From Prevotella herbatica (GTDB lineage Bacteria > Bacteroidota > Bacteroidia > Bacteroidales > Bacteroidaceae), in assembly GCF_017347605.1 (NCBI RefSeq), contig NZ_AP024484.1, forward strand, positions 3,238,501-3,302,500: a stretch of DNA of 64,000 bases, given 5' to 3'. A program made the position numbers and the translations under genes. Of the stretch, positions 1 through 64,000 are shown one piece after another. The notes under the pieces were generated by a model. The model was given only the letters and a program-made list of their open reading frames with translations, had not been told where the DNA came from and did not search any database. Positions within the stretch are counted from its first letter, which is position 1. Every line of letters starts with the position of its first letter.

Positions 1-1011
1 CATCATAATTATGGTTGTTCACAATTAAGTGACGATCATGAGAATACTCGTAAGATATTGCGTGATATTTGTCTGCACCCAAATACAGGTGGCGTATTGG
101 TTCTTTCATTAGGCTGTGAAAACAACCAACCTGACGCTTTCATGGAAATGCTTGGTGATTATGACAAAGACCGCATTAAACTTCTTGTTACTCAAAAGGT
201 GAAGGGTGACGAAGTTGAAGAGGGCATGAAGATATTGAGAGACCTCTACTCTTTGGCTAAGGATGATAAACGTGAGGATGTACCACTTAGTAAGTTGCGA
301 ATCGGACTTAAATGCGGTGGAAGTGATGGCTTTAGCGGTATAACAGCTAATCCACTTGTTGGAGAATTGTCTGACTGGTTGGTTGCACAGGGAGGGACAA
401 GTGTTCTGACGGAGGTTCCTGAAATGTTTGGAGCTGAGACTATATTGATGAACAGATGTAAAACTCCCGAGTTGTTTAACAAGACAGTTAGTTTAATTAA
501 TAACTTCAAGGAATATTTTATCAGTCATGGTGAACCAGTTGGTGAAAATCCTTCACCAGGTAATAAAGCTGGTGGAATTTCAACATTGGAAGACAAGGCT
601 TTGGGATGTACACAGAAATGTGGTCGTGCTAAAGTAAACGGAGTATTGGAATATGGTGATCGTTTATGTGATGATGGACTAAATTTACTTTCAGCTCCAG
701 GAAATGACTTAGTTGCATCTACAGCTTTAGCTTCTGCAGGTTGTCAATTAGTGTTATTTACAACAGGACGTGGCACCCCATTTGGTACATTCGTTCCAAC
801 GATGAAGATAAGCACAAACTCTACCCTATTTAACAACAAGCCAAATTGGATTGATTTCAATGCAGGTGAACTTATTGAAGGTAGCGATATGAAAGATGTT
901 CTTAATAAGTTTATTGACAAAGTTATTTCTGTAGCTAGTGGAGAGCTTGTTAGAAATGAAATTAATGAATACAGAGAAATCTCTATATTCAAGAATGGTG
1001 TTACTTTATAA
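1..1011 (+). CDS. uxaA: Altronate dehydratase, C-terminal part (cut by window edge)
   Basis: Altronate dehydratase converts D-altronate to 2-keto-3-deoxygluconate in hexuronate (galacturonate) breakdown. The frame is open from base 1, so the gene begins outside the window; codons before the TTG at 58 encode HHNYGCSQL followed by DDHENTRK, a family-typical stretch. Visible motifs include GCENNQPD near the start, LKCGGSDGFSGITANP, the cysteine-bearing ALGCTQKCG and the TTGRGTPFG segment. About 336 residues are present of a usual length near 500. An antiporter gene follows after 13 bp, so the two are probably co-transcribed. Confident by motif. Confidence 0.93.
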   Translation, partial: HHNYGCSQLSDDHENTRKILRDICLHPNTGGVLVLSLGCENNQPDAFMEMLGDYDKDRIKLLVTQKVKGDEVEEGMKILRDLYSLAKDDKREDVPLSKLRIGLKCGGSDGFSGITANPLVGELSDWLVAQGGTSVLTEVPEMFGAETILMNRCKTPELFNKTVSLINNFKEYFISHGEPVGENPSPGNKAGGISTLEDKALGCTQKCGRAKVNGVLEYGDRLCDDGLNLLSAPGNDLVASTALASAGCQLVLFTTGRGTPFGTFVPTMKISTNSTLFNNKPNWIDFNAGELIEGSDMKDVLNKFIDKVISVASGELVRNEINEYREISIFKNGVTL

Positions 1012-1024
1012 ATAAAAACAACAA

Positions 1025-2317
1025 TTGAGCAATAAAAAAGGGTTACTGGCACTATCGCCTTTATTTGTTTTGATAGTATTCATCGTAATGTTTACTATCT
1101 ATTCAGTAGATAAGACAGACAAAAAACCAAATCTGTCACTAAGTGTAGCTTTCATGATTTCCAGCATTTATGCTGTAATTATTTCTGGCGGCATTCCTGT
1201 AAAAAAGAGGATTGATACATTTAGTAAAGGTGCTGGTGCTAGCAATCTGATGCTCATGCTTTGGATATATGTACTAGCGGGAGCGTTTGCAGCTTCTGCA
1301 AAAAGTATGGGAGCTATTGATGCTACTGTTAATATGGCTCTCAATTTTTTACCGGCAAGTTTAGTCTTACCAGGCTTATTTTTGGCAGCATGCTTTATCT
1401 CAATATCTATAGGTACAAGTGTTGGAACAGTTGTCGCATTAGTGCCAATAGCTGCTGGAATTGCCCATTCCACCGGTTCTAATGTTCCGTTAATTACTGC
1501 AATTGTTGTTGGTGGAGCATACTTTGGTGATAATCTTTCTTTTATTTCCGACACTACAGTCGTGGCGACGCAGACTCAGAATTGCAATATGTCTGACAAG
1601 TTCAAGGTCAATGCTATTATTGTAGCACCAGCGGCAATAATAGTTTTGGCTATATATGCTTTTATGGGAGCTGATTTCAATGCGCCGGCAGATGTAGGGC
1701 AAGTAGAATATTTGAAAGTAATACCTTATATAGCTGTTTTGGTAATAGCAGTAATGGGTATTAACGTAATGGGTGTTTTAACAATAGGCTTATTCTTATG
1801 TGGTATTATAGGCATTTTTGATGGTGACTATAATGTTTATGGTTGGTTGAGTGCTATGGGCGATGGAATATTGAGTATGGGTGAGCTTGTTATAATCGCG
1901 ATGTTAGCTGGTGGAATGCTTGAAATCATAAAAGAAAATGGCGGAATTGATTATATAATAGAAAAGATAACCAATAAGATATCTGGTAAAAGAGGTGCTG
2001 AATTTTCTATTGCAGCACTAGTCTCTTTCGTGAATTTATGTACAGCCAATAATACTGTTGCTATATTAACTGTGGGAGGCATATCCAAGAAAATCGGCGA
2101 TCGTTTTGGCGTAGATAACAGAAAAGTTGCAAGTATATTAGATACCTTCTCTTGTTGCATTCAAGGCCTTATCCCGTATGGTGTTCAGATACTTCTTGCT
2201 GCGGGATTAGCAAATCTTAATCCTATGCAAATTGTACCATATCTATATTACCCTGTCGCAATTGGATTAGCAGCTATTTTGGCCATTATTTTTAGATATC
2301 CAAAAAAATATTCTTAA
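1025..2317 (+). CDS. NhaC-family Na+/H+ antiporter
   Basis: Integral membrane protein of 430 residues with about ten to twelve hydrophobic segments, of the NhaC/IT superfamily that exchanges Na+ for H+ or moves small organic acids. The sequence has the paired glycine/serine-rich re-entrant regions typical of the family (SISIGTSVGTVVALVP, then GGAYFGDNLSFISDTTVVATQTQ). Translation appears to start at TTG 1025, because it restores the usual N-terminal hydrophobic segment; the next ATG lies inside that segment. It sits 13 bp behind uxaA and 12 bp before the next gene. Substrate is not readable from sequence; given the neighbour, coupling to sugar-acid metabolism is a guess. Confidence 0.8.
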   Translation: MSNKKGLLALSPLFVLIVFIVMFTIYSVDKTDKKPNLSLSVAFMISSIYAVIISGGIPVKKRIDTFSKGAGASNLMLMLWIYVLAGAFAASAKSMGAIDATVNMALNFLPASLVLPGLFLAACFISISIGTSVGTVVALVPIAAGIAHSTGSNVPLITAIVVGGAYFGDNLSFISDTTVVATQTQNCNMSDKFKVNAIIVAPAAIIVLAIYAFMGADFNAPADVGQVEYLKVIPYIAVLVIAVMGINVMGVLTIGLFLCGIIGIFDGDYNVYGWLSAMGDGILSMGELVIIAMLAGGMLEIIKENGGIDYIIEKITNKISGKRGAEFSIAALVSFVNLCTANNTVAILTVGGISKKIGDRFGVDNRKVASILDTFSCCIQGLIPYGVQILLAAGLANLNPMQIVPYLYYPVAIGLAAILAIIFRYPKKYS

Positions 2318-2329
2318 TAAATTATAGTT

Positions 2330-3025
2330 ATGAACATTATACACCGAAACCTATTTGCAAAATTGAGAATTGATAACTTCTCCACCAAAGAATCTCTTGA
2401 ACCTATGTCTAAGTTTAAGATGAAGAAACTAATGGGCTTGATGAAAAATATAGCAGAAATGCCCGCTGGAGAAGTAACTATGTCAAATCCTATTTTGAAA
2501 GCACGATTAAAGAATATTCAGGAGGAAGAACGTCATGCTATTGATATGTCTATAGAGACAATTTACTTATTAAGAATTATTGCTAGTAATGTAAATGCTA
2601 CTATGAATCATGGTATTCCTGTAAGGGGTATCATCCAATTGGGACAATATATAAGAACACGAGGTGATAGTGTTGATTTTGTAAAACTTGACCATTGGCT
2701 GTCTAAATTACATATTTCAAGATTTGCACAGCTTCAAGGAAGTATTTTAATAAGCTTGTTTGGATTTGAAGCCAAAGAACTACCATTTGTAAAGCAACAG
2801 GAGAAGAGCGCTGTGCTTTACACACTAAAGTCAATAGAAAATGTCGAAAAAGACACAGAAGATTGGCATTTTAGACAAGGAAATCGTGTTTTTGTGCACA
2901 ATAACCAAAAAGTGCTTAGAAAAAATTTGCGTCGTAGCCTTAGATATGTCGATTATGCCCCAATAGAAACGACGAGTAATTTCATATCTAATTTCTCTCA
3001 TAGCCTGTCTGAAATAGAAGAATAA
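2330..3025 (+). CDS. Conserved protein resembling the C-terminal part of NTP_transf_5 nucleotidyltransferases
   Basis: This 231-residue protein has no signal peptide or membrane span. Residues about 90-160 (VNATMNHGIPVRGIIQLGQY, then a WL..L segment and LFGFEAKELPF) match the pattern I recall from the C-terminal half of Bacteroidetes 'uncharacterised nucleotidyltransferase' (NTP_transf_5) proteins, with a helix of the GVGIRQ..DW type. The N-terminal catalytic GSxxD part is absent. The basic tail (KVLRKNLRRSLRYVDYAPIE) is typical of the same group. It may therefore be a non-catalytic paralogue. It follows the antiporter by 12 bp. Function unknown. Confidence 0.5.
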   Translation: MNIIHRNLFAKLRIDNFSTKESLEPMSKFKMKKLMGLMKNIAEMPAGEVTMSNPILKARLKNIQEEERHAIDMSIETIYLLRIIASNVNATMNHGIPVRGIIQLGQYIRTRGDSVDFVKLDHWLSKLHISRFAQLQGSILISLFGFEAKELPFVKQQEKSAVLYTLKSIENVEKDTEDWHFRQGNRVFVHNNQKVLRKNLRRSLRYVDYAPIETTSNFISNFSHSLSEIEE

Positions 3026-3045
3026 GCAAAATAACATTAATTTAT

Positions 3046-3076
3046 TTTGCAGTTAAAGTCTTTTACTGTACTTTTG
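3046..3076 (+). promoter_or_regulatory. Bacteroidetes promoter for GH25 lysozyme gene
   Basis: TTTG at 3046-3049 and TACTTTTG at 3069-3076, separated by 19 bp, match the Bacteroidetes -33/-7 consensus exactly. Only five bases separate the -7 box from the ATG at 3082, so the transcript should have almost no leader. Confidence 0.8.
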
Positions 3077-3081
3077 CATTT

Positions 3082-3783
3082 ATGGAAATGTTTAAAAAAA
3101 TATATCTATACTTGTTATTATCAATATCTACAACCGTTGGTGCTAATGCTCAAAACTATGTTCAATGTGAAGATACATGCACACATGTACATGGCATAGA
3201 TTTAAGTCATTATCAGGGGAATGTATTTTGGGAGACTGTTGGAGATAATTCTAAAATGGCTTATGTTTACCTAAAGGCAACGGAAGGTGGAAGCAAAATA
3301 GATGATAAATATGAGCGAAACATAGAGCTGGCTCATAAATACGGATTAAAGGTAGGATCGTATCACTTTTTCAGACCAAAGGCAGACTTGAACAGTCAGT
3401 TATTGAATTTTATGACTCAATGCAGACCTTCTGAACAAGATTTAATTCCAATGATTGATATTGAAACTAAAAGTGGAATGGGAACAGAAGAGTTTTGTGA
3501 TTCTTTGTTCAAATTTCTAGATATGGTTGAGAAGGCTTACAGACAGAAACCTTTATTATACACTTTTGCTAATTTCTACAACCATTATTTGTTAGGAAAT
3601 GTAAATGGCTACAAACTGATGATTGCGCAATATACAAAACGTGAACCGGAATTAAGTGATGATCGTGACTTCATAATGTGGCAATATACTGGTAAAGGTA
3701 GAATAAATGGTGTAAATGGATTTGTGGACAAAAGCCGTTTCATGGGACGACATGGTCTGCGCGAGATAAAATTCAGACATTAA
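3082..3783 (+). CDS. Secreted GH25 family lysozyme
   Basis: Glycoside hydrolase family 25 muramidase that cleaves the beta-1,4 bond between MurNAc and GlcNAc in peptidoglycan. A signal peptide covers residues 1-23 (LYLLLSISTTVGANAQ). The GH25 catalytic features are present: D40 in HGIDLSHYQG and the D126-I-E128 pair in PMIDIE, followed by the YHFF, TFANFY and MWQYTGKG strand motifs. Length 233 is normal for a single-domain enzyme. ATG codons at 3082 and 3088 are both possible; the promoter ends at 3076. A second GH25 gene lies at 11957. It may serve in envelope remodelling or against competitors. Confidence 0.9.
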   Translation: MEMFKKIYLYLLLSISTTVGANAQNYVQCEDTCTHVHGIDLSHYQGNVFWETVGDNSKMAYVYLKATEGGSKIDDKYERNIELAHKYGLKVGSYHFFRPKADLNSQLLNFMTQCRPSEQDLIPMIDIETKSGMGTEEFCDSLFKFLDMVEKAYRQKPLLYTFANFYNHYLLGNVNGYKLMIAQYTKREPELSDDRDFIMWQYTGKGRINGVNGFVDKSRFMGRHGLREIKFRH

Positions 3784-3808
3784 AACAAACTTTAAATATA
3801 TTAATTAT

Positions 3809-4843
3809 ATGGCTATTATAAAATGTCCAGAATGCGGGCACCCAGTCAGTGACAAAGCACCGACATGCCCTAACTGTGGAGTTGAAATCGCAGGTAAGGT
3901 AAACCTGAATGTACCACAGCAAAATATCAAGGAAAATACCAATACTCCTAAAAGTGAAAATCCAAAGCCAAAGAAGGGAATTAGCAGAGTTCTTATCGTA
4001 AGTTTTGTTATTGCTTTAATTACATGTGGTGTTGTATTCTATTTTTATCATGATGCACAGACAAGTAAGGAACAAGAAGCTTATGAATATGCAATGAAGA
4101 GTACAGACCCTGCAGTTCTTCAGTCATATCTTGATACTTATACTGATGCCCCTGAGGAGCATATTGATAGTATACAGAATCACCTTAATAGCCTTCAACA
4201 AGTTGATAAAGATTGGACTAATGCACTTGTAAGTGATTCAAAGTCTGCTTTACAGGATTATTTGGATAAGCATCCAGACTCTCCTTATAAGGCTGTCGCT
4301 GAACATAAAATTGATTCAATAGATTGGACGCTTGTTTCTACAACAAATACAAATGATGCTTATAACAAGTATCTTGAAGATCATCCTAATGGAGAACATG
4401 TTGATGAGGCTAAAGATGGGATTAAGAATCTTAACGCAAATACAGTACAACCTGAAGAGCGTGTTATCATTAATGGTCTATTCCGCAATTTCTTCCAAAG
4501 CATTAACTCTCGTGATGAGCAAGCTCTTATGAGTACATGCGAAGGACTACTTACATCTTTCCTTGGAAAGACTGACGCTACAAAGAGTGATGTTGTAACT
4601 TTCTTGAATAAAATCTGGAAAGACGATATGACAAATATGAATTGGCATATTAATAACGATTACAAAATAGACAAGAAGGAAGTTGGTGATGGTGAGTACG
4701 AATACACCGTAACATTCTCTGCTATTCAAAGCAAGGAGTTTAATGATGCTTCAAAGAATGGTAAGTCTAAATTCCGTATAAGTGCAAAAGTTAGTCCTAA
4801 TGACAGAATTAGCTCATTCAATATGACTAAGATCATTGAATAG
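3809..4843 (+). CDS. Zinc-ribbon, single-span membrane protein with repeated helical segment
   Basis: The 344-residue protein starts with a zinc ribbon (CPECGHPV, then CPNCGVEI; two CxxC knuckles at residues 6-24), then a Pro/Lys-rich linker and one membrane span at about residues 67-84. The remainder contains short repeats of the type ALQDYLDKHPDSPY and YNKYLEDHPNGEHV, which resemble TPR/outer-membrane lipoprotein helices, then a C-terminal NTF2-like region (NGLFRNFFQSINSRDEQAL). This layout is common in Bacteroidetes proteins of unknown role. It is followed by a strong terminator at 4912-4944. Confidence 0.65.
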   Translation: MAIIKCPECGHPVSDKAPTCPNCGVEIAGKVNLNVPQQNIKENTNTPKSENPKPKKGISRVLIVSFVIALITCGVVFYFYHDAQTSKEQEAYEYAMKSTDPAVLQSYLDTYTDAPEEHIDSIQNHLNSLQQVDKDWTNALVSDSKSALQDYLDKHPDSPYKAVAEHKIDSIDWTLVSTTNTNDAYNKYLEDHPNGEHVDEAKDGIKNLNANTVQPEERVIINGLFRNFFQSINSRDEQALMSTCEGLLTSFLGKTDATKSDVVTFLNKIWKDDMTNMNWHINNDYKIDKKEVGDGEYEYTVTFSAIQSKEFNDASKNGKSKFRISAKVSPNDRISSFNMTKIIE

Positions 4844-4911
4844 TATTTTTAATGATGCTTTTACATCTAACTACTTAATGAGGAATTAGTAGTTGTGAAT
4901 TAATTAACAAC

Positions 4912-4944
4912 AATAAGGGAGGTAAAATTATTACCTCCCTTATT
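4912..4944. terminator. Bidirectional intrinsic terminator
   Basis: A 14-bp perfect stem (AATAAGGGAGGTAA with TTACCTCCCTTATT) around a five-base loop, flanked by A/T-rich tracts. It lies between convergent genes ending at 4843 (+) and 5034 (-) and probably serves both. Confidence 0.85.
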
Positions 4945-5033
4945 ATTTATATAAACATACGCAAATTTTATGTTGTTTGGTTTATACGAAAAGAAAAACT
5001 TGTCAGCAATTATTCTATATCTACAAATTCAGA

Positions 5034-5705
5034 TTAGGCATCTTTCATTTGTCGCAACAGCTCTTTTTGCCTTTGACTTAAACCAGTTGGCAATTTCACA
5101 TTATAGACAATAATCAAATCACCATAAGTTCCATCACCACGGCTATAACCTCTGCCCCGCACTCTGACTTTTGTGCCATTCTGTGTTTCAGGTTTTACTT
5201 TAAGTTTAATCTTTTGATTATTGTTTAGTTGGATGATAATCTCTCCACCTAACAATGCCGTATAAATATCAATGCTAACCTTAGCTTCCATCTGTCCACT
5301 GTCCTGATGTCTACCGGCAGAACTAAACTTATCTGCATTGCGGAATCCACCACCGCCAAATAAGTCCTTGAAGAAACTAGAGAATCCTCCTCCATTTTGT
5401 CCGAAGCTACCGAAGTCAAAGCCTTCAAACGGATTTCCACTAGACTGGAATCCACTACCGGCATTATTATATTGGTCAGCTTGTTTCCACTGTTCTCCAA
5501 ATTTATCATATTTAGCTCTTTTGTCACTATCTCCTATCACATCGTATGCCTCATTTAAAGCTTGAAACTTAGCCTTAGCTTTCGGGTCATTTGGATGTAA
5601 GTCTGGGTGAAAAAGCTTTGCGCGCTTCCTGTAAGCAGCGCGTACGTCTTTTTGAGGTATATTCCTATCAACACCTAAAATCTTGTAATAATCTATAAAT
5701 GCCAT
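5034..5705 (-). CDS. DnaJ/CbpA-type J-domain co-chaperone (short form)
   Basis: A J-domain at residues 1-70, with the HPD motif at 33-35, stimulates DnaK ATPase. It is followed by a Gly/Phe-rich linker (about 78-125) and a single C-terminal substrate-binding beta domain (about 140-218). The cysteine-rich zinc domain of true DnaJ is absent, so it is closer to CbpA. At 223 residues it is shorter than CbpA (about 300), having only one beta domain. It is divergent from clpC, which suggests a shared stress-response locus. Start at ATG 5705 (MAFIDYYKILGV) is secure. Confidence 0.88.
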   Translation of the reverse strand: MAFIDYYKILGVDRNIPQKDVRAAYRKRAKLFHPDLHPNDPKAKAKFQALNEAYDVIGDSDKRAKYDKFGEQWKQADQYNNAGSGFQSSGNPFEGFDFGSFGQNGGGFSSFFKDLFGGGGFRNADKFSSAGRHQDSGQMEAKVSIDIYTALLGGEIIIQLNNNQKIKLKVKPETQNGTKVRVRGRGYSRGDGTYGDLIIVYNVKLPTGLSQRQKELLRQMKDA

Positions 5706-5883
5706 AAAATGTCCTCCAATTATATATTGTTTTTGTAAAACTAATATGCAAAAATCATGCCGAATGTGTTTGTTCTCTTATTTTTTTGGCACGCACTTTG
5801 CACTATATCTGCAAAAAGAAATATAGTTGAAGTTTTAAATTGTAATTTCTCTATTTGTTACAGTATAATATTGTTGTAAAAGT

Positions 5884-5914
5884 TTTGAGATTAGCCACAA
5901 AACAATTACATTTG
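5884..5914 (+). promoter_or_regulatory. Bacteroidetes promoter for clpC
   Basis: TTTG at 5884-5887 and TACATTTG at 5907-5914 with a 19-bp spacer match the -33/-7 consensus. The predicted leader before ATG 5955 is about 35 nt and contains AGGAGAT just ahead of the start. Confidence 0.8.
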
Positions 5915-5954
5915 CAATAGGGGAGTTAATTAAAGGATAAAAGGAGATTTAAAT

Positions 5955-8480
5955 ATGACAAGTCAATTTTCACCAAAGGTTTCCGAAATACTGGCATTTA
6001 GCCGGGAGGAAGCGACACGCCTCGCAAGTCGATATGTAGGTCCAGAGCATCTGGTGCTTGGCATATTGCGTGAAAAGGAAAATCCGTTGCAGAATTTGTT
6101 TAAACGAATGAATATTGACGAGCAAAGCGTAAAGTTTGAGCTTGAGAAGAAAGTTCGTGAAGATGAACTCTCTGAACCGATAATCACTTCAGAACTTGTA
6201 CTGAATGAGCAAGCAAGTAACATCTTGAAGCTTGCTGTGCTTGAGGCTAGATTGCAACATACACAGATGGTTGACGTGCAACATTTAATATTGGCGATAT
6301 TGCATGATCAGGTTAACAATGGTGCCAAGGAAATATTAGAATTAAACAACATGAATTACGAAGATACACTATCATACTTGCAGGTTCAAAAAAGTAATTC
6401 ACCCGTGCAGAATGGGCTTGAGCTACCTGATGAAGATGATGAAGATGAGTTTGATGCCAGTCCTTCAGGGGGACGTCAGGCAGAATCCTTAAAAGTAAAG
6501 AATAACAGCAGTAAAACACCTATACTTGATAATTTTTCAACCGACCTTACACAAGCTGCTCTTGACGGCAAACTTGATGTAGTTGTAGGGCGTGAGAGGG
6601 AAATACAGCGTGTAACAGAAATACTTTGTCGCCGCAAGAAAAATAACCCTATTTTAATAGGTGAACCAGGTGTTGGCAAAAGTGCTATTGTAGAAGGTCT
6701 TGCTCAACTTATTGTTCAGCATAAGACATCACCAATACTCTTTAATAAACGCGTGGTAAATCTCAACATGACAGCGATTGTTGCTGGAACAAAGTATCGT
6801 GGACAGTTTGAGGAACGTATACGTGATCTTATAAAAGAACTTGAGCGAAATAGCGACATAATTGTATTTATTGATGAAATACATACTATAATCGGTGCAG
6901 GAAGTACACCTGGAAGTATGGACGCTGCAAATATAATGAAACCAGCTTTGGCTAGAGGCGTTATTCAATGTATTGGAGCAACCACACTTGATGAATACCG
7001 ACAGAGTATTGAAAAAGATGGAGCTCTTGAGCGTCGATTCCAGAAAGTATTGGTAGAAGCCACATCCGCAGATGAAACATTGTCTATATTGAAAAATATA
7101 AAAGACAGATATGAAGAACATCACCATGTGACATATACTGACGAGGCTTTAAAGGCATGTGTCAATCTGACAGAAAGATATATCACTGATAGATATTTCC
7201 CAGACAAGGCTATTGATGCTCTTGATGAGGTTGGTTCACATATCCATTTGCAGCATGCAGAAGTTCCGACAGACATCACTGACAAACAGAAAGAACTAGA
7301 GGAAACTATAATCAAGAAGAATGTAGCTGTTAAAAATCAGAACTTTGAACTTGCTGCTGGATATCGTGACTATCAGTCAAAACTGGAAGCTGAGATAAAA
7401 GATCTGAATGAAAAATGGAGTAAGGGCGAGAATGGAGACAGACATCTTGTCACCGATACCGATGTTGCTGATGTTGTTTCTACAATGGCAGGTATACCTG
7501 TGCAAAGAATTGCAGAAAAAGAAAATATACGACTGAAGAATATGGCTAATGTGCTGACTGAAAATGTTATTGCACAGGATAAGGCTATAGAAAAAATGGT
7601 AAAAGCCATTCAAAGAAATCGTGTTGGAATTAAAGATCCAAATCATCCTATCGGAGTTTTCATGTTTCTAGGCCCTACCGGTGTCGGTAAAACATATTTG
7701 GCAAAGCAGTTGGCAAATTATATGTTTGGCTCTTCTGATGCATTGATACGTATAGATATGAGTGAATATTCTGAAAGTTTCAATACGTCTCGTCTTGTTG
7801 GTGCACCTCCGGGATATGTAGGGTATGAGCAAGGCGGACAGTTGACTGAAAAAGTACGTAGACATCCCTACTCTATTGTATTGCTAGATGAAATCGAGAA
7901 GGCTCATGGTAATGTGTTTAACATGTTACTTCAAGTCCTTGACGAAGGTAGACTTACAGATGGCAACGGTCGTTTAGTTGATTTCAGAAATACTGTTATC
8001 ATAATGACATCCAATTCAGGAACTCGCCAACTAAAAGAATTTGGTCGTGGTGTTGGTTTTAATGCTGGTGGAACTCTAGGTTTAAGCATTAATGACAAAG
8101 ATAAAGAATATGCACGTAGCATCATTCAAAAAAGTCTTAGCAAACAGTTTGCTCCTGAATTTCTCAACCGTCTTGATGAGATTGTAACATTCGATCAGTT
8201 GGATCTGACAGCAATAAAAAAGATCATAGATATAGAGCTCAAAGAACTTTTTGCTCGCATTGAGTCTTTAGGTTATAAATTGTCTATAACAGATAAGGCA
8301 AAGGAATTTGTTGCGACCAAAGGATACGATGTGCAATTTGGTGCTCGTCCATTGAAGCGTGCTATTCAAAACTATATTGAAGACGGCGTATGTGAGCGTA
8401 TTCTAAGCGGTGATATTAAGGAGGGAGACACTATAAATATCGGCAAAAATCCAAACAAGGATGAGTTGACATTCAAATAG
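5955..8480 (+). CDS. clpC: ATP-dependent Clp protease ATP-binding subunit ClpC
   Basis: Hsp100 unfoldase that feeds substrates to ClpP. The 841-residue chain has the double Clp N-domain (residues about 5-145), an acidic linker (DEDDEDEFD near 159), AAA+ module 1 with Walker A GEPGVGKS at 236-243, a UVR-like middle segment ([15 protein letters not shown]), and AAA+ module 2 with Walker A GPTGVGKT at about 573-580. The loop V700-G701-F702 is the ClpP-docking tripeptide, which separates it from the disaggregase ClpB. It has its own promoter and terminator, so it is probably monocistronic. The divergent J-domain gene fits a heat-shock role. Confidence 0.93.
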
Positions 8481-8560
8481 TCTTTGTAGAAATGCAAACT
8501 CCACTTTGCAAAGCGTATTTATAATGCGTTATCAATAAAGTACTGAATAAAAAAAACATT

Positions 8561-8609
8561 AAATGAGGAAAAAGCATACCAAGAAATAGGTATTTTTCCT
8601 CATTTTTTT
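8561..8609 (+). terminator. Intrinsic terminator after clpC
   Basis: A long hairpin: AAATGAGGAAAAA pairs with TTTTTCCTCATTT, with an inner ATACC/GGTAT extension, followed by a run of T. It lies 80 bp past the clpC stop. Confidence 0.85.
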
Positions 8610-8673
8610 GTAATTTTGCGGTCAAACTCAATAGAAATTCTATTATACATATTTAATAATCAATTTAGTGAAT

Positions 8674-9375
8674 ATGATTTATTCTAAAGAAGTCGACAAC
8701 ATGTGTGTTGTTGCAAAGGGCCCAAATCATGGTCCAGCCCCAATTCCTGAAGAAGGAAAATGGATTCAGGCTAAAGAGATTAAAGACATCTCTGGTTATA
8801 CTCACGGTGTGGGTTGGTGTGCTCCTCAGCAGGGTGCTTGTAAGCTATCTTTGAATATCAAAGATGGTATTATTCAGGAAGCTCTTGTTGAGACAATAGG
8901 TTGTACAGGTATGACACACTCTGCTGCTATGGCATCAGAAATTCTTCCTGGAAAGACTATTCTTGAAGCTCTTAATACCGACTTGGTTTGTGATGCTATC
9001 AACACAGCAATGCGCGAACTTTTCTTGCAGATTGTATACGGTCGTAGCCAGAGTGCATTCTCTGAGGGCGGTCTTGTTATCGGTGCAGGTCTTGAGGATC
9101 TTGGTAAAGGTCTTCGTAGCCAGACTGGTACACTTTACGGTACAGTAGCTAAGGGTACTCGTTACCTAGAGTTGACAGAGGGTTATATCACAAAGCAGTT
9201 CTTGGATAAGGACAGTCAGGTTTGTGGTTACGAGTATGTTCAACTAGGCAAGATGATGGAAGCTATCAAGAATGGCGTGGACGCTAACGAAGCAGTTAAG
9301 AAGTTCACAGGTTCTTATGGCCGTACTACAGCTGAGCAGGGTGTTGTTAAAGCTATTGATCCACGTAAAGAATAA
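8674..9375 (+). CDS. Iron-sulfur cluster assembly scaffold-like protein (partner of GGGtGRT protein)
   Basis: The 233-residue protein resembles NifU/IscU-like scaffold proteins. Conserved cysteines occur in GWCAPQQGACKL, in the GCTGMTHSAAMAS segment and as single cysteines further on. The family is always small and, from what I recall, adjoins the GGGtGRT gene, as here (11-bp gap). I prefer ATG 8674 over the in-frame GTG at 8668. Codon choice is strongly biased to common codons in both genes, hinting at high expression. Whether it carries an Fe-S cluster cannot be told from sequence. The -7 like element TAATTTTG at 8611-8618 lacks a clear -33 box. Confidence 0.75.
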   Translation: MIYSKEVDNMCVVAKGPNHGPAPIPEEGKWIQAKEIKDISGYTHGVGWCAPQQGACKLSLNIKDGIIQEALVETIGCTGMTHSAAMASEILPGKTILEALNTDLVCDAINTAMRELFLQIVYGRSQSAFSEGGLVIGAGLEDLGKGLRSQTGTLYGTVAKGTRYLELTEGYITKQFLDKDSQVCGYEYVQLGKMMEAIKNGVDANEAVKKFTGSYGRTTAEQGVVKAIDPRKE

Positions 9376-9386
9376 GGAGATACAAT

Positions 9387-10400
9387 ATGATAAGAAAAGT
9401 AATTTTTGAAAGCCAGGAGCGCCGTATAGACAGTGTGCTTGCAACTCTTAAGGAAAACGGTATTAATAGTATCGAAGAGGCTAATGAAATTTGCGAAAAA
9501 GCTGGTGTTGATCCTTATCAGATGTGTGAGGATACACAGCGTATCTGCTTCGAGAATGCGAAGTGGGCTTACGTTTGTGGTACAGCAATCGCTGTTAAGA
9601 AAGGTGTAAAGAATGCTGCTGAGGCTGCTGAGGCAATTGGTCTTGGTCTTCAGAGTTTCTGTATCAAGGGTTCTGTTGCTGACGACCGTAAGGTTGGTCT
9701 TGGTCATGGTAACCTTGCAGCTCGTCTTCTTCGTGAAGAGACAGAATGTTTCGCATTCTTGGCTGGTCACGAGTCTTTCGCAGCAGCTGAAGGTGCTATC
9801 AAGATTGCAGAAATGGCAAATAAGGTTCGTGTAAAGCCTTTGCGTGTCATTCTTAACGGTCTTGGTAAAGATGCAGCTATGATCATTAGCCGTATCAATG
9901 GTTTCACTTACGTACAGACAAAGTTTGATTACTATACTAGCGAAGTTAAGGTAGTTAAGGAAATCGCTTATTCTGATGGTGCTCGTGCTAAGGTTAAGTG
10001 CTATGGTGCTGACGATGTACGTGAAGGTGTTGCTATTCTTTGGAAAGAGAACGTTGATGTTTCTATCACCGGTAACTCTACAAACCCAACACGTTTCCAG
10101 CATCCAGTAGCCGGAACTTACAAGAAAGAGCGTCTTGCTGCAGGCAAGCCTTATTTCTCTGTAGCTTCAGGTGGTGGTACAGGTCGTACTCTTCACCCAG
10201 ACAACATGGCAGCAGGTCCTGCTTCTTATGGTATGACAGATACTATGGGTCGTATGCACTCTGATGCTCAGTTCGCAGGTTCTTCATCTGTTCCAGCTCA
10301 CGTTGAAATGATGGGATTCCTCGGTATGGGTAACAACCCAATGGTTGGTGCAACTGTAGCTATTGCCGTTGCTCTTGACCTTGCTATGAACAAGAAGTAA
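9387..10400 (+). CDS. GGGtGRT family protein, function unknown
   Basis: A 337-residue soluble protein containing the signature SVASGGGTGRTLHPDN near residue 260, which gives the family its name. Other conserved-looking parts are GLGHGNLAARLLREETE, LAGHESFAAAEGA and a C-terminal glycine-rich helix. It is translationally close to the scaffold-like gene upstream (11-bp gap) and the pair ends at a strong terminator (10424-10457), so this is a two-gene unit. No catalytic role is established that I know of. The cysteines and the partner suggest metal or Fe-S chemistry, which is inference. Confidence 0.8.
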   Translation: MIRKVIFESQERRIDSVLATLKENGINSIEEANEICEKAGVDPYQMCEDTQRICFENAKWAYVCGTAIAVKKGVKNAAEAAEAIGLGLQSFCIKGSVADDRKVGLGHGNLAARLLREETECFAFLAGHESFAAAEGAIKIAEMANKVRVKPLRVILNGLGKDAAMIISRINGFTYVQTKFDYYTSEVKVVKEIAYSDGARAKVKCYGADDVREGVAILWKENVDVSITGNSTNPTRFQHPVAGTYKKERLAAGKPYFSVASGGGTGRTLHPDNMAAGPASYGMTDTMGRMHSDAQFAGSSSVPAHVEMMGFLGMGNNPMVGATVAIAVALDLAMNKK

Positions 10401-10423
10401 TTCTAGAATTAGCAATATATATG

Positions 10424-10457
10424 CTCCTGTAACTCTAAAGGTTACAGGAGTTTTTTT
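10424..10457. terminator. Intrinsic terminator after the GGGtGRT gene
   Basis: A perfect 10-bp stem (CTCCTGTAAC with GTTACAGGAG), a seven-base loop and seven T. The T run overlaps the stop codon of the convergent flippase gene (10456). Confidence 0.88.
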
Positions 10458-11817
10458 ATTCAATAATAACATACATGGCATATAACATGATAAATGATGC
10501 CATTGTGCCGAATATTACTTTTATAGAGGGTTTATATCCAAATGTATAATGCGTATAAACAACGACGAAAAGTAATTCCATGAAAGCTGAAATTGAAGTG
10601 CCGATACCTAGTCCGATTAAACCACCAATATGATAACCCAATATTGAACTTGTTAAGAGTAATATTGCAGAAACTGATTCCTGAAATAAATACAATAAGG
10701 ATTTACCTTGAGCTAGAGCAACATATTCTATTGGTAAATACACGGCTCTTGCGATTACACCAAACAAAGCTACTTTCACGAATGATACTGCTCCTATGAA
10801 ATTATGGCTAAACAATATCGGTAATATATGTGAAACCAACGGCATAAAAACAAGTAGTAATGGCAAAGCGATAAGCAAATTCGTTATTATCTGTCTGTTG
10901 ATAATCCCCATCATGCTCCCTATTGTACAATTTCTCGCAAGTCGAGGAAAATAATCAGCTTCTAAAGCAGAAAAAGCAACGCCAGAATATGTCATTGTTA
11001 TCATAAAACCAGCATTGTATAGTCCTACAATCTCCAAAGATGCATTTGTGCTTAGAAATGATCGTATGGCATATTCTGTTCCGCTGCCTGCCAAACATGC
11101 TAAAGAAAAAGCAATGCCTAACTTCAATAATGATATATCGCCCTTTAAGCAATTTAATATATCATTTATTGATGGCAAATTACTAAAACGCAGACCTGTT
11201 GCGCGACAGCATAACAAGTATATGAAAAGTGCTGATAAAACTAATGAAGGAACAATGGCCTTTGCTCCAAAAGTATAAAGCAGAGGAATGCTAATTATTA
11301 ATGAAATTACAGTCCCCGCAATCATTAGCTTTGCCAGTTTTGATTGCTTTCCTGTACCTTTAAGTATCGCAATCTCTCCTCCAGAAAGAGTTGTTAGCGA
11401 TACTGCAAAAGGAATGAAAGTCAATTCAAATAAATGGTTTTCTGATCTGCCAAATGATATGAAATTGAATAGTGGAGACATTACTAATGTAATTATAAAA
11501 CCGCACAAGGCTGCAAAAATACTCCATGACCTTACCGATATTATAGATTTATCTAGTTTTTCATTGCCTTGTTCATAGTAGTTGGAGATTTTTTTCACTC
11601 CCGAAGTTTGTATTCCTAATCCAGTAATGTCACCAGACATTCTCACAATCGAATTATAAATGGAAAACATACCGAAACCATTAGTACCTAATAATAAAGC
11701 TACAAATTTGGTTTTTAACAGACCTATAATGATGTTTATTATTTGTACACCACCAAAAAGACCTGCCGATTTTATGTTTCTAATGTATGTACCACGTGTG
11801 GAATTCATAGTTTGCAA
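10456..11817 (-). CDS. O-antigen/lipid-linked oligosaccharide flippase (Wzx-like, MOP superfamily)
   Basis: Polytopic membrane protein of 453 residues with about 12-14 spans. It is of the Wzx/RfbX type that flips undecaprenyl-linked sugars to the periplasm. The N-terminus (GTYIRNIKSAGLFGGVQIINI, then LLKTKFVALLLGTNGFG) is characteristic of polysaccharide translocases. Starts at 11817 (MQTM) and 11808 (MNST) are both possible; the -7 like TATCTTTG (read on the minus strand, 11832-11825) lies only seven bases before 11817, which favours MNST. No glycosyltransferase cluster adjoins, so it is an orphan flippase here. Confidence 0.82.
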   Translation of the reverse strand: MQTMNSTRGTYIRNIKSAGLFGGVQIINIIIGLLKTKFVALLLGTNGFGMFSIYNSIVRMSGDITGLGIQTSGVKKISNYYEQGNEKLDKSIISVRSWSIFAALCGFIITLVMSPLFNFISFGRSENHLFELTFIPFAVSLTTLSGGEIAILKGTGKQSKLAKLMIAGTVISLIISIPLLYTFGAKAIVPSLVLSALFIYLLCCRATGLRFSNLPSINDILNCLKGDISLLKLGIAFSLACLAGSGTEYAIRSFLSTNASLEIVGLYNAGFMITMTYSGVAFSALEADYFPRLARNCTIGSMMGIINRQIITNLLIALPLLLVFMPLVSHILPILFSHNFIGAVSFVKVALFGVIARAVYLPIEYVALAQGKSLLYLFQESVSAILLLTSSILGYHIGGLIGLGIGTSISAFMELLFVVVYTHYTFGYKPSIKVIFGTMASFIMLYAMYVIIE

Positions 11818-11902
11818 AGATAAGCAAACTTTTCATCTTACCCAAGAAAAAGGAATATCAAATTGAATGTTGCATATTTTGACACAAATCGTGCTAATGA
11901 TA

Positions 11903-11934
11903 TTTGTGAGGCATTCAAACTTTCCGTACCTTTG
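11903..11934 (+). promoter_or_regulatory. Bacteroidetes promoter for second GH25 gene
   Basis: TTTG at 11903-11906 and TACCTTTG at 11927-11934 with a 20-bp spacer. Its position shows that ATG 11957 is the true start, because the longer open frame would begin upstream of the promoter. Confidence 0.8.
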
Positions 11935-11956
11935 CATCATATTATTTTCATTGGTA

Positions 11957-12742
11957 ATGGTCAAGAAGAGAAACAAGAAAAAGAAAAGCGGAAACTGGTC
12001 ATTGAAATTGATTATTTTATCTGGAGGTGTCTTGTTTTTGCTATGGTATTATATGCCATGGCAGATGCTCAATACTGCCAAATATGATGCGAATTGGCCA
12101 TATACAGACATTGATGCTCCGTTTTCTGGAGACTACGATGGAATCGATATTTCCAAACATCAGGGAAAGATACATTGGGACATCCTTTCTAAAAATAGCC
12201 ATATTAAGTTTATATATATAAAAGCTTCCGAAGGAATATACAATGAAGATCCATGCTATCAACGTAATGTTTCTGAAGCGAAGAAACATGGCTTCTTAAT
12301 TGGATCGTACCATTTCCTTTCTGAAAATTTTTCAGGTAGAAGACAGTTTAATCACTTTAATGATGTTGCTGATAAAGAGCAACAAGACCTCTTGCCCTTA
12401 ATAGATGTTGAGGAAGAAGGTACTGAAGGATGGAGCAGAGAAAAAATACAGGCTGAATTACGCAATTTCATTGATGCATGCAAAGGTGAATATGGAAAGG
12501 CTCCAATAATATATTGCAGTGAGTCATATTTTAAAGACAATCTTTCACCAGAGTTCGATAAATATATACTCTTCATTGCCAACTATACAGGTACACCATT
12601 ATTGCCTGGTAAACCAGTATATGATATGTGGCAATTCAGTAAAAAGGGGCATGTTCCTGGAATTTGGAATTGGGTTGATTTAGACAAACTATCACCCAAT
12701 GCAAATTTAGATGATTTAAAGTTGACTAAAGATACTGACTAA
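11957..12742 (+). CDS. Membrane-anchored GH25 family lysozyme
   Basis: Second GH25 muramidase, 261 residues from ATG 11957. A very basic N-terminus (KKRNKKKK) precedes one membrane span at about residues 15-35, giving a signal anchor with the enzyme in the periplasm. Catalytic features: D64 in DGIDISKHQG and the D150-V-E152 pair in LIDVEEE, plus YHF, YCSESYF and MWQFS. It differs from the lysozyme at 3082 by its anchor and is only moderately similar. The gene overlaps the convergent lipoprotein gene by 17 bp at the 3' end. Confidence 0.87.
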   Translation: MVKKRNKKKKSGNWSLKLIILSGGVLFLLWYYMPWQMLNTAKYDANWPYTDIDAPFSGDYDGIDISKHQGKIHWDILSKNSHIKFIYIKASEGIYNEDPCYQRNVSEAKKHGFLIGSYHFLSENFSGRRQFNHFNDVADKEQQDLLPLIDVEEEGTEGWSREKIQAELRNFIDACKGEYGKAPIIYCSESYFKDNLSPEFDKYILFIANYTGTPLLPGKPVYDMWQFSKKGHVPGIWNWVDLDKLSPNANLDDLKLTKDTD

Positions 12743-13529
12743 AACATTTATAGTTGTCACTAATAAGCAATTTGTCAAGAGTAACGTTTTTGTTGTCGTG
12801 CATGTAACTTTCAACGGCATCAATAAATTTTGTTGTAAACACTTTATATCCCATGATCTTATTAACAGCATACATAACCTTTCCCATGTGCAAATCCTTT
12901 TCTTGTTGGCTGCGGTGGTCGAAATTAGGCATCTGATAAATACTTAAAAGATAAAAACTCAGACAATCAGGAACAATATATTCCCTAGACATTGTCTTGC
13001 ATTGATTCTTTGAATAATATTTTGCATACAACGGATAATCCTCACCAAGATATTTATCAAGACAAATTCCAATAGTCTTATCTCCTACTATAATGCTTTG
13101 GTCAAGAGCACCTATCTGTGCATAAACTTTCGGAATCTTAAAATGAGATAACTCTTTTTCTGCCTTACCGAATGCAGCAGATAGCTTTTTATTGATATCG
13201 TCAATACTTGCATATTGCGTTTCAGCATCTGTAATCAATGTTTGTAGTGTTGTATCTTGATAGAAATTAAGAAAACGGCTGTTAATGTCCGGTTCGTAAA
13301 CAGCTCCTAATTTTAGCACATTTTCAACCAAAGTTCTGGTTTCTATAGGGTATTCTGTATTCATTTCTTGAAGAGCTGAAAAGTCACCCGTTGTAAGATA
13401 TCTGCTCTCTATACGATCATAGCGCAAAATCTCAACTTGTCTTTCCATGTCACTGTTTGGCTTAAGTTTTAATTCACAAGCCACACAGAGTACCATTACA
13501 GCAAATAATATGTAATAAATCTTCTTCAA
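12726..13529 (-). CDS. GldB-like lipoprotein
   Basis: The N-terminus (YYILFAVMVLCVAC, cysteine at residue 18) is a lipoprotein signal peptide, so the mature 250-residue protein is membrane-anchored. The body resembles GldB, the gliding-motility lipoprotein: an early VEILRYDR strand, CLDKYLGEDYPLYAKYYSK and MSREYIVPDCLSFYLLS. In non-gliding Prevotella/Bacteroides such homologues persist with unknown role. A -7 like TACTTTTG (minus strand, 13567-13560) precedes it. The 3' end overlaps the convergent GH25 gene. Confidence 0.6.
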   Translation of the reverse strand: MKKIYYILFAVMVLCVACELKLKPNSDMERQVEILRYDRIESRYLTTGDFSALQEMNTEYPIETRTLVENVLKLGAVYEPDINSRFLNFYQDTTLQTLITDAETQYASIDDINKKLSAAFGKAEKELSHFKIPKVYAQIGALDQSIIVGDKTIGICLDKYLGEDYPLYAKYYSKNQCKTMSREYIVPDCLSFYLLSIYQMPNFDHRSQQEKDLHMGKVMYAVNKIMGYKVFTTKFIDAVESYMHDNKNVTLDKLLISDNYKCFSQYL

Positions 13530-13734
13530 ACGAATAGTCTCCCTTAAAATTCAACAACGCAAAAGTACTAAAAAATATTTTTTAATGCAAGCTTTTTGCT
13601 AAAAAAATTAAAAATTACGGTCAAATATAACACTTTTAACTCAAAATTAGTAAAAAACTCCAATGAAAATAAAAAATATTTATTAAGCCGAACATTTATA
13701 ATTATATTTGCATTAACAAACTGAAATATAAACA

Positions 13735-14964
13735 ATGATTAAAACAAGTTTTCTCACATTTGCGCTTTTTGCAGTTGCAAATGGTTGTGTGGCTCAAAAT
13801 TCTCTGAGTGTTGACGTCACTAATCCTAATAACATTGAAATGAGTAATACTCCAATCGTTATCAGTCTAAAGAATTATCCTTTAACAACGTCATCTATTG
13901 TAACATGTAATGGAGTAGAGATCCCTTCCCAAGTAGATGATCTTGATGGTGACGGAAATAATGATGAGATATGCTTCATGACAGATATCAAAGCTAAAGG
14001 TGAAAAAATATTCAAAATATTGCTTGATAACAAGTCAGATCAGAAACAATATAAGAATTTAACTTTTGCCGAATTGTTATTGAGAAATCCAAAGGTGAAA
14101 GAAAAAAATAAGCATGATTTGTATTTATCACAGATTGCAGCTACTGATGAGATGAAAGATCAGTATCACCTACTTCATCATCATGGCGTAGCTTTTGAAA
14201 ATGAACTGATATGCATGAGATTTTATTTTGATGAGCGACAGACTCTTGATTTATATGGTAAATTTCACAAGGGATTAGAACTAAAGGATACACAGTTCTA
14301 TACTTCTAAGGAACAAAAGCTCAATGGATATGGCGATGACATTCTTTGGGTAGGAAACACTTTTGGTTTCGGTGCTCTTCGTGGTTGGAACGGCAGTGCT
14401 TCTACAATGATGAGTGACGTTAAGTCTAGAGGACAGCGTATTGTTTGTTATGGACCAGTTCGCACGATCGTTGAACTTACTGATAACGGATGGAGATATA
14501 AGGAAGGACAACCACGTATTTCTTTAACAGAAAGATATACATTGTATGCTAATCATCGTGATGTTGATGTTGAGGCATGGACTAATCGAGATTCAAAGAA
14601 TATGGAGTTCTCTACTGGATTGATAAATATGAAAAACTCTTTGGAGTATTCAGATCATAATGGTCTTCGTGGACTTTGGGGAACTGATTGGCCAGCAGGT
14701 AATGATACTATAAATTGGAAGCGTGAGACAATTGGAATGGGTATATATATTCCACAGAATTATCGCATAAAGGAATTGCCTGCTGATAAAGATAATTATG
14801 GTTATGTAATTCGTATGGTCGACGGAAAACTTAATTATAAAATTACATATTCAAGTGCTGATGAGTCTTTTGGATATCACGACTCTAAGTCATGGTTTGA
14901 ATATCTTAAGGAATGGAAGAAGAATATTAACCTACGCCCGATTATTAAAATCAAGCGTGGTTAA
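13735..14964 (+). CDS. Secreted DUF4861 family protein
   Basis: A 409-residue protein with a signal peptide (residues 1-20, ending CVAQ). The DUF4861 pattern is clear: an N-terminal beta domain (ANGCVAQNSLSVDV, DDLDGDGNNDEICFM with an EF-like Asp-rich loop), then HHHGVAFENELICMRFYFDER, GFGALRGWNG and HNGLRGLWGTDWP. Family members occur near carbohydrate-degradation genes of Bacteroidetes and may bind or cut uronate-type sugars; this is inference. A -7 box TATATTTG lies at 13703-13710, 24 bp before the ATG. The 3' end overlaps the convergent glycosyltransferase gene by 14 bp. Confidence 0.8.
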   Translation: MIKTSFLTFALFAVANGCVAQNSLSVDVTNPNNIEMSNTPIVISLKNYPLTTSSIVTCNGVEIPSQVDDLDGDGNNDEICFMTDIKAKGEKIFKILLDNKSDQKQYKNLTFAELLLRNPKVKEKNKHDLYLSQIAATDEMKDQYHLLHHHGVAFENELICMRFYFDERQTLDLYGKFHKGLELKDTQFYTSKEQKLNGYGDDILWVGNTFGFGALRGWNGSASTMMSDVKSRGQRIVCYGPVRTIVELTDNGWRYKEGQPRISLTERYTLYANHRDVDVEAWTNRDSKNMEFSTGLINMKNSLEYSDHNGLRGLWGTDWPAGNDTINWKRETIGMGIYIPQNYRIKELPADKDNYGYVIRMVDGKLNYKITYSSADESFGYHDSKSWFEYLKEWKKNINLRPIIKIKRG

Positions 14965-15976
14965 TAATATCAGTGAATGTCTTCCTGCCGTGAACATAAT
15001 ATTGCCAAAGCAGGGAGATATTCATTCTATCATTTTTACATCCAGCTACCCTATTCTTCTGTATTATATCTCGGTCTGACTTGAAGTCTTTTCGCCATTT
15101 TTTGAATGCTCGGCGAGCTTTATATATAGCCTTGAAGTCACCAATATTCTTATCTACAATTAGAGTCTTCCATGCTGCTGTATAGTCAAGTATCCATCTC
15201 CAACGCATTGCAGACTTCAACTCTTCTTCACGAAGATTTTTATATAGCATTGTAAGATTGTTGCGGAAGTTCAGATAAGTTTTCATCGGATTACTCTTTG
15301 GTAATGTACCGCCTCCAACATGATAGACTTTGCTTTCTGGAATGCATACAATCTTATGACCGTACAGATTAAGTCTCCAGCACAAGTCTATCTCTTCGTT
15401 ATGTGCGAAAAAGCGACCGTCTAAGGCCCCGACGTTCCAATAGTCTTTTGAACGAATCATTAAGCAAGCACCAGTTGCCCATGAAACCTCAGCAACATCA
15501 TCATATTGTCCTTTGTCTTTTTCTACTGTGTCGAAAATTCGTCCACGGCAGAAAGGATATCCTAGCTTGTCGATAAATCCACCTGAAGCACCAGCATACT
15601 CAAACGAGTCTTTATCGAATATAGATAAAAGTTTCGGTTGACATGCTGCTACATCTTGATGTTCATCCATATATTTCAATAGTGGCTTCAGCCAATTTTC
15701 AGTAACTTCCACATCAGAATTCAATAGCAGATAATATTCGCTAGCTACTTGTTTTAAAGCTTGATTATAACCTTCGGCAAATCCATAGTTCTTATCAAGC
15801 GTGATAATCTCAACCTCGGGAAAGTCCTTCTTCAGCATTTCAATTGAATCGTCAGATGATGCATTATCCGCAACGATAACTTTTGCATCCTTCTCAGAAT
15901 GTTTAATCACCGTTGGCAGATATTTCTTCATCATATCACTGCCGTTCCAATTTAGTATTACTATTGAAAGTTTCAT
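14951..15976 (-). CDS. Glycosyltransferase family 2 (rhamnosyltransferase-like)
   Basis: GT-A fold, inverting sugar transferase of 341 residues. The N-terminal nucleotide-binding segment (LSIVILNWNGSDMMKKYLP, VIVADNASSDDS) and the DXD-equivalent LLLNSDVEV near residue 90 are present, followed by ATGACLMIRS and DEEIDLCWRL-like acceptor motifs (HNEEIDLCWRLNLYGHK). It lacks membrane spans. It lies seven bases downstream of mtaB and is probably co-transcribed with it. It could build surface polysaccharide or glycoprotein sugars; substrate unknown. Confidence 0.85.
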   Translation of the reverse strand: MKLSIVILNWNGSDMMKKYLPTVIKHSEKDAKVIVADNASSDDSIEMLKKDFPEVEIITLDKNYGFAEGYNQALKQVASEYYLLLNSDVEVTENWLKPLLKYMDEHQDVAACQPKLLSIFDKDSFEYAGASGGFIDKLGYPFCRGRIFDTVEKDKGQYDDVAEVSWATGACLMIRSKDYWNVGALDGRFFAHNEEIDLCWRLNLYGHKIVCIPESKVYHVGGGTLPKSNPMKTYLNFRNNLTMLYKNLREEELKSAMRWRWILDYTAAWKTLIVDKNIGDFKAIYKARRAFKKWRKDFKSDRDIIQKNRVAGCKNDRMNISLLWQYYVHGRKTFTDIINHA

Positions 15977-15983
15977 ATATATA

Positions 15984-17324
15984 TCAAATTATTTCCGCTT
16001 TGAGTGCAGATCCGTCATGATTGAAATCACCCAACTTTACGCGGATAATCTCATTGTCATACTCAATGCGAGCACTTGAAGCTGGAAGTTCCACACGGAT
16101 ATAATTATCAGTAAATCCATGCATTGCTTTTCCGCGTGGAGCTTTCTCAAAAAGCACATTCATTTCCTCGCCTATATATTTGGCATAGAAGTCATGTGTC
16201 TTTTGGTCGCTAAGTTCAAGCAGCCTCTTTGAACGCTTTTTCTTTTCCTTTTCTTCAACAACGTAAGGTATAGAGAGGGCACTGGTTCCTGGGCGCTCAC
16301 TATAAGGAAATACGTGTAACTGAGTTACTGGTAGTGATTTCAAGAAGTCGTAACATTCTTGAAAATATTCAGGTTTCTCACCACGACATCCCACCATAAC
16401 ATCAACACCTATGAAGGCGTCAGGCATTTTCTCTTTTATAAGATTTATCTTGTGTGCGAACAAAGCACTGTCATATCGTCTATGCATCAATTTCAACACT
16501 TCATCACTTCCACTTTGCAATGGTATGTGAAAATGAGGCATGAACGCACGGCTATGTGAACAACAATCTATCAGTTCGTCTTCCAATAAATCAGGTTCCA
16601 AACTGCTAATTCGGAATCTTTCTATACCCTTGACATTGTCAAGAGCCTTCACTAAATCTATAAACTTCTCGTGAGTAGTTTCGCCAAAGTCACCAATATT
16701 TACACCTGTAAGAACAATCTCTTTGCCACCTTCAGCAGCAGCTTGCTCAGCTTGCTCAACAAGTGAGGCTATTGATGGATTTCTAGAGAATCCACGTGCG
16801 TAAGGTATGGTGCAATAAGTGCAGAAGTAGTTACATCCGTCTTGCACTTTTAGGAAATATCTTGTTCTATTTCCTCTAGAACAAGAAGGCTGGAAAGTCT
16901 TGATATCCTTTGTTTTAACAGAATGGAACTGATGCAATGCTTCCTTGTCATCACCTTCTGTAAAGGCATTACTTAAATATTGAATAAGGTTAGCCTTTTC
17001 ATTAGAACCAAGTACAAGGTCTACCCCATCAATCTTACTAACCTTTTCAGCTTCAAGCTGTGCATAGCAACCAGTAACGACAATAAAAGCACCTGGATTT
17101 TCACGTGCCATTCTGTGTATAGCCTGTCTGCATTTATGGTCTGCTACTTCTGTAACTGAACATGTGTTTATAATGCATATATCAGCTTTCTCACCTTTTT
17201 CAGCAGTTACAACACCCATTTCGGAAAGCATTTTTCCGAAAGTGGATGTTTCTGAGAAATTGAGTTTGCACCCTAATGTATAATAAGCCGCTTTCTTACC
17301 TTGAAAAGCTGAACTATCTATCAT
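15984..17324 (-). CDS. mtaB: tRNA t6A37 methylthiotransferase MtaB
   Basis: Radical SAM enzyme that adds a methylthio group to t6A at position 37 of tRNAs reading ANN codons. It has the N-terminal UPF0004 domain with three cluster cysteines (C19, C55, C86), the radical SAM triad C164-x3-C168-x2-C171 in DGCNYFCTYCTIPYARG, and a C-terminal TRAM-like domain. The GCKLNFSET opening is typical of MtaB rather than MiaB or RimO. Length 446 is normal. It precedes the glycosyltransferase gene. Confidence 0.9.
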   Translation of the reverse strand: MIDSSAFQGKKAAYYTLGCKLNFSETSTFGKMLSEMGVVTAEKGEKADICIINTCSVTEVADHKCRQAIHRMARENPGAFIVVTGCYAQLEAEKVSKIDGVDLVLGSNEKANLIQYLSNAFTEGDDKEALHQFHSVKTKDIKTFQPSCSRGNRTRYFLKVQDGCNYFCTYCTIPYARGFSRNPSIASLVEQAEQAAAEGGKEIVLTGVNIGDFGETTHEKFIDLVKALDNVKGIERFRISSLEPDLLEDELIDCCSHSRAFMPHFHIPLQSGSDEVLKLMHRRYDSALFAHKINLIKEKMPDAFIGVDVMVGCRGEKPEYFQECYDFLKSLPVTQLHVFPYSERPGTSALSIPYVVEEKEKKKRSKRLLELSDQKTHDFYAKYIGEEMNVLFEKAPRGKAMHGFTDNYIRVELPASSARIEYDNEIIRVKLGDFNHDGSALKAEII

Positions 17325-17349
17325 ATATATTTATTGAATCTTTAATTAT

Positions 17350-18243
17350 TTACAGACCAAGAATTTTGCAGATCTTATCAATTATACCGTCTGTACTGTC
17401 AGCAGCCTGATTGAGTTTCTCGCTAAGTTTCTTGTCTACTTTATCCTGAACTTTCTTGCTTACTTTATCTACGATCTTATTAGCAGCCTTGTCTAAAGCA
17501 TCATCAGAATTATCTTTTGAATCTTTGGCATCCTTTGAATCTTCTTTTGCAGATTCGCTCTCGCTGTCTTTGATATTATCATCGTCGTTTACTTCCTCCT
17601 TATTAGAAGAACTATTCATTGTATTCTCATAGCATCTCACAATATCATCAGCGTTAACTGTATATACATGTCCCAAGAAACCATAAGAAACATTATGCTC
17701 ACGGCCATCAAATTTTACATCACTTACAGAATAAATAATGTAACTGTGGTAATTCAGCATATTGTCTAGTGTAGCATCAACAGTATTGTCATCCAATATC
17801 TTTGTGATAATGCTTAATCCCATTGATAGCAAATCATCGTTATAACCATCTTTCTCATTAATCTTGTCCATAGCCTCAGTAAGTTCTTTCTTGATAGCAT
17901 TCTTATGGCTATCCTTACTTGGGTTTGCTATTGCTAATATAATAATGATGGCTACAGCAACAATTGCGACAGTCTTCCAAATAGGTTTCTTTTCTTTCTC
18001 TTTTTGGGCTGCTTCCTGATTATTTACATTATTAATATAAGGAGGAACAGGAGGTGGAGTCTGCTGTACTGGTGTGTTAGCTTGAAGCATAATGCGCAAT
18101 TCTTCAACCTGCCAAGCTGGAGTCCAGTCTGCAAAGCCGTCAGCCCAAACAAGTGTTTCAGCTGTTATATTTTTATTCTTTACAAGAATCTCGGCACTAA
18201 AAGGTCCTACCTGTAGTCCGTTTTCGATAATAAAATAATTCAT
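17350..18243 (-). CDS. GYF_2-domain membrane protein
   Basis: The 297-residue protein begins with a GYF_2 domain (residues 1-55: YFIIENGLQVGPFS, WADGFADWTPAWQV), a Pro-rich linker, one membrane span at about 89-107, then an alpha/beta region and a very acidic, low-complexity Lys/Asp/Ser tail that ends in amphipathic helices. It resembles Bacteroidetes proteins of unknown role with a zinc-ribbon or GYF sensor on one side of the membrane. It is 25 bp upstream of mtaB. A TAACTTTG element (minus strand, 18280-18273) may be its -7 box. Confidence 0.7.
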   Translation of the reverse strand: MNYFIIENGLQVGPFSAEILVKNKNITAETLVWADGFADWTPAWQVEELRIMLQANTPVQQTPPPVPPYINNVNNQEAAQKEKEKKPIWKTVAIVAVAIIIILAIANPSKDSHKNAIKKELTEAMDKINEKDGYNDDLLSMGLSIITKILDDNTVDATLDNMLNYHSYIIYSVSDVKFDGREHNVSYGFLGHVYTVNADDIVRCYENTMNSSSNKEEVNDDDNIKDSESESAKEDSKDAKDSKDNSDDALDKAANKIVDKVSKKVQDKVDKKLSEKLNQAADSTDGIIDKICKILGL

Positions 18244-18298
18244 ATAGTCTAATTTATTTTGAAATATGCATGCAAAGTTAGAAAAAGTTTTGATAAAA

Positions 18299-18330
18299 TT
18301 TGCATATATGGGAAGAAAAGATTACTTTTG
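18299..18330 (+). promoter_or_regulatory. Promoter for tRNA-Arg
   Basis: TTTG at 18299-18302 and TACTTTTG at 18323-18330 with a 20-bp spacer, ending 20 bases before the tRNA. Confidence 0.75.
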
Positions 18331-18350
18331 CACCCGATTTAAAGATCAAT

Positions 18351-18425
18351 GGTTCCGTAGCTCAGTTGGATTAGAGCAACAGCCTTCTAAGCTGTGGGTC
18401 CTGGGTTCGAATCCCAGCGGAATCA
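18351..18425 (+). tRNA. tRNA-Arg (anticodon TCT)
   Basis: The cloverleaf folds by hand: acceptor GGTTCCG with CGGAATC (one G-T pair), D-arm GCTC/GAGC, anticodon stem ACAGC/GCTGT around loop CTTCTAA (anticodon TCT), and T-stem CTGGG/CCCAG around TTCGAAT. Discriminator A at 18425; CCA is not encoded. It decodes AGA/AGG. Confidence 0.95.
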
Positions 18426-18432
18426 CGAAAAA

Positions 18433-18456
18433 GGAACTAGTACTAGTTCCTTTTTT
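18433..18456 (+). terminator. Terminator after tRNA-Arg
   Basis: Perfect 8-bp stem (GGAACTAG with CTAGTTCC) around TA, followed by six T, eight bases past the tRNA. Confidence 0.85.
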
Positions 18457-18579
18457 GTTTTTATAATAATTATATATATTGTATTATTAATAAGTACAAA
18501 ACCATAATGATTCAATGTTTGATAGAACATGTCCATAATACTAAGATCAAAGCTTATTTATTGAGTATAATTGGCGAAC

Positions 18580-19275
18580 ACTTCAGAAAAAACAGTAAAT
18601 AAACCTACACTACCTACATTTTTGACTTAAGTTGTTTATAGTCAGTCGTTTATCTAATGTATATAAGTGCCTTTTCCTACACCTTTCCTACATGATTCCT
18701 ACACTAATAAGCACGTTTTTGTATATAAAACGATGGATTTTGCTCAAATCGCAATGCAAAAGTCGCTTTTTAGATTGGACCATTTGTCCATTTCACCAGC
18801 TGTAAAGCCAATCACTGCTGTTTCTTTCATGGGAATAGTGAATAGAAATCTCTTTTCTATTGTAAATGAAATTTAGAAGCCAAACTGATTTATAAAATAT
18901 TACGAGATGTTAACCATGTCAGTAAGAGATTTCAGAAACTATAAATGATAATCAGTAACAGCTTAAAACTATGTATAGTGATTCCGTAAGTATAACTATG
19001 AATGTTTATAATCATGTCCTATTATAGCCAAAATACATAAAGCGCAGCAAGAATAAAATCACCTTTTTCGGTGCGCCTTTGAGTGATTAGGTCCTTATCA
19101 CTCGGTAAAGCATGTAGGACAATAGAGTGATTAGGGCCTAATCACTCCCTAAAATGTATAAGAACGGACTTATATACATTAGCTAACATGTTGTATAACA
19201 ATGCGTTTGGCAAAAAGATGTAGGAAATCACATTAAAAATTCGCAAAAAAATATTTTTCGTTGATATAGGAGGGA
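18580..19275. repeat. Long non-coding repeat, copy A
   Basis: About 0.7 kb that aligns end to end with 54874-55571. The alignable part from the first ACCTACAC runs 672 bases here and 674 in copy B. Identity by eye is about 90% over the 160 bases from 19040 to 19200 and lower in the middle. It contains two CCTACA hexamers at 18604 and 18613, three more at 18676, 18687 and 18698 (11-bp phase), reversed TGTAGG at 19113 and 19219, and three inverted repeats (19081-19103, 19125-19147, 19153-19180). No reading frame is shared by the two copies. The function is unknown; it could be a replication or attachment site, a structured RNA, or a non-autonomous mobile element. It fills most of the gap between tRNA-Arg and the aspartic protease gene; 19276-19375 shows nothing further. 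Confidence 0.85.
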
Positions 19276-19375
19276 TGTCCTCTATATATGAACTTGGAGC
19301 TCAACCCAAAAAAGTTTATGTTCATCACCTAATGTCATAACCCCTTTATTTATAAAAGTTGAACATGTGTTGAAA

Positions 19376-20236
19376 TTAATTTAATATATACAGACATTTC
19401 TTTTTATAATTTAAAAGAAATATCTTTCCTAAGAGAAAGTCTGTATTGATACGAGGATATTTATTGATAGCTTTACTCGTTATAAAGAAGTTGACGAGGT
19501 ATTTATCTTCGGCTATTTCTACAGGAGTATTTTCACAAAGTTTCTCTTCCTTCAAAGTTAATTTATCAGCTATGTTTGCACTTTCTATCTCTATTTTTTT
19601 TGTTGGTAAAACTTTAAAATATTCAGGCAATTCGTTTTTTCTGCTGCCGGTATCAAAAAAAACACGTGTCTTTTTCCCTGAAATTTTGCCTTCAAAATAA
19701 ATAGAATTTAAGGCTGCATCAGAATAGTCTTCGTGGTTTTTCCAAGATAAAGTTCTTTTAATGTTTGCTGGTACTGTCTCATATCGTTTCATGACATTTT
19801 GATTCAAGTCAAAACCCCAAAGATCTCTTTTTAAAACATCTCCACCAATAATGAATTTAGGTGCATACTGTTTCAACCTACCTGCCAAGTCTACTACATA
19901 GCAACAAACATTAGAATATACACGATCCCCCATGGAAATGCTATCTAGATTAATACGAAAAGAATTGATTCGTTTGCCTGATGTATTGCCAATAGTTGCA
20001 TTGCTTAGTGCTATTTTGATGTGACATGAATCTACTGCAAAAGTTGAGTCAATAAGACAAATGGAAGCCCCTGTGTCGATGATTCCTTGAACGTTATGTG
20101 AAGTTTCTTGATGCGATACTGTTACACCTATGAACATCCAATGATTTGTGATTGTTAATGGTGTTTGAGCTTTTAGTCCAAGAATTTGTGAAGCAAAAAG
20201 AATAAATAACAAATAACGAAAATTCAAATTCAACAT
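19376..20236 (-). CDS. Secreted two-lobed retropepsin-like aspartic protease
   Basis: A 286-residue protein with a signal peptide (residues 1-23). It contains two complete aspartic protease half-sites in one chain: D54-T-G-A-S with the hydrophobic-Gly motif IIGGDVL near 129-135, and D195-T-G-S with FLLGKIF near 262. Retroviral-type enzymes normally have one DTG per chain and work as dimers, so this looks like an internally duplicated, pepsin-like two-lobed arrangement in a bacterial exported protein. The second lobe is more diverged and may be weaker. The gene stands alone, downstream (minus strand) of the Nim-like gene. Confidence 0.78.
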   Translation of the reverse strand: MLNLNFRYLLFILFASQILGLKAQTPLTITNHWMFIGVTVSHQETSHNVQGIIDTGASICLIDSTFAVDSCHIKIALSNATIGNTSGKRINSFRINLDSISMGDRVYSNVCCYVVDLAGRLKQYAPKFIIGGDVLKRDLWGFDLNQNVMKRYETVPANIKRTLSWKNHEDYSDAALNSIYFEGKISGKKTRVFFDTGSRKNELPEYFKVLPTKKIEIESANIADKLTLKEEKLCENTPVEIAEDKYLVNFFITSKAINKYPRINTDFLLGKIFLLNYKKKCLYILN

Positions 20237-20327
20237 TATCTTTTTTAGAATTAATTATAGCAACCTGATAAACAACGGTTTTGTGACATTATGGCATTAG
20301 TGGCAAAAAAAACTTGTATGCAGACTG

Positions 20328-20822
20328 TTAATCTGCCGCATGCACATGTTTGCACTTTCCACTGAACTCAGTGAAATCAATGCGTATAATATTTACTCTG
20401 TGAAATGACTTTTGAGAGTACTTAGCACCAAGTTCTTTAAAATCAGGTGACAACTTATCTACTAACTTTAGTAATGCAGCCATACGCTCTTCTGCAGTCA
20501 AGTTGATATGTGCCACTCCTTTCAAGATAACACTCTCATACTCTGTCGTGAATTTGCCAGGCAAAAGGTTTACATTACCAACAATACAAAAACTTACGCT
20601 AGGATATTTAGCAAGACCATCAAGTTTATGCCCATCTGGTGCGCAATGAATATAGATAGAACTGCCGCCATCCCAAACATAATTTAATGGTATTCCGTAT
20701 GGTAAGCCTTTATCATCAATCATACTTAATATTCCATATTCACTGTTTAGGAGCAGTTCCACTGCCCTATCCTCTTCCATTAATCTATCTTTGCGGCGTA
20801 CTCCGTCATTATTAAATATCAT
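20328..20822 (-). CDS. Nim-like pyridoxamine 5'-phosphate oxidase family flavoprotein
   Basis: The 164-residue protein has the split-barrel flavin-binding fold, with the Nim-family opening VRRKDRLMEEDRAVELL, then GILSMID, GLPYGIPLNYVWD and IYIHCAPDGHKLDGL. Related proteins bind FMN or haem, and some (NimA-J) reduce 5-nitroimidazoles to harmless amines; most chromosomal members have no shown role in resistance. A TATATTTG -7 element (minus strand, 20858-20851) precedes it. It appears monocistronic. Confidence 0.85.
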   Translation of the reverse strand: MIFNNDGVRRKDRLMEEDRAVELLLNSEYGILSMIDDKGLPYGIPLNYVWDGGSSIYIHCAPDGHKLDGLAKYPSVSFCIVGNVNLLPGKFTTEYESVILKGVAHINLTAEERMAALLKLVDKLSPDFKELGAKYSQKSFHRVNIIRIDFTEFSGKCKHVHAAD

Positions 20823-20912
20823 AATCTAATGTGTGTTTATTAATTAGATGCAAATATAAACATATTTTGCCATACAGCTAGTAACAAGTGTTACCATTGC
20901 TGTTAAATAAAT

Positions 20913-20941
20913 AAAAAAGGCGACCGTTAATCAGTCGCCTT
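20913..20941 (-). terminator. Terminator after terC-like gene
   Basis: On the minus strand AAGGCGAC pairs with GTCGCCTT around nine bases, followed by six T. It lies just past the stop codon at 20952. Confidence 0.88.
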
Positions 20942-20951
20942 CCAATATAGT

Positions 20952-21944
20952 TTATTGTAGTTTTTTCTTTTCAGGAATTACCAATGACAGTCCTATGCTG
21001 ACCGTGAGAACGGCTAGAATAAATATCAATGATTCTATAGTTCCAATCTCCACATACTTATGTATAAGCAGTTTAACACCAATGAATACAAGAAGTACGC
21101 ATACACCAGGTTTGAGATATCTAAAACGATCAGCAACACCAGCCAGAAGGAAGAACATTGCTCTCAATCCCAATATCGCAAATATGTTTGAGAAGAATAC
21201 AACATAAGGATCTAACGATACAGAGAATACCGCAGGGATACTATCAAAAGCAAATATCAAGTCACTGAACTCAATAAATATCACTGTTACCATTAACGGT
21301 GATATAAACGGGAAATACTTCCTGAGTAGTTTCACTATAGGATGATGCTCTACATCAACATGACTTTCATCTTTGTTTCTGTCGATAAACATTTTCACAC
21401 CACTATAAAGTAAGAAGCCACCAAATATAATCAGTATCCAGTCGAATCGTCTTATTACAGCTGCACCAAGGAAGATGAAGATAAACCTCATAACTATAGC
21501 ACCAAGAATGCCCCAGTTAAGAACTCTTTGATAATCTTTTTTCTTAACTCCGAATGATGTAAATATCATCATCATAACAAACAGATTATCAACGGATAAA
21601 GTCTTTTCTATTAAATAACCTGTTATGTAAGAAATAGTCATGTGCTGACGGTACATCTGCACAGAACCTTCAAAATCATTAGGATTGATTTTCATGTGGT
21701 CTGCATATCGGGATACAACCAGTTGCAGGTCAGACATGTTGTGTATGCCATGTACTAAATCACCATGAAACCACAAAAAAGCCGAAAAAGCTAAAGCTAG
21801 AGTTATCCATACAGCGGTCCAAGTTCCGGCTTCTTTCATTGAAACTTCATGAGCTTCTTTGTCAATAACCAGAAGATCGACCAATAGAATACCTACAATG
21901 AATGCGATAAAGCATCCAAAAAATATTATCTCTGAATAATGCAT
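20952..21944 (-). CDS. TerC family integral membrane protein
   Basis: A 330-residue polytopic protein with about nine spans. TerC-family motifs are seen: VDLLVIDKEAHEVS in the first loop, LIEKTLSVDNLFVMMMIFTSF with the conserved acidic SVDNLF, and FIEFSDLIFAFDSIPAVFSVS with intramembrane acids. Family members act in metal (manganese or calcium) handling or tellurite resistance; which applies here is not visible. A riboswitch was looked for upstream and not found. Single gene with its own terminator; a possible -7 box is TAAATTTG (minus strand, 21989-21982). Confidence 0.88.
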   Translation of the reverse strand: MHYSEIIFFGCFIAFIVGILLVDLLVIDKEAHEVSMKEAGTWTAVWITLALAFSAFLWFHGDLVHGIHNMSDLQLVVSRYADHMKINPNDFEGSVQMYRQHMTISYITGYLIEKTLSVDNLFVMMMIFTSFGVKKKDYQRVLNWGILGAIVMRFIFIFLGAAVIRRFDWILIIFGGFLLYSGVKMFIDRNKDESHVDVEHHPIVKLLRKYFPFISPLMVTVIFIEFSDLIFAFDSIPAVFSVSLDPYVVFFSNIFAILGLRAMFFLLAGVADRFRYLKPGVCVLLVFIGVKLLIHKYVEIGTIESLIFILAVLTVSIGLSLVIPEKKKLQ

Positions 21945-22055
21945 TATTAATTTCTATTACAGATAAAACACTAATATTTTGCAAATTTAGGCATATCTAT
22001 ATGAATTAAACAATAATATTAGTTACAATTCTGTTACAACATGAATAATCATAGC

Positions 22056-22691
22056 TTATAAAATCGCTTTTTGCTTAACGACAATCACTCTTATCTTTTG
22101 ATCATTTCCTGAATTGTTTATCTTTGCGATGTGCCAGTCTCTAGGAAAGAAAATAAAGAATTCATCAGGCTTACTGTCATAAAAACGTGTACGATCTGCT
22201 TTGTAATTATAATGTATGACATCCTTGCGGGCGTCATATTTACAATTAGGAGTACTTGTGTAATGGTCTAAAATGCCAAATCTCTCTACTCCACTGACAA
22301 CATACTGAAAATCAATATGATGATAATGGCTTTCACTGTTTTGCTTCTCTAAAGGTCTGTTTTCGCTGTCCTCAACACTTGCTACCAAATCAGTACCTTC
22401 AATTTCATGTCTGCCGGCAGGAATAGCTAGTAAATCATGAGTAGCTAACCAATGAAACATGGCTTGCCATGCTTTAGGATTGCGCTGATACTGTTGGTAG
22501 AAGTCGATAACGTTAACACTACTGTGAGGAGCTGCACCATTAAAACCTTGTCTCCACTCACCAGATTCTACCCATGTTTTTGCTTGCTTCAATAGTTCAG
22601 GGTTATTATAGTATTGCGTATAATAACCATTATGCTGACCATGCGCACATAAAGTGCACATGAACAGCATAAATAAAATAATTTTTTTCAT
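22056..22691 (-). CDS. Secreted YhcH/YjgK/YiaL (DUF386) family protein
   Basis: The protein has 211 residues with a signal peptide (MKKIILFMLFMCTLCAHGQ). The body is a DUF386 cupin-like domain: ESHYHHIDFQYVVSGVERFGI, then a DEFFIFFPRDWHIAKI segment with metal-binding His and Glu. Cytosolic family members act on sialic acids or beta-galactosides; the exported form with an extra N-terminal helical region (residues 25-90, WHWLATHD-like) is unusual. It is 42 bp downstream of the citrate synthase gene on the same strand. Confidence 0.8.
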   Translation of the reverse strand: MKKIILFMLFMCTLCAHGQHNGYYTQYYNNPELLKQAKTWVESGEWRQGFNGAAPHSSVNVIDFYQQYQRNPKAWQAMFHWLATHDLLAIPAGRHEIEGTDLVASVEDSENRPLEKQNSESHYHHIDFQYVVSGVERFGILDHYTSTPNCKYDARKDVIHYNYKADRTRFYDSKPDEFFIFFPRDWHIAKINNSGNDQKIRVIVVKQKAIL

Positions 22692-22733
22692 CGTAAATAT
22701 AATGTTGTTGTCTTTATTGTTTGTTTAATTGCT

Positions 22734-24080
22734 TCATCGTTTGTCAATTGGCAGATATTCTTTCTGCCCTTGTATATTCTTATACGCTGGACGAATGATT
22801 CTTCTTCCATCATAATTCAATTCTTCTATGCGGTGAGCAGTCCATCCAACGATGCGCGCCATCGCAAATATTGGTGTATAAATCTCTTGTGGCAGACCAA
22901 TCATCTCATAGATAAATCCGCTGTAGAAATCAAGGTTTGCGCAAATAGGTTTCTTTGTCTTTCTGAATGCTGAAACACTTTTAACACCTTCTTGTTCAAG
23001 CAAACACAAGAAATCATATTCTTCTCTACGTCCCTTCTCGGTAGCTAACTCGCCTGCAAGTCTCTTTAATTCAACTGCGCGAGGATCACTCATTGTATAA
23101 ACTGCGTGGCCGATACCATAGATAAGTCCTGTATTGTCATAAGCCTCTTTGTTAAGCATACGATTCAGATATGTGTCTATCTCATCCGTATTTTTCCAAT
23201 CCTTTATCTGCTCTTTCAAGTGATGGAACATGTTGATAACCTTAATGTTAGCACCACCATGCAACGGACCTTTCAAAGAACCAATACCTGCAGCAATACT
23301 TGAATAGGTATCTGTACGAGTTGATGACGTCACACGAACTGTGAATGTAGAGTTGTTACCACCACCATGTTCTGCCTGAATAATCAACAGAAGGTCAAGC
23401 GTTCTCGCATCTAGTTCTGTATAGCGATTATGCTTCAGCATAAATAAGAAATTCTCTGCAATACTAAGATTCTCCTTAGGGTAACGTATATGCAAGCTTT
23501 GCCCTTGAACGCTATGTCTGTATATATTATATGCGTAAGCTATAATCGTAGGGAATTTAGCAATAAGCTCAATGCTCTGTCGCATAAGATTATCACGGCT
23601 TATATCATCAGGATTAGGGTCAAATGTGTACATTTCCAACACGCATCTTGCCAATATATTCATGATATTAGATCCTTCAAGATCAATGATATGAACTATG
23701 GTACGATGATCAAGTGGCATGTTGTCATTCAGCAGTTCACGGAATGCAGCTAATTCTTCCTTATCAGGCAATTCACCTGAAAGTAACAGGAAAGCGATTT
23801 CCTCAAAACCGAATCTCTTTTCTTTTAGAAGCGGAGATACCAAGTCGTCAACTTCATAACCACGATAGAAAAGTTTTCCTGCGCATGGCTGGAGCTTGCC
23901 GTCTTTATCTCGATCATATCCCACAACATTACCTATATTGGTAAGTCCTACAAGGACACCGGAACCGTCTTCGTTGCGAAGTCCTCTTTTCACGCCATAT
24001 TCCTGGAAAGTTTCCTGTGGAATCTTGCACGTGTTCTTAACTGCATCAGACAGTTTGTAAATTAAATATTCCTTCTTCAT
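22734..24080 (-). CDS. gltA: Citrate synthase
   Basis: Condenses oxaloacetate and acetyl-CoA to citrate. The 448-residue chain (from ATG 24080; the frame also allows TTG 24086) is the long type common in Bacteroidetes. It shows GKLFYRGYEVDDLV, the substrate-binding RVTSSTRTDTYSSIAAGIGSL, catalytic LHGGAN and GIGHAVYTMSDPRA, and the NLDFYSGF region. The gene lies 63 bp downstream of aconitase on the same strand, and both feed glutamate synthesis. The isocitrate dehydrogenase gene often found between them is absent here. Confidence 0.92.
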   Translation of the reverse strand: MKKEYLIYKLSDAVKNTCKIPQETFQEYGVKRGLRNEDGSGVLVGLTNIGNVVGYDRDKDGKLQPCAGKLFYRGYEVDDLVSPLLKEKRFGFEEIAFLLLSGELPDKEELAAFRELLNDNMPLDHRTIVHIIDLEGSNIMNILARCVLEMYTFDPNPDDISRDNLMRQSIELIAKFPTIIAYAYNIYRHSVQGQSLHIRYPKENLSIAENFLFMLKHNRYTELDARTLDLLLIIQAEHGGGNNSTFTVRVTSSTRTDTYSSIAAGIGSLKGPLHGGANIKVINMFHHLKEQIKDWKNTDEIDTYLNRMLNKEAYDNTGLIYGIGHAVYTMSDPRAVELKRLAGELATEKGRREEYDFLCLLEQEGVKSVSAFRKTKKPICANLDFYSGFIYEMIGLPQEIYTPIFAMARIVGWTAHRIEELNYDGRRIIRPAYKNIQGQKEYLPIDKR

Positions 24081-24143
24081 AATCAATAAAGTAAAAAAAG
24101 TAAAGAGATAAAAAGTAAAATCCTTAGATTAATTACCCTAATC

Positions 24144-26405
24144 TTATTTGTTTAACCTTGCATAATTGAGAGCACTTCCGGCTTTAAACCATGCTATTTG
24201 CGTATCATTATAAGTGTGTTCAACCTCTATCTCTTCTGTTAAACCGTCATTGTGTTTCAATATCACAATCAGATGTTTGCCAGGTGCAAAAGCAGTCAAG
24301 CCAGAAATAGAAATGCGATCATCTTCTTGCACCTTGTCATAATCATCTTTGTTTACGAAGGTAAGCGCTAGCATACCTTGTTTTTTAAGATTTGTCTCAT
24401 GTATACGTGCGAAACTCTTTGCCAATATAACCTTAACATTTAAGAAGCGTGGTTCCATTGCAGCGTGTTCACGGCTTGAACCTTCTCCATAATTGTCTTC
24501 AGCAATGACGATCGAGTCTATATTATTCTGCTTATAGTCTTTAGCAGCACTGGATACTTCCTTGTATTCTCCGTCTAATTGATCTTTCACACAGTTACTT
24601 TCATCATTGAAAGCATTAACCGCTCCCATAAGAAGATTATCAGAGATGTTTTGTAAGTGTCCTCGGAACTTAAGCCATGGTCCTGCCATAGAGATATGAT
24701 CAGTAGTGCATTTACCTTTAGTCTTTATGAGCAAAGGCATATTTTTGTAATCCTCACCGTTCCATTCAGCAAAAGGTTCCAACTTTTGTAGTCGATCAGA
24801 TTGTTCTGATATAATTATTTCTATGTTACCATTGCTTTCTGACGGTGCTATAAATCCATTGTTTTCTACAGTGAATCCCTTTGGAGGGAATGTATATCCA
24901 GTTGGCTCATCAAGCTTCACATAGTTCCCGTCTTTATCACAAACCATATCTGTTGCTGGATTAAAGTCTAGCCTGCCAGATATTGCTATTGCCGTTGTGA
25001 GTTCCGGACCAGCAATGAAAGCGAATGTATTTGGATTACCGTCTGCACGGCGTCGGAAGTTACGATTGAATGATGTAACAATGGCGTTCTTACGATTATT
25101 ATCATCGGTATGACGTTTCCACTGTCCTATACACGGTCCGCAGGCATTTGTCATTATCACAGCTCCGATTTTCTTCAAATCGTCAAGAATTCCGTCACGT
25201 TCCGCTGTACACCTAATCTGTTCAGATCCAGGATTTATAATTAGTTGTGCTTTAACTGGAATATTTTGCTTATATGCCTGTCGGGCAACACTAGCGGCAC
25301 GTGCCAAATCCTGATAGCTGGAGTTGGTGCAACTTCCTATCAAAGCCACCTCAACATCCATTGGATAGTCGTTGGCTGGGCCTTTGATCTTCATTTGTGA
25401 TATAGGTGTCGCGGCATCAGGAGTGAATGGACCATTAAGATGTGGCTCAACTTCATTCAAGTCAATATCAATAATCTGATCGTAATACTTTTCTGGTGTA
25501 GCATAAACCTCATCGTCTGCACGAAGATTCTTTATGTTGTTTTTCGCGAAAAATGCAACTTCTTCACGTCCTGTATTTCTCAGATATTCATCGGCATTAT
25601 TGTCATAAGGGAATATAGAGCATGTAGCTCCCAATTCAGCTCCCATATTACAGATAGTGGCTTTGCCTGTTGTTGAGATAGATTCAAGTCCTTCACCAAA
25701 GTATTCCAATATAGAATTTGTACCACCCTTGACAGTAAGTATGCCCAATATTTTCAAAATAACGTCTTTCGGACTAGCCCATCCTGACAATTTTCCATGA
25801 AGTCTAACTCCAATAAGTTTAGGCATCTTTAGTTCCCATGGTTGTCCTGTCAATACATCGACAGCATCAGCACCTCCTACACCAACGGCAATCATACCCA
25901 AGCCACCGGCATTAGGAGTATGAGAGTCTGTTCCTACCATCATGCCACCAGGGAACGCATAGTTCTCTAATACAACCTGATGAATGATACCAGCTCCAGG
26001 ACCCCAGAAGCCAATATGATATTTTTTAGATACAGACTTCAAGAAATCATAAACTTCTTTATTTGTAGCAGTGGCTGAAGGTAAATCTTTTTCTACACCA
26101 ATATCAGCACGGATAAGATGATCACAATGCACTGATGCCGGAACTGCAACTTTGTTTTTTCCTGCATTCATAAACTGCAATAAAGCCATCTGTGCTGTCG
26201 CGTCTTGCATTGCTACTCTGTCAGGACGAAAATTCACATAATCAACACCCCTTTTAAAGAGTTTAAGATCTGCATTTTCATACATGTGTGCAAAAAGCAC
26301 TTTCTCTGCATAGGTGAGCGGGCGCTTGATAGTTTCTTTAGCTTTATCTACGCTTTCTGAATATGAAGCATAAAAACTTCGTAACATTTCTATATCCAGT
26401 ATCAT
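24144..26405 (-). CDS. acnA: Aconitate hydratase
   Basis: 4Fe-4S enzyme that isomerises citrate to isocitrate. 753 residues, mitochondrial-type length. The cluster ligands are visible in [13 protein letters not shown] and [10 protein letters not shown]; other family motifs are [25 protein letters not shown] and [14 protein letters not shown] in the swivel domain. ATG 26405 gives the expected N-terminus. First gene of a unit with citrate synthase. A TATATTTG -7 element (minus strand, 26447-26440) lies about 35 bp upstream. Confidence 0.94.
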
Positions 26406-26598
26406 ATCTTATTTTACCTTTAATGTATTAACTTGCATGCAAATATACTAAATAATTGTATAACTGTAACATTTTTGAGCGGTTATTTGTCAATTTGCAA
26501 CTAATTTTTAATAAAATAGTTATTTAAGATGTAAATAAATTGCATAAAACGGCAAAGGTTTGTATAATAATTTAAAAAGCAAAGCTAAATATGAATTA

Positions 26599-27894
26599 TC
26601 ATTCAAGTGATGGGTCAGCTTCTGGAATAGGAAGATTAGCACTTTCTTTTGCTCCCAACTGCTTTAAATCGTTTGCTTTCTGAACGATGCTTTGTCTTCC
26701 AGTATGTGCTTTTTTATATGCCTCGTCATAATCTTTGTGTAAGGTGTCTATATCCTTTCCAACCTTATCAAATCGCTTAATGAATTCCCCCACTCGTTTA
26801 AGTAGTTCGTCAGCCATGTCAAATACACGTTTCTGATTTTCAGACTGTGTGTATTGTCTCCATGCAATCTGTATGATCTTTAGTATAGCCATAAGATTTT
26901 GCTGACTGGTGATAAACACGTGTTTCTCAAATGCATCATGCCACAATTTAGGATCAGATGCTAAAGCCAATTGCAAAGCTCCCTCATAAGGAATGTACAT
27001 AATAACAAAGTCGATGGCGCATCTAGGAGCTTTCACATAAGCACTGTAATCCTTCTTTGATAGTTGCGTGAACTGAGTACGTATGCTCTTAACGACATCA
27101 TCGGCATACTTCTTCTTTGCGATTTCGTCTTCTGAATTCATGTAATTAGCATAAGCATCAATTGTCATCTTAGAATCGATAATTACATCCTCGTTGTTAG
27201 GATAATGCAATACAACGTCGGGAATCATTTTCTTTCCGCTTTCATCATTGATAACAGCATTACCTTTTTCGTCAGTTATAGTCTGCTGCACATCATAATC
27301 TATCCCTAGTCGGAGTCCTTGACTGTCTAAAAGATTCATCAATGCAAGTTCTCCCCAATTACCCTGTACCTTATTTGCACCACGCATCACATTTGTAAGT
27401 CTTGTAGCCGATTGGTTAATCTTATCAGTCTGTTCGGCCATTGTCTTTAGTTGTTCAGATAGTGATGCAGTATTCTTCGCAGTCTCATTATTTGTTTTAC
27501 TGATAGCATCTTGGAGTTGAACAATATTCTGTTTCAGTGGTTTTGTAATATTGTCTATCGATTCAATATTATCAGTCTTTAGTTTAGCTGTCGTCTGTTC
27601 CAATACTCTTGTTGCAAGATTTTGGAATTGTTCCTTGATTGTATTAAGTTGTTCGTTGAATTGTTGCTGGCGCATTGCATTCTCTTTAGAATTCTGCTCA
27701 TTACGCAGTTCCAGTTCGTGTTCATATTTATCTTTTAAGGCATTAACATCATTCTCGTGTAATGTCTTTTCGGCATTGAGCTGTGTTTCCAAACTTCCAT
27801 AAGCAACTTTAGCCTGTGTCAGTTTACCATTTAAAAACATATAGGCAACACCACCTCCAAGTATTAAGCCTACCAAAACATATAATATAATCAT
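26599..27894 (-). CDS. rmuC: DNA recombination protein RmuC
   Basis: RmuC limits sequence inversions and is thought to be a nuclease-related factor. The 431-residue chain has an N-terminal membrane anchor (ILYVLVGLILGGGVAYMFL), a long coiled coil (about 25-160) and the restriction-endonuclease-like core (GNWGELALMNLL, PDVVLHYPNNEDVIIDSKMTIDAY, FVIMYIPYEGAL). D and K of the core (DVVLHYP, IDSK) match a PD-(D/E)XK site. The start overlaps the MATE gene stop by 4 bp, showing translational coupling. Confidence 0.9.
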   Translation of the reverse strand: MIILYVLVGLILGGGVAYMFLNGKLTQAKVAYGSLETQLNAEKTLHENDVNALKDKYEHELELRNEQNSKENAMRQQQFNEQLNTIKEQFQNLATRVLEQTTAKLKTDNIESIDNITKPLKQNIVQLQDAISKTNNETAKNTASLSEQLKTMAEQTDKINQSATRLTNVMRGANKVQGNWGELALMNLLDSQGLRLGIDYDVQQTITDEKGNAVINDESGKKMIPDVVLHYPNNEDVIIDSKMTIDAYANYMNSEDEIAKKKYADDVVKSIRTQFTQLSKKDYSAYVKAPRCAIDFVIMYIPYEGALQLALASDPKLWHDAFEKHVFITSQQNLMAILKIIQIAWRQYTQSENQKRVFDMADELLKRVGEFIKRFDKVGKDIDTLHKDYDEAYKKAHTGRQSIVQKANDLKQLGAKESANLPIPEADPSLE

Positions 27895-29192
27895 AATTGA
27901 ACTATTTTAGATTTTACTTTATTTAATAATGCATACTGAATAACTCCCCGCATCAATAAAAACAATATAAAAGCTATCCATAGTGCATGATTTCCAAATC
28001 TAGACTCTAAGGAAAAATACACTGTGTAGAAACATATTGTAGCTATGAATGATGAAATCAACATATATCGTGTGGCTGTAGAACCGATGTAGATACCATC
28101 GAATACAAATGCCATGAATCCACATATTGGTATGAGTATAGCCCATAACATATATGGTGAAGCTGCGGCAATAACATCTTTATTATTGGTTATCAATCCT
28201 AATAGATGATTTCCACTACCTATATATAATAATGTAAATACGATTGCCATATATAATCCCCAACGCATGAGTCGCCTTACGGTAAGACTAAATTTAGTTT
28301 TATCTTCTTCGCCGTAGGCTTTACCACATAAGGCTTCGGCTGCAAATGCAAAACCATCCATTATATATGAAAATATAGTGAAGAAGGTCATTAATAACGT
28401 GTTTACGGAAAGTATTATATCTCCATGACGGGCTCCGACCGCTGTAAATGATAGATTAACAGAAACTAGAAATAAGGTTCTAATAAATATATCACGGTTT
28501 ACACTAAATATATCAATCCATTTCAGAGTAATATGTGCCTTGCCAAAACCTTTAATGAGTTTAATCCGTTTCATGGCAAAAAACATTGCTATTGCCCATC
28601 CGCTCCATTGTGCAATTAATGTTCCATAGGCAACACCCTCTATTTTCATCTTAAAAACCAAGACAAACAGCAAACTAAAAATCACATTGATTATATTCTG
28701 TAAAACAGCTACATACATTGGTATCTTTGTATTCTGCATACCAATGAACCATCCGTTTAAGCCATATAATGACAATACAGCCGGCGCCCCCCATATACAG
28801 ATATTAAAATATATTGCTGCAAGTGATATTACATTTTTAGACGGACCAATTGCCCAAAGAGCCAATTCTCGTAATGGATTCTGCATTATTATCAGTGCTA
28901 ATCCTATAGAAACAGCTATTACCATAGAGCGCACAAGAAGTTGTCTTAAAGTTTTATTATCCTGACGTCCCAATGCTTGAGATGCCATGCCACTGTTGCC
29001 CATTCTTAAAAAACCAAACATCCAATATATAACATTGAATATCATGGTTCCAACGGAAATGGCACCGATATACGATACCGATCCTACATGCCCTATTATT
29101 GTGAGATCTACCAGTCCGATAAGCGGTACGGTAATATTTGATATTATCGAAGGTATTGCAAGCTTTAGTATGTTTTTATCTATAGAAATCAT
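27891..29192 (-). CDS. MATE family efflux transporter (DinF-like)
   Basis: A 433-residue protein with twelve hydrophobic spans in two six-span halves. The first span carries the typical LAIPSIISNITVPLIGLVDLTIIGHVG, with the conserved proline and the VD..IIGH pair; the second half begins near TVRRLMRWGLYM. It exports drugs or other organic cations with H+ or Na+; substrate unknown. It is first in a two-gene unit with rmuC and has a clear promoter five bases before the start codon. Confidence 0.88.
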   Translation of the reverse strand: MISIDKNILKLAIPSIISNITVPLIGLVDLTIIGHVGSVSYIGAISVGTMIFNVIYWMFGFLRMGNSGMASQALGRQDNKTLRQLLVRSMVIAVSIGLALIIMQNPLRELALWAIGPSKNVISLAAIYFNICIWGAPAVLSLYGLNGWFIGMQNTKIPMYVAVLQNIINVIFSLLFVLVFKMKIEGVAYGTLIAQWSGWAIAMFFAMKRIKLIKGFGKAHITLKWIDIFSVNRDIFIRTLFLVSVNLSFTAVGARHGDIILSVNTLLMTFFTIFSYIMDGFAFAAEALCGKAYGEEDKTKFSLTVRRLMRWGLYMAIVFTLLYIGSGNHLLGLITNNKDVIAAASPYMLWAILIPICGFMAFVFDGIYIGSTATRYMLISSFIATICFYTVYFSLESRFGNHALWIAFILFLLMRGVIQYALLNKVKSKIVQL

Positions 29193-29197
29193 TAATG

Positions 29198-29228
29198 CAA
29201 AGATAATGCATGACAGACGTAATTCAAA
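29198..29228 (-). promoter_or_regulatory. Promoter for MATE-rmuC unit
   Basis: On the minus strand TTTG (29228-29225), 19 bp, TATCTTTG (29205-29198). The ATG at 29192 follows after five bases, so the message should be nearly leaderless. Confidence 0.78.
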
Positions 29229-29638
29229 ATAAAAAATGTTTTTTTTGTTATATTACATTTTAAATTCATATTTACTGATTTCTTTATAGCTGCATCTATG
29301 CTTGCAGAAATCTGTAGAAGTATCGCTATTTATAAATGCAAAAAAAAACGATAATGCATATCAAATATAGGTATGATACATTAACTATAGTTTGACAACT
29401 CACATATTATAATTAAGAATAAGCAATTATCTATTTTTGCCTTTTTATCAATAATCTTTTATTCAGGTCATTAATAAGTTTAAAAAATATATTTTGCACG
29501 TTTAAGAGCCGTTAAAGTGTTAAATATAAGTGTTAAAATCGAATAAAGAATTAAACAAAAATACTACTTTTACGATTATTGCTTATATATTTGCAAGCAA
29601 TTGATAATTGATAGTATAAACTAGATAAATATTAGATT
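29229..29638. other. Intergenic region, A/T-rich, no gene seen
   Basis: The gap between the divergent MATE and htrA genes. It contains a possible plus-strand -7 box TATTTTTG (29432-29439) and another TATATTTG (29586-29593), 46 bp before the htrA start; neither has a good -33 box. No reading frame or RNA structure stands out. Confidence 0.5.
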
Positions 29639-31120
29639 ATGAAAAATTACGGTAATCGTGTTTATGTCACCGCGTGCATAATTGCACTCGGTCTCTCAGC
29701 GGGTACATTTGTAAGTGCAAATGCTGCACCTGCTATTATGAATGCTGCTCCAGCTCAGCCTGTAGACTTGACTTATGCTGCCGAGAAAGCTGTTCCTGCC
29801 GTTGTGCATATTAAATATGTACAGAACTCAAAGGTACAAACTGTTGATGCTGGCCAAGGAGATCCTTTTGATTTCTTCGACCCATTTGGCTTTTTTGGAA
29901 ATCCAGATCAAAACAATGGCGGTAGTCAAAAGCGTCGAATGCAGACTCCAAAAAGAGAAGCTACTGGAAGTGGTGTTATTATAAGCGAAGACGGATATAT
30001 CGTAACAAATAATCATGTTGTTAATGGTGCCGATGAACTTACGGTTACATTAAACGATAACAGAGAGTTTTCTGCAAGAATTATCGGTACAGACCCAAAT
30101 ACGGATTTGGCACTTATAAAAATAAATGCAAAGAATCTCCCAACTCTTCCTGTTGGTGACAGTGATAACCTTAAAGTAGGCGAATGGGTCCTAGCTGTAG
30201 GAAATCCATATAATCTTAGTTCTACTGTTACAGCTGGAATTGTAAGTGCAAAAGCCCGTTCTATTGGCGGCGGAGGTGGCGAAGGCCCTTCTATTTCAAG
30301 TTTCATCCAGACTGATGCTGCCATTAATCCAGGAAACTCAGGAGGTGCTTTGGTAAATACACGTGGTGAACTTGTCGGTATTAATGCTATGCTTTATTCA
30401 CAGACTGGTTCTTATAGCGGTTACGGCTTTGCAATTCCTACAACAATTATGAATAAGGTCATTAGTGACTTGAAACAATATGGTACTGTTCAGCGCGCCG
30501 TACTTGGTATTCAGGGTGGTGATGTACTTAATTATATCAATAGCCAAAAAGACGAGCATAAGGATGTTGACCTCGGTACCAATGAAGGAGTGTATGTAGC
30601 AGACGTTGTTGAAGGTAGTTCTGCAGCTGCTGCAGGTATTGCTAAGGGTGATGTGATTATCAACGCAGACGGAAAGAAGATAACAAAAATGTCAGAACTT
30701 CAGGAGCTTTTATCAAGGAAACGTCCTGGCGATGAGGTAAACATTGTTTATCTTCACAATAAAAACAAAAAGTCAAAGACCATACAGCTAAAGAATGCAC
30801 AAGGTAACACAAAGGTTGTTAAGACTGCAGACTTAGATGTATTAGGAGCTAGCTTCCGCCCTATTAGCGAACAGCAAAAGAAAGATTTGGATATTAGTTT
30901 CGGTCTTGAAGTAACGAAGGTTAGCAAGGGAGCAATTAAAAATGGTGGCATTGATGAAGGATTTATTATGCAATATGCTAATGATACACCTTTGAAGAGC
31001 ATCAGCGACCTACAGGATTTGGTAAAGAGTGCTTCTACAAGTAAGGATCCTGTTTTGATTATTAAAGGCGTTTGGCCAACTGGAAAGCGTGACTATAAAG
31101 TGGTAAAACTTTCAGAATAA
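29639..31120 (+). CDS. DegQ/HtrA (Do) family periplasmic serine protease
   Basis: Envelope quality-control protease/chaperone of 493 residues. Signal peptide at about 1-29; the trypsin-like domain has the triad H126 (TNNHVV), D156 (NTDLALI) and S234 (GNSGGA). An elongated Gly/Phe-rich LA loop (residues 70-105, DPFDFFDPFGFFG) is characteristic of Bacteroidetes. Two PDZ domains follow (about 285-390 and 400-490). It precedes rpoD but has its own terminator at 31140. Confidence 0.93.
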   Translation: MKNYGNRVYVTACIIALGLSAGTFVSANAAPAIMNAAPAQPVDLTYAAEKAVPAVVHIKYVQNSKVQTVDAGQGDPFDFFDPFGFFGNPDQNNGGSQKRRMQTPKREATGSGVIISEDGYIVTNNHVVNGADELTVTLNDNREFSARIIGTDPNTDLALIKINAKNLPTLPVGDSDNLKVGEWVLAVGNPYNLSSTVTAGIVSAKARSIGGGGGEGPSISSFIQTDAAINPGNSGGALVNTRGELVGINAMLYSQTGSYSGYGFAIPTTIMNKVISDLKQYGTVQRAVLGIQGGDVLNYINSQKDEHKDVDLGTNEGVYVADVVEGSSAAAAGIAKGDVIINADGKKITKMSELQELLSRKRPGDEVNIVYLHNKNKKSKTIQLKNAQGNTKVVKTADLDVLGASFRPISEQQKKDLDISFGLEVTKVSKGAIKNGGIDEGFIMQYANDTPLKSISDLQDLVKSASTSKDPVLIIKGVWPTGKRDYKVVKLSE

Positions 31121-31139
31121 TAGTATACGATATAATTTT

Positions 31140-31172
31140 ACATGGTGGGCAGAGATGTTCACCATGTTTTTT
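31140..31172 (+). terminator. Terminator after htrA-type gene
   Basis: 8-bp stem ACATGGTG/CACCATGT around twelve bases, followed by a run of T. Confidence 0.8.
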
Positions 31173-31228
31173 ATGTATGTGTTTGTCTTTCAATTTGTTG
31201 GCATTCGATATAAAAAAACGACAAAATA

Positions 31229-31260
31229 TTTGCATAAGAAATATAAAAACCGTATTTTTG
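31229..31260 (+). promoter_or_regulatory. Promoter for rpoD
   Basis: TTTG at 31229-31232 and TATTTTTG at 31253-31260 with a 20-bp spacer. The leader (about 20 nt) contains an out-of-frame ATG at 31281 that opens a 13-codon frame overlapping the rpoD start. Confidence 0.78.
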
Positions 31261-31287
31261 CCACGCACATAATAAATTTAATGCTTA

Positions 31288-32151
31288 ATGAGACAACTGA
31301 AAATCACAAAATCAATAACTAATCGAGAAAGTGCATCGCTCGATAAATACTTACAGGAAATAGGTCATGAAGATTTGATTTCTGTAGAGGAAGAAGTTGA
31401 ACTTGCGCAACGTATTAAAAAAGGTGACCGCATTGCTCTAGAGAAACTCACGAAAGCTAATCTGAGATTTGTGGTCTCTGTCGCGAAACAATATCAGAAC
31501 CAGGGACTAAGTTTGCCTGATTTGATTAACGAAGGAAATTTGGGATTGATAAAAGCTGCAGAGAAATTTGACGAAACAAGAGGATTCAAATTTATTTCCT
31601 ATGCAGTGTGGTGGATTAGGCAAAGTATTTTACAGGCTATAGCTGAACAAAGCAGAATTGTCAGACTACCGTTGAATCAGGTTGGGTCTGTAAATAAGAT
31701 AAACCGGATGCTGAACAAATTTGAACAAGAAAATGAACGTTATCCGAGTATAGAGGAGATTGCCGATAAAATAGATTTACCAGAAGACAAGATAGCAGAC
31801 GCTATGAAGGTTAATGGTAGACATGTGTCTGTAGACGCACCTTTTATTGATGGAGAAGATAATAGTCTTTTAGATGTGCTTCCAAATAATGATGCAACAA
31901 TGGCTGACAATGAACTTGTGCAGGAATCGTTGCGTGATGAGATTTCAAGGGCATTGAAAACTCTTAATGAAAGAGAACGTAGTATTGTAGAAGCATTTTT
32001 TGGTATAAATCAGTCAGAAATGACATTGGAAGAGATTGGTGATAAGTATGGTTTGACTCGTGAACGTGTCAGACAAATAAAAGAGAAAGCCATACGTCGC
32101 CTTCGACATAATACTAAAAATAAATATCTAAAATCTTATCTTGGACAATAA
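31288..32151 (+). CDS. rpoD: Primary RNA polymerase sigma factor (RpoD/SigA)
   Basis: The Bacteroidetes housekeeping sigma factor that recognises TTTG/TAnnTTTG promoters. At 287 residues it lacks region 1.1, as is normal in the phylum. Region 1.2 is at 16-45 ([20 protein letters not shown]), region 2 at 55-125 ([28 protein letters not shown]), region 3 at 135-200 and region 4 at 225-280 ([27 protein letters not shown]). It is first in a run of five same-strand genes with short gaps, so it may be co-transcribed with the HPrK-like cassette downstream. Confidence 0.95.
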
Positions 32152-32202
32152 TACAATAAGCAATACGTTATAACAAAATATAGAATAATAAATCAAAGGT
32201 AA

Positions 32203-32760
32203 ATGAGATTGAGGAAATTAATAATTGCGGCTTTGGCATCTGTAGCCATGCAGCCTGTTTTTGCGGGAAATATAAGCAAAGTTTATATGTATGGATTTGG
32301 TGCGTCATTCAATGATTCCACTGTATATTTCACTGATATTCAAGAAGTTGATTCTGCTTGGGTTGGGAAACAGGGATTCTTGTATAGTCGTGACAACTAT
32401 TCATATCAACTTCGTGATTATCTTGAGAAATTACATATGGAGCATGCGACATGTGTAACTACATGGAGTAAAGATCGTAAAGATTTGGAAAAGAAGTTGC
32501 TATATATGAAAAAGAAGTATTCTTTTACGAATACAAAGAAAAAAAGCAAGTTCCATTATTTGATAAAAGATTTATCTATTAATGAATTTCAATTCAAGGG
32601 TATTTATCCTGATGATGAAACAGCAAAGAAGATAGAGAAGAATGCCACTGAGGCTAAGAAAAATAACAAAAAACGCGAACGCATGGCGCCAAAGGGAGAA
32701 AGACCTAATCACAGAAAAGGTGGCATGATGGGTGGTCAGGGAAATGGTCCTATGAACTAA
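32203..32760 (+). CDS. Secreted protein of unknown function with Gly/Met-rich tail
   Basis: 185 residues with a clear signal peptide (1-21, ending QPVFAG). The mature part has an alpha/beta-looking region (KVYMYGFGASFNDSTVYFTDI), then a lysine-rich helical stretch and a low-complexity basic tail ending GGMMGGQGNGPMN. Not recognised beyond similarity to Prevotella exported proteins found behind rpoD. It is 51 bp after rpoD and 25 bp before the HPrK-like gene, so it may work with that cassette. Charged tail suggests binding to a polyanion or processing at the C-terminus; both are guesses. Confidence 0.6.
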   Translation: MRLRKLIIAALASVAMQPVFAGNISKVYMYGFGASFNDSTVYFTDIQEVDSAWVGKQGFLYSRDNYSYQLRDYLEKLHMEHATCVTTWSKDRKDLEKKLLYMKKKYSFTNTKKKSKFHYLIKDLSINEFQFKGIYPDDETAKKIEKNATEAKKNNKKRERMAPKGERPNHRKGGMMGGQGNGPMN

Positions 32761-32785
32761 TGTAAACTATAAAACATATTGTTTT

Positions 32786-33673
32786 ATGAATTCATATTAT
32801 AGGATCGCCGACCATATAATAAATATCAATAATAATGGCAATGAACTTATTTTTTTAAGTTTATTGCCATCATTTATTCCATTTAAATGCGAGAAACCGG
32901 TAAACGAAGAATTATTGTTCAAACTAACCATAGATGAGTCTATTGCACTTATTGAAGGCGATAGAGTTCATAGGATTAGAGCTTTTGATACAGGTAATGG
33001 TGACACAGTTGTAGACTTACTTGATGACGGTGGCTATCAGTTTGTTATTAAGAATCTCAAGGATGAAGACTGCGTTCTCTTAATCACGAATAAAGATTTT
33101 TCTGATTGCAGATGCAGACTGTTTGGTACACGTACAATGCAAAGTTTTGGTTTAAACAATGCACTTATGCTTATAATGGCTTTTGCGGGAAGCTCAAAAG
33201 ATACCATTCTTGTGCATGCTTCATTAGTTAGACACAATGGATATGGCTACGCATTTATAGCAAAAAGCGGTACGGGTAAAAGTACTCAGGTCAGTTTGTG
33301 GCTGAGATATATACCAAATTGTGACCTTATGAATGATGACAATCCCGTAATAAGGTTAATAGATGGTGTTCCATATATATATGGTAGTCCGTGGAGCGGT
33401 AAGACTCCATGTTACAGAAACGTAAAAGCGCCACTCGGAGCAATTACACGTATCGATAGGGCTAAATCAAACAGTGTTGAAAAATTATCACCAGTACTGT
33501 CGTTTGCCTCAATATTACCATCGTGCTCATCAATGAAATGGGATAACGAAATTTTCAATAATATATGCAATGTCGTAAGTAAGATAATTGAAAAGGTATC
33601 TATTTATACTTTGCATTGTACACCTGAAAAAGAAGCTGCAGAAATATGTCAAAGGACGATATCGAAACAATAA
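32786..33673 (+). CDS. HPr kinase-like (HprK C-terminal domain) P-loop protein
   Basis: A 295-residue protein whose C-terminal half resembles the HPr kinase/phosphorylase fold seen in peptide-modification loci. The P-loop AKSGTGKST is at residues 159-167, preceded by the HASLVRHNG strand (144-152); acidic NDDNP at 183-187 and the GSPWSGK loop at 200-206 complete the nucleotide and phosphate site. It lacks an HPr-kinase N-domain. Its last 28 bases overlap the S26 peptidase-like gene, and a PqqD gene follows, so the three are a unit. In other phyla such kinases phosphorylate lasso peptides; here the substrate is unknown. Confidence 0.75.
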   Translation: MNSYYRIADHIININNNGNELIFLSLLPSFIPFKCEKPVNEELLFKLTIDESIALIEGDRVHRIRAFDTGNGDTVVDLLDDGGYQFVIKNLKDEDCVLLITNKDFSDCRCRLFGTRTMQSFGLNNALMLIMAFAGSSKDTILVHASLVRHNGYGYAFIAKSGTGKSTQVSLWLRYIPNCDLMNDDNPVIRLIDGVPYIYGSPWSGKTPCYRNVKAPLGAITRIDRAKSNSVEKLSPVLSFASILPSCSSMKWDNEIFNNICNVVSKIIEKVSIYTLHCTPEKEAAEICQRTISKQ

Positions 33674-34131
33674 AAAAGACTTTTAGCAATGCATTACTAT
33701 TGCCTGAAATTGCAAACATTCTAAAAGAAGGACATACTGTAACTCTAATACTTAGAGGATATAGCATGCGTCCTTTTTTAGAAGATAACCGCGATAAGGC
33801 TTTATTGAAGAAGACTGATTGCATAAAGGTTGGTGATGCTGTACTTGCCGAAATATTACCACATAAATTTGTGTTACATAGAATTGTAAAAATAAACAAT
33901 GACGCAATAACACTCAGAGGTGATGGTAATCTTAGTGATGAGCATTGCCATAGAAACGATATATTAGGAACGGCAATTGGTTTTTACAGAAAAGGAAGGA
34001 ACAGAGTTGACAGTACTGACGGAATGAAATGGAAAGTGTATTCGTTTATTTGGATGAGCTTATACCCTATCAGACGTTACTTGCTGGCTTTTTATAGGAG
34101 AATTTGGATAAAACTATTTGGAATAGCATAA
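33646..34131 (+). CDS. S24/S26 (signal-peptidase-like) family protein
   Basis: 161 residues. The nucleophile motif RGYSMRPFL places Ser at 40; LHRIVKI puts His at 78 where bacterial type I signal peptidase has lysine, and RGDGN holds Asp 93. The set matches the SEC11-like Ser-His variant common in these small cassettes. A hydrophobic/aromatic C-terminus (residues about 129-160, SFIWMSLYPIRRYLLAFYRR) may associate with the membrane. It starts inside the HPrK-like gene and is 15 bp ahead of the PqqD gene, so it is translated with both. It may cleave an exported peptide. Confidence 0.78.
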   Translation: MSKDDIETIKKTFSNALLLPEIANILKEGHTVTLILRGYSMRPFLEDNRDKALLKKTDCIKVGDAVLAEILPHKFVLHRIVKINNDAITLRGDGNLSDEHCHRNDILGTAIGFYRKGRNRVDSTDGMKWKVYSFIWMSLYPIRRYLLAFYRRIWIKLFGIA

Positions 34132-34146
34132 CAATATAATAAACAG

Positions 34147-34413
34147 ATGAAGACAAAAAAAGGATTTAATCTTCGCCAGATATGTGGAGAGAATGTAATT
34201 ATCGCCGAAGGTGAAGAAAATATAGATTTCAGTAACATCATTAGTATGAATGAAAGTTCAGCTTATCTTTGGAAAAATATACAGGATAAGGATTTCTCTG
34301 AAGATGAACTTGTTAAACTATTGACTGATGAATATGAAGTAGATGAGGTTACCGCAAAATCAGACGTTAACTGTTTAGTGAAGTCTTGGCTTGATGCTGG
34401 AATAATAGAATAA
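34147..34413 (+). CDS. PqqD family peptide-binding protein
   Basis: 88 residues, close to the usual length of a PqqD/RRE domain that binds the leader of a ribosomally made, modified peptide. Typical features are FNLRQICGENVIIAEG, MNESSAYLWKNIQD and the winged-helix end FSEDELVKLLTDEYEVDEVTA. It closes the HPrK-like/S26/PqqD set. No precursor peptide, cyclase or radical SAM gene is seen next to it. Confidence 0.8.
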   Translation: MKTKKGFNLRQICGENVIIAEGEENIDFSNIISMNESSAYLWKNIQDKDFSEDELVKLLTDEYEVDEVTAKSDVNCLVKSWLDAGIIE

Positions 34414-34419
34414 AAGAAT

Positions 34420-34449
34420 AATGGGCAAGAAATTTAATTCCTGCCCATT
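34420..34449. terminator. Bidirectional terminator between pqqD-like and DPP4-like genes
   Basis: Stem AATGGGCA/TGCCCATT with an inner GAA/TTC pair, followed by TTATT. It sits between convergent stop codons. Confidence 0.75.
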
Positions 34450-34452
34450 TTA

Positions 34453-36657
34453 TTATTTAAGGTGTTCTGTAAACCAATTTGTTATTTGTCTTAGCAAATG
34501 GGTCCTGGTGTTTCCACCACTTATACCATGATTCCTGTTCGTATAGAAATTCTCTTTAAAGTCTTTGTCTACTTGAACTAACGCCTCAGAATATTCTATT
34601 GTGTTTTGTGGATGAACATTGTCGTCTGCAAGACCGTGACATATAAGTAATGCACCATGAAGATTATTAGCACGTTCTATTGGATTTGTTGCATATCCTT
34701 GTGCGTTTTCCTTTGGTGTTCTCATATAGCGCTCTGTATATATTGTGTCATAGAAGTGCCAGTTTGTTGGTGGTGCTACAGCAACACCGGCTGCGAATAC
34801 AGGAGTCCCCTCACTCATTGACATTAAAGTATTAAATCCTCCAAAGCTCCAGCCCCAGATGCCAATCTTATTTTTATCTACATATTCTTGTTTGCCCAAC
34901 CATAGTGCTGTTTCAACTTGATCTTTAGATTCCAATTCGCCAATTTTAAGATAGGTACATTTCTCAAAATCAGAGCCTCTACCGCCAGTACCGCGACCAT
35001 CAACACATACAATGATAAATCCTTGCTGTGCTAAATACTGATCAAATGCACCGCCATTTCCCATAGAACCTGCACTCCATGAATTTAAAACCTGTTGGCT
35101 TCCAGGACCACTATACTGGAACATTATTACAGGATACTTTTTGCTCTTATCAAAGTTAGCTGGTTTAACCATCCAACCGTCAAGTTTTACGCCTTCAGAT
35201 GTTGTGAATGAAAACTCTTCACGTGGTGTGAAACCATATTCCTTTATCTTTTCTTTTAGTCCGCTGTTGGTAACAGGAGTTGATATGATTCTTCCATCAT
35301 TATTTCTAATCGTGAAAACATAAGGAGTATTGTAATTCCCCCATGTATTCAAGAAATATTTATAATCACCAGAGAAAATAGCAGAGTTATATCCAGCTGC
35401 ATCAGTCAGTCTTTCTATTTTACCGTTCTTTTTTGAAACATATATCTGTCTGTCATGTGGGTTAAGGGCTGCTGCCTGATAATACACATCACCTGATGAT
35501 TCGTCAAATCCATAAACGCTTGTTATATCATAATTTCCATTACCAATTTTGCGTAGCAAACTGCCATTCATGCTATATTGGTATAGGTGCATATAACCAT
35601 CACGATCACTTGGGAAAATTATAGAATTCTTACCTATAATAATATCTTCCATCGCCTCTTCCTTGACATACTTATCTGTCTTTTCTTTTATCAAAAGTTG
35701 TGATGTCGTTGTGCGTGGATTTACGCTATATAGATTCAGCTCGTCTTGATGACGATTCATTGTGAAAACAATAATCTTCTCTGCTTCAGTCGTTGGTTTG
35801 ATTCTTGGTATATATCCGTCTGGATTTAGAGGAACTTGAAGTTTGTTCGTTTTATGACTACTTATATTGTAACTCCAAACAGATACTATAGAGTTATCTT
35901 CTCCTGCTTTTGGATATTTATATGAATATATACTAGGATAAACAGAATTTCTGTCAAGACTTGGGGCTTCTCCTTTATATAATTCCAATGGATATTGTTT
36001 TACTCTACTCTCATCATATTTTACCCAGCAGAGCATCTTGCTGTCAGCAGTGAAGCATAAAGATTTATTTGTAGAAAACTCTTCTTCGTTTACCCAATCA
36101 GGTACGCCATTGATAATCTCGTTAAATTTTCCATCCTTCGTAATCTGGCTTTCAGCGTTTCCATATAACAGTTTTACAAGGAAGATATTATTATCTCTCA
36201 CGAATGCAATCTGCTGTCCGTCAGGTGACCAAGTCGGTATTTGTTGTGGTCCTCCGTCAGAGAGCTTTTCAAGTTTACGAGTTGCCACATTATATATATA
36301 ATATACAGCCGTAAAAGAACGTCTGTATATTTTACGAGTATCTGTCTGAATAAGTAAATACTTTGAATCCGGTGATAAAATATATCCGTCAAAGTCCTTG
36401 ATTTTTTCACCCTGAGTGTTATTCACATCAAACATGACTCCTGTTTGCTTTCCATTTTTGAAAGAGTAAGTCAGAATCTGCTTCTTGTTTTCGCTAATAT
36501 TAGCGTATTGATCTGTTCCTGGAAGTGGATTTACGCCTGTAACATACTCTGGTGAAAAGGTGTTTCCTGTAACATCTTTCAGTGTTATTATCTTATTAGC
36601 ATTCATTTGAGATGAAGCAAAAAGTAAAGATATACACATTACAAAAAATTTCTTCAT
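34453..36657 (-). CDS. Dipeptidyl-peptidase IV-like S9B serine peptidase
   Basis: Exported exopeptidase that removes Xaa-Pro dipeptides. Signal peptide 1-20 (ending QMNA); the N-terminal beta-propeller (about 40-480) contains the NEEEF motif equivalent to the DPP4 double-Glu that anchors the substrate N-terminus. The alpha/beta-hydrolase domain has the catalytic Ser in GWSFGG (about residue 600), Asp in LADDNVH and His in NHGISGG. 734 residues is the normal length. Likely used in peptide nutrition. It has a possible -7 box TAATTTTG (minus strand, 36697-36690). Confidence 0.9.
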   Translation of the reverse strand: MKKFFVMCISLLFASSQMNANKIITLKDVTGNTFSPEYVTGVNPLPGTDQYANISENKKQILTYSFKNGKQTGVMFDVNNTQGEKIKDFDGYILSPDSKYLLIQTDTRKIYRRSFTAVYYIYNVATRKLEKLSDGGPQQIPTWSPDGQQIAFVRDNNIFLVKLLYGNAESQITKDGKFNEIINGVPDWVNEEEFSTNKSLCFTADSKMLCWVKYDESRVKQYPLELYKGEAPSLDRNSVYPSIYSYKYPKAGEDNSIVSVWSYNISSHKTNKLQVPLNPDGYIPRIKPTTEAEKIIVFTMNRHQDELNLYSVNPRTTTSQLLIKEKTDKYVKEEAMEDIIIGKNSIIFPSDRDGYMHLYQYSMNGSLLRKIGNGNYDITSVYGFDESSGDVYYQAAALNPHDRQIYVSKKNGKIERLTDAAGYNSAIFSGDYKYFLNTWGNYNTPYVFTIRNNDGRIISTPVTNSGLKEKIKEYGFTPREEFSFTTSEGVKLDGWMVKPANFDKSKKYPVIMFQYSGPGSQQVLNSWSAGSMGNGGAFDQYLAQQGFIIVCVDGRGTGGRGSDFEKCTYLKIGELESKDQVETALWLGKQEYVDKNKIGIWGWSFGGFNTLMSMSEGTPVFAAGVAVAPPTNWHFYDTIYTERYMRTPKENAQGYATNPIERANNLHGALLICHGLADDNVHPQNTIEYSEALVQVDKDFKENFYTNRNHGISGGNTRTHLLRQITNWFTEHLK

Positions 36658-36824
36658 AAGATGAAAATTAAGTGTTTAAAATTTGAATACAAAATTAATG
36701 AAAAAATATCTATTATACGCTAGCAATGACTAAAAACAAAACAAATATTTTATAATATTCGTATTTTTGTTACTAATTAGCAGCAAAATAAAGTAAAAGT
36801 AATAATACATGGACTTTTTTTTCA

Positions 36825-36832
36825 TATCTTTG
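36825..36832 (+). promoter_or_regulatory. Possible -7 box of the radical SAM gene
   Basis: TATCTTTG, four bases before the ATG at 36837. No -33 TTTG at the right distance, so this is only tentative. Confidence 0.4.
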
Positions 36833-36836
36833 CAGC

Positions 36837-37745
36837 ATGAATGGATATTATAATGATTTTTCTACTTGGATAAAAACAGTATTACCATATAAGGTACAAA
36901 AAATAAGTATAGATGCTGGCTTTTCATGCCCAAACAGAGATGGTAGAATCAGCTATGGAGGTTGTGTGTTTTGTGATAATAAAACATTTAATCCATCCTA
37001 TTGTAATCCAGAAAAAACAATATCTCAGCAGATAAAAGAGGGAAAAGAATTCTTTAGGAGTAAGTATCCAGACATGAAATATTTAGCATATTTTCAAGCC
37101 TTTACAAATACTTACGCGCCGCTTGACGAGTTAAAGAAAATGTATCTTGAAGCTTTGGAAACTGAAGATGTTGTGGGAATAGTGATTGGTACCCGTCCAG
37201 ACTGCGTTAGCGATGAATTACTTGATTTTCTTGAAGAACTAAAAGAACGCACTTTCGTTATAGTTGAATATGGTATTGAGAGTGCAAATGATAAAACTCT
37301 TAAGGATATAAACAGAGGACATGACTTTGAATGTAGTTGCAAAGCTATACAGCGGACACATGAACATGGAATATTATGCTGTGGTCATGTAATACTTGGT
37401 TTGCCTGGTGAAGATGTTCAGGAATGCTTGAAGCAAGCCAGAAAAATTTCGCAACTTCCAATAGATATTCTTAAAATTCATCAGCTACAAGTAATAAAAG
37501 GAACAAAACTAGCAACGCAGTATGCTGAAAAACAGTTTAAAGTTTATAGCGTTGATGAATATATACAATTATTAGCAGAGTATATTCGTAATCTTAATCC
37601 AAATATTGTGTTGGAACGCTTTGTCAGCCAGTCACCAGCAGATATGCTTATAGCACCGAAATGGGGTCTGAAAAATTATGAATTTACAAACCTTTTTATG
37701 AATTATCTAAAGGAAAATAACATTAAGCAAGGCGATTCTATTTAA
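36837..37745 (+). CDS. TIGR01212-type radical SAM protein (YhcC-like)
   Basis: Radical SAM protein of 302 residues. The cluster cysteines are C31-x11-C43-x2-C46 (FSCPNRD then GGCVFCDN), the unusual spacing that defines this subfamily. Later motifs are YFQAFTNTYAPL, IGTRPDC and VEYGIESAND. The biological substrate is unknown; a tRNA or cofactor modification is usually suggested. The 3' end overlaps the convergent gene by 8 bp. Confidence 0.88.
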   Translation: MNGYYNDFSTWIKTVLPYKVQKISIDAGFSCPNRDGRISYGGCVFCDNKTFNPSYCNPEKTISQQIKEGKEFFRSKYPDMKYLAYFQAFTNTYAPLDELKKMYLEALETEDVVGIVIGTRPDCVSDELLDFLEELKERTFVIVEYGIESANDKTLKDINRGHDFECSCKAIQRTHEHGILCCGHVILGLPGEDVQECLKQARKISQLPIDILKIHQLQVIKGTKLATQYAEKQFKVYSVDEYIQLLAEYIRNLNPNIVLERFVSQSPADMLIAPKWGLKNYEFTNLFMNYLKENNIKQGDSI

Positions 37746-38538
37746 CCGTTATATGAAAACATCCTTGATGAACTTCATATTTGATGTGGCAGCGATTTTG
37801 CTCACGCATATCATTGAGAACTTCGCTTAAGACCCATTTCAAGGTGTCATTTCTTACTTTGCGTCTATTCTCCCCTGGTGCTTCTACTGTTTTGTATCTG
37901 TTGTAACAAACGTCTACTGTTGTTCCATAAAGGTGACAACTATTTTGTGTAGCGTTACCATTATGACTTCTTAATTTTTGAACATCAGACTTTGAACGCA
38001 TGACACTAGTTATTATAATTTTATGCAGCGGTATCCTTTTAACTTGCAGTGAATCAAAGAAGTTACGGGCAATATCTTGAAGTAAAACTGCAGCACGTGG
38101 AACAAGGTAAGGAATACTTGATTTCAAGTTGTCTACATAATAATATGGATTGCTACCAATATAAACAAGTTCGCCAATACGTTGTTCAGCTTCGTTGCGA
38201 TTCTGAACTGGATTTACTCCATATTTCTTTGCCGAAATTAATTGTACGTCATTCTGATCAGGGAAGGCTATTCCAAAATTAGGAACACTATATATTTTAT
38301 TTTTCACCAAAGAACCATCTTTATTAAAGAATTTAGAAGCTACTGGTATCTTTAGTGAAAATTCATCCGTCTTTTCAATAGATTTATTAGCTGATTCTGT
38401 AGGTTTATTGCATGAACTATCTGACTTTGATACACTAATATGTGTTTTTACAACATTTGGAAACGAGCATCTTATTATGCCTAAAAACACAACAATAATG
38501 CCAAAACCCTGTAAAAATCTATTCTTGGATATCTTCAT
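37738..38538 (-). CDS. Exported DUF5715 family protein
   Basis: 266 residues from ATG 38538, with an N-terminal hydrophobic segment (GFGIIVVFLGIIRCSF) that is either a signal anchor or a lipoprotein-like signal. The body matches DUF5715: YYYVDNLKSSIPYLVPRAAVLLQDIARNF, ITSVMRSKSDVQKLRS and the histidine-rich NSCHLYGTTVDVCYN. The His/Asp/His pattern resembles M15 peptidoglycan carboxypeptidases, so a wall-trimming role is possible. Two upstream ATG in the same frame are rejected because the -7 box (38574-38567) lies between them and the gene. Confidence 0.75.
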   Translation of the reverse strand: MKISKNRFLQGFGIIVVFLGIIRCSFPNVVKTHISVSKSDSSCNKPTESANKSIEKTDEFSLKIPVASKFFNKDGSLVKNKIYSVPNFGIAFPDQNDVQLISAKKYGVNPVQNRNEAEQRIGELVYIGSNPYYYVDNLKSSIPYLVPRAAVLLQDIARNFFDSLQVKRIPLHKIIITSVMRSKSDVQKLRSHNGNATQNSCHLYGTTVDVCYNRYKTVEAPGENRRKVRNDTLKWVLSEVLNDMREQNRCHIKYEVHQGCFHITVK

Positions 38539-38566
38539 GATTTTATAAACTTCATTTTTAGTCATG

Positions 38567-38598
38567 CAAAGATATACTAAATATTTGGTAATCTCAAA
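38567..38598 (-). promoter_or_regulatory. Promoter for DUF5715 gene
   Basis: On the minus strand TTTG (38598-38595), 20 bp, TATCTTTG (38574-38567). It is interleaved with the divergent phoH promoter at 38584-38615. Confidence 0.75.
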
Positions 38599-38615
38599 AA
38601 AAAACAATAATTTTG
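38584..38615 (+). promoter_or_regulatory. Promoter for phoH-led operon
   Basis: TTTG at 38584-38587 and TAATTTTG at 38608-38615 with a 20-bp spacer. The leader before TTG 38642 is about 22 nt. Confidence 0.75.
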
Positions 38616-38641
38616 CACCTAAAATTTAAGTATCTCACACT

Positions 38642-39688
38642 TTGATAGAGAAGCATATAGTTTTGGAAGAAATTGACCCTGTAGTCTTCTATGGCGTCAA
38701 TAATAGTCATTTACAGATGATTAAATCACTATTCCCCAAACTCAGAATCGTTGCACGTGATAATGTAATAAGGGTTTTAGGAGATGAGGAGGAAATGGCT
38801 AAAATCGAAGAAGACATTGAAACTATGCGTCTGCATGTTTTGAAATTCAATTCAATCACAGACGAAGATATCCTTGATATTATAAAAGGAAAGAAAACCA
38901 AGGCAGAAGCAACCAAGGATGTATTAGTTTACAATATATCTGGTCGCCCTATTAAGAGCCGTTCAGAAAATCAACAAAAACTTATTGACGCATTTGAGAA
39001 GACCGATATGACATTTGCTGTTGGTCCTGCAGGAACTGGTAAAACCTATCTCAGTATAGCTTTAGCAGTAAAGGCGTTGAAAGAAAAGACAGCAAAGAAG
39101 ATTATCTTGAGTCGCCCTGCTGTTGAAGCTGGAGAAAAACTTGGTTTCCTTCCAGGTGATATGAAAGATAAGATAGATCCATATTTACAACCCCTGTATG
39201 ATGCATTGGAAGATATGATTCCTACTGCAAAATTGCAGGAAATGATGGAAAAACATATCATTCAGATTGCTCCTTTGGCTTTTATGAGGGGCAGAACTTT
39301 AAGTGATGCTGTTGTAATCCTTGATGAGGCGCAAAATACAACATCTCAACAGATAAGAATGTTCCTGACCAGAATGGGCTCTAGTACAAGAATGATTATA
39401 ACTGGAGATATTACGCAGATAGACTTACCTAGAGATCAAAGAAGTGGACTTAAGGAAGCACTGAAGATTCTTGAACATGTTGATGGTATTAGTATAGTGA
39501 ATCTTACCCAAAAAGATATTGTCAGACATAAACTTGTTACTCGCATTGTGAATGCCTATGACAAATTTGATAAGGCAAAGGAAAAAGAAAGGGAAGAAAA
39601 CAATATTAAGAGAGCACAAAGACGTGAACACTTTAATGATGAGGAAGAGTTTGCGATATTTGAAAAGATTGATAACGATATTAATTAA
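38642..39688 (+). CDS. PhoH family ATPase
   Basis: A 348-residue P-loop ATPase. Walker A is GPAGTGKT and Walker [10 protein letters not shown]; the N-terminal part ([17 protein letters not shown]) carries a PIN/KH-like fold usual in Bacteroidetes PhoH. The start is TTG 38642: an in-frame stop at 38627-38629 excludes earlier starts, and no ATG precedes the conserved N-terminus. It opens a same-strand run to pyrF with gaps of 8-62 bp, apart from the aroE/purM gap of 16 bp. RNA helicase or RNase-linked function is proposed for the family. Confidence 0.88.
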
Positions 39689-39696
39689 TAATTAAA

Positions 39697-40650
39697 ATGA
39701 AGGCTTTAACTAAAACTGATTTCCGTTTCGATGGACAGAAGAGTGTTTACCACGGCAAAGTTCGTGACGTTTACAACATCAATGATGACCTTATGGTCAT
39801 GGTTGCAACAGACAGAATTTCGGCATTTGACGTCGTCCTGCCAAAAGGTATTCCTTTTAAAGGACAAGTGTTAAACCAGATAGCTGCAAAATTTCTTGAT
39901 GCAACTAGTGATATCTGTCCAAATTGGAAACTTGCTACACCAGACCCAATGGTTACAGTAGGACTTAAATGTGAAGGATTTCGTGTTGAAATGATTATCC
40001 GTTCTATTCTTACAGGAAGTGCATGGCGTTCTTATAGTGAAGGATGCAGAGAACTTTGCGGAGTAAAACTTCCAGACGGAATGAAGGAAAATCAATATTT
40101 CCCAGAGCCAATCGTTACTCCTACTACAAAAGCTGACGAGGGTCATGATATGAATATCTCAAAAGAGGAAATTATCTCTCAGGGTATTGTCTCTAAAGAA
40201 GATTATGAAGTAATGGAAGACTACACTAAAAAACTATTTAAGCGTGGTCAGGAAATTGCTAAAAAACAAGGACTTATTCTTGTTGATACAAAATATGAAT
40301 TCGGAAAGCGTGATGGTAAGGTTTATTTGATTGATGAGATTCATACTCCAGATTCAAGCCGTTACTTTTATGCTGATGGATATGAGAGAAAATTCAATGC
40401 AGGAGAACCACAGAAACAACTTTCTAAAGAGTTTGTTCGTCAATGGCTTATCGAACATAATTTCATGAACGAGCCTGGTCAGACTATGCCTGAAATTACT
40501 GATGAGTATGCAGAAAGTGTTAGCCAGAGATACATTGAACTTTATGAGCATATTACTGGTGAAAAGCTTGATAAGACAACAGAATCTGGGGATATTGCAG
40601 CTAGAATTGAGAAGAACGTTTCAGAATATCTTAAAATAGCAAAACACTAA
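39697..40650 (+). CDS. purC: Phosphoribosylaminoimidazole-succinocarboxamide synthase
   Basis: Seventh committed step of purine synthesis, adding aspartate to CAIR with ATP. 317 residues, the longer single-function type. Motifs are [31 protein letters not shown] near the start, [12 protein letters not shown] and [15 protein letters not shown]. It lies 8 bp after phoH. Confidence 0.93.
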
Positions 40651-40687
40651 ATCGCTTAGAATAGATAAGTGGTGTACACAATACTAA

Positions 40688-41425
40688 ATGATGTATAAAC
40701 AAGAAAAGATAAAGCCTTATGGCAGAGACGATGACAAGGGCAAATTAGTTGAACAGATGTTTGACAATATTGCCCCGACATACGATACTCTGAATCATAG
40801 ACTCTCATGGGATATAGACAAAGGATGGCGCAAAAAAGCTATAAAGCAGTTGGCCCCTTTCAAACCTATGAACATTTTAGATATAGCAACAGGAACCGGT
40901 GACTTTGCAATCTTATCTGCAAAGATGCTGGAGCCTGAAGCTCTTGTCGGAGCTGATATTTCTGAAGGAATGATGAATGTCGGCAGACAAAAAGTCATAA
41001 GAGAAGGATTGCAAGATGTTATTTCTTTTAAAAAGGAAGATTGTTTAAACCTTTCTTTTGAGAATGATACATTTGATGCTGTTACTGCATCTTTTGGAAT
41101 TCGTAATTTCCAAGACTTAGATAAGGGGTTATGCGAAATGTATAGAGTTTTAAAAAAAGGTGGACATCTGAGTATTGTTGAACTCACACAACCTGTAGGT
41201 TTCCCTATGCATCAATTATTTAAAATATACTCACATACTATTCTTCCGACTTATGGAAAGTTAATCTCAAAAGATTGTAATGCATACGAATATTTAACAG
41301 CAACGATAGAAGCTTTCCCGCAAGGTGAAGTGATGTTGGAAATATTACATAAGGCCGGTTTTGAAGAAGCAAGTTTCAAGCGATTGACATTTGGTATATG
41401 TACAATGTATTTCGCTACTAAATAA
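40688..41425 (+). CDS. ubiE: Demethylmenaquinone methyltransferase (MenG/UbiE)
   Basis: Last step of menaquinone synthesis, using SAM. 245 residues. Motif I is [12 protein letters not shown]; the UbiE signature [24 protein letters not shown] is intact, then the [10 protein letters not shown] box. In an anaerobe it would serve menaquinone for fumarate respiration. ATG 40688 and 40691 are equivalent choices. Confidence 0.93.
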
Positions 41426-41457
41426 AAGCTATTATTATTTTTCTTAAACATCACAAT

Positions 41458-42204
41458 ATGGATAAATATGGATTAATCGGTATGCCTTTGGGGCACTCAT
41501 TCTCTATTGGCTATTTCAATGAAAAGTTTGAGAACGAGAAAATCAATGCTAAGTATATCAATTTTGAGATACCTAACATAGAAACCATGCCTGAGATTAT
41601 AGCAACTAATCCAGAACTGAAAGGACTTAATGTAACGATCCCTTACAAAGAGAAAGTTATCAGTTATCTTGATGATATTAGTCCTGAAGCTAGGGCAATA
41701 GGTGCTGTAAATGTTATCCGCATTTCCCATAAGGGTAAGAATACTATTCTAAAGGGTTTTAACAGTGATGTTATTGGGTTCACAAGGAGTATAGAACCTT
41801 TAATTGAAAAATGTCATAAGAAGGCATTGGTTCTTGGTACTGGTGGCGCATCAAAGGCTATTAATTATGGCTTGAAGTCTTTAGGACTTGAAACTCTTTT
41901 TGTAAGTAGAAGTGAACGCCCTAATGCTATTCAGTACAATAAAATTACTCCAGAACTTATTCAGGAATATAATGTAATAGTGAATTGTACACCATGTGGA
42001 ATGTATCCACATGCTGATGAATGTCCTGATTTACCGTATGAGTATATGGATAATCATACTCTCTTGTATGATCTCATATATAATCCAGACATGACATTGT
42101 TCATGCAAAAAGGGGCGAAACAGGGTGCAACAGTAAAGAATGGTTTAGAAATGCTTTTATTGCAAGCCTTTGCTAGTTGGGAATTTTGGAACGAAGATAG
42201 ATAA
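41458..42204 (+). CDS. aroE: Shikimate dehydrogenase
   Basis: NADPH-dependent reduction of 3-dehydroshikimate to shikimate. 248 residues. GMPLGHSFSIGYFNEKF is the shikimate-binding start, GLNVTIPYKEKV has the catalytic lysine, GTGGASKA the cofactor loop and VNCTPCGMYP the family end motif. It ends 16 bp before purM. Confidence 0.92.
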   Translation: MDKYGLIGMPLGHSFSIGYFNEKFENEKINAKYINFEIPNIETMPEIIATNPELKGLNVTIPYKEKVISYLDDISPEARAIGAVNVIRISHKGKNTILKGFNSDVIGFTRSIEPLIEKCHKKALVLGTGGASKAINYGLKSLGLETLFVSRSERPNAIQYNKITPELIQEYNVIVNCTPCGMYPHADECPDLPYEYMDNHTLLYDLIYNPDMTLFMQKGAKQGATVKNGLEMLLLQAFASWEFWNEDR

Positions 42205-42220
42205 ATACTATAAAAATATT

Positions 42221-43384
42221 ATGGATAATAGATATATGATGCGCGGTGTGTCTGCTGCAAAAGAGGATGTTCACAATGCTATCAAAAATATAGATAAGGG
42301 AATCTTTCCACAGGCATTCTGTAAAATAATACCTGATATACTAGGTGGAGACCCTGAGTATTGCAATATTATGCATGCTGATGGAGCGGGTACAAAATCG
42401 TCGCTAGCATACATGTATTGGAAAGAAACTGGAGACTTGGATGTTTGGAAAGGTATCGCTCAAGATGCAATAGTAATGAATACAGATGATTTACTATGCA
42501 TTGGCGCTGTAGACAATATTCTTGTATCAAGTACAATTGGAAGAAACAAGATGTTGATTCCTGGTGATTTGATATCTGCTATTATAAACGGTACAGATGA
42601 CCTTTTAGCAGAAATGCGCAATATGGGCATCGGTATTTATCCAACTGGAGGTGAAACTGCTGATGTTGGCGATCTAGTAAGAACAATTATCGTAGACTCT
42701 ACTGTAACTTGCAGAATGAAGCGTAGCGATGTTATTGATAATGCGAACATACGCCCAGGAGACGTTATTGTTGGATTGAGCTCTACTGGTCAGGCAACAT
42801 ACGAGAAGAAGTATAATGGCGGTATGGGTAGCAATGGACTTACTAGTGCTAGACATGATGTGTTCTCAAAATATCTTGCAGAAAAATTCCCAGAGAGTTA
42901 TGACCATGCAGTCCCTGAAGAATTAGTTTTCAGTGGAAAGTATAAATTAACTGATGCTGTTGAGGGTAGTCCTTTAAACGCTGGAGAATTAGTACTCTCT
43001 CCTACCCGTACTTATGCGCCAGTTATTAAGAAAATACTTGATAAGCTACGTCCAGAAGTTCACGGTATGGTACATTGTACCGGTGGTGCACAAACCAAAG
43101 TATTACATTTCGTAAGCGATAATTGCAAAGTAATTAAAGATAACATGTTCCCTATTCCACCATTATTCAGAGCGATAAAAGAGTGCTCTGGTACTGATTG
43201 GAAAGAAATGTATCAAGTTTTCAATATGGGACATAGAATGGAAATATACGTTAAACCTGAATTTGCTGATGAAATAATCAAGATAAGCAAAGAGTTTAAC
43301 ATTGATGCACAAATTGTAGGCCATATTGAAGAAGGAAAGAAGAGCCTGATAATTAAGTCAGAATTCGGAACTTTTGAATATTAA
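42221..43384 (+). CDS. purM: AIR synthase (phosphoribosylformylglycinamidine cyclo-ligase, PurM-like)
   Basis: Fifth step of purine synthesis, closing the imidazole ring with ATP. 387 residues from ATG 42221 (NRYMMRGVSAAKEDV), the long form common in Bacteroidetes. Typical motifs are GGDPEYCNIMHADGAGTKSS, MNTDDLLCIGA, PTGGETADVGDLV and HCTGGAQTKV. An upstream in-frame start at 42170 lies inside aroE and is rejected. Confidence 0.9.
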   Translation: MDNRYMMRGVSAAKEDVHNAIKNIDKGIFPQAFCKIIPDILGGDPEYCNIMHADGAGTKSSLAYMYWKETGDLDVWKGIAQDAIVMNTDDLLCIGAVDNILVSSTIGRNKMLIPGDLISAIINGTDDLLAEMRNMGIGIYPTGGETADVGDLVRTIIVDSTVTCRMKRSDVIDNANIRPGDVIVGLSSTGQATYEKKYNGGMGSNGLTSARHDVFSKYLAEKFPESYDHAVPEELVFSGKYKLTDAVEGSPLNAGELVLSPTRTYAPVIKKILDKLRPEVHGMVHCTGGAQTKVLHFVSDNCKVIKDNMFPIPPLFRAIKECSGTDWKEMYQVFNMGHRMEIYVKPEFADEIIKISKEFNIDAQIVGHIEEGKKSLIIKSEFGTFEY

Positions 43385-43446
43385 AGTAAAGGTTGCAAAA
43401 CCTTTAGGATAATATTTCACAAAAAGATAACAACTAATATACATAT

Positions 43447-44559
43447 ATGCCAGAAAATAATAGCATACTAGAGAAATTGGACGGACTTGAGAGCCGTTTC
43501 GAAGAAGTCAGTACACTTATCACTGATCCTGATGTAATAGCAGATCAATCACGATATGTAAAACTCACAAAGGAATGGAAAGACCTTGGTGACCTAATGA
43601 ATGCACGTAAGGACTATCTTGCTTGCCTGAATTCTATCAAGGAAGCAAAAGACATTCTTACAAATGAGAACGACGCTGACATGAAAGAAATGGCTCGTGA
43701 GGAATTACAAGAAAATGAAACTCTACAACCACAAATTGAAGAGAAAATCAAAATGCTTTTAGTTCCTAAAGACCCTGAAGACGCTAAAAATGTCCAAATG
43801 GAAATTAGAGCCGGCGCTGGTGGTGATGAAGCTGCACTATTTGCAGGTGATTTATTCAACATGTATAAGAGATATAGTGATATAAAGGGCTGGAATCTTA
43901 GTATTACTGATATCTCTGAAGGTGCTGTCGGTGGATACAAAGAGATAGATTTTGTTATCAGTGGGGCTGATGTTTATGGCACAATGAAATATGAAAGTGG
44001 TGTACATCGTGTACAACGTGTGCCATCTACAGAATCTCAAGGTAGAATGCAGACGAGTGCAGCTACTGTTGCAGTGTTGCCAGAAGCAGACAAATTTGAA
44101 GTTAACATCAATGAAGGCAACGTTAAATGGGATACATTCCGCTCTAGTGGTGCTGGTGGTCAGAATGTAAACAAGGTTGAATCTGGAGTAAGATTGCGCT
44201 ATCCTTGGAAAAATCCAAATACAGGCGAAGTAGAAGAAATTCTTATTGAATGTACAGAGACACGTGATCAGCCTAAGAATAAGGAACGTGCTTTAAGTCG
44301 TTTGTATACTTTCATCCATGATCGCGAACATCAAAAATACGTAGATGATATTGCTAGCAGAAGAAAAAGCCTTGTATCAACAGGTGACCGTTCTGCAAAA
44401 ATTCGAACATACAATTTTCCACAGGGACGTGTTACAGATCATCGTATCGGTTTTACAACCCATGACCTTCAGGGATTTCTTGGTGGAAACATTCAAGAGA
44501 TGATAGATGCCTTAACAGTGGCTGAAAACGCCGAGAAACTTAAGGCCGAAAGTTTGTAA
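43447..44559 (+). CDS. prfA: Peptide chain release factor 1
   Basis: Recognises UAA/UAG and releases the peptide. 370 residues. The codon-reading PxT tripeptide is in RVPSTESQGR and the catalytic GGQ in SSGAGGQNVNK; the coiled N-domain covers about 1-100. It is followed by pyrF after 27 bp. Confidence 0.95.
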   Translation: MPENNSILEKLDGLESRFEEVSTLITDPDVIADQSRYVKLTKEWKDLGDLMNARKDYLACLNSIKEAKDILTNENDADMKEMAREELQENETLQPQIEEKIKMLLVPKDPEDAKNVQMEIRAGAGGDEAALFAGDLFNMYKRYSDIKGWNLSITDISEGAVGGYKEIDFVISGADVYGTMKYESGVHRVQRVPSTESQGRMQTSAATVAVLPEADKFEVNINEGNVKWDTFRSSGAGGQNVNKVESGVRLRYPWKNPNTGEVEEILIECTETRDQPKNKERALSRLYTFIHDREHQKYVDDIASRRKSLVSTGDRSAKIRTYNFPQGRVTDHRIGFTTHDLQGFLGGNIQEMIDALTVAENAEKLKAESL

Positions 44560-44586
44560 ATATAAGAATCAAAAGAGTTACTTATT

Positions 44587-45411
44587 ATGAATAGAACGGA
44601 TTTAGTAAAGCAGATATTCAATAAAAAAAGTTTTTTGTGTGTAGGCCTTGATGTCGACATAAACAAAATACCTAAACATTTATTGAAAGAAGAAGATCCG
44701 ATATTTGCTTTTAATAAAGCCATTATTGATGCTACTGCAAAATATTGTGTAGCCTATAAACCAAATCTGGCTTTTTACGAATGCTATGGTATTAAGGGTA
44801 TGGTTGCTTTTGAGCGCACCATAAGTTATTTAAAGTCAGCATATTCTGACCATTTTATTATAGCAGATGCTAAACGCGGTGATATAGGTAATACTAGCAC
44901 AATGTATGCTAAAACATTTTTTGAAGAATATAATTTAGATGCTTTAACTGTAGCTCCTTATATGGGTGAAGACAGCGTTAAACCATTTCTAGAATATAAA
45001 GATAAATGGGTTATATTATTGGCTCTTACTAGTAATAAGGGAAGCCATGATTTCCAACTTATTGAGGATAAAAATGGTGAAAGACTCTTTGAAAAGGTAT
45101 TGAGTAAAAGTCAGGAATGGGGAAATGAAGATAATATGATGTATGTTGTTGGTGCAACACAAGGAAAAATGTTTGAAGACATTCGTAAAATTGCACCTAA
45201 TCATTTCTTGTTGGTTCCTGGTGTCGGTGCTCAAGGAGGTAGTTTGCAGGAAGTATGCCAATATGGAATTATTAAAGATTGTGGATTGCTTGTAAATTCT
45301 TCACGTGGTATAATTTTTGCCAGTAACGGTGATGATTATGCAGATGCTGCTGCGGTAAAGGCTCATGATATTCAGCTAGAAATGGCTAACGAACTATCAA
45401 AGCTTGCTTAA
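44587..45411 (+). CDS. pyrF: Orotidine 5'-phosphate decarboxylase (type 2)
   Basis: Final step of UMP synthesis. 274 residues, the longer Bacteroidetes/Myxococcus type. The catalytic D-x-K-x-x-D core is [11 protein letters not shown]; other motifs are [24 protein letters not shown] and [10 protein letters not shown]. It ends the phoH-led run; no strong terminator was seen in 45412-45546. Confidence 0.93.
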
Positions 45412-45546
45412 GTTCATCTTCAGTTAGTACAAAGTGTATTCTATGACGATCACTGCATTAAAAATCAAATAATATCTTAGTTATTAACCATAACTGAATA
45501 AAATTTGCTATATTTGCAAAATTATTATAGAATTTGATATATAAAT

Positions 45547-46587
45547 ATGGAATTTACAGCAAAACAAATAGCCCAATTTATTCAGGGTAGTATTGAGGGT
45601 GATGAAAACGTAACTATCAATACATTTGCAAAAATAGAGGAAGGTGTACCGGGAGCAATCTCATTCCTTTCGAACCCCAAATATACTCATTACATTTATG
45701 AAACAAAGTCATCAGTCGTTCTTGTTGATGAAACTTTGATATTAGATAAGCCTGTAGAAGCAACTATAATTCGTGTGGCTAATGCTCGTGATTGCGTAGC
45801 TAAGTTATTACAGATGTATGATGCTGCTATGCGCCCTAAAAAGAATGGTATTGATTCTTTAGCTTTTATATCTTCTAAAGCTCAAATTGGCAAGGATGTT
45901 TATATTGGAGCTTTTGCATGTATTGGAGACGGAGCTGTTATTGGTGACGGATGCCAAATATATCCAAATACAGTTATTGGAGACAATGTAAAATTGGGCA
46001 ATGATTGTATAATGTATCCAAATGTTACTGTTTATATGGGATGCAAATTAGGAAACAGAGTAACTATTCATTCAGGTAGTGTTATAGGTGCTGACGGTTT
46101 TGGATTTGCTCCTAATGGAAAAGATGGATATGACAAAATCCCACAAATAGGAATTGTAACTATTGAGGATGATGTTGAAATTGGTGCTAATACATGTGTA
46201 GACCGCTCTACTATGGGCAGTACAGTTATACGCAGAGGTGTCAAATTAGACAATCTTATACAAATAGGACACAACGTTGAAGTTGGAGAAAATACTGTAA
46301 TGTCAGCACAAGTTGGTATTGCAGGTAGCACAAAGGTTGGTCAATGGTGTATGTTTGGAGGTCAAGTTGGCATAACTGGACATATAGAGATTGGTGATAA
46401 GGTATTTTTAGGTGCTAAAAGTGGTGTTATTGGTAATCTTAAGAGTAACCAAGCCCTTATAGGTACTCCTCCGATGAGCAAACTATCATATTTTAAGTCG
46501 CAAGCCTTGATTCAAAAATTGCCAGAAATATATAAGGAACTAGCAGATTTAAAAAAGGAAGTTGCAGAACTTAAAAAACAAAAATAA
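45547..46587 (+). CDS. lpxD: UDP-3-O-(3-hydroxyacyl)glucosamine N-acyltransferase
   Basis: Third step of lipid A synthesis. 346 residues with an N-terminal uridine-binding domain (residues 1-100), then left-handed beta-helix hexapeptide repeats ([21 protein letters not shown] type) and a C-terminal helix. Catalytic His lies in [15 protein letters not shown]. It starts the lpxD-lpxC/fabZ-lpxA-miaA run. TATATTTG at 45509-45516 may be its -7 box. Confidence 0.94.
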
Positions 46588-46596
46588 CGATAAGAT

Positions 46597-47988
46597 ATGG
46601 AAACTATAAAGCAAACAACTCTAAAGGGTAGTTTTTCTCTCTTTGGAAAAGGATTGCATACAGGATTGGATCTTACGGTAACTTTCAATCCTGCCCCAGA
46701 AAATACTGGATATAAAATTCAGCGAATAGACGTTAACGGACAACCTATAATTGATGCTATTGCTGAAAACGTAGTTGATACTCAGAGAGGTACTGTCCTT
46801 GCAAAGGGTGATGTTAGGGTTTCTACCGTAGAGCACGGTATGGCTGCGCTTTATGCTTCAGGAATTGACAATTGCCTTATTCAGGTAAATGGACCTGAAT
46901 TTCCTATATTGGATGGTTCTGCAGCGATGTATGTACAGAAAATTAAGGAAATTGGCACAGTAGAGCAGAATGCAGCTAAAGACTATTATATTATTCGTCA
47001 TAAAATAGAAATAAAAGATGATGAGACTGGTTCTGTCATCACTATTCTTCCAGACGATCAGTTTAGTTTAACAGCAATGTGCTCGTTTAATTCAAAGTTT
47101 ATCAATAGTCAATTTGCGACACTTGATAATACAAAAACTTTTGATGAAGAGATTGCTGCTGCTAGAACTTTTGTTTTTGTACGTGATATAGTTCCATTAT
47201 TGGAAGCAAATTTAATTAAAGGTGGTGATTTAGACAATGCTATTGTTATATATGAGCGTGAAGTTAGTCAAGAGAAACTTGATCGACTTGCAGACGTTCT
47301 GAAAGTTCCTCGCCTTAATGCCACTAAAGTTGGTTACATTCAGCATAAGCCGCTTATGTGGGAAAACGAATGTACACGTCATAAACTTCTTGATATTATT
47401 GGTGATATGGCTCTCATAGGTAAACCTATAAAGGGCAGGATCATAGCTACAAGACCTGGGCATACTATAAACAATAAGTTTGCCCGACTTATGCGCAAAG
47501 AAATACGTAAGCATGAAGTTCAAGCTCCGATATATAATCCCAACGATGAGCCTGTTATGGACAATATTCGTATTCGTGAGTTATTGCCACATAGGTATCC
47601 AATGCAACTAGTTGATAAAATTACATCTATCGGTTCTACAAGCATTGTTGGAGTAAAAAATGTAACTGCTAATGAGCCTTTCTTCGTAGGTCATTTCCCT
47701 AACGAACCTGTAATGCCTGGAGTTTTAATGATTGAGGCTATGGCACAGTGTGGTGGTTTGTTAGTTCTCAGCCAACTTGAAAATCCGGAAAGATATTCAA
47801 CATATTTTTTAAAAATTGACGATGTAAAATTTCGTCAAAAAGTTGTTCCTGGTGACACATTACTATTTAAAGTTGAACTTTTAAGTCCTGTAAGACATGG
47901 GATTAGTTCAATGAAAGGATATATGTTCGTTGGAGATCAAGTTGTTTCCGAAGCAACATTTACAGCACAGATAGTAAAAAATAAGTAA
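46597..47988 (+). CDS. lpxC/fabZ: Bifunctional LpxC deacetylase / FabZ dehydratase
   Basis: One chain of 463 residues does two jobs: LpxC (about 1-305), the zinc deacetylase that commits lipid A synthesis, and FabZ (about 320-463), the 3-hydroxyacyl-ACP dehydratase. LpxC zinc ligands are in VEHGMAAL and HKLLDIIGD; FabZ has GHFPNEPVMPGVLMIEAMAQ with the catalytic His and Glu. The fusion is normal in Bacteroidetes. It is 9 bp after lpxD. Confidence 0.94.
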   Translation: METIKQTTLKGSFSLFGKGLHTGLDLTVTFNPAPENTGYKIQRIDVNGQPIIDAIAENVVDTQRGTVLAKGDVRVSTVEHGMAALYASGIDNCLIQVNGPEFPILDGSAAMYVQKIKEIGTVEQNAAKDYYIIRHKIEIKDDETGSVITILPDDQFSLTAMCSFNSKFINSQFATLDNTKTFDEEIAAARTFVFVRDIVPLLEANLIKGGDLDNAIVIYEREVSQEKLDRLADVLKVPRLNATKVGYIQHKPLMWENECTRHKLLDIIGDMALIGKPIKGRIIATRPGHTINNKFARLMRKEIRKHEVQAPIYNPNDEPVMDNIRIRELLPHRYPMQLVDKITSIGSTSIVGVKNVTANEPFFVGHFPNEPVMPGVLMIEAMAQCGGLLVLSQLENPERYSTYFLKIDDVKFRQKVVPGDTLLFKVELLSPVRHGISSMKGYMFVGDQVVSEATFTAQIVKNK

Positions 47989-47994
47989 TTATAT

Positions 47995-48765
47995 ATGAAT
48001 CAAATTAGTCCACTTGCCTTTGTTCATCCTGAGGCAAAATTAGGAGATAATAATATTATTGGACCGTTCTGTTATATTGACCGTGATACCGTCATCGGTG
48101 ATAACAATATATTTCAGAACAGTGTAACAGTAAATGTTGGTGCACGAATTGGTAATGGAAATGAGATTTTCCCAGGTGCCAGCATTTCAACAAAACCTCA
48201 GGATTTAAAATTCGCTGGAGAGATTACAACGTGTCAAGTTGGTGACAACAATAGCATACGTGAAAATGTAACAATTTCAAGAGGAACTGCTTCAAAAGAA
48301 ACAACCATCGTTGGAAGCAACAACTTGCTTATGGAAAATATGCATGTTGCTCATGATTGCTTGTTGGGAAATGGTTTGATAATCGGAAATTCAACCAAAC
48401 TTGCAGGTGAAGTTACCATTGATGATAATGCGATCGTAAGTGCAGCAATATTATGTCATCAGTTCTGCCACATCGGTGGATATGTAATGATTCAAGGTGG
48501 AAGTCGTTTCTCTCAAGACATACCTCCATACATTATAGCAGGAAAATTCCCTGTGAAATATTGTGGATTAAATCTTATTGGACTTAGAAGAAGAGGATTC
48601 AGCAATGAGTTGATAGAGCATATTCATTCAGCTTACAGACTGTTATATTCAAAAGGTATTATATCAGAAGGTATTGATGAAATAAAGAATAACCTACAAA
48701 TTACTCCTGAAATCCAATATATAATAGATTTTGTAGAAACATCTAAACGAGGCATTATCAGATAG
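47995..48765 (+). CDS. lpxA: UDP-N-acetylglucosamine O-acyltransferase
   Basis: First step of lipid A synthesis. 256 residues: a left-handed beta helix (IGPFCYIDRDTVIGDNN onwards) with catalytic His in MHVAHDCLLGN, and a C-terminal helical domain (GLRRRGFSNELIEHIHSAYRL). The stop codon abuts the miaA start. Confidence 0.94.
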   Translation: MNQISPLAFVHPEAKLGDNNIIGPFCYIDRDTVIGDNNIFQNSVTVNVGARIGNGNEIFPGASISTKPQDLKFAGEITTCQVGDNNSIRENVTISRGTASKETTIVGSNNLLMENMHVAHDCLLGNGLIIGNSTKLAGEVTIDDNAIVSAAILCHQFCHIGGYVMIQGGSRFSQDIPPYIIAGKFPVKYCGLNLIGLRRRGFSNELIEHIHSAYRLLYSKGIISEGIDEIKNNLQITPEIQYIIDFVETSKRGIIR

Positions 48766-49665
48766 ATGAAAACTCTCGTTGTTGTTCTTGGACCTACTGG
48801 CGTTGGAAAGACTGAATTATGTCTGAACATCGCCAAACATCTAGAATCGCCTATTATTAATGCAGATTCTAGACAGATATTTGCCGAGATGCCCATTGGT
48901 ACTGCGGCTCCAACTCAAGAACAACAACGTGAGGTTTTACATTATTTTGTTGGTAATCACAGCGTTACTGATTACTATAGCGCAGCCATGTTTGAAGAGG
49001 ATGCTATAAGTATTATAGAAGAACTCTTCAAAGATAAACACGATAGTTTGTTAATGTCAGGTGGAAGCATGATGTATATTGATGCCGTTTGTAAAGGTAT
49101 TGATGATATCCCCACTGTAGATGACGTTACTAGAGAAAAATTACAGCATGATTTTGAAGAAAATGGGTTGGAAAAACTCGTTGAGCAATTAAAAGTATTG
49201 GATCCTGAGCATTGGAATATTGTAGATAAGAAAAATCCACGCAGGGTAATACATGCTTTGGAAATTTGTTTAATGACCGGGAAAACATATACATCTTTTA
49301 GAAGGAACAAAAACAAAAAACGACCATTTAATATTTTAAAAATCGGGTTAAACCGAGATAGAGAAGAGTTATATGAAAGAATCAATAAACGCGTTTTAGA
49401 TATGATTGACGCTGGGCTCATTGATGAAGTTTCTAAACTATATAACTTTCGCAATTTAAATTCTCTCAACACTGTAGGATATAAGGAAATTCTTGATTAT
49501 TTGGACGGACTTCTCACTGTTGATGAAGCTATAAGACAAATTCAATCAAACACTCGAAGATACATGCGCAAGCAACTGACATGGTTCAAACGTGATGATA
49601 CGATTAAATGGTTTGACCCAGACAACGTTGAAGAAATTTTAAAATACATAGATAAAAACGTGTAA
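48766..49665 (+). CDS. miaA: tRNA dimethylallyltransferase
   Basis: Adds dimethylallyl to A37 of tRNAs reading UNN codons. 299 residues. P-loop GPTGVGKTE at the N-terminus; [26 protein letters not shown] and [10 protein letters not shown] are family motifs. It starts directly after the lpxA stop codon. Confidence 0.93.
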
Positions 49666-49715
49666 ATATTAATTTATTTATTACATTTGCACCATAAAAA
49701 GATAATTATAGAATT

Positions 49716-52268
49716 ATGAATAAGATAAAGAGATTATTTAAATGGAGTCTGCGTCGTGCTCACGATTTCTGGCCGTGGTACAAATCCCTATATAAAGGGC
49801 GCGCTTGGTATACTAAGACTGTTGTAGGCTTCCTTTCATGTATTATTGCATTCATTATCTATCTCGGTATGGTAGATGTGAACTTTCTTTGGTTGTTTGG
49901 TAAATCACCAGGCTATTTTTCTGGTATTCTAGATCCAGAAACCAGTGAGGCTTCTGAAATTTACAGTGCAGACGGTAAACTTATCGGTAAATATTTTAAT
50001 GAGAATCGAACTCCTGTCAAATATGAAGAAGTAAATCCCAAATTCTTTAAGGCTTTAGTAGATACTGAGGACGAACGTTTCTACAAGCACATGGGTATAG
50101 ACCCTATTGGATTATTTGGTGCTGTGAAAGATGCTATATTACATCATGATGGCCGTGGAGCATCTACGATTACTCAGCAGCTTGCCAAAAATATGTTCCG
50201 TGTGAGATCACAATACTCTGCTGGACTTTTGGGAAGAATACCTGGATTGAAAATCCTTGTTGTTAAGAGTAAGGAATGGATTATTGCAACGAAACTGGAG
50301 ACAGTATATTCTAAGAAAGAGATTATAACAATGTATGCTAATACAGTTGATTTTGGATCAAATTCTTATGGAATCAAAACTGCTGCCAAAACGTATTATA
50401 ATACTACACCTAGAAATCTTAGCACTGATCAAGTTGCAGTATTAGTAGGAATGCTGAAGGCAACATCATACTATAATCCAAGGACTAATCCTGAGAATTG
50501 TATTAAAAGACGTAACACAGTGCTAAACAACATGGTAACTCATGGTGATTTAAGTCGCACTGAAATGGATTCTTTAAAGGAGTTACCAATAAAGCTTGAC
50601 TTTAAGATTGAAGAAAATTATGATGGTCAGGCAAAGTACTTCCGTGAAGCAATTGCAACTTATCTAAAGAGTTGGTGTGAAGAAAATGGTTATGACCTCT
50701 ACTCTAGCGGTTTAAAAATATATACTACTGTTGATTCGCGTATGCAAAAATATGCTGAAGAAGCTGCCCAAAAGCAGATGAAACAAGTTCAGCAGAATTT
50801 TAATCACCATTGGGATATATATCGCAATCAAACTTCCAATTGGATGCGGCAAGAACCTTGGCAAGATGAAAATCATAAGGTTATTCCTAATTTTATACAG
50901 AACATAGCGCAGCATCAACCTTTTTATAAAGCTTTGTTGACTCGTTTCCCGCATAACCCAGACTCTGTGAATTACTATTACAAAGAATGGAAACATCCGG
51001 TGAAAGTGTTTGATTATGATAAGGGAGAAGTTACTAAGATAATGACTTCTGAAGATTCAATCAAATATATGACAACATTTATGCACTGTGCTTTTGTTGC
51101 CATGGAGCCACAGTCAGGAGCCGTAAAAGCATGGGTTGGTGACATAAATTTCAACTCTTGGAAATATGACAAGGTTACAGCCATGCGTCAACCTGGTTCT
51201 ACGTTTAAGCTCTTTGTTTATACAGAGGCAATGAATCAAGGACTTACACCATGTGACAAGCGCAGAGATGAATACATTTCCATGCAAGTATATGATAAGT
51301 TAAAGCACAAGGTTGTTACTTGGACACCAGGTAATGCGAATGGTTCTTTCAGTGGAGATTCAATGCCTTTGAAGAGCGCTTTTGCAAAAAGTGTCAATTC
51401 AGTTGCAGTACGTCTGGGACAAGAAATGGGCATTAAACGTATCATAGAAACAGCCAAGAAAATGGGTATCAATAGCCCTCTTGATGATGCACCTTCGTTA
51501 GCATTAGGATCAAGTGATGTGAATCTTCTTGAAATGGCAGATGCATATTGCGTTGTAGCTGACAATGGTAAACATCATGACCCTGTATTGGTTACAAGAA
51601 TTGTTGATAAAGATGGCAATGAAGTTTATGTTGGACCAACAAAGAGCGAGCAAGTTATACCTTATAAGAGTGCTTTCTTGATGCAGCAGATGTTGCAGGG
51701 AGGTATGCGTGAACCAGGAGGTACATCACAATCTCTATGGGGATATGTAGGTGACTATCGAGATACTGAATTTGGTGGTAAGACAGGAACAAGTAACAAT
51801 CACTCTGATGCGTGGTTTATGGGCGTAAGTCCTAAGCTTGTTGTGGGTGCATGGGTTGGTGGAGAATATCGATGTATCCACTTCCGAACGGGAGCTTTAG
51901 GACAAGGATCGCGAACGGCGTTGCCAATTTGCGGTTATTTCTTACAAGCACTCTTTAAAGATCCTGCATTCCAGCATTATCATGGTAAGTTTGATAAACC
52001 GCATGATGACGACATTACAAGAGACATGTACACATGCCAGAGTTATTATCAACCTGTTAAGAAAGATACAGCACGGCGTGATAGTGTGATCACTGATGAG
52101 GAAGTACTTTTAGATGAAAATGGAAATCCAATTACTGGAAATTCCGAGTCAGATGACGAAAGCACAACTCCAAAGACAAGTAAGTCTACCGATAAGGCTA
52201 TTAAATCGGTTGAGCCAAAAAAGAAGCATAAGGCTACTGAACAACAAGTGAATCTTGATAACTTGTAA
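49716..52268 (+). CDS. Class A penicillin-binding protein 1A
   Basis: Bifunctional peptidoglycan synthase, 850 residues. Short cytoplasmic part, membrane span at about 33-56, glycosyltransferase domain with VDTEDERFYKHMGIDPIG and GASTITQQLAKN, then the transpeptidase with active Ser in PGSTFK, SVNS and KTGTSNN. An acidic/Ser-Thr tail follows. TACATTTG at 49682-49689 may be its -7 box. Confidence 0.93.
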   Translation: MNKIKRLFKWSLRRAHDFWPWYKSLYKGRAWYTKTVVGFLSCIIAFIIYLGMVDVNFLWLFGKSPGYFSGILDPETSEASEIYSADGKLIGKYFNENRTPVKYEEVNPKFFKALVDTEDERFYKHMGIDPIGLFGAVKDAILHHDGRGASTITQQLAKNMFRVRSQYSAGLLGRIPGLKILVVKSKEWIIATKLETVYSKKEIITMYANTVDFGSNSYGIKTAAKTYYNTTPRNLSTDQVAVLVGMLKATSYYNPRTNPENCIKRRNTVLNNMVTHGDLSRTEMDSLKELPIKLDFKIEENYDGQAKYFREAIATYLKSWCEENGYDLYSSGLKIYTTVDSRMQKYAEEAAQKQMKQVQQNFNHHWDIYRNQTSNWMRQEPWQDENHKVIPNFIQNIAQHQPFYKALLTRFPHNPDSVNYYYKEWKHPVKVFDYDKGEVTKIMTSEDSIKYMTTFMHCAFVAMEPQSGAVKAWVGDINFNSWKYDKVTAMRQPGSTFKLFVYTEAMNQGLTPCDKRRDEYISMQVYDKLKHKVVTWTPGNANGSFSGDSMPLKSAFAKSVNSVAVRLGQEMGIKRIIETAKKMGINSPLDDAPSLALGSSDVNLLEMADAYCVVADNGKHHDPVLVTRIVDKDGNEVYVGPTKSEQVIPYKSAFLMQQMLQGGMREPGGTSQSLWGYVGDYRDTEFGGKTGTSNNHSDAWFMGVSPKLVVGAWVGGEYRCIHFRTGALGQGSRTALPICGYFLQALFKDPAFQHYHGKFDKPHDDDITRDMYTCQSYYQPVKKDTARRDSVITDEEVLLDENGNPITGNSESDDESTTPKTSKSTDKAIKSVEPKKKHKATEQQVNLDNL

Positions 52269-52321
52269 ATAATATATTTAAAATAAAAAATATAGAAAAC
52301 ATAGATATTAATAATCTGGAG

Positions 52322-54016
52322 TTGCAGAATGCGCTCCAGATTATTAATTTTACCCATCGCTCACTTTTCTTAACAGGAAAGGCAGGGACGGGTAAATCTA
52401 CTTTTTTGCGTTATATTGCAAATACTACAAAAAAGAAACATATAATACTTGCACCTACTGGAATCGCAGCAATCAATGCTGGAGGAACAACGCTGCATAG
52501 TTTTTTTAAGTTGCCATTCTATCCTTTACTTCCTGATGATGTTAAGTTTTCTATAAGAAATATACGTAATACATTAAAGTATAATTCTGAGAAAATAAAA
52601 CTTATCCAAGAGGTTGAACTAATCATTATTGATGAAATCAGTATGGTTAGATCTGATATCATCGATTTCATTGATAAAGTATTACGCATATACTGTAGAA
52701 ACATGAGAGAGCCATTTGGTGGAAAGCAAATGCTCTTTGTTGGTGACATATACCAGCTAGAACCCGTTTTAAAAGAGGAAGAATGGAAAATCTTACAACC
52801 CTATTATCCATCTAAATTCTTCTTTGATGCAAAGATATTCCGTAGTTTCCAACTAATATCTATTGAATTAAAAAAAGTATATAGACAAACCGATCCATTG
52901 TTTATTGATATTCTTGATCGCATCCGCACTTCAAACATTAAAAAAGCAGACTTGGATGTCTTAAATAAACGAGTAGGCAAAGAACTCGATGAAAAAGATT
53001 CCAGTCTTGCTATTACTTTATCAACAAGAAGAGACACTGTAGATTTCATCAATAATGAGAAGCTGAAGCTGATTGATGAAGAACCTACCATGTTTTATGG
53101 CATCATAAATGGTGAGTTCCCACAAAGTAGCCTCCCCACTCCAATTGAACTTGAACTTAAACTTGGCGCTCAAATTCTGTTCGTAAAAAATGATATTAAG
53201 AAGCGTTGGGTAAATGGCACGTTAGGTACTGTTATAGGCCTTGACAGTGCTGAGGATGGTTATATATTGATCAGAACAGAGAATGGCGACGATGTCGAGG
53301 TAGAACAGGAAATTTGGAGTAACGTAAAATATACCTTTAATGCCAAAGAAAAGAAGATTGAAGAAGATGAAATTGGCACATACAGACAATTTCCACTTAG
53401 ACTTGCATGGGCAATAACGGTACACAAAAGTCAAGGATTGACATTTTCCCGAGTAAAAATTGATTTTACGGGTGGCGTGTTTGCAGGTGGACAAGCTTAC
53501 GTAGCGCTATCCAGATGCACATCAATGGAAGGTATTAGCCTGAAGGAACCTATAAGGTGGGAAGATATTTTCATTAGAAAAGAAGTTGTTAACTTTGCCA
53601 AGGGATATAATGACGATGTTATACTCAACACCGCCTTAAAACAAAGCAAAGCAGACAAGCAATACCATGATACTGTCATAGCTTTTGACGATGGAAACAT
53701 GCAGTCAGCACTAGACAATTTCTTTCTTGCAATACATAGCAGATATGATATTGAGAAGCCGTCAGTCATAAGGTATATTCGTAAAAAGTTGAATATAATC
53801 AACGAATTGAAAAAACAAAACGAGGTATTGGCTGACAACATAAAAAAGAGAGAGAAATTTCTTAAGAAACTTGCTGTTGAATATGTCATCATGGCTAAAG
53901 AATGTGAAGCTGCAAATATGAAAGAAGCTGCTATTAAAAATTATCAAAAAGCCCTTGAACTATATCCAACCATATCTGAGGCTAAGAAAAAATTGACTAA
54001 ATTAATGAATGAATAA
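52322..54016 (+). CDS. Pif1-like (SF1B) DNA helicase with TPR-like C-terminus
   Basis: Superfamily 1B helicase of at least 564 residues. Walker A is GKAGTGKST, Walker B IIIDEISM; the later motif ITVHKSQGLTF is the RecD/Pif1 motif V/VI region (YVALSRCT). The C-terminal part (about 430-564) is coiled and contains a TPR-like unit (KEAAIKNYQKALELYP). The start is uncertain: TTG 52322 is the first usual codon, but the conserved-looking NLELQNALQ reads through CTG 52316 and earlier, and the frame is open back to 52262. Confidence 0.82.
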   Translation: MQNALQIINFTHRSLFLTGKAGTGKSTFLRYIANTTKKKHIILAPTGIAAINAGGTTLHSFFKLPFYPLLPDDVKFSIRNIRNTLKYNSEKIKLIQEVELIIIDEISMVRSDIIDFIDKVLRIYCRNMREPFGGKQMLFVGDIYQLEPVLKEEEWKILQPYYPSKFFFDAKIFRSFQLISIELKKVYRQTDPLFIDILDRIRTSNIKKADLDVLNKRVGKELDEKDSSLAITLSTRRDTVDFINNEKLKLIDEEPTMFYGIINGEFPQSSLPTPIELELKLGAQILFVKNDIKKRWVNGTLGTVIGLDSAEDGYILIRTENGDDVEVEQEIWSNVKYTFNAKEKKIEEDEIGTYRQFPLRLAWAITVHKSQGLTFSRVKIDFTGGVFAGGQAYVALSRCTSMEGISLKEPIRWEDIFIRKEVVNFAKGYNDDVILNTALKQSKADKQYHDTVIAFDDGNMQSALDNFFLAIHSRYDIEKPSVIRYIRKKLNIINELKKQNEVLADNIKKREKFLKKLAVEYVIMAKECEAANMKEAAIKNYQKALELYPTISEAKKKLTKLMNE

Positions 54017-54035
54017 AAAATAAGGTCAAAAAAAT

Positions 54036-54066
54036 TTTGATATCTCTTTCCTTTCTCTTACCTTTG
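54036..54066 (+). promoter_or_regulatory. Promoter for 148-residue acidic protein gene
   Basis: TTTG at 54036-54039 and TACCTTTG at 54059-54066 with a 19-bp spacer, ending 21 bases before ATG 54088. It shows that the longer frame from 54037 is not translated from its upstream ATG. Confidence 0.8.
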
Positions 54067-54087
54067 CTAACAATTAAATTATCAAAT

Positions 54088-54534
54088 ATGAAACCAACAG
54101 AACAGACCACTCAGCAGATCGAGAGATTCATCCATAAAATAGCTCAGAAGTTTCCTGAGAATGAAGATCCTTCATTATTAACTGATATACATATTATTGT
54201 CAGTCAGGATAGTGGTGAGATGCTTGCTTTTGATGATGATGATGTGGAAATTACTCGTTGTGTTGTTGAGCAGTGGATTGAGAATAAAGATGATGATTTT
54301 TATGATCAGATAACAAATATCTTCCGCTCTATTTTACATGATAATAGTAAAATAGTTGATAACTTTGGTTTATTGAAGCCATATAGCTTTGTGCTTGAAA
54401 ATGATGACAACGAAAACATCGCAGAACTATACCTTGCTGATGATGAAACTGTTATTCTTGGAGGTGATTTAATGGAAGGTTTAAACCAAGATTTGGATGA
54501 CTTCCTTGATAATTTGATTAAAGAACGTGATTAA
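54088..54534 (+). CDS. Small acidic conserved protein, unknown function
   Basis: 148 residues from ATG 54088, rich in Asp/Glu and without signal peptide or membrane span. Begins KPTEQTTQQIERFIHKIAQK and has a beta-rich centre (DIHIIVSQDSGEMLAF) with a strongly acidic end (DLDDFLDNLIKE). Not recognised. A perfect promoter supports it as a real single gene. No terminator was found after it. Confidence 0.6.
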   Translation: MKPTEQTTQQIERFIHKIAQKFPENEDPSLLTDIHIIVSQDSGEMLAFDDDDVEITRCVVEQWIENKDDDFYDQITNIFRSILHDNSKIVDNFGLLKPYSFVLENDDNENIAELYLADDETVILGGDLMEGLNQDLDDFLDNLIKERD

Positions 54535-54873
54535 AGGTTGATTTGTTATTTGAGAATTTTAAAGTTAACTTTTTCTTTTGGCGATTTTCATTAACACTAT
54601 GACTGTTGGTTAGTAATCCAATTACTTTGTGCATTAAAATATTTCTTTGACTAAGAAAAGGAGGCACTTGGAGTTCTCAAAACCTTTATTCTCCCCTATC
54701 AAAAGGTATTAGCAATATTATAGTTCATAATAATATTAATTTGTAAACTTTTGTTTCGTCGATTAAATACGTTATATTTCGCTGATAAAGTAGCCGGCAA
54801 AGGCGAAAGCTACTTGATAAAGTAAAAAGATTCATTGCTAATTTAGCAGGTAAACCCTCCCCAAATTGAAAAA
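54535..54873. other. Intergenic stretch before repeat copy B
   Basis: No gene is seen. At 54788-54815 a 7-bp stem (AAGTAGC/GCTACTT) is flanked by two direct TGATAAAGTA copies (54783-54792 and 54815-54824). Otherwise A/T-rich. Confidence 0.5.
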
Positions 54874-55571
54874 GTTTCCAGAAAAAAAGAAAAATTACCT
54901 ACACTACCTACATTTTTGACGTAAACCATTAATAGTCAATAGATTAAGGCATGTATAAGAGTGCCTTTTCCTACATCTTTCCTACATGATTCCTACATTT
55001 TAAGCACGTATTTGTACTTAAAACGGTGAATTTTGTCCCAATCTCAATACGAAAGTCGCTTTTGTTTCTTGGACCATTAGTTCATATTTTCATCAGTAAC
55101 GCAAATCTGAATGGTGCCCTTCATAAGAAATATAAATACAGGAATCTCATTTATCTTTGTAAATGTAATATAGCAACCAAACTAATTTGTAAATACATTT
55201 CACCATATCAATCTTTTCAGTAAAGGATTTCAGAATATGTAATGTCTATCAGTATCAGTTTTTAGAAATGTATAGTGTTTCAGTATGCATAACTACGAAT
55301 ATGTATACAGATTCTATCATAGTCAAAATGCATAAAGCGCAACGAGAATAAAATCGCCTTTTTCGGAGCGCCTTTGAGTGATTAGACCCTAATCACTCGG
55401 TAAAGCATGTAGGACAACAGAGTGATTAGGGCCTAATCACTCCCTAAAATGTATAAGAACGGACTCTTATACATTAGCTAACGTATTGTATAACAATGCG
55501 TTTCGACAAATCATGTAGGAAACAGCACTAAAAACTCAAAAAAAACTTTTTTTTGTTGATGTAGGTAGGGC
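54874..55571. repeat. Long non-coding repeat, copy B
   Basis: Second copy of the sequence at 18580-19275, same orientation. CCTACA at 54898 and 54907, then an 11-bp-phased set at 54970, 54981 and 54992; TGTAGG at 55408, 55514 and 55560. Inverted repeats at 55376-55398, 55420-55442 and 55448-55475 hold the same spacings (44 and 28) as in copy A. The last inverted repeat is perfect here (AATGTATAAG/CTTATACATT). It marks the edge between the core run and the accessory region; 55572-55764 shows nothing clear. Confidence 0.85.
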
Positions 55572-55764
55572 TTATTGATGTTTTTTGGCTGCCAAAAACC
55601 TCTCGAAATATGGGTATTCCACAGATTTGTTAATATAAAGCAGTTATGTATATGATGCTTGTTATTCTTAACACGGGCGTGCAATATTCCTCTGCACATA
55701 ACTTAGCTGGAATGTCTCCTGAATATGCTTCGTTTAGTTTAGCAACTCTTATCTAATAAAGTTA

Positions 55765-55792
55765 GAAAAAAAAAGGTAGAATTACTCCTACC
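55765..55792 (-). terminator. Terminator of the small minus-strand gene
   Basis: On the minus strand GGTAG, eight bases, CTACC, followed by nine or ten T (55774-55765). It lies 16 bases after the stop of the 59-residue gene. Confidence 0.65.
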
Positions 55793-55807
55793 CTCTTCTG
55801 AATATAA

Positions 55808-55987
55808 CTAAATTTCTTTTTTTTCAATTACCTCAAAAGGCTTTCCGCGTAGCTGACACGATAAAGAATGTTCTATAGAATAACATCTATCAGCTTCTGA
55901 TAAACAGGGAAGGTCATTCATTGAAACAAAATGATCACTTATTAAGCCTTCGGATTTAATCCGACATACATATTTTTTTTCCTTCAT
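55808..55987 (-). CDS. 59-residue small protein, unknown function
   Basis: A short frame from ATG 55987 to TAG 55808: begins MKEKKYVCRIKSEGLISDHF, then four cysteines overall and a KPFEVIEKKEI end. The arguments for it being real are a downstream terminator, a -7 match TATATTTG (minus strand, 56184-56177) about 190 bases upstream, and low-bias but sensible amino acids. Cys spacing (8, 28, 35, 44) is not a standard zinc knuckle. Could be a toxin-antitoxin or phage-type small protein; nothing shows which. Confidence 0.45.
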   Translation of the reverse strand: MKEKKYVCRIKSEGLISDHFVSMNDLPCLSEADRCYSIEHSLSCQLRGKPFEVIEKKEI

Positions 55988-56640
55988 GTTGCTATTTTTA
56001 AAAGTTTTAAATTAAATCAATATTCACTGTAAAATATAATGGGACCAGCTCTAATCGTTATAGTAGAGATTAGAAACTTGTGTAATCTAATAAATTGTAT
56101 TAAATATGTCATAATTATATCTTTTTAAAATTAAAAAATGATACAATTCTGACGCTTTGGTTCTGATTGAATGGTGCAAATATAATACAATTTCAACCAA
56201 GTTGTTCTATTTTTGATTAACTCTTAACAAAAATTACCATAAGTTCTTTTAGATCAAAAAAATTATTTTTTAATAGGTATTTGCATAAATATGACATACT
56301 CGTTATTGAAGCATATAATATTTATTGTAAATATGACAAACTTGTTGGTAACAAAAGCTGTATCTGCAGGAACTTGTTTAAGAGACTGTTTATATACTGT
56401 ATACATACCAAGCGAAAGGATAATCTGCAAACAGACAAATAGTTAGAATATTTACTACTATTTTGGATATATATATACAGATAGTAAAGCTAGTTGTTTT
56501 ATTTACATACCAACCCTTTCTGCATAATGCCACTTATCTTGAGTTGAAACAAAACTTTTGACTAGTTTGTTAAAATAGTATTTACTATAATCCATAATAT
56601 TTAGTTAATTGATATTATCAATATAAAATATTATCACTAG
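55988..56640. other. Intergenic leader and A/T-rich stretch
   Basis: Between the small gene and the IS element. It holds a hairpin CTAATC/GATTAG at 56052-56075, the tentative -7 box at 56177-56184, and a possible 51-codon frame at 56291-56446 without supporting signals. Nothing else stands out. Confidence 0.4.
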
Positions 56641-57947
56641 TGTCTCTTAATTATTTGTAAAATATATGTTTATATCTCTCATTCACAATAAATTAGCTGT
56701 TTAAAAAACCGTCCGGGCTTTGAAATTTTTACCTTTGCGGTCGAATTCAAATCACCGCATATATGAATGTTGGACAATACATCTTCACACAGATTACCTC
56801 GTTTCTGCCACAGCGCCAATTCAGGCGCATCGTTCAGAAATACAACGATCGGACTCAAGGTTGGTCGCTTTCTCATTGGAATCACATGCTGGTTCTTTTG
56901 TTTGGGCAGCTTATAGGTTGCTGCAGTCTGAGAGAACTCACAGATATCACAATTGCACATGGTAAGAAATCGTTTTTCCTCGGGTTTGGTAAAAAAGCTG
57001 TCAATCGTCAGATACTGTCCAAGGCTAACTCCATCAGAGATCATCGAATATTCGAAGAATTTGCCTTTTATATGGTGTCCATCGCTCAGAACCTGCGTCT
57101 CACGAAAGACTTCGAACTTCATGGCAGATTTTATGCAGTTGACTCCACAACTATCGACCTCTGTATGTCTATATTTAGATGGGCTAAATTCCGAAGCACC
57201 AAGTCTGGCATTAAAATCCACACGCAGGTTGATATCGTTACCGAGATTCCAGTATTCTACAGAATCACCAATGCGGTCATCCACGATGTCAACGCAATGG
57301 ACTGGATCACTTATGAGCCTAACGCCTGCTATGTCTTTGACAGAGGTTACTTTGACCTGGCAAGACTCTATGCAATCCACAGCTCTATGGCTTTCTTCAT
57401 CATCCGTGAAAAACGTAGACCTGAATATGAAATTGTGGATGGGGAAGAACTTCTTGATGGAGAGGATAATGTTCTTTATGATCAGACCGTACGATTCACA
57501 GGTAAGAGGAATAAGTCCAACTATCCAGGTGCTATCAGACGTATTGTTTACTTTGCACCAGACCTGCAACGAACCTTTACTTACTACCAAATAACTTCTA
57601 TCTTGCTGCCAAGATTATTGCCAGGCTTTATCGCTACAGATGGCAAGTTGAGCTATTCTTCAAATGGGTCAAGCAGCATCTTCGTGTCAAAACCTTCTGG
57701 GGAGAGTCCGAGAATGCTGTTAGAATCCAAATCCATGTGGCAATCATCACGTATTGCCTTATTGGAATCATTGAGAGGAGGCTCAACCTCAATCGCCCAA
57801 TCGTTCAAATCATGCGAATACTCTGCAGTGCGTTGCTCCTCTAAGAGGACATTGCTGAACTGTTCTTCCACTCTGAAGAAGAGGAGGAGCCGTCCGATGG
57901 ACAGTTAGAAATTGACTTTCATTTTGATTAACATTAATTAAGAGACA
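56641..57947 (+). mobile_element. IS4-family insertion sequence, 1307 bp, transposase decayed
   Basis: Perfect 13-bp terminal inverted repeats (TGTCTCTTAATTA) at 56641-56653 and 57935-57947, flanked by direct CTAG (56637-56640 and 57948-57951) that fits a 4-bp target duplication. The transposase of the DUF4372/IS4 type lies inside. Intact ends with a broken gene imply recent inactivation or dependence on a partner copy. Confidence 0.85.
56763..57931 (+). pseudogene. IS4-family transposase, frameshifted and interrupted
   Basis: DUF4372 N-domain (VGQYIFTQITSFLP), then a DDE transposase: Asp in YAVDSTTIDL, Asp in CYVFDRGYFDLARL, and the Y-x2-R-x3-E-x6-K signature YRYRWQVELFFKWVK. The last lies in a different frame: a frameshift near 57583-57591 separates it from the first part. 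A TAA at 57842-57844 then interrupts the shifted frame before the last 29 codons (EDIAELFFHSEEEE). The catalytic Glu cannot be made without frameshifting, so the gene is most likely dead. Confidence 0.85.
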
Positions 57948-57973
57948 CTAGTGAAATGTTATTTTATTGAAAA

Positions 57974-59506
57974 TTATAAAGATAGTTTGTCATTAAGAGC
58001 ACTTTCTATTTCATTGAAATCCGTGTATGGAATAACTATAAGATTTATTTTATTCTTTGAGCAATAGTCAATTAAATCATTATCTCTTTTTTGTCTTCCT
58101 TCGAGTCTTTTATAGCCTCCCATAAAGTTTATTGGTTCATAATGTTGAATGCCATTATACTCTATAATTGTATATAATTTGGGTAACCAAAAATCTACTT
58201 TGAATAATCTTCTATGATAACCAGGGTGAAGAATGACAAACTCAGCTTGATATTGAATATTGTTGTCTAAAAGAAATTTCTCAATCTTTACCTCTCCCTT
58301 GGTCTGCTTACATTTATGACATCCGTTTCCTAACAGGTGACTATTAGGTGTTTGGAAAAATTCACCATGTTTGGGACAAATGATACATACTTTTATGCAA
58401 TTCCTTTGATATTCAACTTTTGAATAATCATATTTATTACCATGAATTTCTTTAGCTTTTTCAATAAATTGTTCTGTAGTTCCTATAAGGGCTTTTATAG
58501 TTTTATCAGCACCACATTTGGGACAACCATATTTATGAAGATGAGCATTAGGGGTTTGTAGAAATTCACCATGTATAGGACAAATAACACGAACTTTTTC
58601 TCTGGCATTTTTATAATCAATAAGACTATAATCGTAAAAGTCATCATGAACTTTTTTAGCCTTATTTATAAAGTCATCAGTATTACTTAAAAACCGTTGT
58701 CTAGTTTTATCATCTTTACATTTCATACACCCACGCCCAGATAAATGGTCTGCAGGTGATTGCCAAAAGAAACCATGTTTAGGGCACTCTATCATACCTT
58801 TTGTTTTGTAGTCCTTAAAAACAAAATGAACATAGCTATATTTGTTTTGGTGTACTACTTTTGCTCTTTCAAAGAACTCGAATACGTTTAATTTTCTATC
58901 TTCATGAGAATTAGCACACTTTACACAACCATACCCTTTTAGATGCTCAGAAGGAGATTGGTAGAATTTTCCATGTATAGGGCAGATTATTTTCACCTTT
59001 TTGTCCCATCCTCTATAATCTACCATAGAATAATTATACTTATTATTATGTACTTCTGATGCTTTTGAAACAAAATATTCAGTATTATATTGCAATCTCT
59101 GCCTTGTTTTCTCACCTTTACATTTAGGACAACCACTTCCTTGTATATGAACATAAGCTATCTGTTCAAAAACACCATGTTGAGGACAAATTATTTTTAT
59201 CTTCTTGTGCATATCAACATATTGTGTTTGTGAGTAGTCAAATTTACTATTATGAATCTGTAAAGCCTTACATATATATTGATCTTGCGTAACCCTCCTA
59301 TGAGTTTGTTTATTGCAGCATTTAGGACAACCACGACCTGCAAGATGACTACCAGGTGATTGTAAAAATTGAAAGCCACACTGCTTACAGGTAATTAACA
59401 CTTTGGTTCGGTTGTTTATATAAACAACTTGTGAGTAGTCGTATTGGTCACCATGAATTATTATAGCTTTCTCTATAAAAACAATTTTGTTACTTCTTTC
59501 TGACAT
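57974..59506 (-). CDS. Nuclease with six zinc-ribbon repeats and a C-terminal PD-(D/E)XK domain
   Basis: 510 residues. Six tandem units of about 66 residues (roughly 8-405) each read like F.EKAKEIHGNKYDYS, a Y strand, then a C..HG motif and a GC-x2-C knuckle, so each should bind one zinc (DUF723-like). The C-terminal domain (about 406-510) has VDFWLP, IIEYNGIQHY and QKRDNDLIDYC, a Vsr/MTES_1575-like endonuclease pattern: D, then E-x-N, Q and H. It is 6 bp after the DCL-domain gene, so the two are an operon. Many-ribbon nucleases of this kind occur in phages and defence islands; DNA recognition by the repeats is inference. It ends 26 bp from the IS. Confidence 0.72.
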   Translation of the reverse strand: MSERSNKIVFIEKAIIIHGDQYDYSQVVYINNRTKVLITCKQCGFQFLQSPGSHLAGRGCPKCCNKQTHRRVTQDQYICKALQIHNSKFDYSQTQYVDMHKKIKIICPQHGVFEQIAYVHIQGSGCPKCKGEKTRQRLQYNTEYFVSKASEVHNNKYNYSMVDYRGWDKKVKIICPIHGKFYQSPSEHLKGYGCVKCANSHEDRKLNVFEFFERAKVVHQNKYSYVHFVFKDYKTKGMIECPKHGFFWQSPADHLSGRGCMKCKDDKTRQRFLSNTDDFINKAKKVHDDFYDYSLIDYKNAREKVRVICPIHGEFLQTPNAHLHKYGCPKCGADKTIKALIGTTEQFIEKAKEIHGNKYDYSKVEYQRNCIKVCIICPKHGEFFQTPNSHLLGNGCHKCKQTKGEVKIEKFLLDNNIQYQAEFVILHPGYHRRLFKVDFWLPKLYTIIEYNGIQHYEPINFMGGYKRLEGRQKRDNDLIDYCSKNKINLIVIPYTDFNEIESALNDKLSL

Positions 59507-59512
59507 TGGTTA

Positions 59513-60262
59513 TTAGCATAGCTTATTATATAACTTAACACGTTCTTCTTCTGCTTTAGTCAAACACTGATTTTTATTATGTATCATATTATGTCCTTGT
59601 TTATGCAAGACAATCATATGAGTGTGTGCATTGTGATAGTCAATAAAATCTTCTATCATCTTATTATCTATAAAGGAGGTAATTGTTCCTCCACCAATAG
59701 CTGGATTTACATGCTTATAGACTTTTTGGTAACCTCCATTTAACTCAACCCATTCATCTATTATCTTATTCATGGGCTTATCATAATGATGTACTACTGA
59801 ATTATCCAATGTAAGTTCTAACGTTGACACAGGACATCGCCCATTACAATGTTTAATCTTGAACTTACTTTTAAGTTTATCTATAGCTGTACGGCATGCA
59901 GCCTTGACATCGGCTTCAACTCTTAATTTCTTGGATAGCTTACTATATGAAATAGCAGAGTCTTTTAATTCGATGTTTTCAAGAACTATATGAAAACATA
60001 AGGTATTTTGCCCTTCGGCTTTCTTTACTCGAAAGCCTATAAGGCGATCCTCACCAATTCGCTCTTGCCACTCAGTATGATACATTTCAAAGACTTTTAT
60101 TAAAAAAAAGCAAGGGTCACCAATAATCATTTCTGACGAGTCTTTCTCTTTTCTATTATTCCAAAAGTAGTCTTTAATAGCTTTGCATATTTGCTTTACT
60201 AATCCTAACTTTCTAAAATCTACGTTGTTACAGTTAATTTCTGTATAATTAATGATTTCCAT
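59513..60262 (-). CDS. DCL (DUF3223)-domain protein with degenerate HNH-like C-terminus
   Basis: 249 residues. Residues about 60-115 (HTEWQERIGEDRLIGFRV, LCFHIVLENIELKD, AISYSKLSKK) fit the DCL/DUF3223 pattern of H..EKIG, F.V, CF.I and DFSY. The part after it (ACRTAIDKLK, CPVSTLELTL, VVHHYDKPM, YHNAHTHMIVLHKQGHN) follows the layout of bacterial DCL proteins that end in an HNH-like fold, but key residues differ, so activity is uncertain. It is first in a two-gene operon with the zinc-ribbon nuclease. Confidence 0.55.
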   Translation of the reverse strand: MEIINYTEINCNNVDFRKLGLVKQICKAIKDYFWNNRKEKDSSEMIIGDPCFFLIKVFEMYHTEWQERIGEDRLIGFRVKKAEGQNTLCFHIVLENIELKDSAISYSKLSKKLRVEADVKAACRTAIDKLKSKFKIKHCNGRCPVSTLELTLDNSVVHHYDKPMNKIIDEWVELNGGYQKVYKHVNPAIGGGTITSFIDNKMIEDFIDYHNAHTHMIVLHKQGHNMIHNKNQCLTKAEEERVKLYNKLC

Positions 60263-60737
60263 ATTAGTAAATAAGATTACGATTTTTAAAACTTACATAT
60301 CCATAATATCTATGCTACTATTTTGTTAAAGATTTAAACATTGATATCATTCGTATTATTACACTTGTGAACAAATCAAGATTTCAATCTTATAATTCCA
60401 AAAGCGATATATGCTAATTAAACCATAAAGATAAAGAATTACATCTAAGATAACAAGTCTTTTGGTGCAAACTTAACACATTTTTGCAGATAATACATAT
60501 TTTATCTCACATAAGAGATAAATCGTAACTTAAAACAACAACTTATCCCCATAGATTATAATATCAGTATAATTGTCTATTTTTGCATCCGAAATAGCAT
60601 AAAAAAATTACGGACATATTTATCGGCAACAATATAGGCTTTGCGCAAAGAATTATATTTTTCTGTGATTTCCTTTTAAAAAGTTCAAATGAAATAATAT
60701 ATTTGGAATGATGAAATTGGAGAGATATACACTAATG
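60263..60737. other. Intergenic region, no gene seen
   Basis: A/T-rich. A minus-strand TAAGTTTG (60475-60468) could be the -7 box for the nuclease operon; a plus-strand TATTTTTG is at 60578-60585. CTTTGCGCAAAG near 60643 is a 12-base palindrome. No coding signal. Confidence 0.4.
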
Positions 60738-62603
60738 CTATAAGTTATCTTCACCTATTATTTTCTCACCTGTTATCATGCTTAAATCAAAACTTCTTGG
60801 ATAATTTGGTATTTTATAATGCTTTTTGTACTCCATGTCCAACTCATTCTTAAATCCAAGTCCAATGCGGTAATAGGCATCAAAGATAGTTTCCATATTA
60901 GGAGTTGTATTGATCATAATGTCTTTATCTGCATATTTTTTGAATTGCTCACGATCGTTTAGATACCAGCCGCAAATTTCTAGTTCATCGAAGCACATCA
61001 CGTGCCCTTGCAGCCTTTCTCTATAATCAATAAACTCCATGAAACGTGCAGGAGCTATCCCTTTCAGCCTTTTTTTCATCAATAAGAACAAAACTTCTAA
61101 GTCATCAATACAAACCGACCAAGGATATAAAGCTTCATTATCCTTTTTCAATAACATACTAAGATTAGTCTGAATTGCACCATACTTAAAGTCTGTAACA
61201 ACGATAGACCACACATTACTAATATTTCTCTTTTTTAGATGATATAAGATATCTTTTTTGTTATCTGCATCAAGGATATTAATATCCTGATCGGCTAAAA
61301 GAATCTTCTCAACACGTCTGCATTGTTCATACCCTAATTGGATGGCATTATGATAATCTCTCTTTATCCGGTCATATGCTTTTATTGGGTCACGGAATGG
61401 TTCACGGAATTTGCAATCCTTGATCTCTACAATAATGCAAGCGTTTCCAAATACAACTAGTAAGTCGTTCTCCGCAACACCGTCAATACTATAGTTGGTA
61501 AAAATCTTTGTCTTTTTCGGGAAGAACCGCTGAAACACCTCTTTAACCTTCTCCTCGAATGCTGTGTCTTTGTTCTGTTTGTATTTCCCCGTGGGTTCTT
61601 CTTTTATTAACACTTCATCCAACCTAAAGTATAACCCCTCAAACAGGAATTTATTGATTGGGCAAATGCATTTCTTACCTATCATAATAAGTGGATGTGA
61701 TTCAGAGTAGTGCTTGTCAGCATAATAGATTGTTTTGCCTTTTAATGAATCCTTATCATACAAAAAGAAATCCAGGATATGTTGCAAACAATCAGGGCTT
61801 ATTTCTACATCAATCAACTCCTTTATCTGATGCACATTAACTTCCCCTGGATTTGTACTTATGGTCTTCATCATGCCGCTTAATTCGGGTTGATTCCACC
61901 AATCCTGTGGATTATCAATTCCTCTTTCTTTAAATTTCAGAATCAAATTATACCATTCCTCATGATGAGTATCATAGAAAGAGTATGTATCCATAAAAGT
62001 TCGAAAAATATCGTTAAATTTGTTGTTATTCAAAGCCCTTATATGCAGAATAAACTTTATTGCATCATCTATTTTAAAGCTATAGTGCGATTGAATATAC
62101 TCATCATATGGCTTGATATATCTCATAATTCTATCTAGCATCTGTTCCTCATAGCTTAATACTGCATTACTAAAATATCCCAAAAATGTTGCTAGGGACA
62201 CTTTTATTTTTTCATCGCGCTCGTCATAGAATAAATCGCCGTGATTTGGGAACCCAATATTAACAAAATAAGTCATTTCTATTTCATTGAGCAATATAGC
62301 TATTCTATCCCAACGTTCTTCGTTCATTACAACATCTCCCTCCTGTTTATCAATTGAGTAGAATACATCTATCAAATAAAGAGTTTGCCTCATAGGGGAT
62401 AGCAGATGTTTATACAGCGGTGACGTAGCTTTGAAATCAAGTTCAATAATCAACTGCATGGCGTGAACCAAAAAGGACTCTTCCTGTACAAGTATGAGTT
62501 CTTTTTTGAGGTCATCAACGATCTCCTCGATTGTTCGATGATGTTCTTTTACAGCTATCATTTTTTTATAAGCGTCTTGATAATTATACTTAACATCTTC
62601 CAT
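60738..62603 (-). CDS. 621-residue protein with a PD-(D/E)XK nuclease-like domain
   Basis: Long helical N-terminal part (about 1-345, no membrane span) followed by a restriction-enzyme-like core: E350 in AFEEKV, D380 in AENDLLVVF and E393-x-K395 in IIVEIKDCK, spaced as in Mrr/NERD-type nucleases. The rest (400-621) is helical with aromatic-rich segments. Not recognised as a named family. It stands alone between two transposase remnants; a TAACTTTG element (minus strand, 62684-62677) could be its promoter. Possibly an anti-phage nuclease. Confidence 0.6.
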   Translation of the reverse strand: MEDVKYNYQDAYKKMIAVKEHHRTIEEIVDDLKKELILVQEESFLVHAMQLIIELDFKATSPLYKHLLSPMRQTLYLIDVFYSIDKQEGDVVMNEERWDRIAILLNEIEMTYFVNIGFPNHGDLFYDERDEKIKVSLATFLGYFSNAVLSYEEQMLDRIMRYIKPYDEYIQSHYSFKIDDAIKFILHIRALNNNKFNDIFRTFMDTYSFYDTHHEEWYNLILKFKERGIDNPQDWWNQPELSGMMKTISTNPGEVNVHQIKELIDVEISPDCLQHILDFFLYDKDSLKGKTIYYADKHYSESHPLIMIGKKCICPINKFLFEGLYFRLDEVLIKEEPTGKYKQNKDTAFEEKVKEVFQRFFPKKTKIFTNYSIDGVAENDLLVVFGNACIIVEIKDCKFREPFRDPIKAYDRIKRDYHNAIQLGYEQCRRVEKILLADQDINILDADNKKDILYHLKKRNISNVWSIVVTDFKYGAIQTNLSMLLKKDNEALYPWSVCIDDLEVLFLLMKKRLKGIAPARFMEFIDYRERLQGHVMCFDELEICGWYLNDREQFKKYADKDIMINTTPNMETIFDAYYRIGLGFKNELDMEYKKHYKIPNYPRSFDLSMITGEKIIGEDNL

Positions 62604-63260
62604 TTTTATAATTGTGTTAGCTTTAATAAATCCATATTTAATAATATTATCTTCGCTATATTGAAGTTTATAATAGCAAAGTTATACTATATATTTTATA
62701 TCAACAATATTTATAAAGAAAAAGTGATTTATACTACATTATTTAATCCTTGTCCATTCAAAAAACGTGAAGTGGCTTTCAATTTCTTTGGACATCCTCT
62801 TCTTCCTTATTAAATATTATCCTATCTTTACAACAAGAATAGCATTCAAATGTAGCGGCTTTGATTGAACAACGAAATGGGACAAAATGGAGTGGAAATC
62901 ACAATTAAAGGGATGAAGTACAGGATGGAGTTTTTTTCGTAAATCATTAACAATAAAGTGGGTACAGATTAAAATACAATTTCTTTACCATCAATGGCGT
63001 TGACATTTTACACAGGCATATTGTCCAAAACTACATTAGCAATATTCCATATTATCGTAAGTAATCTCGTTCGCACATAGGTTTTTAAACTAATAAGCGT
63101 TAAAGTGTTTTTCTATTGAAATAAGCCTGTTATACATTAAAAAGTATTTTATTGGTGTCCGATATAACTTTTTGAGTAATAACAATAAAAGGCAGAATTC
63201 ATTTCTGAGTTCAGACTAAAAAGTGTTATCTTTTCCTTTACCACAAGAAAAATCTAACAT
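62604..63260. other. Intergenic region preceding transposase remnant
   Basis: No gene seen. The stretch from about 63154 to 63260 may be the left end of the decayed IS whose gene starts at 63261; the other end is lost. Confidence 0.35.
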
Positions 63261-63619
63261 ATGGGCAAAAGTACACATTCTATCGGACTGCCACTCTATA
63301 GCCAGGTAATAAATTTACATGATAAGTCAAAATTCTTGAGATTGGTCGTTAATATAGCGGTGAACGAAATATTTAAGCGTTTCGATGGGTTGACTCATCT
63401 GGTTGTAATGCTCTATGCCGTAATTATGCGCTTTAATTCTCTTCGTGAAATAAACACCTCGTTACAAGCGAAAGGAAGTAAATTTCATCATTTAAGTACA
63501 ATGATGAAATCCCGAAATACATTGTCTGATGCTAATAGGAGAAGTCTGAAGCTATGTCTGAGGCAATATACCGTGATCTATATGCCAATCTAGAACAACC
63601 GAAGCCAAAAGAAACTTAG
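63261..63619 (+). pseudogene. IS4-family (DUF4372) transposase N-terminal remnant
   Basis: Begins MGKSTHSIGLPLYSQVINL and continues FDGLTHLVVMLYAVIMRFNSLREI, typical of the DUF4372 N-domain of another IS than the one at 56641. After NTLSDANRR the frame shifts near 63540 (the expected SEAMSEAIYRDLYANL reads in the next frame) and stops at 63617-63619. The catalytic domain is gone. Confidence 0.8.
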
Positions 63620-63695
63620 ATGGATGAGATATCTGCAGATAATAGACCTAACGACAATTATATTATTGTTCAATTTGAATTTTCTGACTAATCTT

Positions 63696-64000
63696 TTATT
63701 CTTCAACAATCTTCGGTATAATAGTTACTTCATCACTTTTTAATTCAGAAGCACTATTAACTTGAATTGTTATTTCTTTATCTTCATATTTAGGAACTAT
63801 ATTTATCCATAAGGTACCCTCCTCTTGGTAATCTTGACATAACAGTTTCCAATACAAAGGCATTTTACTTATTCCATCAGATGGTATTATACTAATAGTG
63901 AAGTTTCTATTGTCTTTTTGCACAAAAACAGATTCTTTAGGCTTATATTCAATCACATTACTATAAGTCTTAAATACTTCTCTCTTTGCGTCTTTACTTG
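63696..64000 (-). CDS. C-terminal part of an unknown protein (cut by window edge)
   Basis: The frame is open to base 64000 on the minus strand, so the 5' end lies outside; the GTG at 63956 need not be the start. The visible 100 residues (SKDAKREVFKTYSNVIEYKP at the edge, then a beta-rich NFTISIIPSDGIS and TLWINIVPKYEDKEITIQV) look like a small beta domain and end in PKIVEE. No motif recognised. It closes the accessory region seen here. Confidence 0.5.
   Translation of the reverse strand, partial: SKDAKREVFKTYSNVIEYKPKESVFVQKDNRNFTISIIPSDGISKMPLYWKLLCQDYQEEGTLWINIVPKYEDKEITIQVNSASELKSDEVTIIPKIVEE

Follow-up and report, generated by a model that had tools for sequence, protein, structure and literature searches.

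A six-finger, Vsr-like nuclease of probable phage origin beside defence genes in Prevotella herbatica

We analyzed a 64,000-nucleotide stretch of the Prevotella herbatica chromosome (NZ_AP024484.1, positions 3,238,501 to 3,302,500; hereafter the window, whose numbering is used below) and identified a gene for a 510-residue protein in which six zinc-finger-type units precede an EDxHD/Vsr-like nuclease domain. We consider it likely that the protein is a free-standing homing-endonuclease-like enzyme of the EDxHD/Vsr type that came from a phage and was probably captured into the bacterial chromosome. This reading was adopted because the architecture, the fold, the relatives and the sporadic distribution of the protein fit a group described in 2025, in which 3-5 CapR/DUF4379/DUF723 domains joined to an EDxHD/Vsr domain define a large homing-endonuclease set whose relatives number in the thousands (PMC12350094). 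The published examples lie in phage group II introns and have finger-like domains of ~60 residues and a C-terminal EDxHD/Vsr-like domain of ~100 residues. Our protein resembles them in its repeated finger domains followed by an EDxHD/Vsr-like domain and in its Pfam families, while it differs in carrying six units instead of 3-5, in residing on a bacterial chromosome and in having no detectable intron. We regard it as a new six-unit, chromosomal member that exemplifies a published family well, and not as a new kind of protein.

The gene and its finger array

The open reading frame started with ATG and contained 510 codons with no internal stop, indicating that the gene is intact. The gene and its parts, all on the minus strand, were as follows.

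57974..59506, minus strand: nuclease gene, 510 aa, six DUF723/DUF4379-type zinc-finger units and an EDxHD/Vsr-like nuclease domain
59285..59482, minus strand: unit 1, residues 9-74, predicted ligands C40-x2-C43 and C60-x2-C63
59081..59284, minus strand: unit 2, residues 75-142, predicted ligands C107-x2-H110 and C126-x2-C129
58883..59080, minus strand: unit 3, residues 143-208, predicted ligands C175-x2-H178 and C194-x2-C197
58679..58879, minus strand: unit 4, residues 210-276, predicted ligands C241-x2-H244 and C260-x2-C263
58478..58678, minus strand: unit 5, residues 277-343, predicted ligands C309-x2-H312 and C328-x2-C331
58274..58474, minus strand: unit 6, residues 345-411, predicted ligands C377-x2-H380 and C396-x2-C399
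57977..58309, minus strand: EDxHD/Vsr-like nuclease core, residues 400-510, with E405, D438, E449, Q454, H455 and D475 conserved

The units were 66-68 residues long, together spanned residues 9-411 and had the predicted ligand pairs C-x2-[C/H] and C-x2-C in 6 out of 6 cases. Pairwise identity between them was 38-48%, with a mean of 42%. When each unit was scored by a profile built from the other five, it obtained 77-93 bits, whereas the best of 1000 shuffles per unit reached 15 bits, and the units therefore repeat beyond chance. An earlier note on this DNA had described the gene as six repeat units followed by a nuclease, and the intact reading frame, the homology of the units and the conserved C-terminal domain bore this out.

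The same note had called the units zinc ribbons, a description that did not hold. Pfam searches with the protein found DUF723 (6e-15) and DUF4379, annotated as "probable treble clef zinc finger" (2e-13), both above the cut-offs. In the AlphaFold2 model each unit was predicted to place its first ligand pair on a beta hairpin and its second at the start of a helix. The fingers, as modelled, are thus of the treble-clef type, in agreement with both the Pfam family and the predicted hairpin-then-helix layout. The finger array was basic, with a pI of 9.3. That such an array may read a long DNA site in a modular way, as the note had suggested, is probable given the published view that finger domains of the CapR/DUF4379/DUF723 type bind DNA (PMC12350094, PMC10448857).

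The C-terminal core

The six residues of the core listed above were invariant or almost so in alignments of 10-32 phage and bacterial homologues. To the earlier note this was a PD-(D/E)XK-like core, and structure prediction had been proposed there as a check. The AlphaFold2 model, built from a 32-sequence alignment, had a mean pLDDT of 88.5 and a pTM of 0.39, the latter compatible with domains that are separate and flexibly linked; for the core by itself, prediction from a single sequence reached a pLDDT of only 53.7 and was set aside. The prediction did yield a nuclease fold, and it was Vsr-like. Residues 402-510 aligned with the catalytic domain of I-Bth0305I (3r3p) at Z 11.7 (2.5 A over 91 residues) and with Vsr at Z 11.3 (1cw0; 2.5 A over 103 residues) and Z 10.7 (1VSR); Vsr also appeared in the Foldseek list for the model with a probability of 1.00. 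The assignment to PD-(D/E)XK was therefore correct at the level of the fold. However, the strand at the (D/E)xK site reads IIEYNG, in which N replaces K while D438 and E449 are kept. The absence of this lysine rules out a canonical PD-(D/E)XK nuclease; the structural matches place the core in the EDxHD/Vsr branch.

Identity to the EDxHD homing endonuclease I-Bth0305I was only 19% over the aligned part, although the nuclease-domain folds are alike. The fold is also shared with the very-short-patch-repair endonuclease of E. coli, Vsr (1CW0, 1VSR). Vsr itself is a mismatch nicking enzyme and has no finger array. Searching solved structures with sequence profiles yielded chance matches only, except for a weak match to a DUF4379 mitoribosomal protein. 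Multi-finger homing endonucleases also include T5orf172 (GIY-YIG) enzymes with CapR/DUF723 arrays (PMC10448857), which resemble our protein in the repeated zinc-finger array and differ from it in the nuclease domain.

The nuclease matched phrog_559 at 5e-100 and phrog_9084, "homing endonuclease", at 2e-19. Phage annotations name the phrog_559 family "HNH endonuclease". An HNH enzyme was rejected in our case, as no HNH Pfam match was obtained up to E 1 and the predicted fold is Vsr-like. Since the domain of the phrog_559 family is Vsr/EDxHD-like, many phage records appear to be mislabelled.

Taken as a homing-type enzyme, the protein would lay its six treble-clef zinc-finger modules along a long site in double-stranded DNA, and the C-terminal Vsr-like domain would make a metal-dependent cut at or beside the bound site. 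Should the nuclease still be active in homing, cutting of a gene-free allele would be followed by repair from the gene-bearing copy, and the gene would spread.

Relatives, unit counts and mobility

A tblastn search found related sequence in 1008 phage records, and the core alone retrieved 333 phage and 25 plasmid records. Pattern-based scans with an alignment-based query, taking the best 80 matches per collection, gave 160 homologue loci, of which 158 had a scorable core. In the tree of cores, which rests on 106 columns and leaves many forks open, the nuclease was placed in a supported group (98/89) that comprised 12 rows, of which 9 were viral. The closest core by identity (48%) was encoded on a viral contig with phage-like neighbour genes and followed four units. 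Within the genus, DUF723 was sporadic, occurring in 3 out of 100 genomes.

Two phage homologues were intron-resident. In Staphylococcus phage PSU4 the large terminase gene is in fragments with the homologue between them, and a further open reading frame there carries the annotation "group I intron protein". The homologue of Staphylococcus phage S6 (1563-3416 of its locus, L010) is bracketed by group II intron matches (D1-D4-5 and the domain V region). The S6 locus matches the type of group II intron case that has been published (PMC12350094).

The number of units per homologue ranged from 0 to 7 in the sample of best 80 matches per collection, with counts that depend on the profile threshold; six units were found in 11 of the 158 homologues and seven in 7. 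Six is thus a high number and yet not rare, six or seven units being present in 18 members of this sample of 158, and the statement that few families have so many units was not upheld. A 621-residue homologue on a Brevibacillus plasmid bore an extended array whose fingers are of a diverged type. Finger units like those of our nuclease were also seen ahead of other C-terminal parts, for example in Vibrio phage GR11A and an open reading frame of a congener (G034). For 454 of the 524 sampled units the best match was a unit of another protein, so that similarity is usually greater between proteins than inside one, indicating that the units are old. The six units of our nuclease had their best outside matches at differing places within other arrays, and the composition of the array therefore looks fluid and reshuffled over time. 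The proposed great age of the array accordingly applies to its units, while the array as a combination looks fluid.

Chromosomal neighbourhood and alternative roles

The following features surround the gene.

59513..60262, minus strand: HamC-like gene (DUF3223 type), 249 aa, 6 bp upstream of the nuclease gene, HamC match 2e-10
60738..62603, minus strand: gene for a NERD-domain protein, 621 aa
56634-57955: IS element encoding DUF4372 and DDE transposase domains, with its end ~20 bp beyond the stop codon of the nuclease gene
63261-63593: fragment of a second DUF4372 transposase, on the far side of the NERD gene

With DUF4372 elements on both sides, the three-gene block of nuclease, HamC-like and NERD genes is flanked by IS sequences. 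The IS element at 56634-57955 has inverted ends (CACTAGTGTCTCTTAATTA), and its transposase seems frameshifted near the C-terminus. A near-perfect 26-bp hairpin (92%, 15-nt loop) was also seen at 55376-55442, inside a 2.2-kb stretch without clear genes.

The nuclease gene is at the end of an ordinary defence island. On the minus strand the order is a HamB-like helicase (1.5e-55), FRG (PDC-S15), DUF4209 (PDC-S39), Mrr-like, NERD and HamC-like genes, and then the nuclease. The island covers 57974-62603 of the window and, by the same numbering, reaches as far as about 70561 (L008:2196-9061), the Mrr-like, DUF4209, FRG and HamB-like helicase genes being outside the window edge. A Mrr_cat search of the organism's own genome gave no match. 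A 233-aa protein beside hamB sits where hamA is expected; no model matched it, and it may be a diverged HamA. HamC is a marker of Hachiman type II (PMC8565338), and the HamC-like neighbour and the HamB-like helicase share the island, although the HamC-like gene is not next to hamB. The Hachiman system as described does not contain the nuclease (PMC8565338), and since the nuclease matched no HamA, HamB or HamC family, we ruled it out as a Hachiman member.

This setting bears on another explanation, which we regard as unlikely, namely that the protein is a domesticated anti-phage nuclease derived from a homing endonuclease, whose fingers would recognise some site or feature in invading DNA and whose Vsr-like core would cut it, possibly with the HamC-like protein as a partner. 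By its position, the intact gene is in a co-directional run with defence genes, 6 bp behind the HamC-like gene, and a purely selfish gene need not sit there; the fold relatives of the core also include the restriction enzymes PspGI, AbaSI and PvuRts1I. However, the nuclease matched no PADLOC family below E 0.1, the only match being at chance level (E 0.21), and unrelated mobile genes also gather in defence islands. Nothing in the analysis spoke directly for a role as a toxin or in phage resistance. Moreover, neither a HamC-like nor a NERD gene was found paired with any of the sampled homologues, the HamC-like protein occurred in hardly any of 395 genomes from the phylum, and our survey of neighbour genes detected no defence family recurring widely beside the bacterial homologues. 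The more specific proposal that the nuclease with its six-finger array was recruited alongside the HamC-like protein into a defence operon, leading to sequence-targeted destruction of invading DNA, seems to us improbable.

The neighbours of the bacterial homologues were scattered among phage genes, integrases and mobilisation genes. In seven Chryseobacterium genomes (L127, L128, L133, L144, L145, L153 and L160) the homologue was directly behind mobilisation and T4SS coupling-protein genes and looks like recurrent cargo of an apparent mobilisable element. These loci, together with Odn of phage ICP1, in which related homing-endonuclease domains are used against satellites (PMC10448857), are consistent with a nuclease that serves a satellite, integrative or mobilisable element, for instance by cutting competitor DNA, the copy in the window being a remnant. 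We consider this very improbable for the P. herbatica protein, as none of the genes near it was recognised as an integrase, a relaxase or a phage structural gene, with nine neighbour open reading frames run against family libraries; the DUF4372/DDE IS element and the IS fragment were the only mobile sequences recognised near the nuclease. A non-cutting DNA- or RNA-binding protein with an inactive core is hardly credible, for although mitoribosomal proteins with Vsr-like folds occur in the fold list of the core, the nuclease retains every conserved acidic residue as well as the QH pair.

We therefore retain the captured homing-endonuclease-like enzyme as the preferred reading of the protein. 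Around the gene itself, searches for an intron gave only sub-threshold chance Rfam matches. When congeners were compared for an empty site, the two flanking genes were ~71 kb apart in the closest genome and none of the island genes turned up in the sampled stretches. With no intron detected around the gene and no gene-free allele found, any homing at this chromosomal site is conjectural.

The nuclease alone changes no general view. As a compact and intact protein with six modules, it represents a large nuclease group most of which lacks annotation. The occurrence of 0-7 units on one core could be used to learn whether the length of DNA read per finger is constant, and the site beside defence genes makes the protein a fair test case for the recruitment of such enzymes into immunity.
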